Origin: Chromobacterium sp. IIBBL 290-4
GTDB lineage: Bacteria; Pseudomonadota; Gammaproteobacteria; Burkholderiales; Chromobacteriaceae
Reading direction: 5' to 3'
Length of the DNA stretch: 64,000 bases
Assembly (NCBI RefSeq): GCF_024207115.1
Contig: NZ_CP100128.1
Location: forward strand, 4,774,001-4,838,000
Both the position numbers and the translations under genes were made by a program. Positions 1 to 64,000 of this stretch are shown in pieces. Below the pieces are notes generated by a model. That model was not told where the DNA came from, did no database searches, and was given only the letters and a program-made list of their open reading frames with translations. Each line of letters begins with the position of its first letter. The first letter of the stretch is position 1.

Positions 1-198
1 AAGCGCCATGGCGCTGGCAGTGCGCACTCCGCGCCGAGTTTCCATGCCCGGCCTGTCGGCCCGCTCGTGCAGCAAGCGCCCTTCGGCCGTTTGCGCGTTG
101 TCTTCCCATTGCTGTTCCAAATGGATCAGCGCGCATTGCCGGGGGCAGTACAAATAATGTTGCAGGGCGGAGAGCGGAATCAGGTCATCGTCTTCCAT
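1..198 (-). CDS. cas4: Cas4 CRISPR-associated exonuclease, N-terminal part
   Basis: This is a partial gene that runs off the left edge; 66 codons are visible. The protein starts MEDDDLIPLSALQHYLYCPR, and its YCPRQCAL motif supplies the first cysteine (residue 18) of the usual Cas4 iron-sulphur cluster. Cas4 is a RecB-like nuclease that trims prespacers and selects the PAM side during spacer acquisition. The ATG at 196-198 lies 11 bp after the cas7 stop, in the usual type I-C order. cas1, cas2 and the array are expected beyond the edge but cannot be seen. Confidence 0.88.
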   Translation of the reverse strand, partial: MEDDDLIPLSALQHYLYCPRQCALIHLEQQWEDNAQTAEGRLLHERADRPGMETRRGVRTASAMAL

Positions 199-209
199 CA
201 CGCCCTCTC

Positions 210-1079
210 CTACAGCAGCTCCAGCGCCTCCACGCCGGCGGGAAGGGCGGCGCGGTCCAGTTCTACCCGGTAATCAGCGAAACCGCGCGCCGGGCTATCC
301 CCATTTTCGCCCACCCGGCTCACGCGGACAGAGTCAAACAGGCGGTGCGCAGGCGCGTTGCCCAGCGCGCATTCGTGCTTGAACACGATCAGCTTGCGCG
401 CCGTCATTTCGCCACGCGCGGCGGAACGGTCATGCTCAAACATATTGATCAGGCCGCGCCACAACAGCTGCAAATCCTCCTCGCCGAAGCCGGCGCGCTC
501 GGCCAGCTTGGCGGAAACAAAGCCATGCGCGCGGTAAAGACCGTAAGGGATGATGTGCTTGCGGCCCATTTCACGATCTTTCCTCTCAGCGTCTTCCTCA
601 CTAGTGACCGCAAGCCGAGTAATGGAAATCTCAAGTGGAACGACAGGTTCAATAGATGTTGCAAAAGTTAGTTGAACTGGCCCACGAACCTGCCCTGTAT
701 TGACTTTTGTAGTCATCACCGCGCCAAAGGCGCGGACATCGAAAAAGTTCTTGCACATCCAGGCGGTCAGCTCGCGGGCCTTGGCTTCGTCCTTGGGCAG
801 CTTCTTCGGCTCCGGTTCCAGGCTCAACGCCTCGTAAGCGCGTTTGTGCTGGTGGTTCAACACCGATTTTTCCTGCATATAGATGGCGAAGCCGGGCTCG
901 TTTTCCTTCTCCAGCGCCACATAGTTGCGCAGCTTGCGCTTGAGGCAGACATCGGTGACCAGGCCCTGGTTGGTTTCCGGGTCCAGCCGCGGCAGGTTGC
1001 CTGCGTCCGGGTCGCCGTTGGGATTGCCGTTGCTGACATCGAACAGGTAGACGAATTCATAGCGGTTGGCGAGGCTCAT
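210..1079 (-). CDS. cas7: Type I-C Cascade backbone subunit Cas7 (Csd2)
   Basis: The 289-residue protein is an RRM-fold Cas7 of the Csd2 family, which polymerises along the crRNA spacer as the Cascade backbone. The N-terminal motif [12 protein letters not shown] (about residues 13-24) followed by [22 protein letters not shown] is typical of Csd2. The frame stays open 47 codons further upstream, but the ATG at 1077-1079 (MSLANRYEF) is preferred because GGAG precedes it and family homology begins there. It lies 10 bp downstream of cas8c and is translated with the rest of the operon. Confidence 0.95.
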
Positions 1080-1089
1080 GGCGGGCTCC

Positions 1090-5766
<4,677 letters not shown>

Positions 5767-6080
5767 GTCGCCGCCTTGCCTGTCAAATTATGACCATGAT
5801 ATAGACATGGCAATTGAATTTGCAGGGAAGGTCAGACTAATGAATTCTTTACCTAATTAAAATTTCGCAAACCCTCCATGCTGACATGCATGCGACGCCC
5901 CATAATGAGAACGCCGCGCCTGTTCCCAGCCGCGGCGTTGGTCCTAAATCAGCGACCTATTTGGAGTGGTTAACAAAATTCAGTTTCACGCCCGAGGCAA
6001 GACGCGCCGACACAGACCGTACAAAGAGTGCGGCAAGTCGACGCAACGCAGCATCAGGATTCTTGTTGGCCACTCTTAAC
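5767..6080. other. Intergenic region between cas3 and the NRPS 3' end
   Basis: This stretch of about 310 bp separates two minus-strand genes. Its left third is A+T rich and holds the candidate cas promoter. A 9-bp inverted repeat at 5910-5918/5931-5939 (AACGCCGCG / CGCGGCGTT) could end the NRPS transcript, but no T run follows. No CRISPR-like repeats and no convincing small gene were seen. Confidence 0.6.
5785..5813 (-). promoter_or_regulatory. Candidate promoter of the cas operon
   Basis: On the minus strand TTGCCA (5808-5813) is followed after 17 nt by TAATTT (5785-5790), a plausible sigma-70 promoter just upstream of the cas3 ATG. The surrounding 100 bp are much richer in A+T than the flanking genes. 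This is a pattern match only. Confidence 0.4.
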
Positions 6081-9000
6081 TCAGCCCAAGCTGCCCACCC
6101 CCTTCAGCATGCCATCCAGCAACGGCCCCAATGTCTCCAACGATTGCGGCGAGACAATGTCCTCGTGCGCGCAATCCAGCTCGTGCACATTGAGGCCGGC
6201 CAGGTGCGGCCGCCAGGTTTCCCGCACGTCCATGCCCTCGGGCAAGGTGCGGCGGGCGACGAACAGCGTGGCCTCGCCGTCGTAGCGCGGCGTGCGAGCT
6301 TGCGACAGCAGACGCACCGCGTCCTGGTAGTTGGCCACGATGTGGCCGAACATCTCGGTCTTCTCGCGCAGCATGAAGGCGTCGGCGGCGTCCTCGGTGG
6401 CGGACATGAACTGCTCCTGCTCGCGCGCCACTTCGGCCTTGGCCTCCTCCTCGGTCGGGCCGTTCCAGTCCTGGCCCTCCGGCGGATAGGTGTCGAGCAG
6501 ACCCAGGAAGGCCACCTCCTCGCCCTGCTGCCGCAGCTTGGCCGCCAATGCCTGCGCCACCGTGCCGCCCAGCGAATAACCGATCAGGTGATACGGGCCT
6601 TGCGGCTGGATGCGGCGCAAACTGGCCAGATGGCGGTCGCACACCTCGTCCATGTCGGCGCAGCGGGCGATGGCGCCGTCAGGGCGCGGCGACTGCAGGC
6701 CCACCAGCGCCAGGCCCTGCCGCAGATAGCGCGACAAGCCGCTGTACTGCCAGGCGAAGCCCGAGGCCGGGTGGATGCAGAACAGCGGCCGCCCCTTGCC
6801 GGCGCGCAGCGGCAGCACTTCGCCGAAGCCGGCCAGCGCCGGGTCGGACGAGAGGCCTCCGTCGGACAACACCGCCGCCAGCTTGGCCACTGTCGGCGAG
6901 CTCATGATCTGGCCGACCGACACCGGCAGCTTCAACTCGCGGCGCAGCGTCGCCGCCAGCCGCATCGCCAGCAGCGAGTGGCCGCCCAGCGCGAAGAAGT
7001 CGTCGTCGGCGCGCACCGCGTCGCATTCCAAGATCTCGGCGAACAAGGCGGCGATGCGGCTTTCCAGGCCCGGACGCGGCTCGCGGCCGTCGGTCGGCGC
7101 CGCAGCCGACGGCTCCGGCAGCGCCTTGCGGTCCAGCTTGCCGTTGGCGCTGAGCGGGAAATCCGCCAGCCGCATCACAGCTACCGGCACCATGTGGGCC
7201 GGCAGAACCTTGGCCAGCGCCGCGCGCAGCGCGTCGGCCTCGGGCGGGTTGTCCTGATCCGCTGCGATCACATAGCCGACCAGCTGGCGGTTGTCGGCGC
7301 CGGCGGCATTCGCCGCCTGGCCGCCCAGCGCGCGGGCGTGGACCACCGCGCGCGCCACGCCCGGCTGCGCCAGCAGCGCCGCCTCGATCTCGCCCAGCTC
7401 GATGCGCTGACCGCGTATCTTCAGCTGATCGTCGCTACGGCCCAGATACTCCACCGCGCCGTCCGGCAGCCAGCGCGCGATGTCGCCGGTGCGGTACATC
7501 CGTTCGCCATCGGCGTACGGGTCGGCGACGAAGCGGCTGGCGGTCAGGTCCGGCCGGCCCAGATAGCCGTGGGCCAGCTGTACGCCGCATAGATAAAGCT
7601 CGCCCGGCGCGCCCACCGGCACCGGCCGCAGCGCGGCGTCCAGAATGCGCAGCGCGGTGTTCCACACCGGCAGGCCGATGGGCACGCTCGCCGATTCCGG
7701 CGCCGGCTTGGCCGCCGGCTGGTAGCTGACGTCCACCGCCGCCTCGGTCGGGCCGTACAGATTGTGCAGCGGCGCGTCTATCAGGCCGGCGTAACCGTCG
7801 GCCAACTCGCGCGACAATGCCTCCCCGCTGCAAAACACCCGGCGCAAGCTGGCCGTCTGGGCCGAACGCGCCGCCGCGTCGCCCTGCATGTGAGCCAACA
7901 GCGCCGCCAGCATAGACGGAACGAAGTGCAAGGTGGTGACCCCGCGCGCGGCGATCAGCTCCAGCAACGCCTCCGGATCGCGGTGCGCGTCCGGCGGCGC
8001 CATGAACAGCCGCGCGCCGACGATCAGCGGCCAGAAGAATTCCCACACCGACACGTCGAAGCTGCAAGGCGTCTTCTGCAGCACCACATCATCCGCGTTC
8101 AGGCCGTACTCGTGCTGCATCCACAGCAGGCGGTTGACGATGGCGCGGTGCGAAACCAGCACGCCCTTGGGCCGGCCGGTGGAGCCGGAGGTGTACAGCA
8201 GATAGGCGGCGTGATCCGGCGTCAGCGCCGGCGCGTCGAAGGCCTGCGGCGCTTCCGCCAGCTCGTCCTGCAGCAGCAGCGCGCCCATGGAAGCGAAACG
8301 CGGCGCCAGTTCGGCGCAGGTGACAATCAGCGCCGGCTTAGCGTCGGCCACCATATAGGCCAGCCGCTCGTCCGGGTAGCCTGTATCCAGCGGCAGATAG
8401 GCCGCGCCGGCCTCCTGCGCCGCCATCAGTGCCAGGCTCAGATGCGCCGAGCGCGGCAGCGCCACGGCGACGATGTCGCCAGGTTTGACGCCGGCCTCCA
8501 CAAGCCGGCCGGCCAGATGGGCTACCTGGGCGTGGGTTTCGGCATAGCTGAGCGCGCGCGCCTCGTCCAGCAGCGCCGGCGCGTCCGGCGTCCTGGCGGC
8601 CTGCGCCGCCAGCAGCGACGGCAGCGTGGCTTCCGGTATCGCCGCGGCGGTGGCGTTGACCTGCTCGATCAGTTCGCTCTCGGCGCCGGTCAGCGGGTTG
8701 AAGGCCGACCACGGCAGCGCCGGCTGATAAGCCAGATGCGCCAGCAGCGCCAGCATCCGTTCCGCCAGTTGCTGCGGCTGCTTCACCAGGTTGCGGTACT
8801 CGATCAGCAGGCGCAGCCCGTCGCCCGGCAGCGCCAGCACGGTCAGCGGATAGTGGGTATGGCCTCGGTTGCGCAGCGCGGCGATGCGCGCGCCGTGGTA
8901 ATCACGCGACTGCATGTCCTGGTCCGGGTAGTTTTCCACCACCAGCAGCGTGTCGAACAGCGTGGTCGCGCCGGCCAGGCGCTGGATTTCGCCCAGCCCA

Positions 9001-12000
9001 ATGCCGTCATGCTCCAGCAAGCGGATCTGCCGCGCCTGCAAATCGGCCAGCTGCTCCCACAGCGGCGCGTCCGGCCGCAGCGCCACCCGCACCGGGATGG
9101 TGTTGCTGAACAGGCCGATGTGCTCGGCCACGCCGTCCACCGGGCTGAAGCGGCCCGAAACCGGCGAGCCGAACACCACGTCGTTCCGGCCGGTCAGCAC
9201 CGACAGCAGCGCGCCCCACATGCCCTGCATCGCAGTGTTCAAGGTGAGGCCGCGTTCGCGGCAGCGCTCGGTCAGCGCGTCCTCCAGCGCCTTCGGCACC
9301 ACCAGCTCCAGCTCGCGCACTTCCGGCGCGGCCGTCTGCTGACCGAACAGCAGCGTCGGCTTGACGCCGTCCAGCGTCTGCAGCCACAGCTGCCGCGCCG
9401 GCGTCAGGTCGCGCGCGGCCAGCGCGCGCACCACGCTGGGGTAATCGACGCGGATGGCCGGCAGCGTTTCCGGCCCGTCGCCATAGGCGGTCAGCAGGTC
9501 GCGCAGCATGATGGGCGTGGACCAGCCGTCCACCACCAGGTGGTGCGCGGTCAGGAACAGCGTGGACTTGCCGCCGTGGCGCGCCAGCGTCGCCTGCAGC
9601 AGCGGGCCGTCGCCAGGGCCGCCGACGGCGAAATCGCGGTCCAGCTCTTCATGCTCCAGCGCCTGCAAGGCCTGCGCCTCGTCGGCCGTCGCCGCCAGCT
9701 CCAGCTCGCGCCACGGCCATTCCGGCAGCGCCAGCGGCAGCAATTGCAGCGGCTCGGCCTGGGCCTCGCTGTCGAAACCGGCGGCCAGCTGCGGGTGGCG
9801 GCGCAATACCGCCGCCAACGACGCGCGCAGCCTGTCGCTGTCCAGCGGTCCTTCGAAGGTGACGCGGGTGATGGAGTTGTACTTGCCGGCCGCCTCGCCC
9901 AATTGGGCGTGGAACAGCAGGCCCTGTTGCAGCGGCAGCACCGGCAGCGCGGCGGCCAAGCGGCCATGGCGCGCGCTCAGCGCCGCCAGTTCGGCGTCGG
10001 CCAACGGCGCGCCATTGCCGCCCAGCGTTTCGGCGGCCACCAGCGTGTCGGCCGCGGCCAGCGGATCGCGTTCGGCCAATTGGGCCAGCGCGGCGATCGC
10101 GCTATCCATCCTTTGCCCCAGGCGCTCGATGGCGTCGGCGCCATACAGCGCGTCGGCCCAAGTCCAGTTGACCGCCACCCGCGGCGCGGCGCCGGACTCG
10201 TCGACGAACACATTGGCCTCCAGCCCGTATTGCAGCGGCAGGGCCGGGTCGATGTCGACGGCGAAGGCGTCGGCGAAGCGGCCGCCGGCGGCCAGCGGCA
10301 TCCATTCGCCGTCGCCGGCCTGGAAGCGGCCCAAGTAGTTGAACAGCAGCGGCGGACGGTTTTGCGCCTCCAGCGCGCCCAGCACCGGGCCGTGCTCGTC
10401 GTCCAGATGGCGCAGCACGCCGTAGCCCAGGCCATGGTCCGGGATCGCCCGCATCACGCGCTTGACCGCGCGCAGCGCCGCCAAGGCCGCTGCATCGCCG
10501 GCCGGCTGCGCGGACAGGTCGAACAGCGCCGGGTACTCGGCGGTCAGCCAGCCCACGGTGCGGCCCAGGTCGATGCCGTCGTCCAAAGCGTGGCGGCCGT
10601 GCGACTCCAGGCCTACGCGCAAGCGCTGCGCGTCGAACTCGCCGCGGCAAGCCAGCAGCAGCGCCGCCAGCAGGATTTCCTCCACCGTCGCGCGGCAGGC
10701 GTTGGGCAGCCGCTGCAGCAAAGCCGCGCTCGCCGCTTCGCCGAGCAGCGCGCGCTGGTGGCGGGCGGCATCGTGGCGGTCGCGGGCGGCATCCAGCGCC
10801 TTGGCGCTGAGCGCGTCGGCCGGTTCGGCCAGCATGCCGCGCCACATCGCCAGCTCGCCGCGGCGGGCCGGCGCCTGAGCCGCCAGCGTTTTCGCCCATT
10901 CGCGCAGGCCGAATTCCTCGCGCGGCAGTTGGACGGTTTGCCCGGCCATCGCCGCTTCGCAGGCGGCCTGCAGCTCGGGCAGCAACGCGCGCCACGACAC
11001 GCCGTCCACCGCCAGGTGGTGAACCGCCAACAGCACGCGCTTGCCATCCGCACCATCCCACAAGGCCGCCTGCAGCATCAGGCCGTCCGCCGGATCCAGC
11101 CGCTCGCAGGCGGTTTCGAACAGGCTGTCCGGGGTCGCGGCTGGCTCGGCATCAATCAAAATGCGGGCGTCCAGCGCGGCCGGCGCGGCATCTATATGCA
11201 GTTGGCCATCGATGGCGCGGCTGCGCAGCGCCGGGTGAGCGCGTTGCAAGGCCAGCAGGCCGGCGGCCAGGTGTTCGGCGCTCAGCGCAGCCGGCGCCTT
11301 CAGCCACACGCCCTGGACGAAGCGGCTGTTCAGACCGTATTGCTCGGCGAACCAGCTGACGATGGGCAGCTTGCCCACCGGGCCCGCCTTGTCGTCGGCC
11401 GCCGGATTGGCGGCGTTCAAGGGCTGCAGCGCCGCGGCCATGCCGGCCGGCGTCCGCTTGGCGAACACATCGCGCGGGCGCAGCAGGAAGCCGGCGCGGC
11501 GCAGCTCGGTGCCCAGGCTCATCGCCGAGATGCTGTCGCCGCCCAGCTGGAAGAAGTCGCCGTCGGGGCTGGTCTGCTCCAGATTCAACACTTTGGCCAC
11601 CGCCGCGCACAGCAGGCGCTCGGCTCCATTGGCCGGCTCGCGGCCAGCGGCGGCGTTTTGCGGCCGGATCGCCGGCAGCGCCTTGCGGTCTATCTTGCCG
11701 TTGATGTTGACCGGCCACTCCGGCAACACCGCCAGCGCCGACGGCACCATGTAGTCGGGCAGCGTTTCCGCCAGTTGCGCCAGCAGCGCGGCGGACAGGC
11801 CCGCCTCCTCATGGCGGCCGGCCTCGGCCATCGTGCAGTAGGCGATCAGGCGGTGGCTGCCGCCGACCGCCTCGGCCAGCACCACGGCGGCGTTGACGCC
11901 GTCCAGGCTGGCCAGCGCGTGCTCAACCTCGCCCATCTCGATGCGGAAGCCGCGCACCTTGACCTGATGGTCGACGCGGCCGATGAAGTCCATCTGGCCG

Positions 12001-14588
12001 TGGGCGTTCCAGCGCACCAGGTCGCCGGTGCGGTACATCAGCTCGCCGTCGCCGAAGGGGCTGGCGACGAAGCGCGACGCGGTCAGCGACGGGCGGTTCA
12101 GATACCCCAGGCCCAGGCCGTCGCCGGCCAGGTACAGCTCGCCGGCCACGCCTATGGCCACCGGACGCAGAGCGGCGTCCAGCACCAGCGCGCGGGTATT
12201 GGCCACCGGCCGCCCCACCACCGGCTCCTCGGCGATGGCTCCCGGCGCGCCCAGCGCGGAAATGGTGTATTCGGTCGGGCCGTAGAAATTATGGAAATGC
12301 AGCTGCGTGTAACCGCGCATCTCCTTCCACAGCGCCGGCGGCACCGCCTCGCCGCCCACCAGCACCATGCCGGGCTGCCAATGGCCGTCGTCCATCAGGC
12401 CGCAATCCAGCATCTGCCGCAACAGCGACGGCGGCACGTCCATCTCGTCGATGCGCTCGCGGCGCACCAGTTCCACCAGCTGCTGGGCGTCGCGGCGCAA
12501 CTCTTCGTCGCACAGATGCACTTCCTGGCCCATCAGCAACCAGAACAGTTGCTCCAGCGCGCCGTCGAAGGACAGCGAGGCGGTCTGCATCGTGCGCACG
12601 CGGCGGCCGCGGGAACGGACAAAATCGCCGAACAGTCCGCTCTGCTGGCTCAGCAGCAGGTTGAGGAAGCTGGCGTGGGCGATCATCACGCCCTTCGGCT
12701 TCCCGGTGGAGCCGGAGGTGTAAATCATGTAGGCCAGACGGCCGCCGTCCAGCGGACGCAGCCGCTCGGCGTCGTCCAGCGGCTTGGCCGCACGGGAAGC
12801 CAGGCGCGCGCGCGCCTCGGCGTCGTCCAGGCACAGCGCCGGCAGGTCCGGCAGCTGGCCGCGGACGTCGGAGCGGGTCAACAGCAAGGCCGGCGCCGCG
12901 TCCTCGCACATCATCGCCAGGCGCTCGGGCGGATAATCCAGATCCAGCGGCAGGAAGGCGGCGCCGGCCGCCAGCGTGCCCAGTATCGACACCACGGTGT
13001 CGACGCTGCGCGGCACGGCGACGCCGACCACGCTGCCGTCGCCAATGCCGCGCGCCAGCAGTTCGCGCCCCAATTGCGCGACGCGGGCCGACAGCTCGCC
13101 ATAGCTCAGCCGCTCGTCGCCGCACACCAGCGCGATTTCGTTTTCGTATTGCGCGGCGCTGGCCAGGAACACGTCCACGACCGTGCGCACGCCGGCCGGC
13201 GCGTTGACGCGCGGACCGCGCGACCATTCGTCCAACGCCGCCTTCTCCGCGGCGCTGTGCAAGGGCGCCTCGCCCACCTTCGCCCCGCCGGCCAAGGCGG
13301 CGATGAAGCCGCGCAGCCGCCAGGCGTGCCATTCCAGTTCCGCCGCGTCATAGCGCGCCGGATTGGCGCTCAGCTCCACCACCAGGGTCTCGCCCTGCTG
13401 CCAGATGCCGAATTCGATGTCTTCGATCGGACCCACCGCCAACGGCAGCGTGGTGCCTTCCACCTCGCCCAGCCGCAGAGATTGGTCATAGATCTTCAGG
13501 TTCAGCGTCGCGCCGTACAGCGCGCGGCGGGAGCCGACCATGCCGCTGTCGCGCTGGATCTGCTCGGCGTCGTAACGCTCGCGGCGGCGCACTTGCTTCA
13601 ATTCATCGGCCAGCCAGCGCGACAGCGTCGTCAAATCGTCGCTTTCGCTGACATCCAGCGCTACCGGTAAAACATTCACCACCGGACCGGTCGCGCGCAG
13701 CGCCGCCGAGCCCATGCGCCGCATGAAGGGCAAGCCCATCGCCACCCGATTCTTGCCGCTCATCCGCGCCAGATAGGCGAAGGCGGCCGCCATCGCCAGC
13801 TGCGGCGCGCCCAGGGCCGCCGCCTGGCTCGTCAAGGCCAGCGATGGCGCGCCCGCCCACTCTACCCGATGCCGCAGCACGTCTACATTGGCGGTCTGGC
13901 CGCCGGCCTGGAACTCGCGCGCGGACAGCGTAAGCGGCTCAGGCAAGGCGGCCGCGTAGCTTCGCCAGAAGGCGCGGTCATCCTCATAGCGCGGGCTGGC
14001 CTGATACGCCTCGCGCTCCGCGGCCACTTCGGCATAGGACACAAACGGCGATGGCGACGGCGCCGCGCCCTGGGCCAAGGCCTGATAGATGTCGGCGATG
14101 CGCCGCGACAAGGCATTGAAGCTATAGCCATCCACGCAGACATGGTGATAGCGCTGGTACCAGAACCAGCGTTCGCCGGCGCCATCCGCCAGCTTGAACA
14201 GCTGATGCAGGCTCAAGGGACGCTCGCCGTCCGCCGGCAGGTCCGCGGCCAGATCCGCGCGCATCCAGCGCCTGGCCTGGGCTTCGGCATCCTGTTCGCC
14301 GCTCAGGTCCAGATACGCCGGCAGCCTATCGTCGGACGGCTCGCTCCCGGCGGCCATGACCGGTCCGGCGGCGGTTTCCCGATAGCGGGCCATGACGGTG
14401 TCCGCTTCGGACAGGCCTTGGCGTATCGCCTGCCGCAGCGCGGCGGCGTCGATCAGGCCGCTCAGTTCGACGCAATGGGCGACGGTATAGGTGTTTTTCG
14501 GTTCGGAAATCTGGTCTGCCAGCCAAATGCCCAGTTGCGAGCCGAACAGCGGCAGCTCGCGCGCTGTTTCGGATGATCTTGTTTCCAT
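6081..14588 (-). CDS. Two-module NRPS for a catecholate siderophore (EntF/CbsF/VabF type, C-A-T-E-C-A-T-TE)
   Basis: The protein has 2835 residues from the ATG at 14586-14588. Domains in order: condensation (HHVCVDG 148-154); adenylation 1 (about 470-970, [11 protein letters not shown] from 623); carrier 1 (GGDS, Ser1019); epimerisation (about 1070-1500, [10 protein letters not shown] 1190-1199, then FNYLGRF); condensation 2 (HHLVVDGW 1682-1689); adenylation 2 (about 1990-2490); carrier 2 (GGHS, Ser2538); thioesterase (GYSLGG, Ser2672). Adenylation 2 closely resembles EntF ([29 protein letters not shown]), so it should load L-serine. Adenylation 1 has acidic pocket residues (Glu679, Asp717), pointing to a basic amino acid that the E domain converts to the D form. 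This fits the chrysobactin/vanchrobactin family, with the thioesterase joining three units. The product is inferred. Confidence 0.95.
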
Positions 14589-14659
14589 GCTCAACACAAT
14601 GCTTCCCTTGCTGGGGTAGCCGGACCCTGCGCGGAGTCCTGGCGATGGGAATAGGCGAA

Positions 14660-14872
14660 TTAGGCGCCGCGCAGCGAGCGCGGACGGATATCTGTCCAGT
14701 TGCGGTCTAGATATTCCACGCAAGAGGCGCGGCTATCGGGCCCGAATACCTGACGCCAGCCCGCCGGCGCGGGCAGTTGCGACGGCCACAGGCTGTGCTG
14801 ATCCTGGCTGTTGGCCAGAATGAGGAATGTCAGGCTTTCGTCGTCGAAAGGATTGGTCTGCTCCATGCTCAT
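14660..14872 (-). CDS. MbtH-like protein (YbdZ type), NRPS adenylation partner
   Basis: This 70-residue protein is an MbtH-family chaperone that binds and activates NRPS adenylation domains. It shows the family core: NPFDD near the start, SLWP, AGW, and [17 protein letters not shown] at the end. The ATG at 14870-14872 has GGAG 7 nt upstream; a second ATG at 14864-14866 is possible. It lies between the esterase and the NRPS, with gaps of about 75 and 71 bp, exactly where ybdZ lies between fes and entF in E. coli. Confidence 0.94.
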
Positions 14873-14947
14873 GGAAACGCTCCGCAAAACGAGCCGCCCC
14901 GCCGGCAGGCGCACAGCGCGCCGGGGGCAGTTCTATATCGTGTTTTT

Positions 14948-16267
14948 TCAAAGGACGGCCAAGGGCCGCCACAGACAGGCCAGACCCTGCAACAAGCCGC
15001 CGCGCCAGCACAACCAGTCGTGTCCGCCCTCGAACAGCTGGTAATGCACCTCATGTCCGGCGTGCTCCAAGGCAATGCGCATGGTCTCGTTCACATCCAC
15101 CATCACCTCCTCGCGGCTGCCCACCTCCTGAAACACCCGCAAATGCCCTGGCGGCGTGGCGCCGGACGCCAGCCGCTCGGCCAGCCAGCCGCTGCTGCCC
15201 GGCAGCCTGCGGCCGCTCGCCGCGCGCGCTTTTTCATGCAATTCGACATGCGGCCACCAGAACGAGCCGGACTGGCTGAGCACGCAGCCGAAACGTTCCG
15301 GCCAATGCAAGCCGGCATGCATCGCCGCCAAGCCGCCATAGCTTTGCCCGGCGACGATGGTGCGGTCCGGGCGCGCGCTGAACGGCGCGATCAAGGCCGC
15401 CTGCGGCAGCAGTTCGCTCTGCAGCGCCTGCCAGAAGGCGTCATTGCACGGCAGGTCTTGTTCGCGATTGCGCCCATCCATGCTATCCACCAGCAGGTAC
15501 ACCGCCGGCGGCAAGCGGCCGCGACGGGTATCCTCGTCCAGGGCGGCGAAGACCGGCAGTTGCTCCGCCCAGCGCTGGCCATCCAGGAGCACCGCCAGGG
15601 GGCGTTCCGCCCACTGCCCGGCGGAGATGTCGCCGGTGTGGTAGACCCAGATTCGGCGCGCCTTGCCCAAGACAGCGCTGTCCCAACGGATTTCGGTCAA
15701 ACGGCGCGGGTCCGCGCCCTGCCCGGCCTCATCCCACGCCCGCCAGGCGGACTGGTCCGGCGCATCCGGCAGATGCAGGGGCGACAGTGACGCGCCCCAG
15801 CTGCTGCGATAAGCGCAGGCGGGGTTGAGCGGATCGGCGACTGCTTTATCCATCACGCTTAGCCACCATTCGCGGTGGCGTTGCCTGCTGGCGCGGACAT
15901 CATCGTCCGGAGCCGGCGGCGTCTGCCCGGCCGATACCGGGATATAAGCGTAGCTGCCGCGCCAGTCGGCCGGCAAAATGGCCTGCCACCACCAGACGTC
16001 GGTTTCGCCCAAGCGCGCCAAGGACTGCGGCTGCGGGCTGTGATGGTCGGTGACGGAGTTGACGTCGGCGTACACCCTTACCGTGGGCGACGTCGCCGGA
16101 CCGCCGCATGGATCGCGCCATAAAAAGGTGACGCGCACATTCCCATCCGCCAGGCGCTCCCGCAGCGGCGCGCCCGCGGCGGCCAGCTCGCTCCACCATT
16201 GCGGCGTTCCCGCCGCATGGTGTTGCAGCCAGGCCGCACTCGCCGCAGCCATTTGATTCGATTCCAA
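14948..16267 (-). CDS. fes: Enterochelin esterase-like ferric siderophore hydrolase
   Basis: The protein is an alpha/beta-hydrolase of the Fes family that cuts the ester backbone of imported ferric catecholate siderophores to free iron in the cytoplasm. Its N-terminal domain has WRDP and TDHHSPQPQS; the catalytic domain has the nucleophile elbow AGQSYGG, then HWPERFGCVLSQSGSFWWPH and the histidine motif FEGGHDWLCWRGG, all close to E. coli Fes. Two starts are possible: TTG at 16265-16267, preceded by AGGGGAG at good spacing and chosen here, or ATG at 16250-16252. It is the first gene of the fes-mbtH-NRPS operon and faces the Fur box. Confidence 0.94.
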   Translation of the reverse strand: MESNQMAAASAAWLQHHAAGTPQWWSELAAAGAPLRERLADGNVRVTFLWRDPCGGPATSPTVRVYADVNSVTDHHSPQPQSLARLGETDVWWWQAILPADWRGSYAYIPVSAGQTPPAPDDDVRASRQRHREWWLSVMDKAVADPLNPACAYRSSWGASLSPLHLPDAPDQSAWRAWDEAGQGADPRRLTEIRWDSAVLGKARRIWVYHTGDISAGQWAERPLAVLLDGQRWAEQLPVFAALDEDTRRGRLPPAVYLLVDSMDGRNREQDLPCNDAFWQALQSELLPQAALIAPFSARPDRTIVAGQSYGGLAAMHAGLHWPERFGCVLSQSGSFWWPHVELHEKARAASGRRLPGSSGWLAERLASGATPPGHLRVFQEVGSREEVMVDVNETMRIALEHAGHEVHYQLFEGGHDWLCWRGGLLQGLACLWRPLAVL

Positions 16268-16348
16268 AATTTCTCCCCTAAAACCAGATTCCGATCCCTT
16301 GCGGCTACCCGCCGACATATCGTTCCAGCTAAATTATTGCAAAATGTT

Positions 16349-16367
16349 AATGATAAATATTATCATT
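16349..16367. promoter_or_regulatory. Fur box between fes and the TonB-dependent receptor
   Basis: The 19-mer AATGATAAATATTATCATT is an inverted repeat with 8-bp arms (AATGATAA / TTATCATT) around ATA. It closely matches the Fur consensus GATAATGATAATCATTATC. It sits in the A+T-rich divergent promoter region, so Fur could repress both the receptor and the fes-mbtH-NRPS operon when iron is plentiful. Confidence 0.85.
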
Positions 16368-16516
16368 CGTATCTGTTGATCGCAACGATCCCGAACGGCC
16401 ACGACGGCCGCTCATGTTCCGCACGCCGCAATAGCCAACGATTCCTCGCCAGCCAGACGACGCCGCAGAACTGACGCTGATCGGCTCACAACAATCACAA
16501 TGAGGAATATGGAACG

Positions 16517-18583
16517 ATGAAAAAAGCGCCGCGCCGCCAACATAAAGCCCTGACACAAGCCACTTTGCTGGCCCTGGCCTGCCTGGGCGGACTGCCCCAC
16601 TCCGTCCAGGCCGCGCCTGCGGATACCCAAGACAATCAAACCACGCTGCCCGCCGTGACCGTCACCGGCGAGAAGGTCAAACGCTCGCTGAAAGACACCA
16701 CCACCGCAGTATCCGTGCTGCGCGACGTGGACAACGGCGAAACCAAGTCCATTTACGATTCCGTAGTCGCCACCCCCAACGCCACTGCCAACGGCGCCGG
16801 CATCATCAATATCCGCGGCGTGGAAGGCACTGGCCCCGGCACCGGCTATAACACGCTGGCCTCCGGCTCCCGCCCGCGCGTCAGCACCACCGTGGACGGC
16901 CTGACGGAAAGCTGGAACGGCCAGCGCTATGTCGACGCCAGCCCGTGGGATGTGGAACAGGTGGAAGTGCTGCGCGGACCGCAATCGACCACCCAGGGCC
17001 GCAACACCCTGGCCGGCGCCATCGTGGTGAATACCAAGGACCCGACTTTCGACTGGGAAGGCGCATTGCGCGCCGGCTACGAAAACAAAGCTGGCAAAAC
17101 CACGCTGGCCGGCATGGTTTCCGGCCCGATCACCGAAGAGCTGGCCTTCCGCCTGAGCGCCGAAGGCCTGGACGGCCACAGCTACATCAACTACCCCGGC
17201 GCCATGCCCTGGGACGGCTCCAAGGTGAGCAACAGCAATGTCCGCGGCAAGCTGCTGTGGAAACCCGGCGCCGTGCCCGGCTTCACCGCCAAGCTGACGG
17301 TTTCTCATCGCGAAAACAAGGGCGAGTACCTGAACTACGTCGATGGCTATTATTTCGACTACAATAATGGCCGCAAAGAAATTCAGGCCCGGACGCAGGA
17401 CTCGTCCAACGACACCGTCAGCACCGATTTGCAATACCAGTTCAACAGCGACTGGAGCGCCAATCTGCTGCTGGGCCATGCCGACAATGTCAGCGCCTTC
17501 AAGGACACCCAGGATTTCCGCATGCGGCTGGACGAGAAGAGCAATACCGCGGAAGCGCGCCTGAATTACGCGCCGGAAAACGGCTGGCTGAGCGGCATGA
17601 TCGGCGCTTACTACTATGACCGCGATCAGAACATGGACGCGCAAACCAGCATGAAGGCGAAGGACAAGGTCAAAACCACCTCCTTGTACGGCGAGGCCAC
17701 CTTCCGCCTGAACCCGCAGTGGAGCCTGGGCCTGGGCGGCCGCATTGAGCGCGAAACCCAACGCCGCGACATCACCGGCGGTCCGGGAACGCCTCGCGAG
17801 GGCCAGGCCCACTACGACATCGGCGATACGCTGTTCCTGCCGAAAGCCGAAATCACTTATAAACTCAGCCCCACCACCACCCTGGGCGCATCGGTGCGCA
17901 AGGGATACAACGCCGGCGGTTCCGGCCTGGACGACAATACCGACAAGGTCACCAAGGTCACCACCTACACCTACTACACCTACGAAAAAGAAGAAGTCAC
18001 TGCCTACGAGCTGAGCAGCCGCTCCACCTTCTGGAACGAACGCGTCAGCCTGAACGCCAACGCCTTCTTCAATCAGTACACCGATTATCAGGCCATCCTG
18101 AACCGGCGCTTCACCAACATCCCCAAAGGCGAGAGCTATGGCCTGGAGCTGGAAGCCAAAGCCCGCGTCACCCCCAAACTGACGGTCAGCGCCGGCCTGG
18201 GCCTGCTCAATACCGAAGTGACCCAAGGCACGGCCGCCAATCCGGAAATCAAGGGCAAACAGTTCAACTACGCTCCGCACATGACGCTCAACCTGGGCTT
18301 CAAGCAGAAGCTGATCAACGGCTTCTACGTGGGCGGCAGCCTGAATCGCGTAGGCTCTTACTACTCGGAAATCACCAATGACCGCTCGGCCATCGCCGGC
18401 GGCTACACGGTTGCCAATCTGAATGCGGGCTATGAGGATGCGCGCTGGGGCGTTCGCGCTTACGTCAACAACCTGACTAATCGCAACCAGCTGGTATCGC
18501 AGATCAGCGTGGCCGGCCAATACGTTGTCGGCGTGGTCGGCGCGCCGCGCACCGTTGGCATGACTGTGGATTACCACTTCTAA
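16517..18583 (+). CDS. TonB-dependent outer-membrane siderophore receptor
   Basis: The 688-residue protein is an outer-membrane transporter that should import the ferric siderophore made by the adjacent NRPS, using TonB-ExbB-ExbD energy. A signal peptide (about 1-32, ending SVQA) precedes a TonB-box-like LPAVTVTG and a plug domain with IINIRGVEGTG and VEVLRGPQSTTQGRNTLAG. The long beta-barrel ends in VDYHF with C-terminal phenylalanine, as usual for barrel proteins. GAGGAA lies about 10 nt upstream of the ATG. Divergence from fes with a shared Fur box mirrors fepA/fes. The ligand is inferred from context. Confidence 0.93.
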   Translation: MKKAPRRQHKALTQATLLALACLGGLPHSVQAAPADTQDNQTTLPAVTVTGEKVKRSLKDTTTAVSVLRDVDNGETKSIYDSVVATPNATANGAGIINIRGVEGTGPGTGYNTLASGSRPRVSTTVDGLTESWNGQRYVDASPWDVEQVEVLRGPQSTTQGRNTLAGAIVVNTKDPTFDWEGALRAGYENKAGKTTLAGMVSGPITEELAFRLSAEGLDGHSYINYPGAMPWDGSKVSNSNVRGKLLWKPGAVPGFTAKLTVSHRENKGEYLNYVDGYYFDYNNGRKEIQARTQDSSNDTVSTDLQYQFNSDWSANLLLGHADNVSAFKDTQDFRMRLDEKSNTAEARLNYAPENGWLSGMIGAYYYDRDQNMDAQTSMKAKDKVKTTSLYGEATFRLNPQWSLGLGGRIERETQRRDITGGPGTPREGQAHYDIGDTLFLPKAEITYKLSPTTTLGASVRKGYNAGGSGLDDNTDKVTKVTTYTYYTYEKEEVTAYELSSRSTFWNERVSLNANAFFNQYTDYQAILNRRFTNIPKGESYGLELEAKARVTPKLTVSAGLGLLNTEVTQGTAANPEIKGKQFNYAPHMTLNLGFKQKLINGFYVGGSLNRVGSYYSEITNDRSAIAGGYTVANLNAGYEDARWGVRAYVNNLTNRNQLVSQISVAGQYVVGVVGAPRTVGMTVDYHF

Positions 18584-18617
18584 GCCAAGCTCTCGCCCCA
18601 AGGGCCAGGCAAGCGCG

Positions 18618-18648
18618 ACAAGGCCGCCGATATGGCGGCCTTGTCTAT
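18618..18648 (+). terminator. Terminator hairpin after the siderophore receptor
   Basis: A perfect 11-bp stem, ACAAGGCCGCC (18618-18628) and GGCGGCCTTGT (18634-18644), with a 5-nt loop lies 35 bp after the receptor stop. Only a weak T-containing tail follows (TCTATAC). Confidence 0.65.
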
Positions 18649-18735
18649 ACATCTGCCGTCCGGCCTTGCGCCGGCGCGGCTTTGCCGGGAAGATGCGCTT
18701 CATTGCCGCCGCCGGCGCCCCTCCCCACTCGACTC

Positions 18736-19185
18736 ATGACCGCAAACACTCTCGCCTGGGACCGACCAAACCCATTCACGCTGGCGCTTGCGCCACAAGC
18801 CGAAGACATTGATGGCTTGCAGCACACCAATAACGCCGTTTATGCCCGCTGGTGCGAGCAGGCCGGCTGGGCGCATTCGCAAGAACTGGGCTTATCGATA
18901 GACGACTATCGCCGCCTGGACCGCGGCATGGCCATCCGCCGCGGCGAATACGACTACCTCCTCCCCACCGCGGAAGGCGAAGCGCTGCTGCTGGGCACCT
19001 GGCTGCAGCCGGGCGACAGCGGCGCGGCCATGCAGCGGCATTTTCAGCTGCTGCGGCTGAGCGATGGCAAAACGGTGCTGCGCGCGCGCTGGGATCTGGT
19101 ATGCATCAAGCTGTCCAGCGGACGGCCCAAGCGGCTGCCGCCTGAGTTCAGCGCCGCCTATCTGTCCGCCATGGCGGACCAGTAA
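18736..19185 (+). CDS. 4HBT-family hotdog acyl-CoA thioesterase
   Basis: The 149-residue protein is a hotdog-fold thioesterase of the 4-hydroxybenzoyl-CoA/YbgC type, which hydrolyses acyl-CoA or acyl-carrier thioesters. The motif DIDGLQHTNNAVYARWCEQAGW corresponds to the usual D-x-D-x-x-G-H-x-N-N active-site helix, with Gln in place of the usual Gly before His. The ATG at 18736 is chosen, although an in-frame TTG exists at 18682; neither has a clear ribosome site. It lies downstream of the receptor but beyond its terminator, so a role like that of EntH (proofreading of misloaded carriers) is only a possibility. Confidence 0.8.
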   Translation: MTANTLAWDRPNPFTLALAPQAEDIDGLQHTNNAVYARWCEQAGWAHSQELGLSIDDYRRLDRGMAIRRGEYDYLLPTAEGEALLLGTWLQPGDSGAAMQRHFQLLRLSDGKTVLRARWDLVCIKLSSGRPKRLPPEFSAAYLSAMADQ

Positions 19186-19245
19186 GCGCCGGCAGCAATC
19201 CCGAGCAGATCGGCCTCTGGCTTGAGGCCATGCCTCTAAAACCAG

Positions 19246-19272
19246 CATGGCCGCAAGCGCGGCCATGTTTTC
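19246..19272 (+). terminator. Terminator between convergent thioesterase and cheV genes
   Basis: The stem CATGGCCGC / GCGGCCATG (19246-19254 / 19259-19267) with loop AAGC is followed by TTTT on the plus strand. On the minus strand a TTTT run follows a few bases later, so it may serve cheV as well. Confidence 0.75.
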
Positions 19273-19293
19273 CGTCCGCCTGGATAGCTTCGG

Positions 19294-20247
19294 CTACGCC
19301 GCTTTATCCAGGAACAGCATCTCTTTGAGCTTGTTGGCCAGTTTTTGCGGCTCGTCCTTGGATACGTAGGCATCCACGCCCACGGACTCGCCCAGCTTCT
19401 TATTGGCCATGCCCGACAAAGACGAGTGCATCAGCACCGGGATGCCGGCGAAACGGCCGTCCTCCTTGATCATCTTGGTCAGCATATAGCCATCCATCTC
19501 CGGCATTTCCACATCGGTGAGGATCAGATGCAGGTCCTGGTTGAGCTTGCGGCCTGCCGCCTCGGCCTGCTGCGCCATTTTCTGCAGCGTTTCCCAGCCG
19601 CGCATGCCGTTCATTTCCGAGCCATAGCGGATATGCATCGCATCCAGCGTGCGCTCGATCTGCTTGCGCGCCACCGCGCTGTCGTCGGCGAAGAAGATGT
19701 AACGATCCTCCTTCACCGGCTCGATGGCGATATAGCTCTGCGTCTCCTCCATCATGCAGGTTTCAGCCAGCACCTTTTCCACATCCATCATCATCACCAG
19801 CGTGCCGTTTTCCAGCTCGGTGACAGCCGTGACCAAGCCGGCCATCCGGTTGGTGATCATGTCCGGCGGCACCCGCATCGACGACCAATCCAGCCGCAGA
19901 ATGGTGTCCACCCCCTCCACCAGAAAGCCTTGGGTATGGCCGTTGTATTCCGTGATGATCATGATTTCCGGCTTGTCCTGGGTCACGATGCCGGTGTATT
20001 TGGCCAGATCGATCACCGGCACCAGCGCGCCGCGCAGGCTGACCATGCCCTCCACCGAGGACGGCATCTCCGGCGCCGTGGTGATCTCCGGCGTGCGCAT
20101 CACCTCGCGCACCTTGAATACATTGATGCCGAACACCTCCTTGCGGCCGGTGCGCTGGTCATCCCCCAAGGTGAACAACAGAATTTCCAGTTTATTGGTG
20201 CCGGCCAGCTTGGTTCGGGCATCGATTTTTTTCAGCAGGTCCGACAT
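19294..20247 (-). CDS. cheV: Chemotaxis coupling protein CheV (CheW-receiver)
   Basis: The 317-residue protein joins an N-terminal CheW-like domain (about 20-170), which couples chemoreceptors to CheA, to a C-terminal receiver domain (about 182-315). The receiver has the acidic pair in FADDS (188-189), phospho-acceptor Asp245 in LILTDVEMPEMDG and Lys297 in VSKDEP, so it should be phosphorylatable and tune adaptation. The gene stands alone on the minus strand, with no other chemotaxis gene in the window. The ATG is at 20245-20247. Confidence 0.95.
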   Translation of the reverse strand: MSDLLKKIDARTKLAGTNKLEILLFTLGDDQRTGRKEVFGINVFKVREVMRTPEITTAPEMPSSVEGMVSLRGALVPVIDLAKYTGIVTQDKPEIMIITEYNGHTQGFLVEGVDTILRLDWSSMRVPPDMITNRMAGLVTAVTELENGTLVMMMDVEKVLAETCMMEETQSYIAIEPVKEDRYIFFADDSAVARKQIERTLDAMHIRYGSEMNGMRGWETLQKMAQQAEAAGRKLNQDLHLILTDVEMPEMDGYMLTKMIKEDGRFAGIPVLMHSSLSGMANKKLGESVGVDAYVSKDEPQKLANKLKEMLFLDKAA

Positions 20248-20360
20248 GGCGGCTTCCTTGGATAAAAACTGATTAAGTGTTTCTTTATAGTAAATATCAA
20301 AGACAAGACTGGTCTATCCCCAGCGACAGCCTGGCGGCTTGTTTGCTATGCTGGCGCATC

Positions 20361-20371
20361 TGGTCAGACCA
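20361..20371. promoter_or_regulatory. PdhR/FadR-type operator upstream of the GntR gene
   Basis: TGGTCAGACCA is a perfect inverted repeat (TGGTC-A-GACCA), extended to CTGGTCAGACCAAT. It fits the TGGTnnnACCA core recognised by PdhR and related FadR-subfamily regulators. It lies 28 bp before the pdhR start codon, suggesting autoregulation. Confidence 0.65.
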
Positions 20372-20399
20372 ATATTCCGCAACGGATTCATCACGCATC

Positions 20400-21170
20400 A
20401 TGGCTTACCCCAAAGTCACCCTGCCCAAGCTGTCCGACATGATCGTGCAGCAGCTGGAAAAACGCATACTCGACGGCGTGCTCAAACCCGGCGATCGCCT
20501 GCCTCCCGAGCGCCAGCTGGCCGAGGAGTTCGGCGTGTCGCGGCCATCCCTGCGCGAGGCCATCCAGCAACTGGTTTCGCGCGGACTGCTGTCCAGCCGC
20601 CAGGGAGGCGGCACTTGGGTGACGGATCGATTGGAGACGGCGTTTTCCGATCCTTGGGAAAAGATGCTGAATCTGCACGAAGAACTGCATGGCGACCTGC
20701 TGGAGTTCCGCCGCGTGCTGGAAGGGACGGTGGCGCGCTGCGCGGCCAGCCGCGCCACGCCGGCCGACCTGGAGCGGCTGCAACGCTGCGTGGACCGCCT
20801 GCAAAAAGCCTACCGCGGCGGCGATCTCGCCGAACAGGCCCAGGCCGATGTGGAGTTTCATCAGGCAGTGGCGGAGGCTTCGCACAATGTCTTGTTCGCC
20901 CACCTGTCCGGCAGCCTGCTGGCCATGCTGCAGCGCCATGTGAAGGACAATATCGCCAACCTGTTCGCCGTCGGCGAGGTGGCCGAAGCCTTGCGCGAAC
21001 AACATCTGGCGATCTGGCAGGCGATACGCGACCGTCAGCCCGATGCCGCGCAACAGGCGGCGGAGCGGCACATCGATTTTGTCGCCGACACGCTGCAAAA
21101 CCAGATGCTGCAGGCCGAACGCGACGCCCGAGCCCGCATGCGGCTGGCCCAGGAAAACACCGGGCGTTGA
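20400..21170 (+). CDS. pdhR: GntR-family transcriptional regulator, PdhR type
   Basis: The 256-residue protein has an N-terminal winged helix (about 10-75: LKPGDRLPPERQLAEEFGVS then RPSLREAIQQL and RQGGGTWV) and a C-terminal FCD ligand domain (LEFRRVLEGTVARCAA; the metal-site helices contain HQAVAEASHN and ERHIDF). The start MAYPKVTLPKLSD matches E. coli PdhR, the pyruvate-responsive repressor of pyruvate dehydrogenase, almost residue for residue in pattern. An LldR or GlcC role cannot be excluded because no target operon is adjacent. The ATG at 20400 is chosen over upstream in-frame codons that precede the operator. Confidence 0.88.
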   Translation: MAYPKVTLPKLSDMIVQQLEKRILDGVLKPGDRLPPERQLAEEFGVSRPSLREAIQQLVSRGLLSSRQGGGTWVTDRLETAFSDPWEKMLNLHEELHGDLLEFRRVLEGTVARCAASRATPADLERLQRCVDRLQKAYRGGDLAEQAQADVEFHQAVAEASHNVLFAHLSGSLLAMLQRHVKDNIANLFAVGEVAEALREQHLAIWQAIRDRQPDAAQQAAERHIDFVADTLQNQMLQAERDARARMRLAQENTGR

Positions 21171-21190
21171 CTCCCGCGCAGCGCCATGAG

Positions 21191-21223
21191 AAAAGCCGCG
21201 CGTCTTTCGACTGCGCGGCTTTC
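21191..21223. terminator. Bidirectional terminator between pdhR and hldD
   Basis: AAAGCCGCGC (21192-21201) pairs with GCGCGGCTTT (21213-21222), with an 11-nt loop between the convergent genes. The A and T flanks let it work in either direction. Confidence 0.7.
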
Positions 21224-21246
21224 GCATGCATCCCTCAGGCCTGCGC

Positions 21247-22248
21247 TCAGCCCTGGCGGCTCACCAGCCAATCCACATAGCGATTGACGCCCTCGCTCAC
21301 CGACAACATCGGGGCTTGGTAGCCCGCTTCGCGCAGCTTGGCGATGTCGGCCTGGGTAAAGCTTTGGTACTTGCCCTTGAGCGCGTCCGGGAAGGGCACG
21401 TATTCGACGATGCCCTGGCTGACCATGTCCTCCAGGCTCAACTCCGGCTTGCCTTCGTGGCGGCGGCAGGCATTGACGGTAGCGTGCGCCACATCGTTGA
21501 AGGGCTGCGAACGGCCGCTGCCCAGGTTGAAGATGCCGCTCTTGCCCGGATTGTCCAGGAAGTGCAGGTTGACCTTGACCACATCCTCCACCGAGACGAA
21601 GTCGCGGCTTTGCATGCCGTCGCCCCAGCCGTCCCAGCCGCCGAACAGCTTGACCTTGCCGTGCTCCCGATACTGGTTGAAATGGTGGAAAGCCACCGAG
21701 GCCATGCGGCCCTTGTGCTGTTCGCGCGGGCCGTAAACATTGAAATAGCGGAAACCCACCGCCTGTGCGGACAGGCCTTCCTTGATGCGGCGGCGCAGCA
21801 CCTGGTCGAACAGGAACTTGGAATAGCCGTAGACGTTGAGCGGGCCTTCGTACTCGCGCTGCTCCTTGAACTCGGTGCCCTTGCCATAGGTGGCGGCGCT
21901 GGACGCGAACAGGAACTGGATTTCCTCGTGCTGACAGTAGTCGAACAAGGCCAGCGTGTACTGATAGTTGTTGTCCATCATGTACTTGCCGTCATGGTTC
22001 ATCGTATCGGAGCACGCGCCCTGATGCAGGATGGCGGACAGCTCGCCCTCGTACTCGCCGTCCAGCAGCAGATGCAGAAACTCGTGCTTGTCGAGGTAAT
22101 GGCTGATTTCGCAATCGACCAGATTGTGGAATTTGTCGCCACTGGACAGATTGTCCACGGCGATGATGTCGGTGATGCCGCGCTGGTTCAAACCCTTGAC
22201 CAGGTTGGAACCGATGAAGCCGGCAGCGCCGGTGACGACTATGGTCAT
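21247..22248 (-). CDS. hldD: ADP-L-glycero-D-manno-heptose 6-epimerase
   Basis: The 333-residue short-chain dehydrogenase-fold enzyme converts ADP-D-glycero-D-manno-heptose to the L form used in the inner core of lipopolysaccharide. The nucleotide-binding motif GAAGFIGSN (7-15) and the catalytic Tyr140-xxx-Lys144 (YGYSK) with Ser116 are present, and [15 protein letters not shown] is diagnostic for HldD. AAGGATC precedes the ATG. It is the last gene of the envelope cluster, 46 bp after the DUF924 gene, and works with the kinase encoded upstream at 22900-23862. Confidence 0.96.
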
Positions 22249-22294
22249 GTCTTGATCCTTGTTCGGCTATGGACCGCTTGGGTCCGGAATTCGT

Positions 22295-22882
22295 TCAAAA
22301 GCCCGCGCCCGGCTCGGCCAGATAGGACAACTCTTCCGCGGTGCTGGTTCTGCCCAAGGCCGCGTTGCGATGCGGAAAACGGCCGAAACGCGCGATCACC
22401 TCGCCATGGCGGCGGGCGTAATCGTAAAAGTTCGAGCCCGGCAGCTGCGCGTCCAGCGCGGCAAACAGCTCAAGCGAGCGATGCTGGTCGGCCAGCGTCT
22501 CGCTGTGTTCGAAAGGCAGATAGACAAACACGCGCGCCATCGGCGGCAAAGCCTGATCCAGGCCGGCCGCCAGCGCCTGGCTCGCGCCCTGGCGGGCCTG
22601 GGCGTCGGTGGCGAAGGCCCGCGCCTCGCCGCGGAACAGATTGCGCGGAAACTGGTCGGCGACGATCAGCCAGGCCAGCGCGGCTCGCGGGCTGGCGCCA
22701 TCGAACGGCAGCGCCCCGCGCTCCAGGCTTTCCCATAAGGCGAGAAAGCGTTGGCGGATGTCCGCGTCGAAGGCGTCGTCGCGCTGAAACCAGGCCGAGC
22801 GGCCGCGGCTCAGCGCCGCGTCGTCCGCGCCGTCGAACCAGAACGCAAGCACTTCGTCTATCTGTCCCGCGCGCATCGCCAT
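22295..22882 (-). CDS. DUF924 family protein
   Basis: This 195-residue protein belongs to the uncharacterised DUF924 family, alpha-helical and possibly TPR-like. Family signatures seen are VLAFWF at the start, WFQRDDAFDADIRQRF, LIVADQFPRNLFRG, FVYLPFEHSE and a C-terminal RFGRFPHRNAALGR. The ATG at 22880-22882 has GGGAG 5 nt upstream; ATG 22876 is an alternative. It lies between the heptose kinase (17 bp away) and hldD (46 bp), which suggests co-transcription, but no function in heptose synthesis is known. Confidence 0.85.
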   Translation of the reverse strand: MAMRAGQIDEVLAFWFDGADDAALSRGRSAWFQRDDAFDADIRQRFLALWESLERGALPFDGASPRAALAWLIVADQFPRNLFRGEARAFATDAQARQGASQALAAGLDQALPPMARVFVYLPFEHSETLADQHRSLELFAALDAQLPGSNFYDYARRHGEVIARFGRFPHRNAALGRTSTAEELSYLAEPGAGF

Positions 22883-22899
22883 GCCTGCTCCCGCTTGTC

Positions 22900-23862
22900 T
22901 TATTGGGCGAACAGCTCGCCCTGGCTGCATACTGCGGTGCCCAGTTTGCCCACCACCACGCCAGCGGCCGCATTGGCCAGGCTCATCGCCGCCGGCATCT
23001 CCAGCCCGGCGGCCAGCGCCAGGCCCAAGGTGCCGATCACGGTATCTCCGGCGCCGGACACATCGTAGACCTCACGGGCGAAAGTGGGCTGATGCAAGGC
23101 GCCGGACTCGCGGAACAGCGTCATGCCCTCCTCGCTGCGGGTGACCAACAGCGCGTCCAGGTTCAGCTCCTCGCGCAGGGCCTGGGCCTTGGCTGTCAAA
23201 GCGGCCTCGTCCTTCCAGCTGCCCGCCACCTGGCGGAACTCGCTGCGATTGGGCGTCAGCAGCGTGGCGCCGGCGTATTTGCTGTAATCATCGCCCTTGG
23301 GATCGATCAGCACCGGTTTGCCCGCCGCGCGCGCCAGGCGGATCATGTCCGCGACATGCGCCAGGCCGCCCTTGCCGTAATCGGACAAGATCACCACGTC
23401 ATGCTCGGTCACAATCTCGGCGAACTCCTCCAGCTTGCCAGCCAGGATTTCATGGCTGGGCGCGTCCTCGAAGTCCAGGCGGATCAGTTGCTGCTGCCGC
23501 GCCACCACGCGCAGTTTCACGGTGGTGTCGATATTCGGGTCGCGTTTGAGCGAGGTGGCGATGCCGTCGGCCTGCAGCAGGCGCTCCAGCGCGTCCGCAG
23601 CCTCGTCGTCGCCCACCACCGATAAAATGGTGGCCAGGCCGCCCAGGCCGGCGATATTGCGCGCCACATTGGCCGCGCCGCCGGCGCGCTCCTCGCTGCG
23701 GGAGATCTTGGCGACCGGCACCGGCGCCTCGGGGGAGATCCGCGACACATCGCCGAACCAGTAGCGGTCCAGCATCACGTCGCCCACCACCAGCACGCTG
23801 GCCTTGGCCAGTTTCTCGGCAAGCAGGGCCGCATCCAGCCCCAAGTCTTGCATGATACCCAT
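22900..23862 (-). CDS. rfaE1: D-glycero-beta-D-manno-heptose-7-phosphate kinase (RfaE domain I)
   Basis: The 320-residue PfkB/ribokinase-fold enzyme phosphorylates heptose 7-phosphate at C1 on the way to ADP-heptose for lipopolysaccharide. RAGGAANVARNIAGLG and the catalytic DVSGAGDTVIG motif near the C terminus identify it. It is the stand-alone kinase form; the adenylyltransferase half (RfaE2), fused in enterobacterial HldE, is missing and must be a separate gene outside the window. It follows ugd by 10 bp. The start could be 23862 or the ATG nine bases downstream. Confidence 0.95.
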   Translation of the reverse strand: MGIMQDLGLDAALLAEKLAKASVLVVGDVMLDRYWFGDVSRISPEAPVPVAKISRSEERAGGAANVARNIAGLGGLATILSVVGDDEAADALERLLQADGIATSLKRDPNIDTTVKLRVVARQQQLIRLDFEDAPSHEILAGKLEEFAEIVTEHDVVILSDYGKGGLAHVADMIRLARAAGKPVLIDPKGDDYSKYAGATLLTPNRSEFRQVAGSWKDEAALTAKAQALREELNLDALLVTRSEEGMTLFRESGALHQPTFAREVYDVSGAGDTVIGTLGLALAAGLEMPAAMSLANAAAGVVVGKLGTAVCSQGELFAQ

Positions 23863-23872
23863 GTTCAGTCTT

Positions 23873-25192
23873 TCAGCGGCCTATGGCCAGGTAATCAAAG
23901 CCTTGCTCGCGCAGCCAGGCCGGGTCGTACATATTGCGGCCGTCGAAAATCAACGGCTGTTTCAAGCTGCGGCGGATCTTGTCGAAATCCGGCGCGCGGA
24001 ACATCTTCCACTCGGTAACAATCAACAAGGCGTCCGCATCCGGCAGCGCCTGCATCATGTCGTCGACAAAAGCCAGCCGCGGAATGCCGGCCATCACCCT
24101 TTGCGCCTCATGCGAAGCCACCGGATCGAAGGCGACGATCTCGGCGCCGCGGCGGCTCAGCTCTTCCACCAGCACGCGGCTGGGCGCTTCGCGCATATCG
24201 TCGGTATTCGGCTTGAACGCCAGGCCCCACATGGCGAAACGGCGGCCGGACAGATCGTCGCCGAAGCGAGCCACGATTTTTTCGACAAGCCGCAGCTTTT
24301 GCGCCTCGTTGGCCTCCTCCACCGCCGTCAACACGCGCAGCGTATGGCCGTTTTCCTTGGCCGTCTGCACCAGCGCCTTGACGTCCTTGGGGAAGCAGGA
24401 GCCGCCGTAACCGACGCCCGGATACAGGAAATGGTAGCCGATGCGCGGGTCCGATCCCATGCCCAGCCGCACCTGCTCGATGTCGGCGCCCATGGTCTCG
24501 GCCAGATTGGCCAGCTCGTTCATGAAGGAGATGCGCGTCGCCAGCATGGCGTTGGCGGCGTACTTGGTCAGCTCCGCGGAGCGCACATCCATCAGCAGCA
24601 CGCGTTCGTGATTGCGCTGGAACGGCTTGTACAGGCGGCGCATGATGTCCGCGCCGCGCTCGTCGTCCACGCCGATCACCACGCGGTCCGGACGCATGAA
24701 ATCGTCGATGGCCGCGCCTTCCTTCAGGAATTCCGGATTGGACACCACGCTGAACGGCAGGTCCGCGCCGCGGGCGGCCAACTCTTCGGCGATGACGGCG
24801 CGCACCTTGTCGGCCGTGCCCACCGGCACCGTGGACTTGTCCACCACCACGCGGTAGTCCGTCATGTAGCGGGCGATATTGCGCGCGGCGGCCAATACGT
24901 ACTGCAGGTCGGCGGAGCCGTCCTCATCCGGCGGCGTGCCGACAGCGATGAACTGCACCTCGCCGAAAGCGACCGACTCGGCCACGTCGGTGGTGAAATG
25001 CAGGCGGCCGGCGGCCACATTGCGCTTCACCATCTCTTCCAGGCCCGGTTCGAAAATCGGGATGCCGCCGTTTTGCAGAATCTCGATCTTGCGCGGGTCC
25101 ACATCCAGGCAGCAAACCTGATAGCCGGTTTCAGCCAGGCAGGTGCCGGTGACCAGGCCTACATAGCCGGAGCCGATGACGGTGACTTTCAT
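23873..25192 (-). CDS. ugd: UDP-glucose 6-dehydrogenase
   Basis: The 439-residue enzyme oxidises UDP-glucose to UDP-glucuronate using two NAD+, supplying precursors for capsule, exopolysaccharide or aminoarabinose. The N-terminal Rossmann motif GSGYVG (7-12), FEPGLEEMV, and the catalytic Cys266 in [12 protein letters not shown] are intact. The start codon overlaps the pyrF stop in an ATGA junction, so the two genes are translationally coupled, and rfaE1 follows after 10 bp. Confidence 0.96.
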
Positions 25193-25932
25193 GACTGCTT
25201 ATTCCGATAGTGCTGAATGTCTTGATTGATCGCGCGCAGCGTGGCCAGCGGATCGGCGGAGCCGGTGATGGAACGGCCGATCACCAGGTAATCGGAGCCG
25301 GCTTGCAGCGCCGCCAGCGGCGTCATCACACGGCGTTGATCGTCATTGCCGCTCTCGGCCAAGCGAATGCCCGGCGTGACCAGCTTGAAGTCCTGCCCCA
25401 GCGCCTGCTTCAGCATCGAGGCTTCCTGGGCGGAACACACCACGCCGTCCAGGCCGCAGTCGCGAGTCAGCGTCGCCAGACGGCGCACATGCTCTTCCGG
25501 AGAAACGGAAATGCCTATTTCGGCGAGGTCGGACGCGTCCATGCTGGTCAGCACCGTCACCGCGATCAGCAGCGGGCGCTGGCTATAGCCGGCCAGCGCC
25601 TCGCGCGCGGCCTCCATCATGCGGCGGCCGCCGGAAGCGTGCACATTGACCATCCATACGCCGGCATCGGCCGCCGCCTTGCAGGCATGGGCGACCGTAT
25701 TGGGAATATCGTGGAACTTCATGTCCAGAAATACCTGGAAACCGCGCGCGCTCAGCGTTTCAACCAGGTTGCGGCCGCTGGAAGTGAACAATTCCTTGCC
25801 CACTTTCAAACGGCACTCGGACGGGTCCAGTTGGCTGGCGAAATCCAGCGCCTTGGCGGCGTTGTCGAAATCCAGCGCCACCAACACCGGCGAATCGATC
25901 CGCGCATCCGCGGCGGCGATCAAAGGGTTCAT
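25189..25932 (-). CDS. pyrF: Orotidine 5'-phosphate decarboxylase
   Basis: The 247-residue TIM-barrel enzyme decarboxylates OMP to UMP, the last step of de novo pyrimidine synthesis. The catalytic tetrad region [11 protein letters not shown] (Asp70, Lys72, Asp75) and the phosphate-binding VTPGIR and YLVIGRSIT motifs are visible. The ATG at 25930-25932 has GGAG 5 nt upstream; an ATG 27 nt earlier is open but less well placed. The gene sits 58 bp after lapB and overlaps ugd by 4 bp. lapB-pyrF adjacency is common in proteobacteria. Confidence 0.95.
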
Positions 25933-25990
25933 GCATGCTCCATCATTCTGTTGATTCATCGCGCGGGCATCCGCCGCGCGGCCAAGCCGC

Positions 25991-27148
25991 TCACGTTTCG
26001 GAGCGGTTGGCGGTAAAGCTTTCCCATTCGCCGCAAGCCGGGCAATGCCAGAAGAAGGCGCGCGAACGGAAATTGCAGCACTTGCAGCGATGCACGCTCA
26101 AGCGTTGCGAATGCTTGAAAATCAAGGCGCGGGTCACTTCCGCGTCCATGCGGCCTTCCGGCGACATTTCGTCCATCTGCGCATCGATCAGCCGGTAAAC
26201 GCCGGCCAGGCTGGGACGCGCGTGCACAGCTTCGCGCACTCCCTCCAGCGCCTTGGCCTCGCCTTCGTAAGTGGCGATTTTCTGGTACAGCAAGTCCGCC
26301 AGTTCCAATTGCGGGAAGGTGCGCTGGTAGCCGCGCAGCAACGCGATCCCCTCCAGCGGGCGGCCTTGCTTTTCATAGGCGTCGAACAAACGCTCCGCAG
26401 CCATGGCCAGGTATTCGTAATTCTGCTTTTCAATGCCCTGCCAGGCCGCGATGGCGGCCTCGGCATTGCCTTCGGCGAATTCGATATCGCCCAGCAATAG
26501 GCTGGCGCGCACGCATTTGCGGTTGGCGGCCAGCGCTTCCGCCACATATTGGCGCGCCTGGCTATAACTGGATTTGAACAGCTCGCCCTGCGCCAGTTCG
26601 CAATAGAACTGCGCCACCTCGTGCTGGAAAGAATGCGCGTCGCTGCGCAGTTCTTTGGCGGTTTCAATCGCCTTCTGCCAGTCGCGGTCCTGCTGGTAGA
26701 TGTCCAGCAACTGGCGGCGCGCCGCCAGACCCATATTGCCGTCCAGCAGTTTCAGCAAGATTTCCTCGGCGCGATCCACCAGGCCTGCCTTGCGGAAATC
26801 CTGGGCCAGCTCGTTGCGCACCAGGTCGCGCTGCTCGCCCGGCAAATCAGCCGAGTCCAACATTTTCTGATGCAGACGGATGGCGCGGTCATTCTCGCCG
26901 CGCTTGCGATACAGCTTGCCCAGAATATGTTGCAGCTCCAATGCGGAGCCCTGCTGCCGCGCCACTTCGGACAAGGATTGCGCGGCGATGTCGGTCTTGT
27001 CTTCGACCAAGGCGTCCAGGCCGCGGAAATACGAGCTGGGCACCGACTTCGCCTGCTTGAGCACGGTGCGCATGTCGACCCGGGCCGCGAACCAGCCCAG
27101 ACCGAAGAAGGCTGGAAACAACAGCAGCCACCAAAGATCCAGTTCCAA
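25991..27148 (-). CDS. lapB: Lipopolysaccharide assembly protein LapB (YciM)
   Basis: The 385-residue inner-membrane protein regulates LpxC turnover by FtsH and so balances LPS against phospholipid. It has one N-terminal membrane segment (about 5-22, [18 protein letters not shown]), a run of TPR-like helices, and a C-terminal rubredoxin-like zinc site with Cys355, Cys358, Cys369 and Cys372 (CKCC, CPACG). The start is a TTG (27146-27148) with AAGGA 5 nt upstream; no ATG precedes the membrane segment. It lies downstream of lapA, the usual pair. Confidence 0.95.
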
Positions 27149-27203
27149 AACAATCCTTTCGGGAAGGCAAAGACAGGGCCGCAGCGGGCCCTGGTAGACA
27201 TTC

Positions 27204-27497
27204 TCAGTCGGCGATCGCGTCGCTGGGATCGCTGACCGTGCGCGCGGCCGGCGGACGATTGCGCAGCTCTTTTTTCAGCTGCGACAGTTCGCGGCGCGTC
27301 TTCAGATAGTAGCTGAACGTGGCGAGCAGGCCGACCAAGGCCCCAGCCACGAAAAACAGCAGCAGAAATACGATGAACGGCGCAGACCATGACTGGCCGA
27401 AGAACAGCTTGAATTCCACCGAATGGCTGTTCTGCACGGTCACGGCGATCAGCAGCAGCAAGAGAGCCAGTTCGACGATGCGCAAGAGATATCGCAT
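27204..27497 (-). CDS. lapA: Lipopolysaccharide assembly protein LapA (DUF1049)
   Basis: The 97-residue inner-membrane protein is the partner of LapB. It has two hydrophobic helices (about 3-22 and 41-63) with the family motifs VTVQNSHSVEF and FFVAGALVGLL, then a charged cytoplasmic coiled tail (KTRRELSQLKKEL). It starts 55 bp upstream of lapB and follows ihfB after a terminator, so it probably has its own promoter in the 136-bp gap as well as read-through. Confidence 0.92.
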   Translation of the reverse strand: MRYLLRIVELALLLLLIAVTVQNSHSVEFKLFFGQSWSAPFIVFLLLFFVAGALVGLLATFSYYLKTRRELSQLKKELRNRPPAARTVSDPSDAIAD

Positions 27498-27577
27498 GGA
27501 TACGCCCGATGAGTTTGCCGGAGTGCAATTCTAAACGATAGGCCGCCACAACCCAAGCGGCGCTTGCAACGGAAACG

Positions 27578-27606
27578 AAAAAAGCGCCGCATGAAGCGGC
27601 GCTTTT
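27578..27606 (-). terminator. Rho-independent terminator of the cmk-rpsA-ihfB unit
   Basis: GCGCCGC (27584-27590) pairs with GCGGCGC (27596-27602), extended by A/T pairs; on the minus strand the hairpin is followed by six T. It lies just after the ihfB stop. Confidence 0.85.
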
Positions 27607-27633
27607 CAGCACAAGACCAGTGAAACCGGGCGA

Positions 27634-27948
27634 TCAGGCCTGAGTCTGTTCCAGAAGGGACAGGTCCACCCGTTCGCGCAATTCCTTGCCAGCCTTGAAA
27701 TGAGGCACATATTTCTCAGGAACCGAGACGCTGGCGCCCGACTTGGGGTTGCGGCCGACCCGCGGCGGACGGTAGTTCAAATCGAAGCTACCAAAACCGC
27801 GGATCTCAATCCGGCTACCTTGCGCCAGGTTGCTGGCCATCGCATCCAAAATGGTTTTGACGGCCAGCTCAGCATCTTTGTAGACCAACTGAGAATTGCG
27901 CTCGGCAAGTCTCTCGGACAGCCGCGCGATCAGCTCAGATTTGGTCAT
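27634..27948 (-). CDS. ihfB: Integration host factor subunit beta
   Basis: The 104-residue DNA-bending protein forms a heterodimer with IHF alpha. The HU/IHF core is clear: [11 protein letters not shown] at the N terminus, [11 protein letters not shown], and the DNA-binding arm [20 protein letters not shown] with its intercalating proline. It starts 7 bp after the rpsA stop, the common rpsA-ihfB pairing, and a strong terminator follows. Confidence 0.97.
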
Positions 27949-27955
27949 GACGCTA

Positions 27956-29647
27956 TTACTCGTTGGAACCGGACAGTTTAGCCTTCAGCAGGGCACCCAG
28001 GTTGGTGGTGCCGGCGGAAGCGCTGTCAACGGACAGGTTCTTCATAGCAACGTTGTCTTCCTGAGCGTCCTTAGCCTTGATGGACAGACTGATGTTGCGG
28101 GACTTGCGATCCACGGCAACGATCACGGCTTCAACTGCATCGCCATCCTTCAGGATGGTGCGAGCGTCTTCCACGCGGTCGCGGGACAGCTCGGAAGCGC
28201 GCAGGTAGCCTTCAACGTCGATATCCAGAGCGATAACGGCGCCCTTGGCGTCAACAGACTTAACGGTGCCCTTAACCAGAGCGCCCTTGTCGTTCATCGC
28301 AACGAAGTTGTTGAACGGATCGCCTTCCAGTTGCTTGATGCCCAGGGAGATGCGTTCTTTTTCCACGTCGATGGACAGAACAACGGCTTCAACCTCGTCG
28401 CCCTTCTTGAACTTGCGCACGGCTTCTTCGCCAGCTTCGTTCCAGGACAGGTCGGACAGGTGAACCAGGCCGTCGATGCCGCCCGGCAGGCCAACGAACA
28501 CGCCGAAGTCGGTGATGGACTTGATCGCGCCCTTCAGCTTGTCGCCCTTGTGGAAGTTGTCGGCAAACTCGTTCCACGGGTTGGCCAGGCACTGCTTCAT
28601 GCCCAGGGAGATACGACGACGGTCTTCGTCGATTTCCAGGATCATGACTTCCACTTCGTCGCCAACCTGAACCACCTTAGACGGGTGTACGTTCTTGTTG
28701 GTCCAGTCCATTTCGGACACGTGCACCAGGCCTTCGATGCCTTGTTCGATTTCCACGAACGCGCCGTAGTCGGTCAGGTTGGTCACCTTGCCGAACAGAC
28801 GGGTGCCGGACGGGTAGCGGCGGGACAGGCCCACCCACGGATCTTCGCCCAGTTGCTTCAGACCCAGGGATACGCGGTTCTTCTCTTGGTCGAACTTCAG
28901 TACCTTGGCTTCCACTTCGTCGCCAACCGCCAGAACTTCGGACGGGTGCTTCACGCGGCGCCATGCCAGGTCGGTGATGTGCAGCAGGCCATCGATGCCG
29001 CCCAGGTCAACGAACGCACCGTAGTCGGTGATGTTCTTGACGATACCCTTGATGACTGCGCCCTCTTTCAGGGTTTCCAGCAGAGCCTTGCGCTCTTCGC
29101 CCAGGGTTTCTTCCAGCACGGAGCGGCGGGAAACCACGACGTTGTTGCGCTTGCGATCCAGCTTGATAACCTTGAACTCGATCTGCTTGTTTTCGTACGG
29201 GGTGGTGTCTTTCACCGGACGCACGTCAACCAGGGAGCCCGGCAGGAAGGCGCGGATGCCGTTGACCATGACGGTCAGGCCGCCCTTGACCTTGCCGCTG
29301 ATCAGGCCGGACAGGATGGTGCCGGCTTCCAGAGCTTCTTCCAGCTCAACCCAAGCGGCCATGCGCTTGGCTTTTTCGCGGGACAGCTTGGTCTCGCCGA
29401 AGCCGTTTTCCAGCGCGTCGATAGCGACGGTCACGAAGTCGCCGATGGCAACTTCGACCACGCCTTGGTCGTTCTTGAACTCTTCGGCCGGAATCAGGGA
29501 TTCGGACTTCAGGCCGGCGTTCACGGTAACAAAGTTGGAATCAACAGCCACAACTTCGGCAGTGATCACTTCGCCCACACGCATGTCGTGCAGGGTCAAG
29601 CTTTCTTCAAACAGCTGGGCGAAGTTTTCCATGGAGAGGGTAGTCAT
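27956..29647 (-). CDS. rpsA: 30S ribosomal protein S1
   Basis: The 563-residue protein contains six S1/OB-fold repeats; the conserved [23 protein letters not shown] pattern recurs along the chain. S1 helps bind mRNA lacking strong ribosome sites. The start [17 protein letters not shown] (ATG 29645-29647) matches the family; an internal ATG five codons later is possible. No good Shine-Dalgarno sequence precedes it, as is usual for rpsA, which is controlled by its own product. Codon use is strongly biased, as expected for a highly expressed gene. Confidence 0.97.
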
Positions 29648-29741
29648 CAAGCGTACTCTCGGTTGCACGCCTCACGGCGTGCGGGGTTAGGGTTGAACAC
29701 GCGCGGGTTTTGCAATGCAACAAAACCAACGCTTAAAAAAA

Positions 29742-30410
29742 TCAATGGCCGGAAACCTGTCTTTCCTCAAACCACACGAGGACCTTGTCGACCGCCTGGT
29801 CTATGGTCAGCTCCGTGGTATCGAGCAATAAGGCGTCCGGCTCCTGGCGCAGCGGCGCTACCGGCCGGGCGGCATCGCGCGCGTCCCGATCGATAATGTC
29901 CTGCATAATCCGGGGGAGATTAGCAGATTCCCCCTTGCCGATCAACTGCTTATGACGGCGGCTGGCGCGCTCGTCGGCGCTGGCCGTCAAAAATATCTTC
30001 AAAGTCGCGTCCGGAAACACCACCGAACCCATGTCGCGGCCATCAGTCACCAGGCCCGGCGCCAGCCGAAAGTCGCGCTGGCGCTGCAACAGCGCCTCGC
30101 GCACCTCGGGCAGCGCGCCCACCTTGGACGCGCCGATGCCGATTTCTTCCGCGCGGATATCCTGGCTGGCGTCGTTGCCTTCCAGCCACACCGCGCCGTC
30201 GGAGAACTCCACCGGCAAGTTCGCCGCCGCTTCCGCCAGCTCTATCTCGCTGGCCCAGTCAATGCCGTGGCGGCGCGCATACAGCGCCAACAGGCGGTAC
30301 AGCGAACCCGAATCCAGGTAGTGGAAGCCAAGCCGCTCGGCCACCAGCGCCGCGACCGTGCCCTTGCCGGAGGCCGAGGGGCCGTCGATGGTTATCACCG
30401 CTACTGTCAT
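29742..30410 (-). CDS. cmk: Cytidylate kinase
   Basis: The 222-residue P-loop kinase phosphorylates CMP and dCMP. The Walker A motif GPSASGKGT lies at residues 10-18, followed by LDSGSLYR; the CMP-binding GRDMGSVVFPDA is present. The ATG at 30408-30410 is chosen although the frame is open 43 codons further; homology starts here. It lies 94 bp upstream of rpsA, the conserved cmk-rpsA order, and diverges from aroA. Confidence 0.96.
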   Translation of the reverse strand: MTVAVITIDGPSASGKGTVAALVAERLGFHYLDSGSLYRLLALYARRHGIDWASEIELAEAAANLPVEFSDGAVWLEGNDASQDIRAEEIGIGASKVGALPEVREALLQRQRDFRLAPGLVTDGRDMGSVVFPDATLKIFLTASADERASRRHKQLIGKGESANLPRIMQDIIDRDARDAARPVAPLRQEPDALLLDTTELTIDQAVDKVLVWFEERQVSGH

Positions 30411-30603
30411 CTGCAATCTGATCCTGTTTAATCCCGAGGCCGCGCGGCGCGCATCGTCGATGGCGGCGCGGCCAAACCGCGGATTGTAACCCAAGATGCG
30501 GCCCGCCGCTCGCCCGAGCGCGCAGACAAACGATTGCAAGACCCTTGCGCCGCCGGGTACAGTGTTCCCATCCGACGACTAGACACACCTTCGCCCGAAC
30601 CCT

Positions 30604-31893
30604 ATGGAACAACTCGCCCTCGCCCCCTGCCGCCGCCTGCAAGGCGCCATCAAACTCCCCGGCTCCAAGAGCATTTCCAACCGCACCCTGCTGCTGGCCG
30701 CGCTGTCCAGCGGCAGCACCCTGGTGCGCGATCTGCTGGATTCGGACGATATCCGCCACATGCTGGCGGCGCTGAAGCTGCTGGGGGTGAAGATAGAGCA
30801 ACTGGGCGACAGCCGCGACTTCCGCGTGCAAGGCTGCGGCGGCGCCTTCCCGGTGAAAAACGCCGATCTGTTCCTGGGCAACGCCGGCACCGCATTCCGT
30901 CCGCTCACCGCCGCGCTGGCCTTGATGGACGGCCATTACCAGCTGTCCGGCGTGCCGCGCATGCACGAGCGCCCGATCGGCGACCTGGCGGACGCGCTCA
31001 ACGCGGCCGGCGCCGACATCCAATATCTGGGCCAGCCCGGCTTCCCGCCGCTGGCCATTTCGCCGGCCTCTGTGCGCGGCGGCGAGCCTATCCGCGTCAA
31101 AGGCAATGTTTCCAGCCAATTTCTCACCGCCCTGCTGATGGCGCTGCCGCTGTTGGGCACGCGCAGCGAAATCGAAGTGGTCGGCGAGCTGATCTCCAAA
31201 CCGTATATCGAAATCACCCTCAACCTGATGGCGCGCTTCGGCGTCAAAGTGGAGCGCCAGGGCTGGGAGCGCTTCGTCATCGCCGCCGATCAGCCGTATA
31301 TCTCGCCGGGAGAAGTGTATGTGGAAGGCGACGCTTCCAGCGCGTCCTATTTCCTGGCGGCTGGCGCGCTGGCCGGCGGACCGGTGCGGGTGGAGGGCGT
31401 GGGCGCGGCCAGCATCCAGGGAGATGTGAAGTTCGCCGACGCGCTTGCCCTGATGGGCGCGGATATCCGCAGCGGCGACAACTGGATCGAGGCCAAGGCC
31501 GAAGGCAAGCTCAAAGCCATAGATCTGGACTGCAACCACATCCCGGACGCGGCGATGACGCTGGCCGTGCTGGCGCTGGCCGCGGAAGGCACAACAACCT
31601 TGCGTAATATCGCCAGCTGGCGCGTCAAGGAAACCGACCGTCTGAGCGCGATGGCGACCGAGCTGCGCAAAGTGGGCGCGACAGTGGAGGAAGGCCCGGA
31701 TTACATCCGCGTCACGCCGCCGGCCGAGCTGACGCCGAACGCCGTGATCGACACCTACGACGACCACCGCATGGCGATGTGCTTCTCGCTGGTTTCGCTG
31801 CTGGGCGCGCCGCTTGTCATCAACGACCCAGGCTGCACGGCCAAGACCTTCCCGGATTATTTCGAGGCGCTGGCCGCGCTGCAACCGCAATAA
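30604..31893 (+). CDS. aroA: 3-phosphoshikimate 1-carboxyvinyltransferase (EPSP synthase, class I)
   Basis: The 429-residue enzyme joins shikimate 3-phosphate and PEP in the aromatic amino acid pathway, which also feeds tryptophan for violacein and chorismate for catechol siderophores. Motifs: [10 protein letters not shown] (18-27), [10 protein letters not shown] (the class I motif with Phe where E. coli has Met), [18 protein letters not shown], and DDHRMAM near the C terminus. Usually aroA precedes cmk-rpsA in the same direction; here it is divergent across a 193-bp gap. The ATG at 30604 has no clear ribosome site. Confidence 0.96.
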
Positions 31894-31952
31894 TCACAAT
31901 ATATTGATTCATCATCGCCCAGGCTTCACAATATATGGAAAGGAGCCTAGCC

Positions 31953-32387
31953 ATGAGCAATCTATTCGAAATGCGCCGCGACTTCATGCGGCGCTTCGAC
32001 ATCCCCTCCCCCGCCCATCCCGAATTCCAACCGGAACAACTGGCGATGTGGCAGACCATGCTGGACGAAGAGCTGGCCGAGCTGCGACAGGCGCTGGCGG
32101 ATTATCGCCAGCTGCCCGGCCAATCTCCCGAGCAACAGCTGCAAAGCCGCGCGGAGCTGACCGCCGAGGCCGTCGACGTGCTCAATGTGGTATGCGGCTT
32201 GCTGTTGTCGCAAGGCCTGCCGCTGGAGACCATGTGCCAGGCGATACACGACGCCAATCTGCGCAAGTGCGTGGACGGCAAAGTGGTGCGCCGCGAAGAC
32301 GGCAAAGTGCTGAAACCGGAGGGCTGGCTGCCGGCCGACAAGACCGGCGTCATTCTGGCGGCGCAAACCATGGCTAAAAAGCGCTGA
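31953..32387 (+). CDS. MazG/HisE-like nucleoside triphosphate pyrophosphohydrolase
   Basis: The 144-residue all-helical protein has the MazG-type metal motif in two parts: EELAELRQAL and ELTAEAVDVLNVVCGLL, where acidic residues bind magnesium. Such enzymes hydrolyse (d)NTPs or related nucleotides to monophosphates; the substrate is unknown. AGGAG lies 7 nt upstream of the ATG at 31953. It is 59 bp downstream of aroA and could be co-transcribed. The distal part RREDGKVLKPEGW is typical of phosphoribosyl-ATP pyrophosphohydrolase-like relatives. Confidence 0.82.
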   Translation: MSNLFEMRRDFMRRFDIPSPAHPEFQPEQLAMWQTMLDEELAELRQALADYRQLPGQSPEQQLQSRAELTAEAVDVLNVVCGLLLSQGLPLETMCQAIHDANLRKCVDGKVVRREDGKVLKPEGWLPADKTGVILAAQTMAKKR

Positions 32388-32484
32388 TCGAGACATAAAT
32401 CGCTGCAGCAGGCGGCTTGCGGTCAATACTTGCTCAATAATTGCGCTATAAAATGACCGGGTTGAATTCAGAAATGGAGCCGCC

Positions 32485-33030
32485 ATGCTGCGCAATTCCC
32501 AACACAGCTACGGCCGCGTCGCCCGCGCCCTGCACTGGCTGTGCGCCGCCGCCATCATCGCCGCCTTGGTTTTCATCGAGATCAAGGGCAATTTCCCCAA
32601 AGGCAGCGATGTCCGCAGCGGCCTCAGCTACGCCCACATCCAGGCCGGCCTGATCGTCCTGCTGCTGGCGCTGCCGCGCCTGCTGTGGCGCCTGGGCAAC
32701 CGTCCGCCGGACATCACGCCCAAGCCGCATCGCCATGCCGACCTGCTGGCCCATGCCGGCCACTGGGCCCTGTACGCCTTGATGATAGCCTTGCCCATCC
32801 TCGGCATCGCCTTCATCCAGGCCAAGGGCCGCGAGGTAGGCCTGTTCGGGCTGGCCTTGCCGACTTTGGTGTCGCCCGATCCGGCGCTGGGCGGGCAATT
32901 GAAGGACCTGCATGAGCTGCTGGGCAATGTGCTGTTGTGGCTGAGCATTCTTCACGCCGCCGCCGCAGTATGGCACCACCGCTTCCTCAAGGACGACACG
33001 CTGACGCGGCTGATCGGCCCGCTGCGCTAA
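32485..33030 (+). CDS. Cytochrome b561 family membrane protein
   Basis: The 181-residue protein has four membrane helices and conserved histidines expected to bind two b hemes (RALHWL near the N terminus, YAHIQAGL, HAGHWALYALMIALPILG, and LHELLGNVLLWLSILHAAAAVWHH). Members transfer electrons from quinol; some act as superoxide oxidase (CybB). A downstream sequence TATAAA before the gene may be its -10 element. The stop overlaps the convergent fruR stop by 4 bp. Confidence 0.92.
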   Translation: MLRNSQHSYGRVARALHWLCAAAIIAALVFIEIKGNFPKGSDVRSGLSYAHIQAGLIVLLLALPRLLWRLGNRPPDITPKPHRHADLLAHAGHWALYALMIALPILGIAFIQAKGREVGLFGLALPTLVSPDPALGGQLKDLHELLGNVLLWLSILHAAAAVWHHRFLKDDTLTRLIGPLR

Positions 33031-34013
33031 ACCCGCCGCCGGCTGGAGCCCCGCGCCACCAGCCGGCCGGCCAGCACCACCTTGCGCGCCGCGCGCTGCG
33101 GATCCTGCAGCCGCTGCAGCAGCATCGCCATCGCCTCCGCGCCTATCGCTGCCACCGGCTGCTCGATCACCGTCAAGCCTTCGCCCACCAGCTCCGTCCA
33201 GCCCTCGTTGTCGAAGCCCGCCAGCGCCACGCCGCCGGGAATCGCCGCCCCCTGCCCGCGCGCCGCCTTGACCGCGCCCAGCAGCAGCAAGCCATTGCTG
33301 GCAATCAAGGCCTCCGGCGCGTCCGCCCCGGACAGCCACGCCGCCGCCGCGCGTTCCGCCTCTTCGGCGCTGGGCGCAACGAACCGCGCCGGCGCGTCCA
33401 AACCTGCCTGGCGCATCGCGGCCTCGAAACCGGCATGGCGCTCCGAACCGGTGCTGCTGGTATTGCCGAACAGGCCGCCGATGCGGCGATAGCCCTGCTC
33501 CAGCAGATGCGCCACCAGCAAGCCCGAGGCCGCGCGATTGTCCAGCACCACCGCGTCGCAGGCGGCATCGGGCGCGGCGCGGTCTATCATCACCACCGGA
33601 AAGCCCAGCGCCCCCGGCCGCCAATCCGCCGCGCCGCTGCGGGTGGCGGCCAGGATCACCCCGCTCACCCTCTCCTCCTGCATCAGCCGCAGATACATCG
33701 CCTCCTTGGCCGGGTCTTCATCGGTATTGCACAGAATCACCCGCATCCCGGCCGCGTAGGCGGCGTCCTCCACCGCGCGGCTCACCGCGGTGAAAAAGGG
33801 GTTGCGGATATCGGACACGATCAGCCCCACCGTCTGGCTCAATTGCGAGCGCAAACGGCGGGCCGACAGATTGGGGCGATAGCCGCACTGCGCGACGGCC
33901 GCCTCCACTTTGGCTTTCAGTTCCGGGCTGACCGGGCCATTGCCTAGCGCCCGCGACACGGTGGCCACGGAAACGCCGGCCAGCGCGGCGACATCCTTGA
34001 TGCTGGTGCTCAT
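33027..34013 (-). CDS. fruR: LacI-family fructose repressor FruR
   Basis: The 328-residue regulator has an N-terminal LacI helix-turn-helix (IKDVAALAGVSVATVSRAL) with a hinge helix (RRLRSQLSQTVGLIV) and a periplasmic-binding-like effector domain (IRNPFFTAVSRAVED, GFDNEGWTELV). It diverges from fruBKA and is therefore probably the repressor that responds to fructose 1-phosphate or a related sugar phosphate. The ATG at 34011-34013 matches the family start. Two copies of the 12-mer TAATCGTTTTCA lie in the shared promoter region. Confidence 0.9.
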   Translation of the reverse strand: MSTSIKDVAALAGVSVATVSRALGNGPVSPELKAKVEAAVAQCGYRPNLSARRLRSQLSQTVGLIVSDIRNPFFTAVSRAVEDAAYAAGMRVILCNTDEDPAKEAMYLRLMQEERVSGVILAATRSGAADWRPGALGFPVVMIDRAAPDAACDAVVLDNRAASGLLVAHLLEQGYRRIGGLFGNTSSTGSERHAGFEAAMRQAGLDAPARFVAPSAEEAERAAAAWLSGADAPEALIASNGLLLLGAVKAARGQGAAIPGGVALAGFDNEGWTELVGEGLTVIEQPVAAIGAEAMAMLLQRLQDPQRAARKVVLAGRLVARGSSRRRV

Positions 34014-34018
34014 GGCTT

Positions 34019-34032
34019 GGTAATCGTTTTCA
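34019..34032. promoter_or_regulatory. Candidate FruR operator 1 (fruR-proximal)
   Basis: GGTAATCGTTTTCA shares 13 of 14 bases with the operator-like site at 34143-34156 and is CG-centred, as LacI-family operators are. It lies 6 bp upstream of the fruR start, suggesting autorepression. Confidence 0.6.
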
Positions 34033-34142
34033 TCACAGCTGGCGATGCTGCACCATTGCCGCCGCCATTGCAAGCCATGGCATAAAACCAATCCCGCAAC
34101 ATGGCGGCGCTTCTCATTGCGGCGCACGATTGACAGCAGTTA

Positions 34143-34156
34143 TGTAATCGTTTTCA
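34143..34156. promoter_or_regulatory. Candidate FruR operator 2 (fruB-proximal)
   Basis: TGTAATCGTTTTCA follows the symmetrical pattern TGxAAxCGxTTxCA typical of LacI/FruR operators. It lies 36 bp before the GTG start of fruB, well placed to block transcription of fruBKA. Confidence 0.65.
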
Positions 34157-34192
34157 ATGCAAGCCATCCCGATCCGAGACAAGAGGTGCGCC

Positions 34193-36690
<2,498 letters not shown>

Positions 36691-36694
<4 letters not shown>

Positions 36695-37656
36695 GCGCGC
36701 AGCTGCATACCGTCACCGCCAATCCGGCGCTGGACCAGACCGTCAGCTTGGATGCCTTGCAAGCCGGCAGCGTCAACATCGCGCGGGAAGCGCGGGTCAA
36801 CGCCGGCGGCAAAGGCGTCAATGTGGCCAGTTGCCTGGCCGACTGGGGCCTGCCCGTCGCGGCGCATGGCCTGCTCGGCCGCGACAACAGCGGCCCGTTC
36901 GAGCAGCTGTTCGCCGACAAGAACATCGCCGACCGCATGCTGCGAGTGAAAGGCGCGACGCGGACCAATATCAAGCTGGCCGACCTGAGCCGCCATGACA
37001 CCACCGACATCAACCTGCCCGGCCCGGCCTGCGGCGAGACGGATTGGGCCACGCTATCGGACAAACTCGCCGCGCTGGGTTCGGGAGACATCGCCGTGCT
37101 GGCCGGCAGCCTGCCGCCCGGCCTGGCCGCCGACAGCTGGGCGCGGCTGTGCGCGCAATTGAAGGGGCAAAGCGTCTGGGTGCTGCTGGACAGCAGCGGC
37201 CCGGCGCTGGCCGCAGCCCTGGCCAATCCGCCCGAAGCCTTGCCCGACTGCGTCAAGCCCAACCGCGAGGAGCTGGCGCAATGGGCCGGCCGGCCGCTGG
37301 GCTCGCTGGATGAGGTCGCCCGTTGCGCCCGACTGCTGCAACAAAGCGGCGTGAGCCTAGTGGCGGTGTCGCTGGGCGAGCAAGGCGCTTTGCTGGACGA
37401 CGGCGAACAAAGCTGGCTGGCCAGCCTGCCGCCGCAGCAGCCGCTGAGCACGGTAGGCGCCGGCGACGCTTTCGTGGCCGGCCTGGCCGCCGCGCGCTGC
37501 GCCTCGCTCGGCCAGGCCGACAGCCTGAGGCTGGCGATGGGCTTCGCCGCCGCCAAGCTGCGCCGGCTGGGGCCGCACCTGCCCGATCGCGAAGACATCA
37601 CCGCGCTGGCCGCCCAAACCAGCCTGCGCGCGCTACTCCCAGGGGAGACATCATGA
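36691..37656 (+). CDS. fruK: 1-phosphofructokinase
   Basis: The 321-residue PfkB-family kinase converts fructose 1-phosphate to fructose 1,6-bisphosphate. The N-terminal TANPALDQTV, the substrate motif NAGGKGVNVASCL, and the ATP/catalytic motif STVGAGDAFVAGL are conserved. Both ends overlap neighbours in ATGA junctions (fruB stop, fruA start), so the three genes form one tightly coupled operon. Confidence 0.96.
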
Positions 37657-39347
37657 AAATCGCCGTTCTGATCCGTTCCGAAGGCCGCAGCACCCAGGCC
37701 ATGCTGGCGGCGGAAGCGCTGCGCGCCGCCGCCAAGCATCATCAACACGCGTTGAGCATCGAGATCGACGGCGCGCCGCCGCTGCCGGACGAACAGCTGC
37801 GCGCCGCCGACATGGCGCTGTTGATCGGCTACCCGGAAGACCAGCGCCCTTTGCCGGAGACGCGGCACAGCGTGTCGCTGGACGAAGCGCTGAGCAATCC
37901 GGCCGCGCTGCTCTCCCCCATAGTCCGCAACGCCTCGGCGCAAGCCGCCGCGGCGCGCCCGCTGCGCATCGTCGCCATCACCGGCTGCCCCACCGGCATC
38001 GCCCACACCTTCATGGCGGCCGAGGGGCTGATCCAGGCGGCGAAAAAACTGGGCCACGCCATCCGGGTGGAAACCCAAGGCTCGGTGGGCGCGCAGGACG
38101 CGCTTAGCGCAGGCGAAATCCACGATGCCGACCTGGTGGTGATCGCCGCCGACACCCAGGTGCAGTTGGACCGCTTCGCCGGCAAGCGTCTGTTCAAGAG
38201 CGGCACCAAGCCCGCCATCAACGACGGCCAGGCGCTGCTCAAGCGCGCCATCGCCGAAGCCCAGCCCTGGCAAGCCAGCGCCCAAGCGGAAGCCAAGGCC
38301 GTCTCGGCGGAGAAAAGCCAGGACGGCCCCTATCGCCACCTGATGACCGGCGTGTCCTTCATGCTGCCCTTCGTCACCGCCGGCGGCATCCTGATCGCGC
38401 TGGCCTTCGCGCTGGGCGGCATCTACGCCTTCGACGACGCCCACAAGGGCACGCTGGCCTGGGCCCTGTTCCAGATCGGCGCCAAATCGGCCTTCGCGCT
38501 GATGGTGCCGATATTGGCCGGCTATATCGCCTACTCCGTGGCCGACCGCCCCGGCATCGCCCCGGGCATGGTGGGCGGCATGCTGGCGGCCAGCCTGGGC
38601 TCGGGCTTTCTGGGCGGCATCGCCGCCGGCTTCATCGCCGGCTACGGCACCCGCGAGCTGAATCGCAGGATCAAGCTGGGCCAGCACCTGGACGGCCTCA
38701 AGCCGGTGCTGATCCTGCCGGTGTTGGGTTCGCTGTTGACTGGCTTATTGATGATCTATGTAGTCGGCCAGCCCGTTGCAGCCTTGCTGGAGGCGCTGAC
38801 CACCGCGCTCAAGGGCATGCAGGGCAGCAGCGCCTTGGCGCTGGGGGCCTTGCTGGGCGCGATGATGGCCTTCGACATGGGCGGCCCGGTCAACAAGGCG
38901 GCTTACGCCTTCGCCACCGGCCTGATCGCCAGCCAGGTGTACACGCCAATGGCGGCGGTGATGGCGGCCGGCATGACGCCGCCGCTGGGCATCGCGCTGG
39001 CCACCCGCTTGTTCCGCGACCGCTTCAGCGTCGACGAGCAAGAGGCCGGCAAAGCCGCCGGGGTGCTGGGCCTGGCCTTCATCAGCGAAGGCGCGATCCC
39101 GTTCGCCGCGCGCGACCCGCTGCGGGTGATCCCGGCGCTGATCATAGGCTCGGCGCTGGCCGGCGCGCTGTCGATGACATTGGGCGTGGAGCTGAAAGTG
39201 CCGCACGGCGGCGTATTCGTGCTGCCTATCCCCAATGCGGTGGAGCATCTGGGCAGCTATCTCATCGCCCTGGCCTCCGGCACGGTGGCGACGGCGCTGA
39301 CGCTGGGTCTGTTCAAACGCAAAGCCGCGCTCGCGCCGGTAGCCTGA
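37653..39347 (+). CDS. fruA: Fructose PTS permease EIIB'BC
   Basis: The 564-residue membrane permease phosphorylates and imports fructose as fructose 1-phosphate. A degenerate EIIB' domain (about 1-95) precedes the active EIIB domain with phospho-Cys112 (AITGCPTGIAHTFMAAEG) and an EIIC domain (from about 225) of eight to ten membrane segments, with RHLMTGVSFMLPFVTAGGIL and FDMGGPVNKAAYAF. AGGGGA precedes the ATG at 37653, which overlaps the fruK stop. The frame is open far upstream into fruK, but that part is not coding. Confidence 0.95.
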   Translation: MKIAVLIRSEGRSTQAMLAAEALRAAAKHHQHALSIEIDGAPPLPDEQLRAADMALLIGYPEDQRPLPETRHSVSLDEALSNPAALLSPIVRNASAQAAAARPLRIVAITGCPTGIAHTFMAAEGLIQAAKKLGHAIRVETQGSVGAQDALSAGEIHDADLVVIAADTQVQLDRFAGKRLFKSGTKPAINDGQALLKRAIAEAQPWQASAQAEAKAVSAEKSQDGPYRHLMTGVSFMLPFVTAGGILIALAFALGGIYAFDDAHKGTLAWALFQIGAKSAFALMVPILAGYIAYSVADRPGIAPGMVGGMLAASLGSGFLGGIAAGFIAGYGTRELNRRIKLGQHLDGLKPVLILPVLGSLLTGLLMIYVVGQPVAALLEALTTALKGMQGSSALALGALLGAMMAFDMGGPVNKAAYAFATGLIASQVYTPMAAVMAAGMTPPLGIALATRLFRDRFSVDEQEAGKAAGVLGLAFISEGAIPFAARDPLRVIPALIIGSALAGALSMTLGVELKVPHGGVFVLPIPNAVEHLGSYLIALASGTVATALTLGLFKRKAALAPVA

Positions 39348-39360
39348 CATCCGGTCTATC

Positions 39361-39400
39361 CTTGCCGCGCCCTCAGCCGGGCGCGGCAAGGCCGCTTTAA
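39361..39400 (+). terminator. Terminator hairpin after fruA
   Basis: A perfect 12-bp G+C-rich stem CTTGCCGCGCCC / GGGCGCGGCAAG (39361-39372 / 39379-39390) with a 6-nt loop lies 13 bp after the fruA stop; CTTTAAAA follows shortly after. Confidence 0.7.
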
Positions 39401-39453
39401 AATGCACGCTCCTTCCGCGATACGCTGCGCAGCGCGCACTTCTGCAGCCTGGT

Positions 39454-39897
39454 TCAATCCTCCCGCTCAAGCCGAAAGTACGTCACCACGCTATGGGCGA
39501 TCACCCGTTCGCTCTCATCGCTGATTTCCGCTTCGCCATACACCAGCTTGCGCCCGCTGCTGATGATGGAAGCGCGGCAATACACGTCCGATCTCGCCGG
39601 CTTCAGGAAGGTGTTCTTGATATCCAGCGTGACGATGGGCGCATCGCGGCCGACCTCGGTCATCGCCGCCAGCCAGACGCTGACATCGGCCAAGGTCAGG
39701 ATGCAGCCGCCCTGGATGATTTCGCCTGGGCGATAAAACTCCGGCCGCGCCCGCAAGCGGGTATGCACCTCGCCGGGCATCACCGACAGCGCCTCGAAAC
39801 CCCACATCCGGTTGAAAGGCGACGCATCCAGCACCGCTTGTGCTTCTTCCTTGGTCCTCAGCTTGGCCAAGACCTGATCCTGCCCCGCTTTTCCCAT
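39454..39897 (-). CDS. PaaI-type hotdog thioesterase
   Basis: The protein of about 147 residues is a hotdog-fold thioesterase in the PaaI/YdiI superfamily. The core runs from ALSVMPGEVHTRLRARPEF through IIQGGCILTLADVSVWLAAMT to VTLDIKNTFLKPA, the common GG-to-D active-site pattern with Asp in the LADVS helix. The start ATG at 39895-39897 has AAGGGG 5 nt upstream; the ATG at 39912 is the alternative. It diverges from the membrane protein at 40010. Substrate unknown. Confidence 0.82.
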   Translation of the reverse strand: MGKAGQDQVLAKLRTKEEAQAVLDASPFNRMWGFEALSVMPGEVHTRLRARPEFYRPGEIIQGGCILTLADVSVWLAAMTEVGRDAPIVTLDIKNTFLKPARSDVYCRASIISSGRKLVYGEAEISDESERVIAHSVVTYFRLERED

Positions 39898-39952
39898 CTC
39901 CGCCCCTTGCATTCCGGTCTTCCAACTCGATGATCACGCACGATAAATGATA

Positions 39953-39981
39953 TTGACATGGTGACGAAAATGGCAAATGAT
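39953..39981 (+). promoter_or_regulatory. Candidate promoter of the membrane protein/regulator pair
   Basis: A consensus -35 TTGACA (39953-39958) is followed after 17 nt by AATGAT (39976-39981), 4 of 6 matches to TATAAT, in an A+T-rich gap about 30 bp before the start codon at 40010. Confidence 0.4.
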
Positions 39982-40009
39982 TAACAAACTCTGCGATACA
40001 GAGAACTCT

Positions 40010-40558
40010 ATGGTGAAGAAAATGACAAGCTCGCAACAAGCCAAAATCTTGCTGCAGGAAATAGAACAAACCGAACAACGCGGACGCGCCCTGCTCGGCT
40101 ATTGGCGCTATGGCGCGCTGGCGCAAATCTGGGGAGCGGTATGGGCATTTGCTTATCTGGGAGATTATTTCTTCCCCGGCCATGCCAATTGGTTCTGGCT
40201 GATAGGCGATGGCATAGGGTTGGCGGCATCGATGCTGATCTCCAGCCGCCATGAAGACAAAGCGTCGGACAAACGCGCGATTTATGCTTTCGGCTTGCTG
40301 ATCGTGTTCGGCCTTGTCGCCAGCAGTCTGCTGGCCAACAAGGAAGCCGCCGGCCTGGTGTGGACTTGGCTGTTCATGACCCCGTACATGATTTGGGGCT
40401 TATGGTTCGGCAAACGTTGGTTCGTTCTCGGCGCAACCATCGTGACGCTGAGCGCGCTGGCCTACTGCTTTCTAACGCCCTGGTTCCAGCCGGCCATGGC
40501 CATTCTCGCAGGCGGCGGCCTGATGCTGGGCGGGCAATGGCTGCGCCGCGCGCGTTGA
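40010..40558 (+). CDS. Four-helix integral membrane protein of unknown function
   Basis: The protein of 182 residues begins with a charged, possibly coiled-coil segment (QQAKILLQEIEQTEQRGRALL) followed by about four to five hydrophobic helices. I do not recognise the family beyond 'small membrane protein'. It is 10 bp upstream of a winged-helix regulator gene in the same direction, a pairing seen in many bacteria in which the regulator controls or partners the membrane protein. Start choice among ATGs at 39977, 40010 and 40022 is uncertain. Confidence 0.75.
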   Translation: MVKKMTSSQQAKILLQEIEQTEQRGRALLGYWRYGALAQIWGAVWAFAYLGDYFFPGHANWFWLIGDGIGLAASMLISSRHEDKASDKRAIYAFGLLIVFGLVASSLLANKEAAGLVWTWLFMTPYMIWGLWFGKRWFVLGATIVTLSALAYCFLTPWFQPAMAILAGGGLMLGGQWLRRAR

Positions 40559-40568
40559 ACCGGAGCTT

Positions 40569-40862
40569 ATGATGTCCACATTCGACGAAGTGATTCATCA
40601 AAGCACGCGGCTGCGCATCATGGCGGCTCTCAATCTGCTGTCCGACGGCGAAACGCTGAGCTTCAGCCAGCTGAAGGCGCTGCTGGGCGTCAGCGACGGC
40701 AATCTGGGCACCCATCTGGACACGCTGGAAAAGGCGGCTTATATCCGCATCACCAAGCAGTTCGTCGGCAAAAAGCCGCAGACCAGCATCCAGGCCACGC
40801 CCGAAGGATTGCATGCCTACCGCGCGCATATCTTGCAGTTGAAACAACTGCTGGCGCTTTGA
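40569..40862 (+). CDS. Winged-helix transcriptional regulator, MarR/ArsR-like
   Basis: The 97-residue protein is almost only a winged helix: RLRIMAALNLLSDGETLSFSQ, then LKALLGVSDGNLGTHLDTLEKAAYI as the recognition helix region and a wing with KKPQTSIQATPEG. Such short regulators (HTH_27 type) often control the neighbouring gene. GGAG is 4 nt before the first ATG (40569); the next ATG (40572) is equally plausible. It is 10 bp after the membrane protein gene. Confidence 0.85.
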   Translation: MMSTFDEVIHQSTRLRIMAALNLLSDGETLSFSQLKALLGVSDGNLGTHLDTLEKAAYIRITKQFVGKKPQTSIQATPEGLHAYRAHILQLKQLLAL

Positions 40863-40882
40863 CTTTATCAAGCGGGAAACCA

Positions 40883-40905
40883 GCGACGCCCGGCATGGGC
40901 GTCGC
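40883..40905. terminator. Hairpin between convergent regulator and PPTase genes
   Basis: GCGACGCCC / GGGCGTCGC (40883-40891 / 40897-40905) with loop GGCAT lies between the two stop codons. There is no clear T run, so it is only a candidate terminator. Confidence 0.4.
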
Positions 40906-40950
40906 GGAATGGCGCGTGAAACGCCGCGCCGATAGAGAAACCAAGCAGGG

Positions 40951-41673
40951 CTAGCCGCCCGCCGAGGCCAGCACCGTCAGCAGGCGGCCGCCCAGCGCGC
41001 GCCACTCGCCATGGAAAACCATGCCCGCCGGCAAGCTTGGCGCGAGGCTTTGGCGCAGTTCGATGGAAAAAGCGCCGCCCAGCCCCTTGCCGGCATCCAT
41101 GCGGATCAGCCTGGCGGCCTCAAAACCGAAATATTCTCCCACCTGGGGATACAAGGCCTTGAACAGGCTTTCCTTGGCCGAAAACGCCAGTGTCAGCAAG
41201 CGCTCGCGCGGCCAGTCGCTGCTCAAGGCATCCAGCTCTCCGGGCTGGACCAGCGAGCTTTCCAGCTCGTGGCATTGTTTGGGCGACATCCAGGCCTCCA
41301 CGTCCAGCCCCAGATACGCCCCCGGCTCTTCTGGCGCCAACGCCGCCACCGCCATATCGCCGCAATGGCTGATCGACCCTAGCCAGCCTTCCGGCCATAG
41401 CGGCTCCCGATTCCGGCCGCTGCCCACCTGAGTGGGCAAGCCTTGCTCGCTTAACAGCCGCCGGCACAGGAAACGTCCGGCCAGATACTCCGCCCGCCGC
41501 TTGGGCACCGCGCGGGCCAGGGCATCCGGCATGAGCACGCCGTGCGAGGAAAACATTTCATCCTGATAAGCCTTGACGTCGAAGCGGCAAAAAAAACCCA
41601 TGCCGACCGGCAGGGTGAGTGTAGAGAGATCGCTGATGAATTGGTAAGCATGAGGAGATAGCTGCAATTCCAT
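40951..41673 (-). CDS. 4'-phosphopantetheinyl transferase, EntD/Sfp type
   Basis: The 240-residue enzyme transfers phosphopantetheine from CoA to carrier-protein serines. EntD-type motifs: RRAEYLAGRFLCRRLL, PLWPEGWLGSISHCGDMAVAAL, the magnesium-binding GLDVEAW, and the FSAKESLFKALYP signature. The ATG at 41671-41673 is chosen; the frame is open upstream but non-homologous. It is the only such gene in the window and is the natural candidate to activate the NRPS at 6-14.6 kb. It is 112 bp downstream of the five-gene operon and may be co-transcribed with it. Confidence 0.92.
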   Translation of the reverse strand: MELQLSPHAYQFISDLSTLTLPVGMGFFCRFDVKAYQDEMFSSHGVLMPDALARAVPKRRAEYLAGRFLCRRLLSEQGLPTQVGSGRNREPLWPEGWLGSISHCGDMAVAALAPEEPGAYLGLDVEAWMSPKQCHELESSLVQPGELDALSSDWPRERLLTLAFSAKESLFKALYPQVGEYFGFEAARLIRMDAGKGLGGAFSIELRQSLAPSLPAGMVFHGEWRALGGRLLTVLASAGG

Positions 41674-41785
41674 ACATGCCCGTCCTTGAGGCTTGAAATG
41701 CCAAAAGATTAAGCATCTAGCGGATGGCTGGCAAGCTTTCCCGATATAAGCCGTCCCCACAGCGCCCCGTCGGCCGCGGACTTGC

Positions 41786-42442
41786 TCAAAACAGCCGCGG
41801 CAGCGAGGGAAGCAACGCCTCGCCGCCGGCTTGCAAACGCAATTCGTCCTGATGCCCATGCGACACCAGCAGCGGACGCCAGCCCAGCGCGGCGGCGACC
41901 TCGGCATCGTGCAGCGTGTCGCCGATGAACAACACGCGGTCGGGCGAGACGCCCAGACCGGCTTGCAGCGCCCTCGCCTCTTCCAGTTTGCCGTGCGCCT
42001 CTTTGTGCTTCAGCCCTACGATCTGGTCAAAATAGCCTGATACGTTTTTAGCGCGCACGGCCGCATCCAAAGCTTTCTGATGCGAGGCGGAAAGAATCGA
42101 CAAGCCCAGGCCCGCCGTTCGCGCCTGCTCCAGCAGCTCGACCACGCCCTCATGCAGGCCGCAGTCCGCCGCGTGGCGGTCAAAATGGGAAAGATACAGC
42201 TCGACGATTTCAGCGAAGGGCGCGGCGTCGAAATCAAAGCCCAGATCGGCGTAAAAGTCGGCGATGGGGAAACCGAAGGCGCGGCGATAACGCTCCCGCG
42301 TCACCGCCGGCGCCCGATAGCGGCGGCAGCACAGATTCACGCCTTCCACCGCCAGCTCGATGTCGTCCAGCAAAGTGCCGTTCCAATCGAAGACGATGTG
42401 TTGCACGCCCTCAAACCAATGCCTCGCCGAAGGACTCATCAT
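41786..42442 (-). CDS. HAD-superfamily phosphatase (DWNGT type)
   Basis: The 218-residue HAD subfamily I hydrolase is the last gene of the five-gene operon. Motif I is FDWNGTLLDD: nucleophile Asp19 is present, but the usual second Asp of DxD is Asn21. Motif II Ser is in LSILSAS, motif III Lys in LKHKEAHGK, and motif IV in VLFIGDTLHD. It would dephosphorylate a small phosphate ester; in context perhaps the amino-sugar phosphate made by the upstream enzymes (inference). Its ATG overlaps the aminotransferase stop (ATGA). Confidence 0.85.
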   Translation of the reverse strand: MMSPSARHWFEGVQHIVFDWNGTLLDDIELAVEGVNLCCRRYRAPAVTRERYRRAFGFPIADFYADLGFDFDAAPFAEIVELYLSHFDRHAADCGLHEGVVELLEQARTAGLGLSILSASHQKALDAAVRAKNVSGYFDQIVGLKHKEAHGKLEEARALQAGLGVSPDRVLFIGDTLHDAEVAAALGWRPLLVSHGHQDELRLQAGGEALLPSLPRLF

Positions 42443-43560
42443 GCCTCCTGCGCTGACTCGGGAACGTAGCGGTTAAGCGTCTCTGCGATGTAATCCAGCT
42501 CCTCGCTGCTGAGGTCGGGATGCAAAGGCACGGTGGTGAGCGAGCGCAGCAGGCTAGAAGCATGGGGACAATCGCGGCGATACGGCGCCAGCAGGGCGCG
42601 TTCGTACAAGGGCCGGCTGTCGAACTTGCCCACCTCGGACGGAATGCCGCGTTCTTGCTGATAGCGCACCAGCTGGCGGCCGTCATGTCCTCGCGCCTGC
42701 AGCAGCAAGGCGAAGCCGTTCACCTCGCCGCCCGGCACAATGGGCAGCTCGCGAAACGCCGGATTGTCCAGCATTGCCAGCAAGCGGCTGCGATTGCCCA
42801 AGCGGCTGGCCAGATGCGCGCCCAGCCTCCGCACCCTGGACAAGCCCAAGGCGGCCTGCATGGCGCCCAGCTTCAAATTGAGTCCCACCGTCTCGCCGGC
42901 CAGGTTGCCGAAACGGGTATAGGCGCGCACCCGCTCGGCCAAGGACTCGTCGTCGGTCAGCACGAAGCCGCCCTCGCCGGTGGACATGAACTTGCAATCC
43001 TGGGTGCTGAAGCAGCGGACATCGCCATACTGCCCCAGGAAACGTCCGCGCAAGCGAGTCAGATGGCTGAGCGCCAAGTCCAGCACCAGCGGAATCGCCC
43101 TGCCCTCCAGAATGGCGGCGGTTTGTTCGACATCGACCGGGTAGCCCCACATCGGCACCTCGATCACCGCGCAGGTGCGCGGGCTGAGGCAATGGCGCAA
43201 ATCATCCGGATCCAGCCCGAACCCGTTCGGCGCGACGTCGCAAAACACCGGGGTCAATCCCAACGATAAAATGGGGTAGACCGTGCAGGTCGGGCAGGTC
43301 GGCGCCACGATCACCTCGTCGCCCGGCTGATGCGGCAGGCTGGCCAAAGCCGCCAGCACCGCGGCCGCGCCGGACGAGACCGCGATGGCATGGCGGGCGT
43401 CGTAAACCTTTTTGAGCTCGGCCTCGTATTCGCCGACGATGTCGGCCGTGCCGGACAAGCCGCCTTGCAGCGCCCGCGTCAGCTCGGCTACGTCTTGCTG
43501 GCTGACATGATTGCAGGTTTCGGCGATCTGGCGCCGGCTCTGGATTTCGGTATGCATCAT
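42439..43560 (-). CDS. DegT/DnrJ/EryC1/StrS-family PLP aminotransferase, copy 1
   Basis: The 373-residue protein belongs to the sugar aminotransferase superfamily. The PLP lysine is Lys190 (CFSTQDCKFMSTGEGG), with Asp161 in LVLDLALSH and the SSGAAAVLAAL helix binding phosphate. These enzymes transfer an amino group from Glu or Gln to keto-sugars or keto-cyclitols. It has a TCPTC motif (residues 88-92) shared with the second copy. The ATG at 43558-43560 overlaps the Nudix stop and has AAGGAG upstream. The two copies are clear paralogues, so they may act on successive keto positions. Confidence 0.88.
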   Translation of the reverse strand: MMHTEIQSRRQIAETCNHVSQQDVAELTRALQGGLSGTADIVGEYEAELKKVYDARHAIAVSSGAAAVLAALASLPHQPGDEVIVAPTCPTCTVYPILSLGLTPVFCDVAPNGFGLDPDDLRHCLSPRTCAVIEVPMWGYPVDVEQTAAILEGRAIPLVLDLALSHLTRLRGRFLGQYGDVRCFSTQDCKFMSTGEGGFVLTDDESLAERVRAYTRFGNLAGETVGLNLKLGAMQAALGLSRVRRLGAHLASRLGNRSRLLAMLDNPAFRELPIVPGGEVNGFALLLQARGHDGRQLVRYQQERGIPSEVGKFDSRPLYERALLAPYRRDCPHASSLLRSLTTVPLHPDLSSEELDYIAETLNRYVPESAQEA

Positions 43561-44081
43561 CTCGCTCCTTGATTCAGGACGGCGCTCCACGCCTGCCTGT
43601 CGTCGAACAAACCCTGCAGCATGCGGCGAAAACTGGGAAACATCTCCAGCCCGGCCAGTCGATCATGGCTGAAGAAACCCGCCTCGCCCGCCTCCCGTTC
43701 CATCGGGCAGCGGCGGGAGGCGGTCCGCGCCAGGTAGATCAGATCCAGGTGATAGTGCGGATCGCGCGCATCGGCGATGTATTCGCATAGCACCCGGTAA
43801 GGCAGATGCAGCGGCGTGACATCGGCGGCGGCGTCCGCCAGCCCGGCATCCCGCGCGCCCATCAACTCGGCCGCTATCCCGGTTTCCTCCCGCAGCTCGC
43901 GCAGCGCGGCCTGGTCGGGCGTTTCATCGCGCTCGACATGCCCGCCCGGATACAGCCACACCCCCAGCTTGCGATGGCGCAGCAGCAGCACCTCGCGCGC
44001 GGGATTGAGAACAAAAACCGAGGCGGTGAAATGTTTTTCCAATTCCGGCCGCGCCGGCCCCTCAGTCGCCGTCGTAGCCAT
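43557..44081 (-). CDS. Nudix hydrolase
   Basis: The 174-residue protein has a complete Nudix box at residues 47-69 (GHVERDETPDQAALRELREETG), with the REETG catalytic glutamates in place, so it should cleave a nucleoside diphosphate linked to another group. The N-terminal SVFVLNPAREVLLLRHRKLGVWLYPGG is a normal Nudix strand region. The gene lies inside the operon between two aminotransferase genes, overlapping the upstream one by 20 bp and the downstream one by 4 bp. An NDP-sugar or metabolite-repair substrate is inference only. Confidence 0.9.
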   Translation of the reverse strand: MATTATEGPARPELEKHFTASVFVLNPAREVLLLRHRKLGVWLYPGGHVERDETPDQAALRELREETGIAAELMGARDAGLADAAADVTPLHLPYRVLCEYIADARDPHYHLDLIYLARTASRRCPMEREAGEAGFFSHDRLAGLEMFPSFRRMLQGLFDDRQAWSAVLNQGAR

Positions 44082-45177
44082 TGACGCAATCCGCCATATA
44101 GTCGAGATCCGCCTCGGACAAGCCCGGATGCGCCGGCAGCGTGGTCATGCTCGCCAACAAGGCCTCTGCCTGCGGACATGGCCGTTGATAAGGGGCCAGC
44201 GCCGGAAAACGGTACAGGGCCTTGCAGCCATAGCGCTTGATGTCGGAGGGAATGCCGCGGCGATCCAGATAATCGATGAAGGCGCGGTTGTCGGCGAAAT
44301 CCAGCTGCAGATTGAGGAAGTAATAATTGGGCTCGCCGCCCGCGATGATGGTTTTCTCCTTCACCCGCGGGTGGCTGAGCCGCTTGAGCAGCCGGCGCGC
44401 GTTGGCGCGGCGCTGGGTGATTTGATCGGCCAGCCGCGGCAGCCTGCTCAAGCCCAGGGCGGCGGCCAGGGCCGACAGCTTGTAATTGAGGCCGAAATCG
44501 CGGCCGGTCAGATGGCCGAAATCGATATAGCTGCGGCAACGCCTGGCCAGCTCCTCGTTGTCGCTGAGGATGAAACCGCCCTCGCCGGTGGCCAGCGGCT
44601 TGCGCTCATGGGTGCTGAAGCAGGAGAGATGGCCATAGCGGGACAAGGGCTGGCCTCGCAGCGTGCTGCCGTGCGAATGCGCCAGGTCCAGAATCAACCG
44701 CAGCCCGGACGCATCGGCGAAGCCGCGCAACTCGTCCACCTCGGTGGGATAGCCCCACATCGGGATATCGATGATGGCGCGGCTGCGCGCGGTCAGACGC
44801 TCGGCGATCGATGCCGGATCGGCGCCGAAGCCATGCGGCCGGGTATCGACGAAGATAGGATTGGCGCCGGCCTCGATGATGGGAAACACGGTGCACAGCG
44901 GGCAGCTGGGCGTCAGCAGCACATCGTCGCCCCGCTCCACCCCGGCGGCGAACAACGCCGCACTGAGCGCCGCCCCGCCGGACGACACCGCCACCGCGGC
45001 GCGCGCGTCGAACCACTCGGCCAGAGCGTCCTCGTACTCCGCCACCATGGGGCTGAAGCCGGACAGCGGCCCACTCAGCGCGCGCTGCAGTTGCGCCAGA
45101 TCGTTCGGCCCGGAGGCGCGGTATTTATCGCTGATGGTTCTCAAAGCGGATGGCGCGGCGATTGCAATATCGGTCAT
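44062..45177 (-). CDS. DegT/DnrJ/EryC1/StrS-family PLP aminotransferase, copy 2
   Basis: The 371-residue paralogue of the enzyme at 42439-43560 has PLP Lys193 (CFSTHERKPLATGEGG), Asp164 in LILDLAHSHG, and SSGGAALSAAL. It shares with its partner PMWGYP, GxNxKLxAxxAALGLSR and the SCPLC motif (91-95). The ATG at 45175-45177 is chosen; an in-frame start 24 nt upstream overlaps the dehydrogenase end. It begins 20 bp after the dehydrogenase stop, as expected if it aminates the ketone that enzyme makes. Confidence 0.88.
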   Translation of the reverse strand: MTDIAIAAPSALRTISDKYRASGPNDLAQLQRALSGPLSGFSPMVAEYEDALAEWFDARAAVAVSSGGAALSAALFAAGVERGDDVLLTPSCPLCTVFPIIEAGANPIFVDTRPHGFGADPASIAERLTARSRAIIDIPMWGYPTEVDELRGFADASGLRLILDLAHSHGSTLRGQPLSRYGHLSCFSTHERKPLATGEGGFILSDNEELARRCRSYIDFGHLTGRDFGLNYKLSALAAALGLSRLPRLADQITQRRANARRLLKRLSHPRVKEKTIIAGGEPNYYFLNLQLDFADNRAFIDYLDRRGIPSDIKRYGCKALYRFPALAPYQRPCPQAEALLASMTTLPAHPGLSEADLDYMADCVNGYDGD

Positions 45178-45197
45178 GATCACGGCTCCCCAAACAT

Positions 45198-46247
45198 TCA
45201 CGCGGACAATGTTTCGAAATCGACGGCAGGCAGCAGGCTTCTGCCCTGTTTGCCACCTTGCTCATCGGCAGCACAGATGGCCTCGATGACCCGGTAAGTG
45301 GGCAGCAGGCTGGCGAAGTCGGCCTCGAAGCGCTCACCGTGGCGGATGGCTTCGAAGAATTGATGCAATTCGCCGAAATAGCCGCTGCGCTCATAGCCTG
45401 AGTCCAAAGGTCCCGGCTGCCAGGCGCCGCGCCAGCGCTTGGCGGTGCCGGTGGGGCGCGTGCCATGTTCCGGCTCATGCAGGGTGATGTTCCACAAATT
45501 GTCCAGTTCCACCAGGATGGAGCCGGAGCTGACCAGCTTCATGTCGAACTCGAAATACGGGAAGGTGGTGCCGGCCAGCAGGCTGGCGCTGGCGCCGGAT
45601 GAGAATTCCAGCTCAGCCTTGACTATCATCGCGTCGCCGTGGCGCTGCACATTGGAACCGATCTGCGTCAACTCGCCCTTGCCGAAGGTGACGGCGAGAT
45701 CGATGGTATGGATGGCCTGAGCCAGCAAGAAGGAACGCAAGGTGGAACTCAAGCCCCACAAGGGCGCGCGCGGCTTGCTGGCATAGTGGTTGAGCTGGAT
45801 ATGCAGGGTCTGGCCGAATTCTTCGCACTCGGTCATCTCATGCAGCTGCCGCACCGGCCGGGCGAACTTGAAGTTCATGCCGACGCCGGACACCACCTGC
45901 GCGCGATGGCAAGCCGCGATCAGCGTCTGCAGCTCGCCCAGATTGACGCAAGGCGGCTTCTCGACGAAAACGTTGACGCCGCGCGCCATGGCCAGCATGG
46001 CCGCATTGAAGTGCACCTGCGGCGGACAAGCCAGCACGATGGCGTCCAACGGCACCGCATCCAGCATGGCCGCCGCTTTGTCGAATACCGGCAAGTCCGA
46101 CAGGAAGCGATGGATGCGGCCCGCGCTGGCCTGATTGCTGTCGCACGCGGCGGCGATACGGATATCCGGCATTTGCAGCAGCGCCGGCAACAGGTTTTCC
46201 TGCATCTGGGCGCCTATGCCCACCAAGCCAACTTTCAACACGCTCAT
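45198..46247 (-). CDS. Gfo/Idh/MocA-family NAD(P)-dependent dehydrogenase
   Basis: The 349-residue oxidoreductase has an N-terminal Rossmann fold (LKVGLVGIGAQMQENLLPAL), CPPQVHF, and the signature EKP lysine in NVFVEKPPCVNLGEL. The C-terminal domain continues with HTIDLAVTFG, placing the expected catalytic histidine. Members oxidise or reduce sugars, inositols or sugar phosphates. As first gene of the operon it probably makes the keto substrate for the aminotransferases, as NtdC does for NtdA in kanosamine synthesis; this comparison is inference from gene families, not sequence identity. Confidence 0.88.
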   Translation of the reverse strand: MSVLKVGLVGIGAQMQENLLPALLQMPDIRIAAACDSNQASAGRIHRFLSDLPVFDKAAAMLDAVPLDAIVLACPPQVHFNAAMLAMARGVNVFVEKPPCVNLGELQTLIAACHRAQVVSGVGMNFKFARPVRQLHEMTECEEFGQTLHIQLNHYASKPRAPLWGLSSTLRSFLLAQAIHTIDLAVTFGKGELTQIGSNVQRHGDAMIVKAELEFSSGASASLLAGTTFPYFEFDMKLVSSGSILVELDNLWNITLHEPEHGTRPTGTAKRWRGAWQPGPLDSGYERSGYFGELHQFFEAIRHGERFEADFASLLPTYRVIEAICAADEQGGKQGRSLLPAVDFETLSA

Positions 46248-46321
46248 TGCGACTCTCCTGAAATGATGCCGGCCACCGCATGACCGCCAATGCGAACGAA
46301 GCCTCGGTCATTTTCAACAAT

Positions 46322-46344
46322 ATCAATCAAGTAGACCGATTGAT
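46322..46344. promoter_or_regulatory. Inverted repeat upstream of the five-gene operon
   Basis: ATCAATC (46322-46328) and GATTGAT (46338-46344) form perfect 7-bp arms around a 9-nt spacer, 74 bp upstream of the dehydrogenase start in an A+T-rich stretch. It could be an operator; the regulator is unknown. Confidence 0.4.
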
Positions 46345-46504
46345 TTTAAAGACTAGAACAATGAAATCGGCTTGGAACTGCGGCGAAATACTTAAGTAGA
46401 AATAAATCAATGGCTTGCAATGGGAACGCGCCGCTCACGGCTTGAGAAAGCTGCCGGGTATCGTGGGATTGAGAAATAAACTTTCTGGCGTAACCCATCG
46501 TCCG

Positions 46505-46534
46505 CAAAAAAATTGCCGCCCAAGCGGGCGGCAA
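46505..46534 (-). terminator. Rho-independent terminator of the PBP gene
   Basis: TTGCCGCCC (46513-46521) pairs with GGGCGGCAA (46526-46534) around AAGC; on the minus strand seven T follow immediately. It lies about 30 bp after the PBP stop. Confidence 0.88.
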
Positions 46535-46561
46535 GCAGGACTTGCGAAACTACTTAGCAGC

Positions 46562-49500
46562 TTAGCCTTTCTCGTCGGCGACCTCTCCGTCGGCGGGCAA
46601 GGACAAGTTGTCGGGCGGACGGGTGTACTCGCACAAGCCTCCCCAGCCCGGCACCGTGCACAAAGGCTGCTCGCCCAGAACGCCGAATCCCTTAAGCTGG
46701 GTTCCATCTTCCGCCACCTGGCCATCCACCGGACGCGGCCGCAAATCCAGCCGCGGCAGCAGCGTGGGAGCCAGCACTTTGAGGATTTGCACCGGCAAGG
46801 CGCTGGTGAACTTGTAGTTGGCGGCCTGCTCGCCGGCGACATACGCGACGATGGTGCCGAAGTAATGATCGCCGATATAGAACACGAAGGCGCCGGAACG
46901 GCTGACCACCCGCTCCGAGGTCAAGCCGCCGCCTCGGGAAAAGGTTTTGAAGCGGTTGTCGCCGGTGCCGGTCTTGCCGCCGATCAGCGTGTGCTCGCCC
47001 TTCTGGTCGAAAGCGCCGGAGACGCGCCGCGCCGTGCCTTTGTCCACCACTTCGGACAGCACTTGGCGCACCAGTTGCGGAATTTCCGGCGGCAGCACCC
47101 GCACGCCGATGGCCGGCGCTTCTTTCAGCGAGGTTTCAAACGGCGTTCCCGCAGCGAACTGCATCTTGTCGATGTACACCATGGGCAAACGCACGCCGCC
47201 GTTGGACAGTATGCCCATCAGCTCCGCCAACGCGGCCGGCCGGTCCGCCGACGCGCCCAGCGCGGTGGCGTAAGACGGCACCAGCGAGTCGAAGGGATAG
47301 CCCATCTTCTTCCACTGCAGGTGGATCTGGCGGAAGGCGTCCAGCTCTTGCATCTGGCGGATGCGGCTGTCCTGCCCGCCTTTGCGCTTGCTGTTGAACA
47401 GCCACTGATACACTTCCTGGCGCTCGTCCTCGCTGGCCTGAACCAGCTCGGACCAGTCCGCCTTCGGATGCTGATGCAAATAGGCCACCATCCATAGCTC
47501 CAAGGGGTGGACGCCGGCCAGATAGCCGCGATCCGCCAGATTGAAGCGATCCACGCCCAGTTCGGTGTAAAGCTTGGTGACGGATTTGGGCTCGAGTTTG
47601 GACGGGACCAGCAGATTGGCGCGGATGAAGGCCGCCATCTGCTCCTCATTGCCTTCCGGATGGACGCTGCGATAGATCACCGCCAGCCGCTTGGCGCTGC
47701 GGCGCGCCTTCTCGATCAGCAGGCCATCCCATTCCTCGGTTTTTTTGCCATGGTATTTGCGATAGAAGCCGGCCAGGAAGGTGCGTCCCTCGCGGTCGGC
47801 GAAGCGGCGCAGATACTCGGTGCGGCGCGGATCGCGGCCATCGCCCAGCGCCTTGGCGTCGTAATCGGCCGGATACATGTAATAGCGCGCCACATCGCGC
47901 ATCACCCGGATATAGACCAGGTTGACGGAACGCTGCGTCGCCTCGCGCACGGTGAGAATGCGGCCGTTGTCGTTCTTGTCGAAATTTTCAAAGGTATGGC
48001 GGCCGCCGCCGGTGAAAAAGCTCTCGCCCGGACTGGCGCTGTATTTTCGCTCCAGCGAAGCCTCCAGCATGGCCGGCAGGCTGCGGTCCTGGGTCTGCTT
48101 GAGATAGTCGATGGCCCAGCGCCGCAGGATGGATTCGTGCTCTGAGGTCTTGATCTTCTTCAGATCCTCCGCGCTGACGCCGGCGTATTGCTTGTGCAGA
48201 TCGGCGATCACTTGCAGATAGGTCACCAGCGTGCGCAGCTTGGACGTGGAGCCCAGGTCCAGCTTGGTGCCCTCGTTGATATCGAAGGGTTGATCGAAGT
48301 TGTCCGCCTGCACCCTCACCTTATTGCCGTTGGGCGTGCGTTCGATCAGCGTGAAGCTATAGGTCACGCCACTGGGCGAGCCCTGCTGCAACAGATATTT
48401 GTCGTTCAAACCGGCGGTCTGGGCGAAATCCGGATCGCGCAGCTTCATCAATTCCGCCGTCACCGATTGCTGCAGGCCGGAATCGAGGGTGCTGCCCACA
48501 GTCAGGTCGATATGGTCCAGATCATACATCCGCGGCACGCCCAGCAAGGCTGACAGCTTCACCCGCACCGCGTTGGCGCCCTTGCGCTCTATCGGCGCCA
48601 GGGTCTGCAATTTGACCTTGTCCTTCTGCTGCTTCAGCGACACATTCAAGGCCGCGTCGCGCATCTCATTCGAAATCATTCTGTCCTTGGCCATCAGCCG
48701 CAGATAGGAGTCGGTCAGATTCTCCAGTACCTTCATGTCGCCGTTGAGATAAAACGACGGGCTGCGCTGGGAAATCATCAAGCTCAACGCCTCCTTGAAC
48801 ACCGTCGCCTGCTCGCTCACCGACAACAGCGAGCCGCTGGACAAGGTTTTGTTCACCTCGTCGAAAGAGCGTCCATACCAGGCCCACATGCCGTCGCCGA
48901 TGCCGGACACCTCGCCAAAGCCGGCGCGCGCGGCCAAGGGCACGGTATTGAGGTAGGCCACTACCAGTTGCCGCCGCGCCAGCGTGGTGTCGTCGCCGCC
49001 TTGATAGGCGCGCACCGAAGCCGACAGCATCTGCTTCAGTTTTTCTTTGGGCGAGCCGGTGCGGCCGCCCGGGGAATGGCGGAATTTCTCGATCTGGGTC
49101 GCCAAGGTGCTGGCGCCGGCCGAATGGTAGCCCGGCCGGAACAGGTGCGCGGCCTCGTCCGCCAAGGCCTTGCCGAAGCGCGACCACTCCACCGCCGGAT
49201 TCTGCTGCGGATTGCCGTCGTCAAGCAGGGTGTGGTTTTCGATGTAGAGCAAGCCGGTCACCAGCAAGGGCGGCAAGGCGTCGAAATCCTTGTAGACGCG
49301 TTGCGGATATTGCGACTGGTAGATGGAGCGGCCATAGCCGTCATACACCTGCAAGCCGGCCTGGTCTTTCTCGTGATACGGCAGGAACAGGCCCAGCGGC
49401 GCGACCGGCCCGGTCACGCCGCTGTCGGCCAGTTGCACCATGCCGGAAGATTGCCGCGCCTGGCCGCTGATCAGGTAGCCGCGGTCCTGCAAGCGTTTGA

Positions 49501-49780
49501 GATAGCCTGGCAATCCGGCGTAGCCCATCCGGATATCGTATGGACCGCCAGGCGCGGGGAAGCGGATGTCCGGGCTATGGCCCGGCTTGACTTCGTAACT
49601 GGCCTGCCTGGCCGCGCGTCCGAAAAACCATGACTGCCAGCGCGAAGTATGGATTTCATTCAACAGCAGCACGCCGCCCAGACCGAGCAACAAGGCCGCC
49701 AGGATGATCAGCGCCCACCATGTAGAAGAAAACGGTCCGCCCAAACGCAAGCGTATTCTGGCTTCCGAAGTATCTATCAT
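46562..49780 (-). CDS. Long class A penicillin-binding protein (GT51 plus transpeptidase)
   Basis: The 1072-residue protein has one membrane helix (about 21-41), a GT51-like domain with variant motifs (LLYIENHTLL, Glu181; GASTLATQIEKF, 222-233) and a transpeptidase with SxxK Ser511-Lys514 (STSK), SVN 618-620 and KTGTGD 936-941. About 315 residues separate SVN from KTGT, against roughly 125 in E. coli PBP1b, so a large insertion is present. It should polymerise and crosslink peptidoglycan, but it is not a standard PBP1a/1b/1c. The ATG at 49778-49780 fits the membrane anchor; it has only a weak ribosome site. Confidence 0.87.
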   Translation of the reverse strand: MIDTSEARIRLRLGGPFSSTWWALIILAALLLGLGGVLLLNEIHTSRWQSWFFGRAARQASYEVKPGHSPDIRFPAPGGPYDIRMGYAGLPGYLKRLQDRGYLISGQARQSSGMVQLADSGVTGPVAPLGLFLPYHEKDQAGLQVYDGYGRSIYQSQYPQRVYKDFDALPPLLVTGLLYIENHTLLDDGNPQQNPAVEWSRFGKALADEAAHLFRPGYHSAGASTLATQIEKFRHSPGGRTGSPKEKLKQMLSASVRAYQGGDDTTLARRQLVVAYLNTVPLAARAGFGEVSGIGDGMWAWYGRSFDEVNKTLSSGSLLSVSEQATVFKEALSLMISQRSPSFYLNGDMKVLENLTDSYLRLMAKDRMISNEMRDAALNVSLKQQKDKVKLQTLAPIERKGANAVRVKLSALLGVPRMYDLDHIDLTVGSTLDSGLQQSVTAELMKLRDPDFAQTAGLNDKYLLQQGSPSGVTYSFTLIERTPNGNKVRVQADNFDQPFDINEGTKLDLGSTSKLRTLVTYLQVIADLHKQYAGVSAEDLKKIKTSEHESILRRWAIDYLKQTQDRSLPAMLEASLERKYSASPGESFFTGGGRHTFENFDKNDNGRILTVREATQRSVNLVYIRVMRDVARYYMYPADYDAKALGDGRDPRRTEYLRRFADREGRTFLAGFYRKYHGKKTEEWDGLLIEKARRSAKRLAVIYRSVHPEGNEEQMAAFIRANLLVPSKLEPKSVTKLYTELGVDRFNLADRGYLAGVHPLELWMVAYLHQHPKADWSELVQASEDERQEVYQWLFNSKRKGGQDSRIRQMQELDAFRQIHLQWKKMGYPFDSLVPSYATALGASADRPAALAELMGILSNGGVRLPMVYIDKMQFAAGTPFETSLKEAPAIGVRVLPPEIPQLVRQVLSEVVDKGTARRVSGAFDQKGEHTLIGGKTGTGDNRFKTFSRGGGLTSERVVSRSGAFVFYIGDHYFGTIVAYVAGEQAANYKFTSALPVQILKVLAPTLLPRLDLRPRPVDGQVAEDGTQLKGFGVLGEQPLCTVPGWGGLCEYTRPPDNLSLPADGEVADEKG

Positions 49781-49953
49781 GATTTCTGTCCGGCCTGCCC
49801 GGCCGCCCCCACAGCATGAACTGGAGAAAGTGCTGAAACCCGTGCGCGCTTGGCGGCGCATCCGCCGACGGACACGGCGAAACCGCTCCGCCCAATCTCA
49901 CTATCGGACAGCCTTCGCGCTTTCGAAAGGTGCTTAACAAGGTCAAATGGCCT

Positions 49954-49969
49954 ATTCACATTTGTGAAT
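49954..49969. promoter_or_regulatory. 16-bp inverted repeat upstream of the PBP gene
   Basis: ATTCACATTTGTGAAT has perfect 7-bp arms around TT. It looks like an operator for a dimeric regulator and contains TCACA/TGTGA half-sites in the opposite order to a CRP site. The regulator is unknown. Confidence 0.4.
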
Positions 49970-50013
49970 GAAATGCCTCGCCGCATTCTGGCCGCTCCAG
50001 ACCGTCCGCCATG

Positions 50014-50048
50014 AAAAACGCGCCACGGCCATATCCGGCCGCGGCGCG
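50014..50048 (-). terminator. Rho-independent terminator of the violacein operon
   Basis: CGCGCCACGGCC (50019-50030) pairs, with one mismatch, with GGCCGCGGCGCG (50037-50048); on the minus strand TTTTT (50014-50018) follows. It lies about 70 bp after the vioE stop. Confidence 0.82.
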
Positions 50049-50117
50049 CTCCATCCGACGCAAAACAGGTTTTCCAGCGGGCTTCGCGCGGTTGCCCGAA
50101 TCCGCCAGGCCCCATCT

Positions 50118-50693
50118 TCATCCGCCCAACTGGAACACCTCCTCGCCGATCGGGCCCGTTTGCAGATTGGGGAAGTCGCGCACCGACACGCGCCCCCGCT
50201 CGCTCTCGGTCACCATGCGCAGCAAACGGTCGGTGCCGGCCTGGAAATACAGGGTAATCGGCCCCTTGCCCGGCCGCGCGCATCGCCAGCCTTCGGCCTC
50301 CACGCCCAACACCACGGCAGGCTCGACGGCCTCAGTCTCATGGCGCGTCAACAAGTCCCTGGGCAGAAACAGCTCGGCGAACGGGCCCAGCTCGTCGTCC
50401 AGCAACGCGTCGTGCAGGCGCACGCCATCCGCTTCGCGCTCCCTGGCGTAAGCCACTTTGCGCTTGAATGTGCGGCCGCGGGCGGCATCGCCGATTTCCG
50501 ACATCCACAGCCGATAGCCGGTCTTTTCCTCCGACCAGGGGTTGAACAGGCCGTCTATTCGGCAGATGTTGCGCCCGTAATCGAACCAGCAAAAACCGGA
50601 GGTGAGCTGGTCATCCTCCTGCATAGGCGACCAATAGGACACATAAGCGCCGCTCCAGCGCTCCGGCAGCAGCGGCGGCTCCTGATTGCGCAT
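50118..50693 (-). CDS. vioE: Violacein biosynthesis protein VioE
   Basis: The 191-residue cofactor-free enzyme rearranges the short-lived IPA-imine dimer from VioA/VioB into protodeoxyviolaceinic acid, keeping the pathway from forming chromopyrrolic acid. Length equals C. violaceum VioE, and the known active-site residues Tyr17, Ser19, Phe50, Asn51, Glu66 and Arg172 are all at the same positions. GAGGG precedes the ATG. It is the last gene of vioABCDE, 12 bp after vioD, followed by a terminator. Many other positions differ from the remembered C. violaceum sequence. Confidence 0.98.
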   Translation of the reverse strand: MRNQEPPLLPERWSGAYVSYWSPMQEDDQLTSGFCWFDYGRNICRIDGLFNPWSEEKTGYRLWMSEIGDAARGRTFKRKVAYAREREADGVRLHDALLDDELGPFAELFLPRDLLTRHETEAVEPAVVLGVEAEGWRCARPGKGPITLYFQAGTDRLLRMVTESERGRVSVRDFPNLQTGPIGEEVFQLGG

Positions 50694-50705
50694 GGCGGGG
50701 CCCTC

Positions 50706-51827
50706 TCAGCGTTCCAGGGCGTAGCGCAAATCGCGCGCCAGCGCCTCTGGCATGGAGGGCAGCGACTTGCGGCGGGCGTCGAAGCTCTGGGCGAATTCCT
50801 GGCTGCTCAGGTGCATGCGCTCATCCACGGTTTCGAACCACTGCCGGCTGTTGTTGGCGTGGGCGCGGAACAGCTCCACCAGCGGCATGGCGCGGGCGTC
50901 GAAGCTGGCCAGCGCGGCCCCTACGTTCGCCTCCGAACACAGCGCCTTGACCAGCAACTGCGCCACCACCACCGCCATGGTGGTGCCGTGGCCGATGGAG
51001 AAGTGGCCGGACTGCAGCGCGTCGCCGATCAGCGCCAGCTTGCCGTGATAGGTCTTGTCGTGGCTCAGCGTCATGAAGTTGCGCCACCCCAGGCCCGGCT
51101 GTCCCTCCAGACGGTGGCCGTCCAGCTCGTGGCGGAACACTTCGGCGATGTAGTCGGCCGATTGCCGCTCGCTCATTTCGTCCAGACGGGCGCGGCGGTA
51201 GGTTTCCTCGCTGCACTCCACCACGAAGGTGCTCATCTCGTCCGAATACTTGTAGGCGTGGGCGACGAAAATGTCTTTGCCGTGGGTGCGGAATACCAGG
51301 TTCATCTGGTTGAAGCGCTGGCTGGTGCCGTACCAGATGTATTTATTGCTGCCGTATTCCACTTGCGGCGCCAGCGCCTCTTCAAAATAGGATACCTTGT
51401 GGTTCACGCCGTTGGACAGCACGATCAGGTCGTAATCGGCCACCGGCAGCTCCTCGCCGGTCAGCAGCGGCGATTCGTAGCGGATGTCTATGCCTTGCGA
51501 CACGCACTTGGCGCGCAGGGCCTGCACCAGGCCGCGCCGCTCAACGCCGCACAGCAGCACCCCGGTGCTCATCAGGAACGGTTCGTTGTGGTGGACCAGT
51601 TTGAACTCTTCCAGGAACTGCGGGCGCAGCTTCTCCGGCGCATCCAGATAAGACAGCGGGTTGGCCGGATGCTGGCCCGGTTTGCCCGGCAGCACCACCC
51701 CCCAGCCAGTCACTTCTTCGCGGTCGTTTTTCTCGACGATGTCGATATGCCATTGTGGTTTCGCTTGCTTGAGCTGGCTGGAAAACACCAAGCCGGCCGG
51801 ACCGGCGCCGATTACCAGGACTTTCAT
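50706..51827 (-). CDS. vioD: VioD, FAD-dependent protodeoxyviolaceinate monooxygenase
   Basis: The 373-residue flavoprotein hydroxylates C5 of one indole ring, turning protodeoxyviolaceinate into protoviolaceinate. The FAD-binding GAGPAG motif is at residues 7-12 (MKVLVIGAGPAGLVFSSQL), and the second FAD motif is in LALIGDALQSGHFSIGHGT. The start codon overlaps the vioC stop by one base (TGATG), so translation is coupled. Without VioD the operon would yield deoxyviolacein. Confidence 0.97.
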   Translation of the reverse strand: MKVLVIGAGPAGLVFSSQLKQAKPQWHIDIVEKNDREEVTGWGVVLPGKPGQHPANPLSYLDAPEKLRPQFLEEFKLVHHNEPFLMSTGVLLCGVERRGLVQALRAKCVSQGIDIRYESPLLTGEELPVADYDLIVLSNGVNHKVSYFEEALAPQVEYGSNKYIWYGTSQRFNQMNLVFRTHGKDIFVAHAYKYSDEMSTFVVECSEETYRRARLDEMSERQSADYIAEVFRHELDGHRLEGQPGLGWRNFMTLSHDKTYHGKLALIGDALQSGHFSIGHGTTMAVVVAQLLVKALCSEANVGAALASFDARAMPLVELFRAHANNSRQWFETVDERMHLSSQEFAQSFDARRKSLPSMPEALARDLRYALER

Positions 51828-53116
51828 CAGTTGACCCTTCCTATCTTGTACCAGACGTTTTGCTTTCTCTGGATGGTTTGCAGCCGGTCATACGGCTCCG
51901 AGGTGAAGTACAGCTTTTCCGCCATATCCGGCGGATAGAATTCCGGGAAGCGGCGGTGCATGTAGCGGGTGTAGCGCGCCCGCATGAAGAAAATGGGATT
52001 GGAGCAGCTGAGCACGTCGTAATTGGCGCGCGCCATGTCCTGCATCGCATCGGCCTGCACCTTGCGCTCCGCGGTGAAGGCCGCGAAGGCCTTCTCCTGA
52101 TCGCCCTTGAACCGATCCAGCATGCCCACCAGAGTTTGGGCGTCTTCCAGCGCCATATTCATGCCTTGCCCCAGGAAGGGCGCGGTGGCGTGGGCCGAAT
52201 CGCCCAGCAACGCCACATTGCCCTTGTAGTGGAAAGCGCTGCAGCGGACATTGATCAGATCGTTGCTCGGTTTCTCCAGGAACTGGCGCAGCATTTCCGC
52301 CCGCACGCTCTCGGACAAGGCGCCGAAATAGCGGGCGAAGAAGCCGCGCATGACGGCCTCATCCTGCGTGCTCAAACTGATTTCGCCGCTGTAAGGCAGG
52401 CAGACGGCGATGCTGACGCTGCCATCCGGAATGGTGGCGGCGCGGCCGGCGAACAAGCCCTTGGAATCCATGCCGAAAAAGTAGAGCAGATCCTTGCGGT
52501 AGCCCAAGGCGGCCGCGTCCGGCAGCACCAGCGTCTTGTAGCCGTGGCGGAAGAAGCTTTGTTCGAAGAAAAAGCGCCGGGTGCCGCTTTGCATCGCCTG
52601 GCGCACCGCCGAGTGCGCGCCGTCCGCGCCGATGATGAAGTCGCCATGCAAGCGCTTGAGTTCGCCGTCGGCGGACTGCGCCAGCACCGACTTGCCCTCC
52701 AGATCCACCTCCAGGCATTTATGTTCGAAGTGGTAACGCACGCCCGCCAGCAGCGCGTATTTATTCAGCAGTTGCTGAAACGCCGCGCGGTTGAGCGACA
52801 AGGGGCGGAAATCCTCCAGCGGCTTCAACTCGCGCACCCGGTACTTGCCGCCGACGGAAAAGGCCATGCCGACGATGGGCTCGCCGCACAAGTCCAGCTC
52901 CTCCCGCGGAATGCCGGCGGCCAATACCGCCTTGATGCCCCGCACCGTCATGCTGACGCCTATCGCCCGCGAGCTCACCAAGTCCACGTAATGGGACAGA
53001 TCCCGCAGCGGGTCGCCGCGCTTTTCCACCACATGGACTTCGTAGCCGCGCTTGGCCAGATAGATGGCGGTCAGCCCGCCCGCGAGCCCGCCTCCGACTA
53101 TGATCGCCTTTTGCAT
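51827..53116 (-). CDS. vioC: VioC, FAD-dependent violacein synthase (oxindole monooxygenase)
   Basis: The 429-residue flavin monooxygenase of the kynurenine 3-monooxygenase type hydroxylates C2 of the second indole, leading to violacein (or deoxyviolacein when VioD has not acted). N-terminal FAD motif GGGLAGG (8-14), DFIIGADGAHSAVRQAM and the VALLGDSAHATAPFLGQGMNMALEDA motif are intact. It follows vioB by 13 bp and overlaps vioD by one base. Confidence 0.97.
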   Translation of the reverse strand: MQKAIIVGGGLAGGLTAIYLAKRGYEVHVVEKRGDPLRDLSHYVDLVSSRAIGVSMTVRGIKAVLAAGIPREELDLCGEPIVGMAFSVGGKYRVRELKPLEDFRPLSLNRAAFQQLLNKYALLAGVRYHFEHKCLEVDLEGKSVLAQSADGELKRLHGDFIIGADGAHSAVRQAMQSGTRRFFFEQSFFRHGYKTLVLPDAAALGYRKDLLYFFGMDSKGLFAGRAATIPDGSVSIAVCLPYSGEISLSTQDEAVMRGFFARYFGALSESVRAEMLRQFLEKPSNDLINVRCSAFHYKGNVALLGDSAHATAPFLGQGMNMALEDAQTLVGMLDRFKGDQEKAFAAFTAERKVQADAMQDMARANYDVLSCSNPIFFMRARYTRYMHRRFPEFYPPDMAEKLYFTSEPYDRLQTIQRKQNVWYKIGRVN

Positions 53117-53129
53117 GTTTACGCCTCTC

Positions 53130-56123
53130 TCACGCTTCTCTTGTTAGTTTTCCGCTTGCCAGATCCAGCAGATGCTTGTGATAAAAGTGCAGCAGCTCCC
53201 GCGGCGCGGCCGGCAACGTCGTTTCCGCCAGGCCATCCGCTTCCTTGGCCAGGGCCTGGCAGCGCTTGGCCAGCGCGGCGCAGCCCAGGCTGTAGTCCTC
53301 ATAGCTTCTGGGCCGCGCCGCGCCAGGCAAGGGCGGCCCGGCAGTGCGCCCCGCCTCTCCCGACGGCATGTTCATCAAGGCGCAGGACACAGGCCTCAGC
53401 AATCCGGTCATCAAATCGATGGCGCCGTTCATCAAGCGGGAGCGCCGCAGACTGGCCAAAGGCTTGACAGCGAAATGCTGCGCCATCATCGCCGCCATCA
53501 ACTCGTAAACGCCCAGATACAGCCGCATCAAGGCCCTGGCCTCGCCGTCCTCTACCCGGCTGAGGCCTGCGCCGGCTTCCAAAGCCGGGTTTTTCAGCGC
53601 GGGCAGTCCCGGCTCGAAAGGCTGGGGCTGCGCCGCCAAACGGGAAGACAAATCGCGCAGGCGCTGGAAGTGAGAATGCGGGTAATGCGGAGAATCCAGC
53701 GAGCCGCCCTCGCCCTGATCGGTGACGAAGGCGATGCCGAACAGCGCGCTGTCGCGATCGGACACCTCCAGCTGATAGGCGGGGTGGGCGCGATTGACCA
53801 GTTCGCTGAGGAAAAGATGATGCTCGCCGCCCAGCTTGCCCGCCGCGTCCTCGAACAGCTCCGGCAACGTCTGCAGCGCCTGGCGGATGCCGGCATAGAA
53901 ATCGGCGATATTGCGGCCGGGAGAAGGCAGAAAGCCCGGCCACTCCAGCCGGATGAAGCGCGACAGCGCCGCCTCGGAAAACGGCTCGCAGGCAAACTCG
54001 GTGTCCAGCCCGAAGGCCAGCCGGGCCTCCTCTCCCATCCGCGCCACGCCGGGGCGGAAAGGTTCGCCCAAGGCCATCAGCACATTGTTCACCACCAGAT
54101 AGTGGATCATCTCCTCATGGGCGATTTCCAGCAGCGCCGCGCGGATGCCGCCGTCGCGCCGCCTATCACCGCTGCCGCAAGCCAGGGCCAGCTGCTCCGG
54201 CGTCCATTCGCCCGCCTCCGCCCGCTGCTCGCCTTGCGCGAAATTGGGGATGGAATAGGCGGCATAGAGGTACTGCAACATTACCGACAGCTCCAGATCC
54301 ACCGCCGTTTCCAAGGCGGCGATCAAACCGGCCTTGTCGGCGATGGCCCGCGGCTCGGCCTGCCGGGTTTGCAAACGCTTGGCCCCGCCCTCCACATGCT
54401 CCAGATACTTGAGAAACAGCCTGGCCTTGGGCGCGGACAGCTCGCGCGTGCTGGGCATGTAGTAGCTCTTGTCGCGGTTTTGCGGATCGCACATCTGCCA
54501 CATCAGCCGCGCATAGGTTTCGCACTTGCAGCGGTCGGCCAGGCTGAACACCTTGTCCGACATGAAGGGGTAGATCAGCTCGTAATACATCATCACGTGG
54601 CGGTACAGGAAAGCGTAATCCACCTGCTCCGCCGTGGCCGCGTCCAATGCCCAATCGTCCGGCAGCACCCTGAAACGCAGGCATTCCATCCCGTCATCCA
54701 GCTCGATCCGGCCCGGCCCCGGCGTTTTGCCGGCAATCAGCCACTCGATGTCGCCGTCGCGCGTCCGCGCCTCGATGCCGACCAAGCCCTGGCCCCGCAG
54801 CCGGTGAGACAAGGATGGCCTGGGCCGCCGTTCGCCCCGATAAAAGCTGCGAATCGACACCCGCCGCGGAAAACTCAGCCCTTGCCGGCGGTCTGGCGCT
54901 TCCAAGTACAGATTGTCGGCATCGGTCTGGCTGACCCATTCCTGCTCGCGCCATTGCGCCAAGGCGCCGACCAGTTTCAGCGCCCCCTCAGGGCGGGCGA
55001 GCAGCGGCCGATCGAAAATGCCCTGGTTGCCGGCATAATCCAGATACAGGGTTTGCGGTATCCGGGCGACCAGCTTGCCGTTCTCATCCTGCAGCTCCAG
55101 ATCACCCAGCGGCAGCTTGCCGCCCAGGGCATGTCCCGGCGCGTCCGGCATGGGGGCCGGGCTTCGCGTGGCGAACGGCAGGGCCGCCGCCATATTGAAC
55201 GACACCCGGCCCTCGCCCACCCGCAAAGCGAGCGGCCCCAAACCCTTGCCCTGCGGCCGCAATACTCTCCCAGCCGGATAGCTGGCCAGCTCGTCGCGCC
55301 GCCACAGGCCGATCGCGCCTGACAACTGATGGAACACCGCCGAATTTGGCTGCGGCGGCGTGGACATATTGAACAGCACGTATTGCACCGTCAGGCCGAG
55401 CACATCCTCATCCGCCAGCGCGGCCTGCAAGCGCGCCAAAGCCGACGAACGCGCCGCATCGGCGTGAAACAGGAAGTGCGGCTCGTTTTTGCCGATGGAG
55501 AACTGGAACAAGCGCGCCAGTCCTATTTCATCGTCCAGGAAATGGCCGCCGCGCTCGTGGATGTGCCCCTCGGTAGTCCAACGCGCCGCGTGCGGGCGCT
55601 CGATGTCGGCGGTGAACAACAGCGGCGTTTCGGCGCTCGCTCCGGCCGGGCTGATGGCGAACTGACCGGCGTAGATGGACACCGCGTCGCGCTGTTCGGG
55701 ATCGCAATCCACCCAGCGCGCCCGGTTGAAAGTGGTGCGCAGGTATTCATTGTAATGGCCCCACAGGGCCAGCCGGGCGCCGACCAGCGGATCGGACGCA
55801 TCCCTGCCGCCGTCGGCCAGCTCCACTGCCGAAACCGTCACCCCTTCCCAGGAAAAGTGGTTGTTGCCGCCGGCGTTGTAACCCATGGCCGAGCTGAACG
55901 GCCCATCCGGATTCGGCTTGCCATCCAGCCCATAACGCACCCCCTGCGCATGCAGCGCCTGCTGGAAGGCCTCCGGAGGAAACGAGGGATCGACCGGCGC
56001 GCCGTTCAGCGAAACGGTATTGCTGGCCATGTCGATGGCGCCATGACTGTTGCGATTGGCGGTTGGCGCGTTGACGCGCGCCCAGCCGCCGAAATGCACG
56101 CGGGGAAAATCCAGAACACTCAT
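53130..56123 (-). CDS. vioB: VioB, heme-dependent IPA-imine dimerising enzyme
   Basis: The 997-residue heme protein oxidatively couples two molecules of indole-3-pyruvate imine made by VioA; VioE acts on the product. Length agrees with C. violaceum VioB (998). The N terminus MSVLDFPRVHFGGWARVNAPTAN and a central ferritin-like/iminophenyl-pyruvate dimer synthase region (LELSVMLQYLYAAYSIPNF, LEIAHEEMIHYLVVNNVLMALGE) are typical. The ATG at 56121-56123 is chosen. It is 37 bp after vioA. Confidence 0.97.
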   Translation of the reverse strand: MSVLDFPRVHFGGWARVNAPTANRNSHGAIDMASNTVSLNGAPVDPSFPPEAFQQALHAQGVRYGLDGKPNPDGPFSSAMGYNAGGNNHFSWEGVTVSAVELADGGRDASDPLVGARLALWGHYNEYLRTTFNRARWVDCDPEQRDAVSIYAGQFAISPAGASAETPLLFTADIERPHAARWTTEGHIHERGGHFLDDEIGLARLFQFSIGKNEPHFLFHADAARSSALARLQAALADEDVLGLTVQYVLFNMSTPPQPNSAVFHQLSGAIGLWRRDELASYPAGRVLRPQGKGLGPLALRVGEGRVSFNMAAALPFATRSPAPMPDAPGHALGGKLPLGDLELQDENGKLVARIPQTLYLDYAGNQGIFDRPLLARPEGALKLVGALAQWREQEWVSQTDADNLYLEAPDRRQGLSFPRRVSIRSFYRGERRPRPSLSHRLRGQGLVGIEARTRDGDIEWLIAGKTPGPGRIELDDGMECLRFRVLPDDWALDAATAEQVDYAFLYRHVMMYYELIYPFMSDKVFSLADRCKCETYARLMWQMCDPQNRDKSYYMPSTRELSAPKARLFLKYLEHVEGGAKRLQTRQAEPRAIADKAGLIAALETAVDLELSVMLQYLYAAYSIPNFAQGEQRAEAGEWTPEQLALACGSGDRRRDGGIRAALLEIAHEEMIHYLVVNNVLMALGEPFRPGVARMGEEARLAFGLDTEFACEPFSEAALSRFIRLEWPGFLPSPGRNIADFYAGIRQALQTLPELFEDAAGKLGGEHHLFLSELVNRAHPAYQLEVSDRDSALFGIAFVTDQGEGGSLDSPHYPHSHFQRLRDLSSRLAAQPQPFEPGLPALKNPALEAGAGLSRVEDGEARALMRLYLGVYELMAAMMAQHFAVKPLASLRRSRLMNGAIDLMTGLLRPVSCALMNMPSGEAGRTAGPPLPGAARPRSYEDYSLGCAALAKRCQALAKEADGLAETTLPAAPRELLHFYHKHLLDLASGKLTREA

Positions 56124-56160
56124 GCCGCAGCCTCCCATCCCGCCATCATCGATATCTTTC

Positions 56161-57423
56161 TCATGCGCACAGACAGGATTCGATTTGTTCCAGCAGCAAG
56201 GCGCTGCCGGCGCGGGCGCTGATCAAGGCGCCCTCCATCCAGCCGCAATGCTCGGTGAAAGCGTCGGAACAGGCGATGATGGCGCTCTCCGGGTGTTGAA
56301 TGGCCGGCGCATGGCCCGCGCCGGCGTCCCGGCAAAACTCCACGCCATGCGGCCAATATTGCTGCACATGGCTGGCCGGCAAGGGCACCGCCTCCAGCGG
56401 CAAGTCCAAAGCCTGGGCCAGGCAACTGCGGACATGCTCCAGATACCATGCCTCGCCGTCCGACAGGGTGACGCGCCAGTAATCGGCCGCCGCGCTGTCG
56501 GTGTAGAAAAAGACGTGGCGATCGCCCTTGAAATAAATTTTCCGCAACGGGTTATCGACAATGCGCACCTGGTCGCGCAGACCCAAGGCATCCCACCAGG
56601 GCTGCTCGTAAACCAGAAAGGCCTTGAATAAGGGCAAGGAGCCATAGCGCGTCTCGCCCCACGCTGCGGGAAAATCCACGCCGGCTTTTGACAAGGCGGA
56701 AGGCGGCATCGCCAATACAAGAAAGCGGCAACGCAATATATGCTTCTCGCCGCTCTCATCCAGCAAAACCAGCTCATGCCTGCCGGCGCCGCCGCGCGTC
56801 TCGATCAAGCGCAAGCCCAAATGGAATTGAACGCCTTGGGCCTGGGCATATTGCTGCAGGCTGTCGGTCAAATCATTAAACCCATCCGCGGCGGAAAACC
56901 ATGGATGCTCATCCTGACCGGCGATATTCTGGACCTCCGGATGCTTGCCGATAATATCGTATGCCATTTCTGCAGAAATGATAGGCAGAAACAAGGCATC
57001 GTAGCCCAAAGAGCGGATCAAATCGAAAGCGCGCCCTTCCCCATGAAAGCGGGCGACAAAATCCATGAAGGGCATATGACCAAAAGCCGCCAGATTGCCT
57101 TCCATTTCACGCAACAAAATTCTCATATCCTGCTGCGCGGCGTTTTCAACGTTGATTTTGGTGAAAGGGAAAGTCACGCTGCGAATGCCGTGCTGCTGCA
57201 AAGCCTGGTGAAAGTTTGGGTGCCAATGAGGCGAATAGCGGCCAGCGCCCAGTTCTACCACGCTGCCGCAATCCAGGCTGCGCGAGCGGACCCTTCCCCC
57301 GGTGGCCGGCCTGGCATCGACAACGCTGATCGTCAACTCCCGACACAATGGAGATTCAAGCAGATGATTCACGCAGCTCAAGCCGCTCATGCCTGCCCCT
57401 ACAATGCAAATATCTGCTTCCAA
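56161..57423 (-). CDS. vioA: VioA, FAD-dependent L-tryptophan oxidase
   Basis: The enzyme oxidises L-tryptophan to indole-3-pyruvate imine, the first step of violacein synthesis. The FAD motif DICIVGAGMSGLSC is at residues 4-17, ELGAGRYSP contains Arg62 (Arg64 in C. violaceum numbering), and GSLPLFKAFLVY and FFYTDS carry the conserved substrate-site Lys and Tyr. The start is probably TTG at 57421-57423, with AAGGGAG 8 nt upstream; this gives 420 residues against 418 in C. violaceum. The in-frame ATG at 57475-57477 would add 18 residues without homology. Confidence 0.96.
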   Translation of the reverse strand: MEADICIVGAGMSGLSCVNHLLESPLCRELTISVVDARPATGGRVRSRSLDCGSVVELGAGRYSPHWHPNFHQALQQHGIRSVTFPFTKINVENAAQQDMRILLREMEGNLAAFGHMPFMDFVARFHGEGRAFDLIRSLGYDALFLPIISAEMAYDIIGKHPEVQNIAGQDEHPWFSAADGFNDLTDSLQQYAQAQGVQFHLGLRLIETRGGAGRHELVLLDESGEKHILRCRFLVLAMPPSALSKAGVDFPAAWGETRYGSLPLFKAFLVYEQPWWDALGLRDQVRIVDNPLRKIYFKGDRHVFFYTDSAAADYWRVTLSDGEAWYLEHVRSCLAQALDLPLEAVPLPASHVQQYWPHGVEFCRDAGAGHAPAIQHPESAIIACSDAFTEHCGWMEGALISARAGSALLLEQIESCLCA

Positions 57424-57625
57424 TGCACCCACTCCCTTGCCTGACGAGCTAATACATTCAAGTTTGCGACCGCCCATGACGGCGCAGAATGCAATTAACG
57501 CAGCCTTGATTTGAACATGGAAAATACAGACGACAACTTACCAACTAAGAATGCAACGACAAAAAACAGTTTCAAACACCACTACACATGCTGGACAACG
57601 CTAATTTAAACAAGAGGAAATTTCA

Positions 57626-57668
57626 AAATTATTGCCTGCCAAAATTAAATAACTGTCCAATATGTCAG
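57626..57668 (-). promoter_or_regulatory. Quorum-sensing promoter of vioABCDE: CviR box plus -10
   Basis: CTGTCCAATATGTCAG (57653-57668) matches the reported CviR consensus CTGNCCNNNNGGNCAG with a single mismatch. On the minus strand a -10-like TAATTT lies at 57626-57631, placing the box centre at about -42 from the inferred start site (near 57619), the class II position for LuxR-type activators. The gap to vioA implies a 5' leader of about 200 nt. Confidence 0.7.
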
Positions 57669-57796
57669 ATCAAACTGTGCCAATTCATCTAAAACAAACG
57701 ATTAAATTAACATTCATATAAAAATAATCATTAAAAAGACAATACTGCATCAGCGTCCTTGAAATGCGCTTGTCATTCAAATGTATTTCAGACAAT

Positions 57797-57826
57797 AAAA
57801 AACGCGAAGCTTTTCAGCTTCGCGTT
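57797..57826 (-). terminator. Rho-independent terminator of gph
   Basis: AACGCGAAGC (57801-57810) pairs with GCTTCGCGTT (57817-57826) around TTTTCA; on the minus strand the stem runs into six T. It lies about 30 bp after the gph stop. Confidence 0.87.
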
Positions 57827-57858
57827 GCATTTCCTGACTGGCAATATTGCCTTGAGGA

Positions 57859-58512
57859 CTATTGATCCAGATGTTTCAGCAAGTCCAAAGGATGATCGAT
57901 ATCGATATCGGCGCCCCACTCCTGCGGCCTGTCTTCTGCGGCGATATAGCCCCAATTCGCCAACACCGTCTTCATGCCGACAATGCGCCCGGCCTGGATG
58001 TCGCGCTCGGCATCGCCCACATAAACGCAATGCTCCGGCGCGATGCCGATCAGCCCGGCCGCATACAGCATGGGCTTGGGATCGGGCTTAGGCACCCCGA
58101 CCGTATCCCCGCTCACCGTCACCGCCGGCGGGATGACGAAAGGCAGCCACGGCACCAGCCGGTCGGTAAAGCGCATAGACTTGTTGGTGATGATGCCCCA
58201 GGCCAGGCCGCGCCGATCCAGCTCGGCGATCAGCTCATTGACGCCATCGAACAAGGTGGTTTCGCCGGTGAAGCTGGCGTCGTAATGATCCATGAAGCGC
58301 ACCCGCAACGCCTCGGCGCGCTCAGCGTCCAAGCCCTCTCCAAAACCCAGCCTCACCAATGCGCGCGCGCCGTGGCTGGCCATGGGGCGAACCGCCTCAT
58401 AAGGCTGCGGCGGCATGCCCTCCTCCGCCAGCAGTCGGTTCAGCGCCGCGCCCAGGTCGCGCGCGGTGTCGGCCAGAGTGCCGTCCAGGTCGAATAACAC
58501 GGCTTTGATCAT
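57859..58512 (-). CDS. gph: Phosphoglycolate phosphatase (HAD family)
   Basis: The 217-residue HAD phosphatase is expected to remove phosphate from 2-phosphoglycolate. Motif I is FDLDGTLADT (Asp8, Asp10), motif II Thr/Ser in GIITNKS, and motif IV HCVYVGDAERDI; VTVSGDTVGVPKPDPKPML is typical of Gph. The start ATG at 58510-58512 is preferred over a GTG nine bases upstream. Unlike the HAD gene at 41.8 kb, both motif I aspartates are present. It is 42 bp after ilvA and probably co-transcribed. Confidence 0.9.
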   Translation of the reverse strand: MIKAVLFDLDGTLADTARDLGAALNRLLAEEGMPPQPYEAVRPMASHGARALVRLGFGEGLDAERAEALRVRFMDHYDASFTGETTLFDGVNELIAELDRRGLAWGIITNKSMRFTDRLVPWLPFVIPPAVTVSGDTVGVPKPDPKPMLYAAGLIGIAPEHCVYVGDAERDIQAGRIVGMKTVLANWGYIAAEDRPQEWGADIDIDHPLDLLKHLDQ

Positions 58513-58554
58513 CTTGCTCACTTCACAGAATCGCGATAATCCGCCATTGCACCA

Positions 58555-60084
58555 TCAACGGATGGTCTTGCCAAGGAATAGCCGGTAGGCCGGGTTATGA
58601 GTTTCCTCGACACAGGGGTAGCCCAAGGTGTCCAAAAACTGCTGGAAGGCTTGCACGTCGTTGGCGGGCACCTGGATGCCCACCAACACCCGGCCATAGT
58701 CCGCGCCATGGTTGCGGTAATGGAACAGGCTGATGTTCCAGTCGGTGCGCATCGCTTCCAGAAAGCGCATCAGCGCGCCCGGACGGTCGGGGAATTCAAA
58801 GCGCAGCACCCGCTCGTCCTTCAGTTGCGGCGCGTGGCCGCCCACCAGATGGCGGATGTGCAGCTTGGCCAGTTCGTTATCGGTCAGGTCGATGCCATCC
58901 AGCTCCTCGGAGCGCAAATCGCCCAATAGTTTTTCCACATCGTCCTTGCCGGCGATCTGCACCCCGACGAAAACATGCGCCACGCTGGGGTCGGCGAAAC
59001 GATAGTTGAATTCGGTGATGTTGCGGCCGCCTATCACCGAACAGAAGCGCTTGAAGCTGCCCGGCTTCTCGGGAATGGTGACGGCGATGATGGCCTCGCG
59101 CCGCTCCCCCAGCTCAGAGCGTTCCGACACATGGCGCAGCCGGTCGAAGTTCATATTGGCGCCGCAGGCGATGGCCACCAGCGTCTTGTCCCTACAGCCC
59201 TCGCGCTCGACATAGGCTTTGGCGCCGGCCACCGCCAGCGCGCCGGCGGGCTCGACGATAGAGCGGGTGTCCTCGAAAATGTCCTTGATCGCCGCGCAGA
59301 TGGCGTCGGAATCGACCAGGATGATCTCATCAAGCAGTTCGCGGCAGATGCGGAAGGTTTCCTCGCCCACCAGTTTCACCGCCACGCCGTCGGCGAACAG
59401 GCCCACGTCCTTGAGCTCGACGCGCTCGCCCTTTTCTATCGACTGGCGCATGGCGTCGGAATCCACCGGCTGCACGCCGATCACTTTCACCTCCGGCTTC
59501 AGCCGCTTGATGAAGCTGGCCACGCCGGCGGCCAGGCCGCCGCCGCCGATGGCGACGAACACCGCGTCCAGATCGTCCGGGTGCTGGCGCAGGATCTCCA
59601 TGCCCACCGTGCCCTGGCCGGCGATCACGTCCGGGTCGTCGAAGGGCGGAATATAGGTGCGGCCGCTTTCCTCTGCCAATTTCACCGCGTGCTGATAGGC
59701 TTCGTTGAAGGAGTCGCCAGACAACACCACCTGGCCGCCGCGCTGCTTGACCGCGTCAATCTTGATCTGCGGCGTGGTGATCGGCATCACGATTACCGCC
59801 TCGCAGCCCAGCTTGCTGGCCGACAAGGCCACGCCCTGAGCGTGGTTGCCGGCGCTGGCGGTGATCACGCCGCGCGCGCGCTGCTCGGCCGTCAGCTTGG
59901 CCATTTTGTTGTATGCGCCGCGCAGCTTGAACGAGAACACCGGCTGCAGATCCTCGCGCTTGAGCAAAATGCGATTACCATAGCGGCGCGACAGATTAGG
60001 CGCCAGGTCCAGCGGCGTTTCCACCGCCACGTCGTAAACCCGCGAGGTGAGGATGCGTTCCAGATAGTCTTGCTTATTGCTCAT
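58555..60084 (-). CDS. ilvA: Threonine ammonia-lyase, biosynthetic (threonine deaminase)
   Basis: The 509-residue PLP enzyme converts threonine to 2-oxobutanoate, the first step of isoleucine synthesis. PLP Lys53 is in SFKLRGAYNKM; the glycine-rich phosphate loop is GGGGLAAG; the serine/threonine-binding ASAGNHAQGVA is intact. Two C-terminal ACT-like regulatory domains (from about 330) indicate feedback control by isoleucine and distinguish it from the short catabolic TdcB. It diverges from the D,D-carboxypeptidase gene. Confidence 0.96.
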   Translation of the reverse strand: MSNKQDYLERILTSRVYDVAVETPLDLAPNLSRRYGNRILLKREDLQPVFSFKLRGAYNKMAKLTAEQRARGVITASAGNHAQGVALSASKLGCEAVIVMPITTPQIKIDAVKQRGGQVVLSGDSFNEAYQHAVKLAEESGRTYIPPFDDPDVIAGQGTVGMEILRQHPDDLDAVFVAIGGGGLAAGVASFIKRLKPEVKVIGVQPVDSDAMRQSIEKGERVELKDVGLFADGVAVKLVGEETFRICRELLDEIILVDSDAICAAIKDIFEDTRSIVEPAGALAVAGAKAYVEREGCRDKTLVAIACGANMNFDRLRHVSERSELGERREAIIAVTIPEKPGSFKRFCSVIGGRNITEFNYRFADPSVAHVFVGVQIAGKDDVEKLLGDLRSEELDGIDLTDNELAKLHIRHLVGGHAPQLKDERVLRFEFPDRPGALMRFLEAMRTDWNISLFHYRNHGADYGRVLVGIQVPANDVQAFQQFLDTLGYPCVEETHNPAYRLFLGKTIR

Positions 60085-60239
60085 GGCGCTGCTTTCGTCC
60101 CTGTAGTTTCTTATCTTTGAACTGTCAGACTAACAGGAACTCCAAAGCGGCGGGAAGCCTGGGCGACGTTCTTTTTTTGCATTGCAGCAACAAGCGTGTC
60201 GGACAGGTTTTTTCCGGCCTCCCTGGTAGCCTGAGCGTG

Positions 60240-60245
60240 TATAAT
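60240..60245 (+). promoter_or_regulatory. Candidate -10 element of the D,D-carboxypeptidase gene
   Basis: A perfect TATAAT lies 45 nt before the start codon; the -35 region is not obvious. It is the strongest -10 match in the 206-bp divergent gap with ilvA. Confidence 0.45.
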
Positions 60246-60290
60246 CTTCGGCTACTGTTTGTGTCACCCCATGCAAGCCCACGCCAGAAC

Positions 60291-61436
60291 ATGAAAAAAC
60301 TCACCTCTGCCCTGGTAGCCGCCGCGCTGGCGCTGCCCTCTTTCGCCTTCGCCAATGCCGCCTTCACGCCGCCGGCCCCGGACATCGCCGGCAAAGCTTA
60401 TTATCTGTTGGATTACAACAGCGAGCAGGTGCTGGCGCAGCGCGATCCCGACAACCGCATCGAGCCGGCCTCGCTGACCAAGCTGATGACCGCCTACCTC
60501 ACCTTCAAGGCGCTGAAGGAAAAGCGCCTGACGCTGGAGCAGACGCTGACGGTATCGCAGCGCGGCTGGAAAACCGAAGGCTCGCGCATGTTCCTGGACC
60601 CGAAAGTCCCGGCCAAGGTGGATGACCTGATCAAGGGCATGATTGTCCAGTCCGGCAACGACGCCTGCGTGACGCTGGCTGAAGCCATCGCCGGCAGCGA
60701 AGACGTGTTCGCCCAGATGATGACCCAGCAAGCGCAAAAGCTGGGCATGAAAAACACCACTTTCAAGAACGCCACCGGCCTGCCCAATCCCGAGCACCTG
60801 ACCACGGTGCACGACCTGGCCATTCTGGCCTCGGCGCTGATTCACGACTTCCCCGAGTTCTACCCGATCTACTCGATGAAGTCCTTCACCTACAACAATA
60901 TCCAGCAGCCCAACCGCAACCTGCTGCTCTACCGCGACCCGAATGTGGATGGCATGAAAACCGGCTACACCGACAACGCCGGCTACAATATGGTGACCTC
61001 CAGCCACCGCGACGGCCGCCGCGTGATTTCCGTCGTCGTCGGCACCGCCAGCCCCGAGGCGCGCGCGGTGGAAAGCTCCAAGCTGCTGAACTACGGCTTG
61101 CAATTCTTCGATACGCCCAAACTATATGCGGCGAACACCCGCGTTTCCGATGTCGCCGTCTACAAGGGCAGCGAGAAGAAAGTGGAAGTGGGCTTCGGCC
61201 ATGACGTGTTCGCCACCGTGGCCAAGGGCCAGGCCTCCAAGCTGAAGGCCGACCTGACCACCATGCAGCCCTTGATCGCGCCGATCAAGGCCGGCCAGGT
61301 GGTGGGCAAGCTGGTGGTTTCTCTCGATGGGAAGCCATTGCTGGAGCGTCCGGTGGTAGCATTGAAGGCCGTCGAGGAAGGCAACTTCTTCAGCCGTTTG
61401 TGGGATAGCCTGAAACTGCTGCTCGGCTGGAAGTAA
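60291..61436 (+). CDS. dacC: D-alanyl-D-alanine carboxypeptidase (PBP5/6 type)
   Basis: The 381-residue low-molecular-weight PBP trims the terminal D-Ala from peptidoglycan stem peptides. A signal peptide (about 1-22, ending AFA-NA) leads into the active site SxxK (Ser61-Lys64, PASLTKLM), SGN 121-123 and KTG 223-225 (DGMKTGYTDNAGYN). The PBP5_C beta domain follows, ending in an amphipathic anchor helix (FFSRLWDSLKLLLGWK) that binds the outer face of the inner membrane. The start MKKLTSAL is chosen for the signal peptide; 58 open codons upstream overlap the promoter. The dacA/dacC choice is arbitrary. Confidence 0.95.
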   Translation: MKKLTSALVAAALALPSFAFANAAFTPPAPDIAGKAYYLLDYNSEQVLAQRDPDNRIEPASLTKLMTAYLTFKALKEKRLTLEQTLTVSQRGWKTEGSRMFLDPKVPAKVDDLIKGMIVQSGNDACVTLAEAIAGSEDVFAQMMTQQAQKLGMKNTTFKNATGLPNPEHLTTVHDLAILASALIHDFPEFYPIYSMKSFTYNNIQQPNRNLLLYRDPNVDGMKTGYTDNAGYNMVTSSHRDGRRVISVVVGTASPEARAVESSKLLNYGLQFFDTPKLYAANTRVSDVAVYKGSEKKVEVGFGHDVFATVAKGQASKLKADLTTMQPLIAPIKAGQVVGKLVVSLDGKPLLERPVVALKAVEEGNFFSRLWDSLKLLLGWK

Positions 61437-61512
61437 TTCGCAGTAGAATCATGTAGTAAGCAGCGCCGCGGCCTGACCGCGGCCTGTTTGTTTTGCAATT
61501 GCGTTTGAGTAG

Positions 61513-61788
61513 ATGAAAATGTCCGACGAAAAACAGGAATTGATGGAATTCCCCTGCCGCTTCCCGCTCAAGATCATGGGCGAGCGTCATGACGAATTTG
61601 TCGCCACCATGACCGAAGTGGTCCGCATCCACGCGCCCGATCTCGCCGAGATCGACGTGGTGCTGCGCGAAAGCACCGGCGGCCGCTTTTACGCGCTGAC
61701 CATCACCGTCACCGCCACCTCGCGCCAGCAGCTGGACAGCATCTACCTGTCGCTGACCGGCCACCCGATGGTCAAGATGGTTCTCTAA
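61513..61788 (+). CDS. ybeD: YbeD-like DUF493 protein
   Basis: The 91-residue protein has the small ACT-like fold of the DUF493/YbeD family, of unknown function. [13 protein letters not shown] at the start and [36 protein letters not shown] at the end are the family pattern. It sits between the D,D-carboxypeptidase and lipB, the order dacA-ybeD-lipB-lipA found in E. coli and many proteobacteria. The ATG at 61519 is an alternative start. Confidence 0.92.
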
Positions 61789-61807
61789 GACAAAGCCGGG
61801 AGTTCAG

Positions 61808-62431
61808 GTGCCACGCATCGTCAAACAACTGGGCCGAGTGGATTACGAACCCACTTGGCGCGCCATGCAGGCCTTCACCGATCAGCGCCAGCCGGACACG
61901 GCGGATGAGCTGTGGGTGGTGGAGCATCCGCCCGTCTATACCCAGGGCCTGGCCGGCAAGCCGGAACACCTGCTGGAGCAACATGACATCCCGGTGGTGC
62001 AGACCGACCGCGGCGGCCAGATCACCTACCACGGTCCCGGCCAGCTGGTGGTGTATCTGCTGATCGATTTCAAGCGCATGCATATCGGCGTGCGCGAGCT
62101 GGTGCGCCACATCGAGCAGGCCGTCATCGACATGCTGGCCGAGCAAGGCATCGCCGCCAACGGCGACGTGGACGCCCCCGGCGTGTACGTGGACGGCGCC
62201 AAGATCTGCTCGCTGGGCCTGCGCATCAAGAACGGCGCGGTCTACCACGGCCTGAGCCTGAACGTGGACATGGACCTGACGCCGTTTAGCTGGATCAACC
62301 CTTGCGGCTACGCCAACCTCAAGGTGACCCACATGAAGAATCTGGGCGTGAACCTCACGGTAGCCGCAGCGGCCGACAAGCTGCTGCCGCACCTGGAACG
62401 CCACCTGAGCATAAGCAAGGAGACCGCATGA
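61808..62431 (+). CDS. lipB: Octanoyl-[ACP]:protein N-octanoyltransferase
   Basis: The 207-residue enzyme moves octanoate from ACP to the lipoyl domains of 2-oxoacid dehydrogenases and the glycine cleavage system. The motifs [25 protein letters not shown] (catalytic Lys) and INPCGY (catalytic Cys) are present. The start is a GTG with GGGAG 5 nt upstream. It follows ybeD by 19 bp and overlaps lipA in an ATGA junction. Confidence 0.95.
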
Positions 62432-63375
62432 AGCCGGACAACCAGGCTGGGGTGAAGCACAAGGGCGAAGCCAAGACCGCCCGCATCCCGATCAAGATCG
62501 TGCCGCTGGATGAAAAGCTGAAAAAGCCGGAATGGATCCGCGCCAAGCTGCCCAACGGCCAACGCTTCCACGAAATCAAACAGATCCTGCGCGAGCAAAA
62601 GCTGCACACGGTCTGTGAAGAGGCCACCTGCCCGAACATCGGCGAATGCTTCAGCAAGGGCACGGCCACCTTCATGATCATGGGCGATATCTGCACCCGC
62701 CGCTGCCCCTTCTGCGACGTGGGACACGGCCGCCCCAATCCGCTGGACGAAAACGAGCCCAAGCATCTGGCCGAAAGCGTCGCCGCGATGAAGCTGAAGT
62801 ACGTGGTGGTCACCTCGGTGGACCGCGACGACCTGCGCGACGGCGGCGCCCAGCACTTCGCCGACTGCATCAACGCCGTGCGCGAAATGTCGCCCAACAC
62901 CCAGATCGAAACGCTGGTGCCGGACTTCCGCGGCCGCCTGGACATCGCCGTCGACATCCTCAGCCAGACCCCCCCGGACGTGATGAACCACAATCTGGAA
63001 ACCGTGCCGCGCCTGTACAAGCAAGCCCGCCCCGGCGCGGATTACGCGCACTCGCTGCAGCTGTTGAAGGACTACAAGGCCAAGAATCCGGACGTCCGCA
63101 CCAAATCCGGCCTGATGGTGGGCCTGGGCGAGACCGACGAGGAAATCCTGGAAGTGATGCGCGATCTGCGCGCCCACAATGTGGACATGCTGACCATAGG
63201 CCAGTACCTGCAACCGTCCAACGGCCACCTGCCGGTGCTGCGCTACGTGCATCCTGACGTGTTCAAGATGTTCGAGGAAAAAGCCTACGAAATGGGCTTC
63301 GTCCACGCCGCGGTCGGCGCCATGGTGCGCTCCAGCTACCATGCCGATGTGCAAGCGCATGAGGCGGGCGTGTAA
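62428..63375 (+). CDS. lipA: Lipoyl synthase (radical SAM)
   Basis: The 315-residue radical SAM enzyme inserts two sulphurs into protein-bound octanoyl groups. The auxiliary cluster motif [12 protein letters not shown] and the radical [11 protein letters not shown] are intact; the C-terminal serine ligand lies in MVRSSYHAD. The ATG at 62428 overlaps the lipB stop; the frame is open 42 codons further into lipB but is not homologous there. A terminator follows. Confidence 0.97.
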
Positions 63376-63409
63376 GACGCCTTCCGCCGCAAGCAAGCGC
63401 TGCTGAAGA

Positions 63410-63440
63410 AATGGGGAGTCCGCGGACTCCCCATTGTTTT
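63410..63440 (+). terminator. Rho-independent terminator of lipA
   Basis: A 26-bp perfect palindrome (63410-63435), arms AATGGGGAGTCC and GGACTCCCCATT, is followed by GTTTT. It lies about 35 bp after the lipA stop. Confidence 0.85.
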
Positions 63441-63491
63441 ATACTGCCTCATCCCCTTCCCTCATGCGCCTATGCACTGGGATGCCATCCC

Positions 63492-63956
63492 ATGACGCTC
63501 ACTCACTGGGCCTGGCTATTCACTTTGGCCGCGCTGCTCCACAATCTGGAAGAAGCGTTATGGCTGCCCGCCTGGTCGCGCCGGCAGCGCCGTTATCCGC
63601 AGCTGGACGCGCGCGCCTTCGCCATAGCCAGCGGCCTCGTCTCGCTGTTCTTCATCGCAAGCTCGCTTGGGCTTGCGCTGCAGATGGGGCTGGCCTTGGC
63701 GATGGCTGTCAATGCCCTTGCCCATTGCGCCGTCACGCTGCTGCAACGCGCCTACATGCCCGGCGCGGCCAGCGGTTTGCTGCTGATTTTCCCCTTTGCC
63801 GGCGGCCTGCTGGCAAAAGGATGGCGAGATGGCGCGCTGCAATCCGCCTGGCCAACGGCCCTCATCATCGCCGCCGCCTCGCTCGCCTTGATTCCTTTTC
63901 TTTTGCGCGCAGGCGAAATTGCGGGAAAATGCCTTTTCCGCATTTCAAATGAATAA
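63492..63956 (+). CDS. HXXEE domain membrane protein
   Basis: The 154-residue protein has four to five hydrophobic helices and the defining HNLEE motif at about residues 17-21 (LLHNLEEALW), with a further conserved histidine in NALAHC. The HXXEE family is uncharacterised; the motif suggests a metal-binding membrane enzyme. The ATG at 63492 (MTLTHWAWLF) is chosen; the upstream open frame runs through the terminator. It is downstream of lipA but beyond its terminator. The remaining 44 bases to the window end hold no recognised feature. Confidence 0.82.
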   Translation: MTLTHWAWLFTLAALLHNLEEALWLPAWSRRQRRYPQLDARAFAIASGLVSLFFIASSLGLALQMGLALAMAVNALAHCAVTLLQRAYMPGAASGLLLIFPFAGGLLAKGWRDGALQSAWPTALIIAAASLALIPFLLRAGEIAGKCLFRISNE

Positions 63957-64000
63957 GATCCTGCCGCCTTTCATTTCCTTGGCGGAATTCCCACAGCTTT

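Follow-up and report, generated by a model that had tools for sequence, protein, structure and literature searches.

The window, a 64,000-nucleotide stretch of the Chromobacterium sp. IIBBL 290-4 genome, carries on its minus strand, from 46247 to 41786, five open reading frames in the order Gfo, DegT1, Nudix, DegT2 and HAD, separated by gaps of at most 20 bases (Table 1). The initial annotation had described a compact five-gene operon of a Gfo/Idh dehydrogenase, two DegT aminotransferases, a Nudix hydrolase and a HAD protein, all tightly packed or overlapping, and this description was correct: all five Pfam families were matched, the DegT1/Nudix, Nudix/DegT2 and DegT2/HAD pairs overlap, and the operon is conserved in other genomes. 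On reading the DNA, the most likely start of DegT1 is ATG 45177, 20 nt past the Gfo stop, and that of DegT2 is ATG 43560, which overlaps the Nudix stop; the GTG starts listed for these two genes are probably too far upstream. The Nudix ATG at 44081 overlaps the end of DegT1 by 20 nt, and the HAD ATG at 42442 overlaps the end of DegT2 by 4 nt. A PPTase gene lies 3' of HAD. The host is a violacein-producing bacterium. A terminator-like hairpin 3' of the upstream penicillin-binding-protein gene sets that gene apart from the operon; seven terminator-like sites were found in the region versus 6.1 expected, so the case for a terminator at this position comes from the strength of the hairpin.

Table 1. 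Features of the operon and its upstream flank.
Feature	Coordinates	Strand	Length or structure	Pfam match
Gfo/Idh/MocA dehydrogenase (Gfo)	45198..46247	-	349 aa	PF01408, 66.7 bits; PF22725, 28.4 bits
DegT1 aminotransferase	44062..45177	-	371 aa from ATG 45177; frame open from GTG 45201	PF01041, 214.6 bits
Nudix hydrolase	43557..44081	-	174 aa	PF00293, 60.9 bits
DegT2 aminotransferase	42439..43560	-	373 aa from ATG 43560; frame open from GTG 43590	PF01041, 200.4 bits
HAD hydrolase	41786..42442	-	218 aa	PF13419 (HAD_2), 73.8 bits
Intrinsic-terminator-like hairpin	46513..46534	-	9-bp stem followed by a run of seven T	

Gfo scored 591 bits against the solved structure 3m2t, a "Probable dehydrogenase." Both DegT genes encode the catalytic lysine, within the motif ERKPLATGEGG in DegT1 (for which 335 relatives were found) and DCKFMSTGEGG in DegT2, and both are conserved with their lysines in all 24 aligned loci, the window included. 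The Nudix box is complete (GGHVERDETPDQAALRELREETGI). Motif I of the HAD protein reads DWN instead of the usual DxD, leaving out the second Asp, and DWNGT is found in 24 of 24 aligned sequences; the best solved relative of this protein is AlnB (4ex6, 47.8 bits), presumably the phosphatase of a ribosyl 5'-phosphate. The solved structure nearest to both DegT proteins is 7b0m, labeled "sugar aminotransferase," with the scyllo-inositol transaminase 7b0d also near, and by this kinship a sugar or a cyclitol substrate would fit equally well.

The same five-gene order was found at 21 other collected loci (19 loci plus L108 and L109) in Chromobacterium, Pseudomonas, Burkholderiaceae, Dyella, and myxobacteria, with the same genes rearranged in Enterobacteriaceae. 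Such repetition indicates that the gene set is more than a chance assembly, and a lack of conservation, which would have spoken against the initial annotation, was not seen. In the relatives, these genes are usually part of a cluster of 12 to 13 genes (L008 to L025, L105, L106, L108, and L109), which shares the five genes of the window, in identical order except in Enterobacteriaceae, but additionally encodes an FAD oxidoreductase, a desaturase-like protein, an MTAP-like enzyme, a second Nudix protein, a solute-binding protein, an MFS protein, and a second HAD protein. Neither these nor further downstream genes of the cluster were found at the window locus. The FAD oxidoreductase gene lies between DegT2 and HAD at all 24 collected orthologous loci (L008 to L026 and L105 to L109, with L107 cut off by a contig end), and the exact five-gene set without it occurs, among the collected loci, in the window only. 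A search across the whole genome of the window returned no match to the FAD oxidoreductase at an E value of 0.001 or below, an empty answer that by itself shows little; the tree, which places the window with five Chromobacterium relatives against the rest (support 89.8/87) and so adds common descent to common gene order, points to loss. The larger cluster is widespread and undescribed; the literature searches made turned up no paper on it and, in line with the initial annotation, no described pathway with exactly the window's set.

As judged by sequence comparison, the operon genes of the window are kept by purifying selection, since few changes fall at invariant sites and codon-position differences decrease from third to first to second position. 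The latter pattern held in nearly every comparison, the exception being Nudix against L011, in which second and first positions were equal. Among otherwise invariant positions, the window copies are changed at 3 of 104 in Gfo, 9 of 100 in DegT2, and 1 of 46 in Nudix, and L026 and L022 exceed the window in such changes in Gfo, DegT1, and DegT2. Together with five frames that are all open, packed, and overlapping, these observations argue against the operon being a dying remnant that makes nothing useful once stripped of its FAD oxidoreductase and downstream genes. That alternative, which we regard as quite improbable, draws on the absence here of those genes (the FAD gene being present in every collected relative), on a window branch of 0.39 in the tree versus at most 0.15 for the tips of its Chromobacterium relatives, and on the DLAL of the window DegT2 versus DLAH in 21 of 24 aligned sequences; the DLAH histidine, however, is also missing from two Enterobacteriaceae DegT2 rows.

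The initial annotation had likened the operon to NtdABC, which converts glucose 6-phosphate to kanosamine. NtdABC uses the same DegT, Gfo/Idh, and HAD families, but it has one DegT and is not known to include a Nudix, and NtdA is not near either window DegT, ranking as the 29th match of DegT1 (86.2 bits versus 137.2 for the best) and the 13th of DegT2 (90.9 versus 107.2). The kanosamine comparison was rejected on the DegT ranking and the presence of a Nudix gene. Two aminations may still take place, since two different lysine-bearing DegT genes are conserved throughout the aligned loci.

Gene neighbors of the relatives point to nucleotides and not to glucose 6-phosphate. At 34 of 44 loci with a DegT1 identity of at least 35%, a dNK, NDK, DNMK, cytidine-deaminase-like, or PNP/MTAP-like gene lies within 9 kb, and the count is 16 of 25 when the cluster's own 19 loci are subtracted. 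Pfam confirmed dNK (59.8 bits), NDK (144.6 and 134.7 bits), and cytidine deaminase (49.0 bits) domains among these neighbors, together with a DNMK (45.4 bits) directly 3' of the Gfo-DegT-Nudix trio in L042, and the MTA-phosphorylase-like enzyme of the full cluster scored 234 bits to RsfP and 219.6 bits to an MTA phosphorylase. Among distant DegTs, the same scan gave 0 of 17 loci, which is not a clean negative because its queries were taken from the near DegT group. A clean contrast between near and distant neighborhoods was given up after a Pfam scan of 58 neighbors at 16 of these 17 loci (L055, whose frame was not found, was omitted) identified five thymidylate-kinase and five HD proteins. 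In the window itself, no nucleotide-kinase or phosphorylase gene adjoins the operon among the nine proteins between 39.4 and 50.7 kb.

These neighborhoods bear on two further readings. In the first, Gfo and a DegT would form a 3-amino or diamino UDP-sugar, from which Nudix would release the sugar 1-phosphate and HAD the free aminosugar. Gfo plus DegT is the standard pair for this chemistry, as in GnnA/GnnB and WbpB/WbpE, which make such amino UDP-sugars; moreover, the best solved DegT relative is labeled as a sugar aminotransferase, and Gfo weakly resembles a UDP-GlcNAc 3-dehydrogenase (48.7 bits against an NCBIfam cut-off of 450). We nevertheless consider this reading rather unlikely, as it offers no evident role for the dNK, DNMK, NDK, deaminase, and PNP neighbors. 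No glycosyltransferase, epimerase, dehydratase, or sugar-nucleotide gene was seen among the nine window proteins, and neither of the first two nor a dehydratase was seen among the scanned cluster genes. The named homologues listed bear generic family names only, and O-antigen homologues, which would have contradicted the initial annotation, were not among them. The second reading, a route of the aminocyclitol or kanosamine type (resembling that of NtdABC, 2-deoxystreptamine, or AHBA), seems very improbable to us: although dehydrogenase, DegT, and HAD are present and weak matches link HAD (32.4 bits, cut-off 246.65) to an "AHBA synthesis associated protein" and Gfo (61.3 bits, cut-off 355) to inositol 2-dehydrogenase, NtdA and AHBA synthase rank low for the DegTs, the relatives adjoin nucleotide enzymes, and we know of no role for a Nudix protein in such routes. 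An AHBA route specifically was rejected, its matches being weak and far below the cut-offs.

By described gene roles, the route to the aminonucleosides puromycin and 3'-amino-3'-deoxyguanosine (ADG) appears to be a closer precedent than NtdABC. We take Pur10 to be of the Gfo/Idh family, Pur4 of the DegT family, and Pur3 to be inositol-monophosphatase-like. In the published accounts, pur10, pur4, pur7, and pur3 of puromycin and ataP10, ataP4, ataP7, and ataP3 of A201A are assigned to a NAD-dependent ATP dehydrogenase, an aminotransferase, a Nudix protein, and a monophosphatase (PMC11641026), and the Photorhabdus luminescens ADG operon, adgA-E, is described as containing homologues of pur10, pur4, pur7, and pur3, of which adgB-E alone sufficed for the ADG product in E. 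coli (PMC9239236). Compared by the roles given there, the ADG operon resembles that of the window in being small, in its Gram-negative host, and in combining dehydrogenase, aminotransferase, Nudix, and phosphatase, whereas it has an MFS gene and the window operon has no transporter. The puromycin and A201A modules, on the same footing, share the dehydrogenase-aminotransferase-Nudix-monophosphatase logic but include peptidyl or glycosyl additions absent from the window. Encoded together in the window are a Gfo/Idh-type dehydrogenase, DegT, Nudix, and phosphatase; the candidate in place of a Pur3-type monophosphatase is the HAD protein, and two DegTs, both with the lysine motif, stand where the described systems have a single aminotransferase. 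No Pur- or Adg-named protein appeared among the best 120 matches listed in searches for relatives. In Streptomyces, the Nudix profile and the ADG primer pattern each matched 0 of 392, and the DegT profile matched 1 of 387, its sole match being the genome used as starting point.

The reading that we consider most likely, with moderate confidence, is that the operon represents the undescribed 12- to 13-gene cluster in reduced form and makes an aminonucleoside. By analogy with Pur10-Pur4-Pur7-Pur3 and AdgB-E, we infer its substrate, positions, step order, product, and activity as follows. Gfo would oxidize a ribose hydroxyl on a nucleoside triphosphate in a NAD-dependent reaction, and DegT1 would convert the ketone to an amine. 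Nudix would then take off pyrophosphate (NTP to NMP plus PPi), yielding an amino-nucleoside monophosphate, and DegT2 may add a second amino group or act on a different intermediate. HAD, as a 5'-phosphatase, would remove the last phosphate to give a free aminonucleoside, an antimetabolite. In favor of this route are the correspondence of the enzyme set to the described aminonucleoside gene sets, the nucleotide enzymes encoded next to relatives of the DegTs, the MTA-phosphorylase-like enzyme of the full cluster, the selection acting on the window genes, and the kinship of HAD to AlnB; against it are the sugar aminotransferase types nearest to the DegTs among solved structures, a HAD protein with an atypical motif I in the place of Pur3, two aminotransferases versus one in puromycin and ADG, and the lack of a nucleotide-kinase or phosphorylase gene among the nine proteins scanned around the window operon.

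More tentatively, the operon and its parent cluster family may produce a doubly aminated nucleoside (e.g., a 2',3'-diamino-2',3'-dideoxynucleoside), a natural nucleotide mimic of an unrecorded class. The window strain might go no further than the bare diamino-nucleoside. In other Chromobacterium and in Pseudomonas and Burkholderiaceae, the FAD and desaturase-like enzymes might oxidize and tailor this compound and the MTAP-like enzyme might handle it, the DegTs possibly being part of a wider, unrecognized set of nucleotide-acting aminotransferases.

If the aminonucleoside reading is true, it would add a family of aminonucleoside pathways in Gram-negative bacteria that uses two amination enzymes and whose product is undescribed, ranging over Chromobacterium, plant-associated Pseudomonas, Burkholderiaceae, myxobacteria, and Enterobacteriaceae, and a group of DegTs annotated as sugar aminotransferases would become probable nucleotide aminotransferases. 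Amino-modified nucleosides are small molecules able to act as antibiotics. The five-gene version in the window would represent a natural minimal set, short enough for expression of the whole operon in E. coli to be feasible, as with ADG.

Other scans of the region returned little. Rfam gave 0 matches between 40000 and 47500, PADLOC gave a weak Nudix match only, and no site near the operon fitted a presumed quorum-sensing box consensus with 0 to 1 mismatches; the sole two-mismatch site close by in front of Gfo falls inside the terminator stem. A heterodimer of DegT1 and DegT2 was also considered, prompted by fused DegT-DegT proteins (P0084 and others) in which the first half is without the lysine. 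This idea was dropped because G041, G186, and G340 encode the lysine-less DegT separately, in addition to an intact DegT1 and an intact DegT2 and as a third gene next to them, which indicates that the fusions join a lysine-less DegT to DegT2.

The five operon genes, for a Gfo/Idh dehydrogenase, two DegT aminotransferases (DegT1 and DegT2), a Nudix hydrolase, and a HAD protein, lie in a genome of 5,117,379 bases on a single contig. They were initially annotated as tightly packed or overlapping, which held: with the likely starts, a 20-nt gap separates Gfo/Idh from DegT1 and the other three joints overlap. A strong terminator-like hairpin separates the upstream penicillin-binding-protein gene from the operon, and the PPTase gene is next after HAD. 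Four of the five proteins scored below the cut-off of every NCBIfam model; HAD passed only a superfamily model (TIGR01549, 24.6 versus 23.3). A penicillin-binding-protein-like gene sits between the operon and vioE.

Features in the window and in related loci
Feature	Sequence	Coordinates	Strand	Matches or remarks
Five-gene operon	window	46247-41786	minus	Gfo/Idh, DegT1, Nudix, DegT2, HAD
Penicillin-binding-protein-like gene	window	46562-49861		1099 aa; transglycosylase 47.4 bits, transpeptidase 27.0 bits, both weak
VioE gene	window	50118-50693		Pfam / NCBIfam matches
ORF, probably vioA (by position)	window	56161-57477		
Quorum-sensing palindrome, one mismatch	window	57653-57668		176 nt before the putative vioA
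Lysine-less third DegT paralogue	L105	8927-9928		Enterobacteriaceae
Lysine-less third DegT paralogue	L107	3297-4304		Enterobacteriaceae
Larger-cluster genes	L011			Pfam bits: FAD_oxidored 31.8; FA_desaturase 65.1; PNP_UDP_1 137.8; NUDIX 39.6; SBP_bac_8 33.6; MFS_1 66.2; HAD_2 110.2

The operon had been singled out as a candidate undescribed system, and its gene set proved to be conserved elsewhere. A profile of 33 DegT1 sequences (A1), run on genome contigs, gave 61 loci, 19 of which (L008-L026) keep the order Gfo-DegT1-Nudix-DegT2-HAD in Chromobacterium, Pseudomonas, Paraburkholderia, Mycetohabitans, Dyella, Archangium, and Myxococcus; two more Chromobacterium genomes (L108, L109) share it. 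Within the genus, DegT1 was found at E <= 1e-60 in 6 of 19 genomes, counting that of the window. A related cluster, in which Nudix comes first and a third DegT is present that has no catalytic lysine, occurs in 3 of 387 Enterobacteriaceae genomes. In Pectobacterium aroidearum, a lysine-less DegT is fused to DegT2 (P0084 and other proteins of 595-648 aa); the lysine-less DegT is possibly a non-catalytic partner completing the DegT2 dimer. Another natural fusion, P0139 (633 aa), unites HAD and DegT domains, two of the operon's enzyme kinds. The Gfo homologue of Mycetohabitans rhizoxinica (P0244) is named as plasmid-borne, and the cluster may therefore move between strains.

These relatives belong to a larger cluster. 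An FAD oxidoreductase gene lies between DegT2 and HAD in 24/24 loci (L008-L026, L105-L109). All but one of the 19 loci L008-L026 have desaturase-like, MTAP-like, and second Nudix genes downstream, no more than 9 kb away; the exception, L026, has none of the three. Genes for MFS, solute-binding, and second HAD proteins are frequent within the same distance and absent from some loci. The PNP protein is nearest to RsfP and MTA phosphorylases. None of these extra genes is present at the window locus, and a search of the window's whole genome for the FAD gene gave no match. Since all relatives carry the FAD gene, the window operon may make another product than they do. Twelve neighbouring window genes (vio, PBP, PPTase, and others), compared with the flanks of L008-L068 at E <= 1e-20, matched the window's own loci only; thus, the operon occupies another chromosomal site than in the Chromobacterium loci compared.

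In a five-gene tree, the window joins five Chromobacterium loci (support 89.8/87 for this group versus all others), its own branch being long at 0.39. With the root placed by choice among the myxobacteria and enterobacteria, the deeper branches have the FAD gene, and its loss in the window lineage would be the simpler reading. The remaining genes show no decay. Of the residues that the other 21 loci all share, the window changes 3/104 in Gfo, 5/139 in DegT1, 1/46 in Nudix, 9/100 in DegT2, and 1/52 in HAD; L026 and L022 exceed it for Gfo, DegT1, and DegT2, and third codon positions were the most divergent in 15/15 comparisons. All 24 DegT1 and all 24 DegT2 sequences keep the DegT lysine motif, and 21/24 DegT2 sequences have DLAH, the exceptions being the window (DLAL) and two Enterobacteriaceae. 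The window Nudix box is complete; its first Glu is missing from L105 and L106. All 24 HAD sequences have DWNGT as motif I (DWN at residues 19-21 of the window protein), with Asn in place of the second Asp, the residue that usually serves as general acid/base. The phosphatase role of HAD is therefore less certain, judged from its residues, than the roles of the other enzymes.

Gene neighbourhoods point to nucleotides. DegT1 identity was at least 35% in 44 of the 61 profile-matched loci, and with queries from this near group, 34 of the 44 have a dNK, NDK, DNMK, deaminase-like, or PNP-like gene within 9 kb (16/25 without the larger cluster's own 19 loci). In ten loci, actinobacterial or from Rhizobium, the genes run dNK, zinc-type dehydrogenase, DegT, Nudix. 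In L042, a Gfo-DegT-Nudix trio precedes a deoxynucleotide monophosphate kinase gene; NDK accompanies DegT in L044 and L047, and L048 and L049 have a deaminase-like gene. Together, the neighbouring kinases form a ladder from nucleoside to NTP, with Nudix and HAD as the return path. Against a nucleotide substrate, the solved structures nearest both DegTs are sugar aminotransferases, a closeness that is general family resemblance and lends nucleotides no support. Distant loci scored 0/17 with the near-group queries. However, Pfam on 58 neighbours of 16 distant loci found five thymidylate-kinase and five HD proteins, some adjoining radical SAM and exonuclease genes; the far group is therefore no negative control, which suggests that nucleotide-enzyme neighbours spread even wider than the near group.

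The operon would share, by analogy, the enzyme logic of aminonucleoside modules. Photorhabdus adgB-E, homologues of pur10, pur4, pur7, and pur3, yielded 3'-amino-3'-deoxyguanosine in E. coli (PMC9239236). A review lists 3'-amino-3'-deoxyadenosine and 2'-amino nucleosides among those without identified gene clusters and cites 2'-amino-2'-deoxyguanosine from an Enterobacter (PMC12648386). Unlike Pur-type modules, the operon has two DegT genes, has HAD in place of Pur3, and has a much larger, undescribed parent cluster, on which no paper was found in a search whose coverage left out most subscription journals.

Several loci have other compositions. In gut Clostridia (L053, L054, L057, L058, L061), DegT adjoins a radical SAM protein scoring 82-85 bits with PADLOC viperin models. 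The two loci scanned, L053 and L054, carry an RNase_T/DEDDh exonuclease, and a thymidylate-kinase protein, individually shown in L057, is a further member (five such proteins among the 58 neighbours); this could be a nucleotide-modifying set. Patescibacteria (L027, L028) have radical SAM-DegT-Nudix, with DegT 48-49% identical to window DegT1 and the L028 radical SAM protein matching viperin models at about 70 bits. Distant DegTs also occur in Enterobacteriaceae (L052, L056, L059, L060, L062), with the order in L056 being CsiD/TauD-like and HD-domain proteins, DegT, and a LysR regulator. Rahnella and Serratia (L035, L051) have DegT-Nudix-MFS genes and a DegT frame open in its later part only; judged from its translations, DNA near the Rahnella genes looks transposase-like. 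In the window, three further one-mismatch sites for the quorum-sensing palindrome are present.
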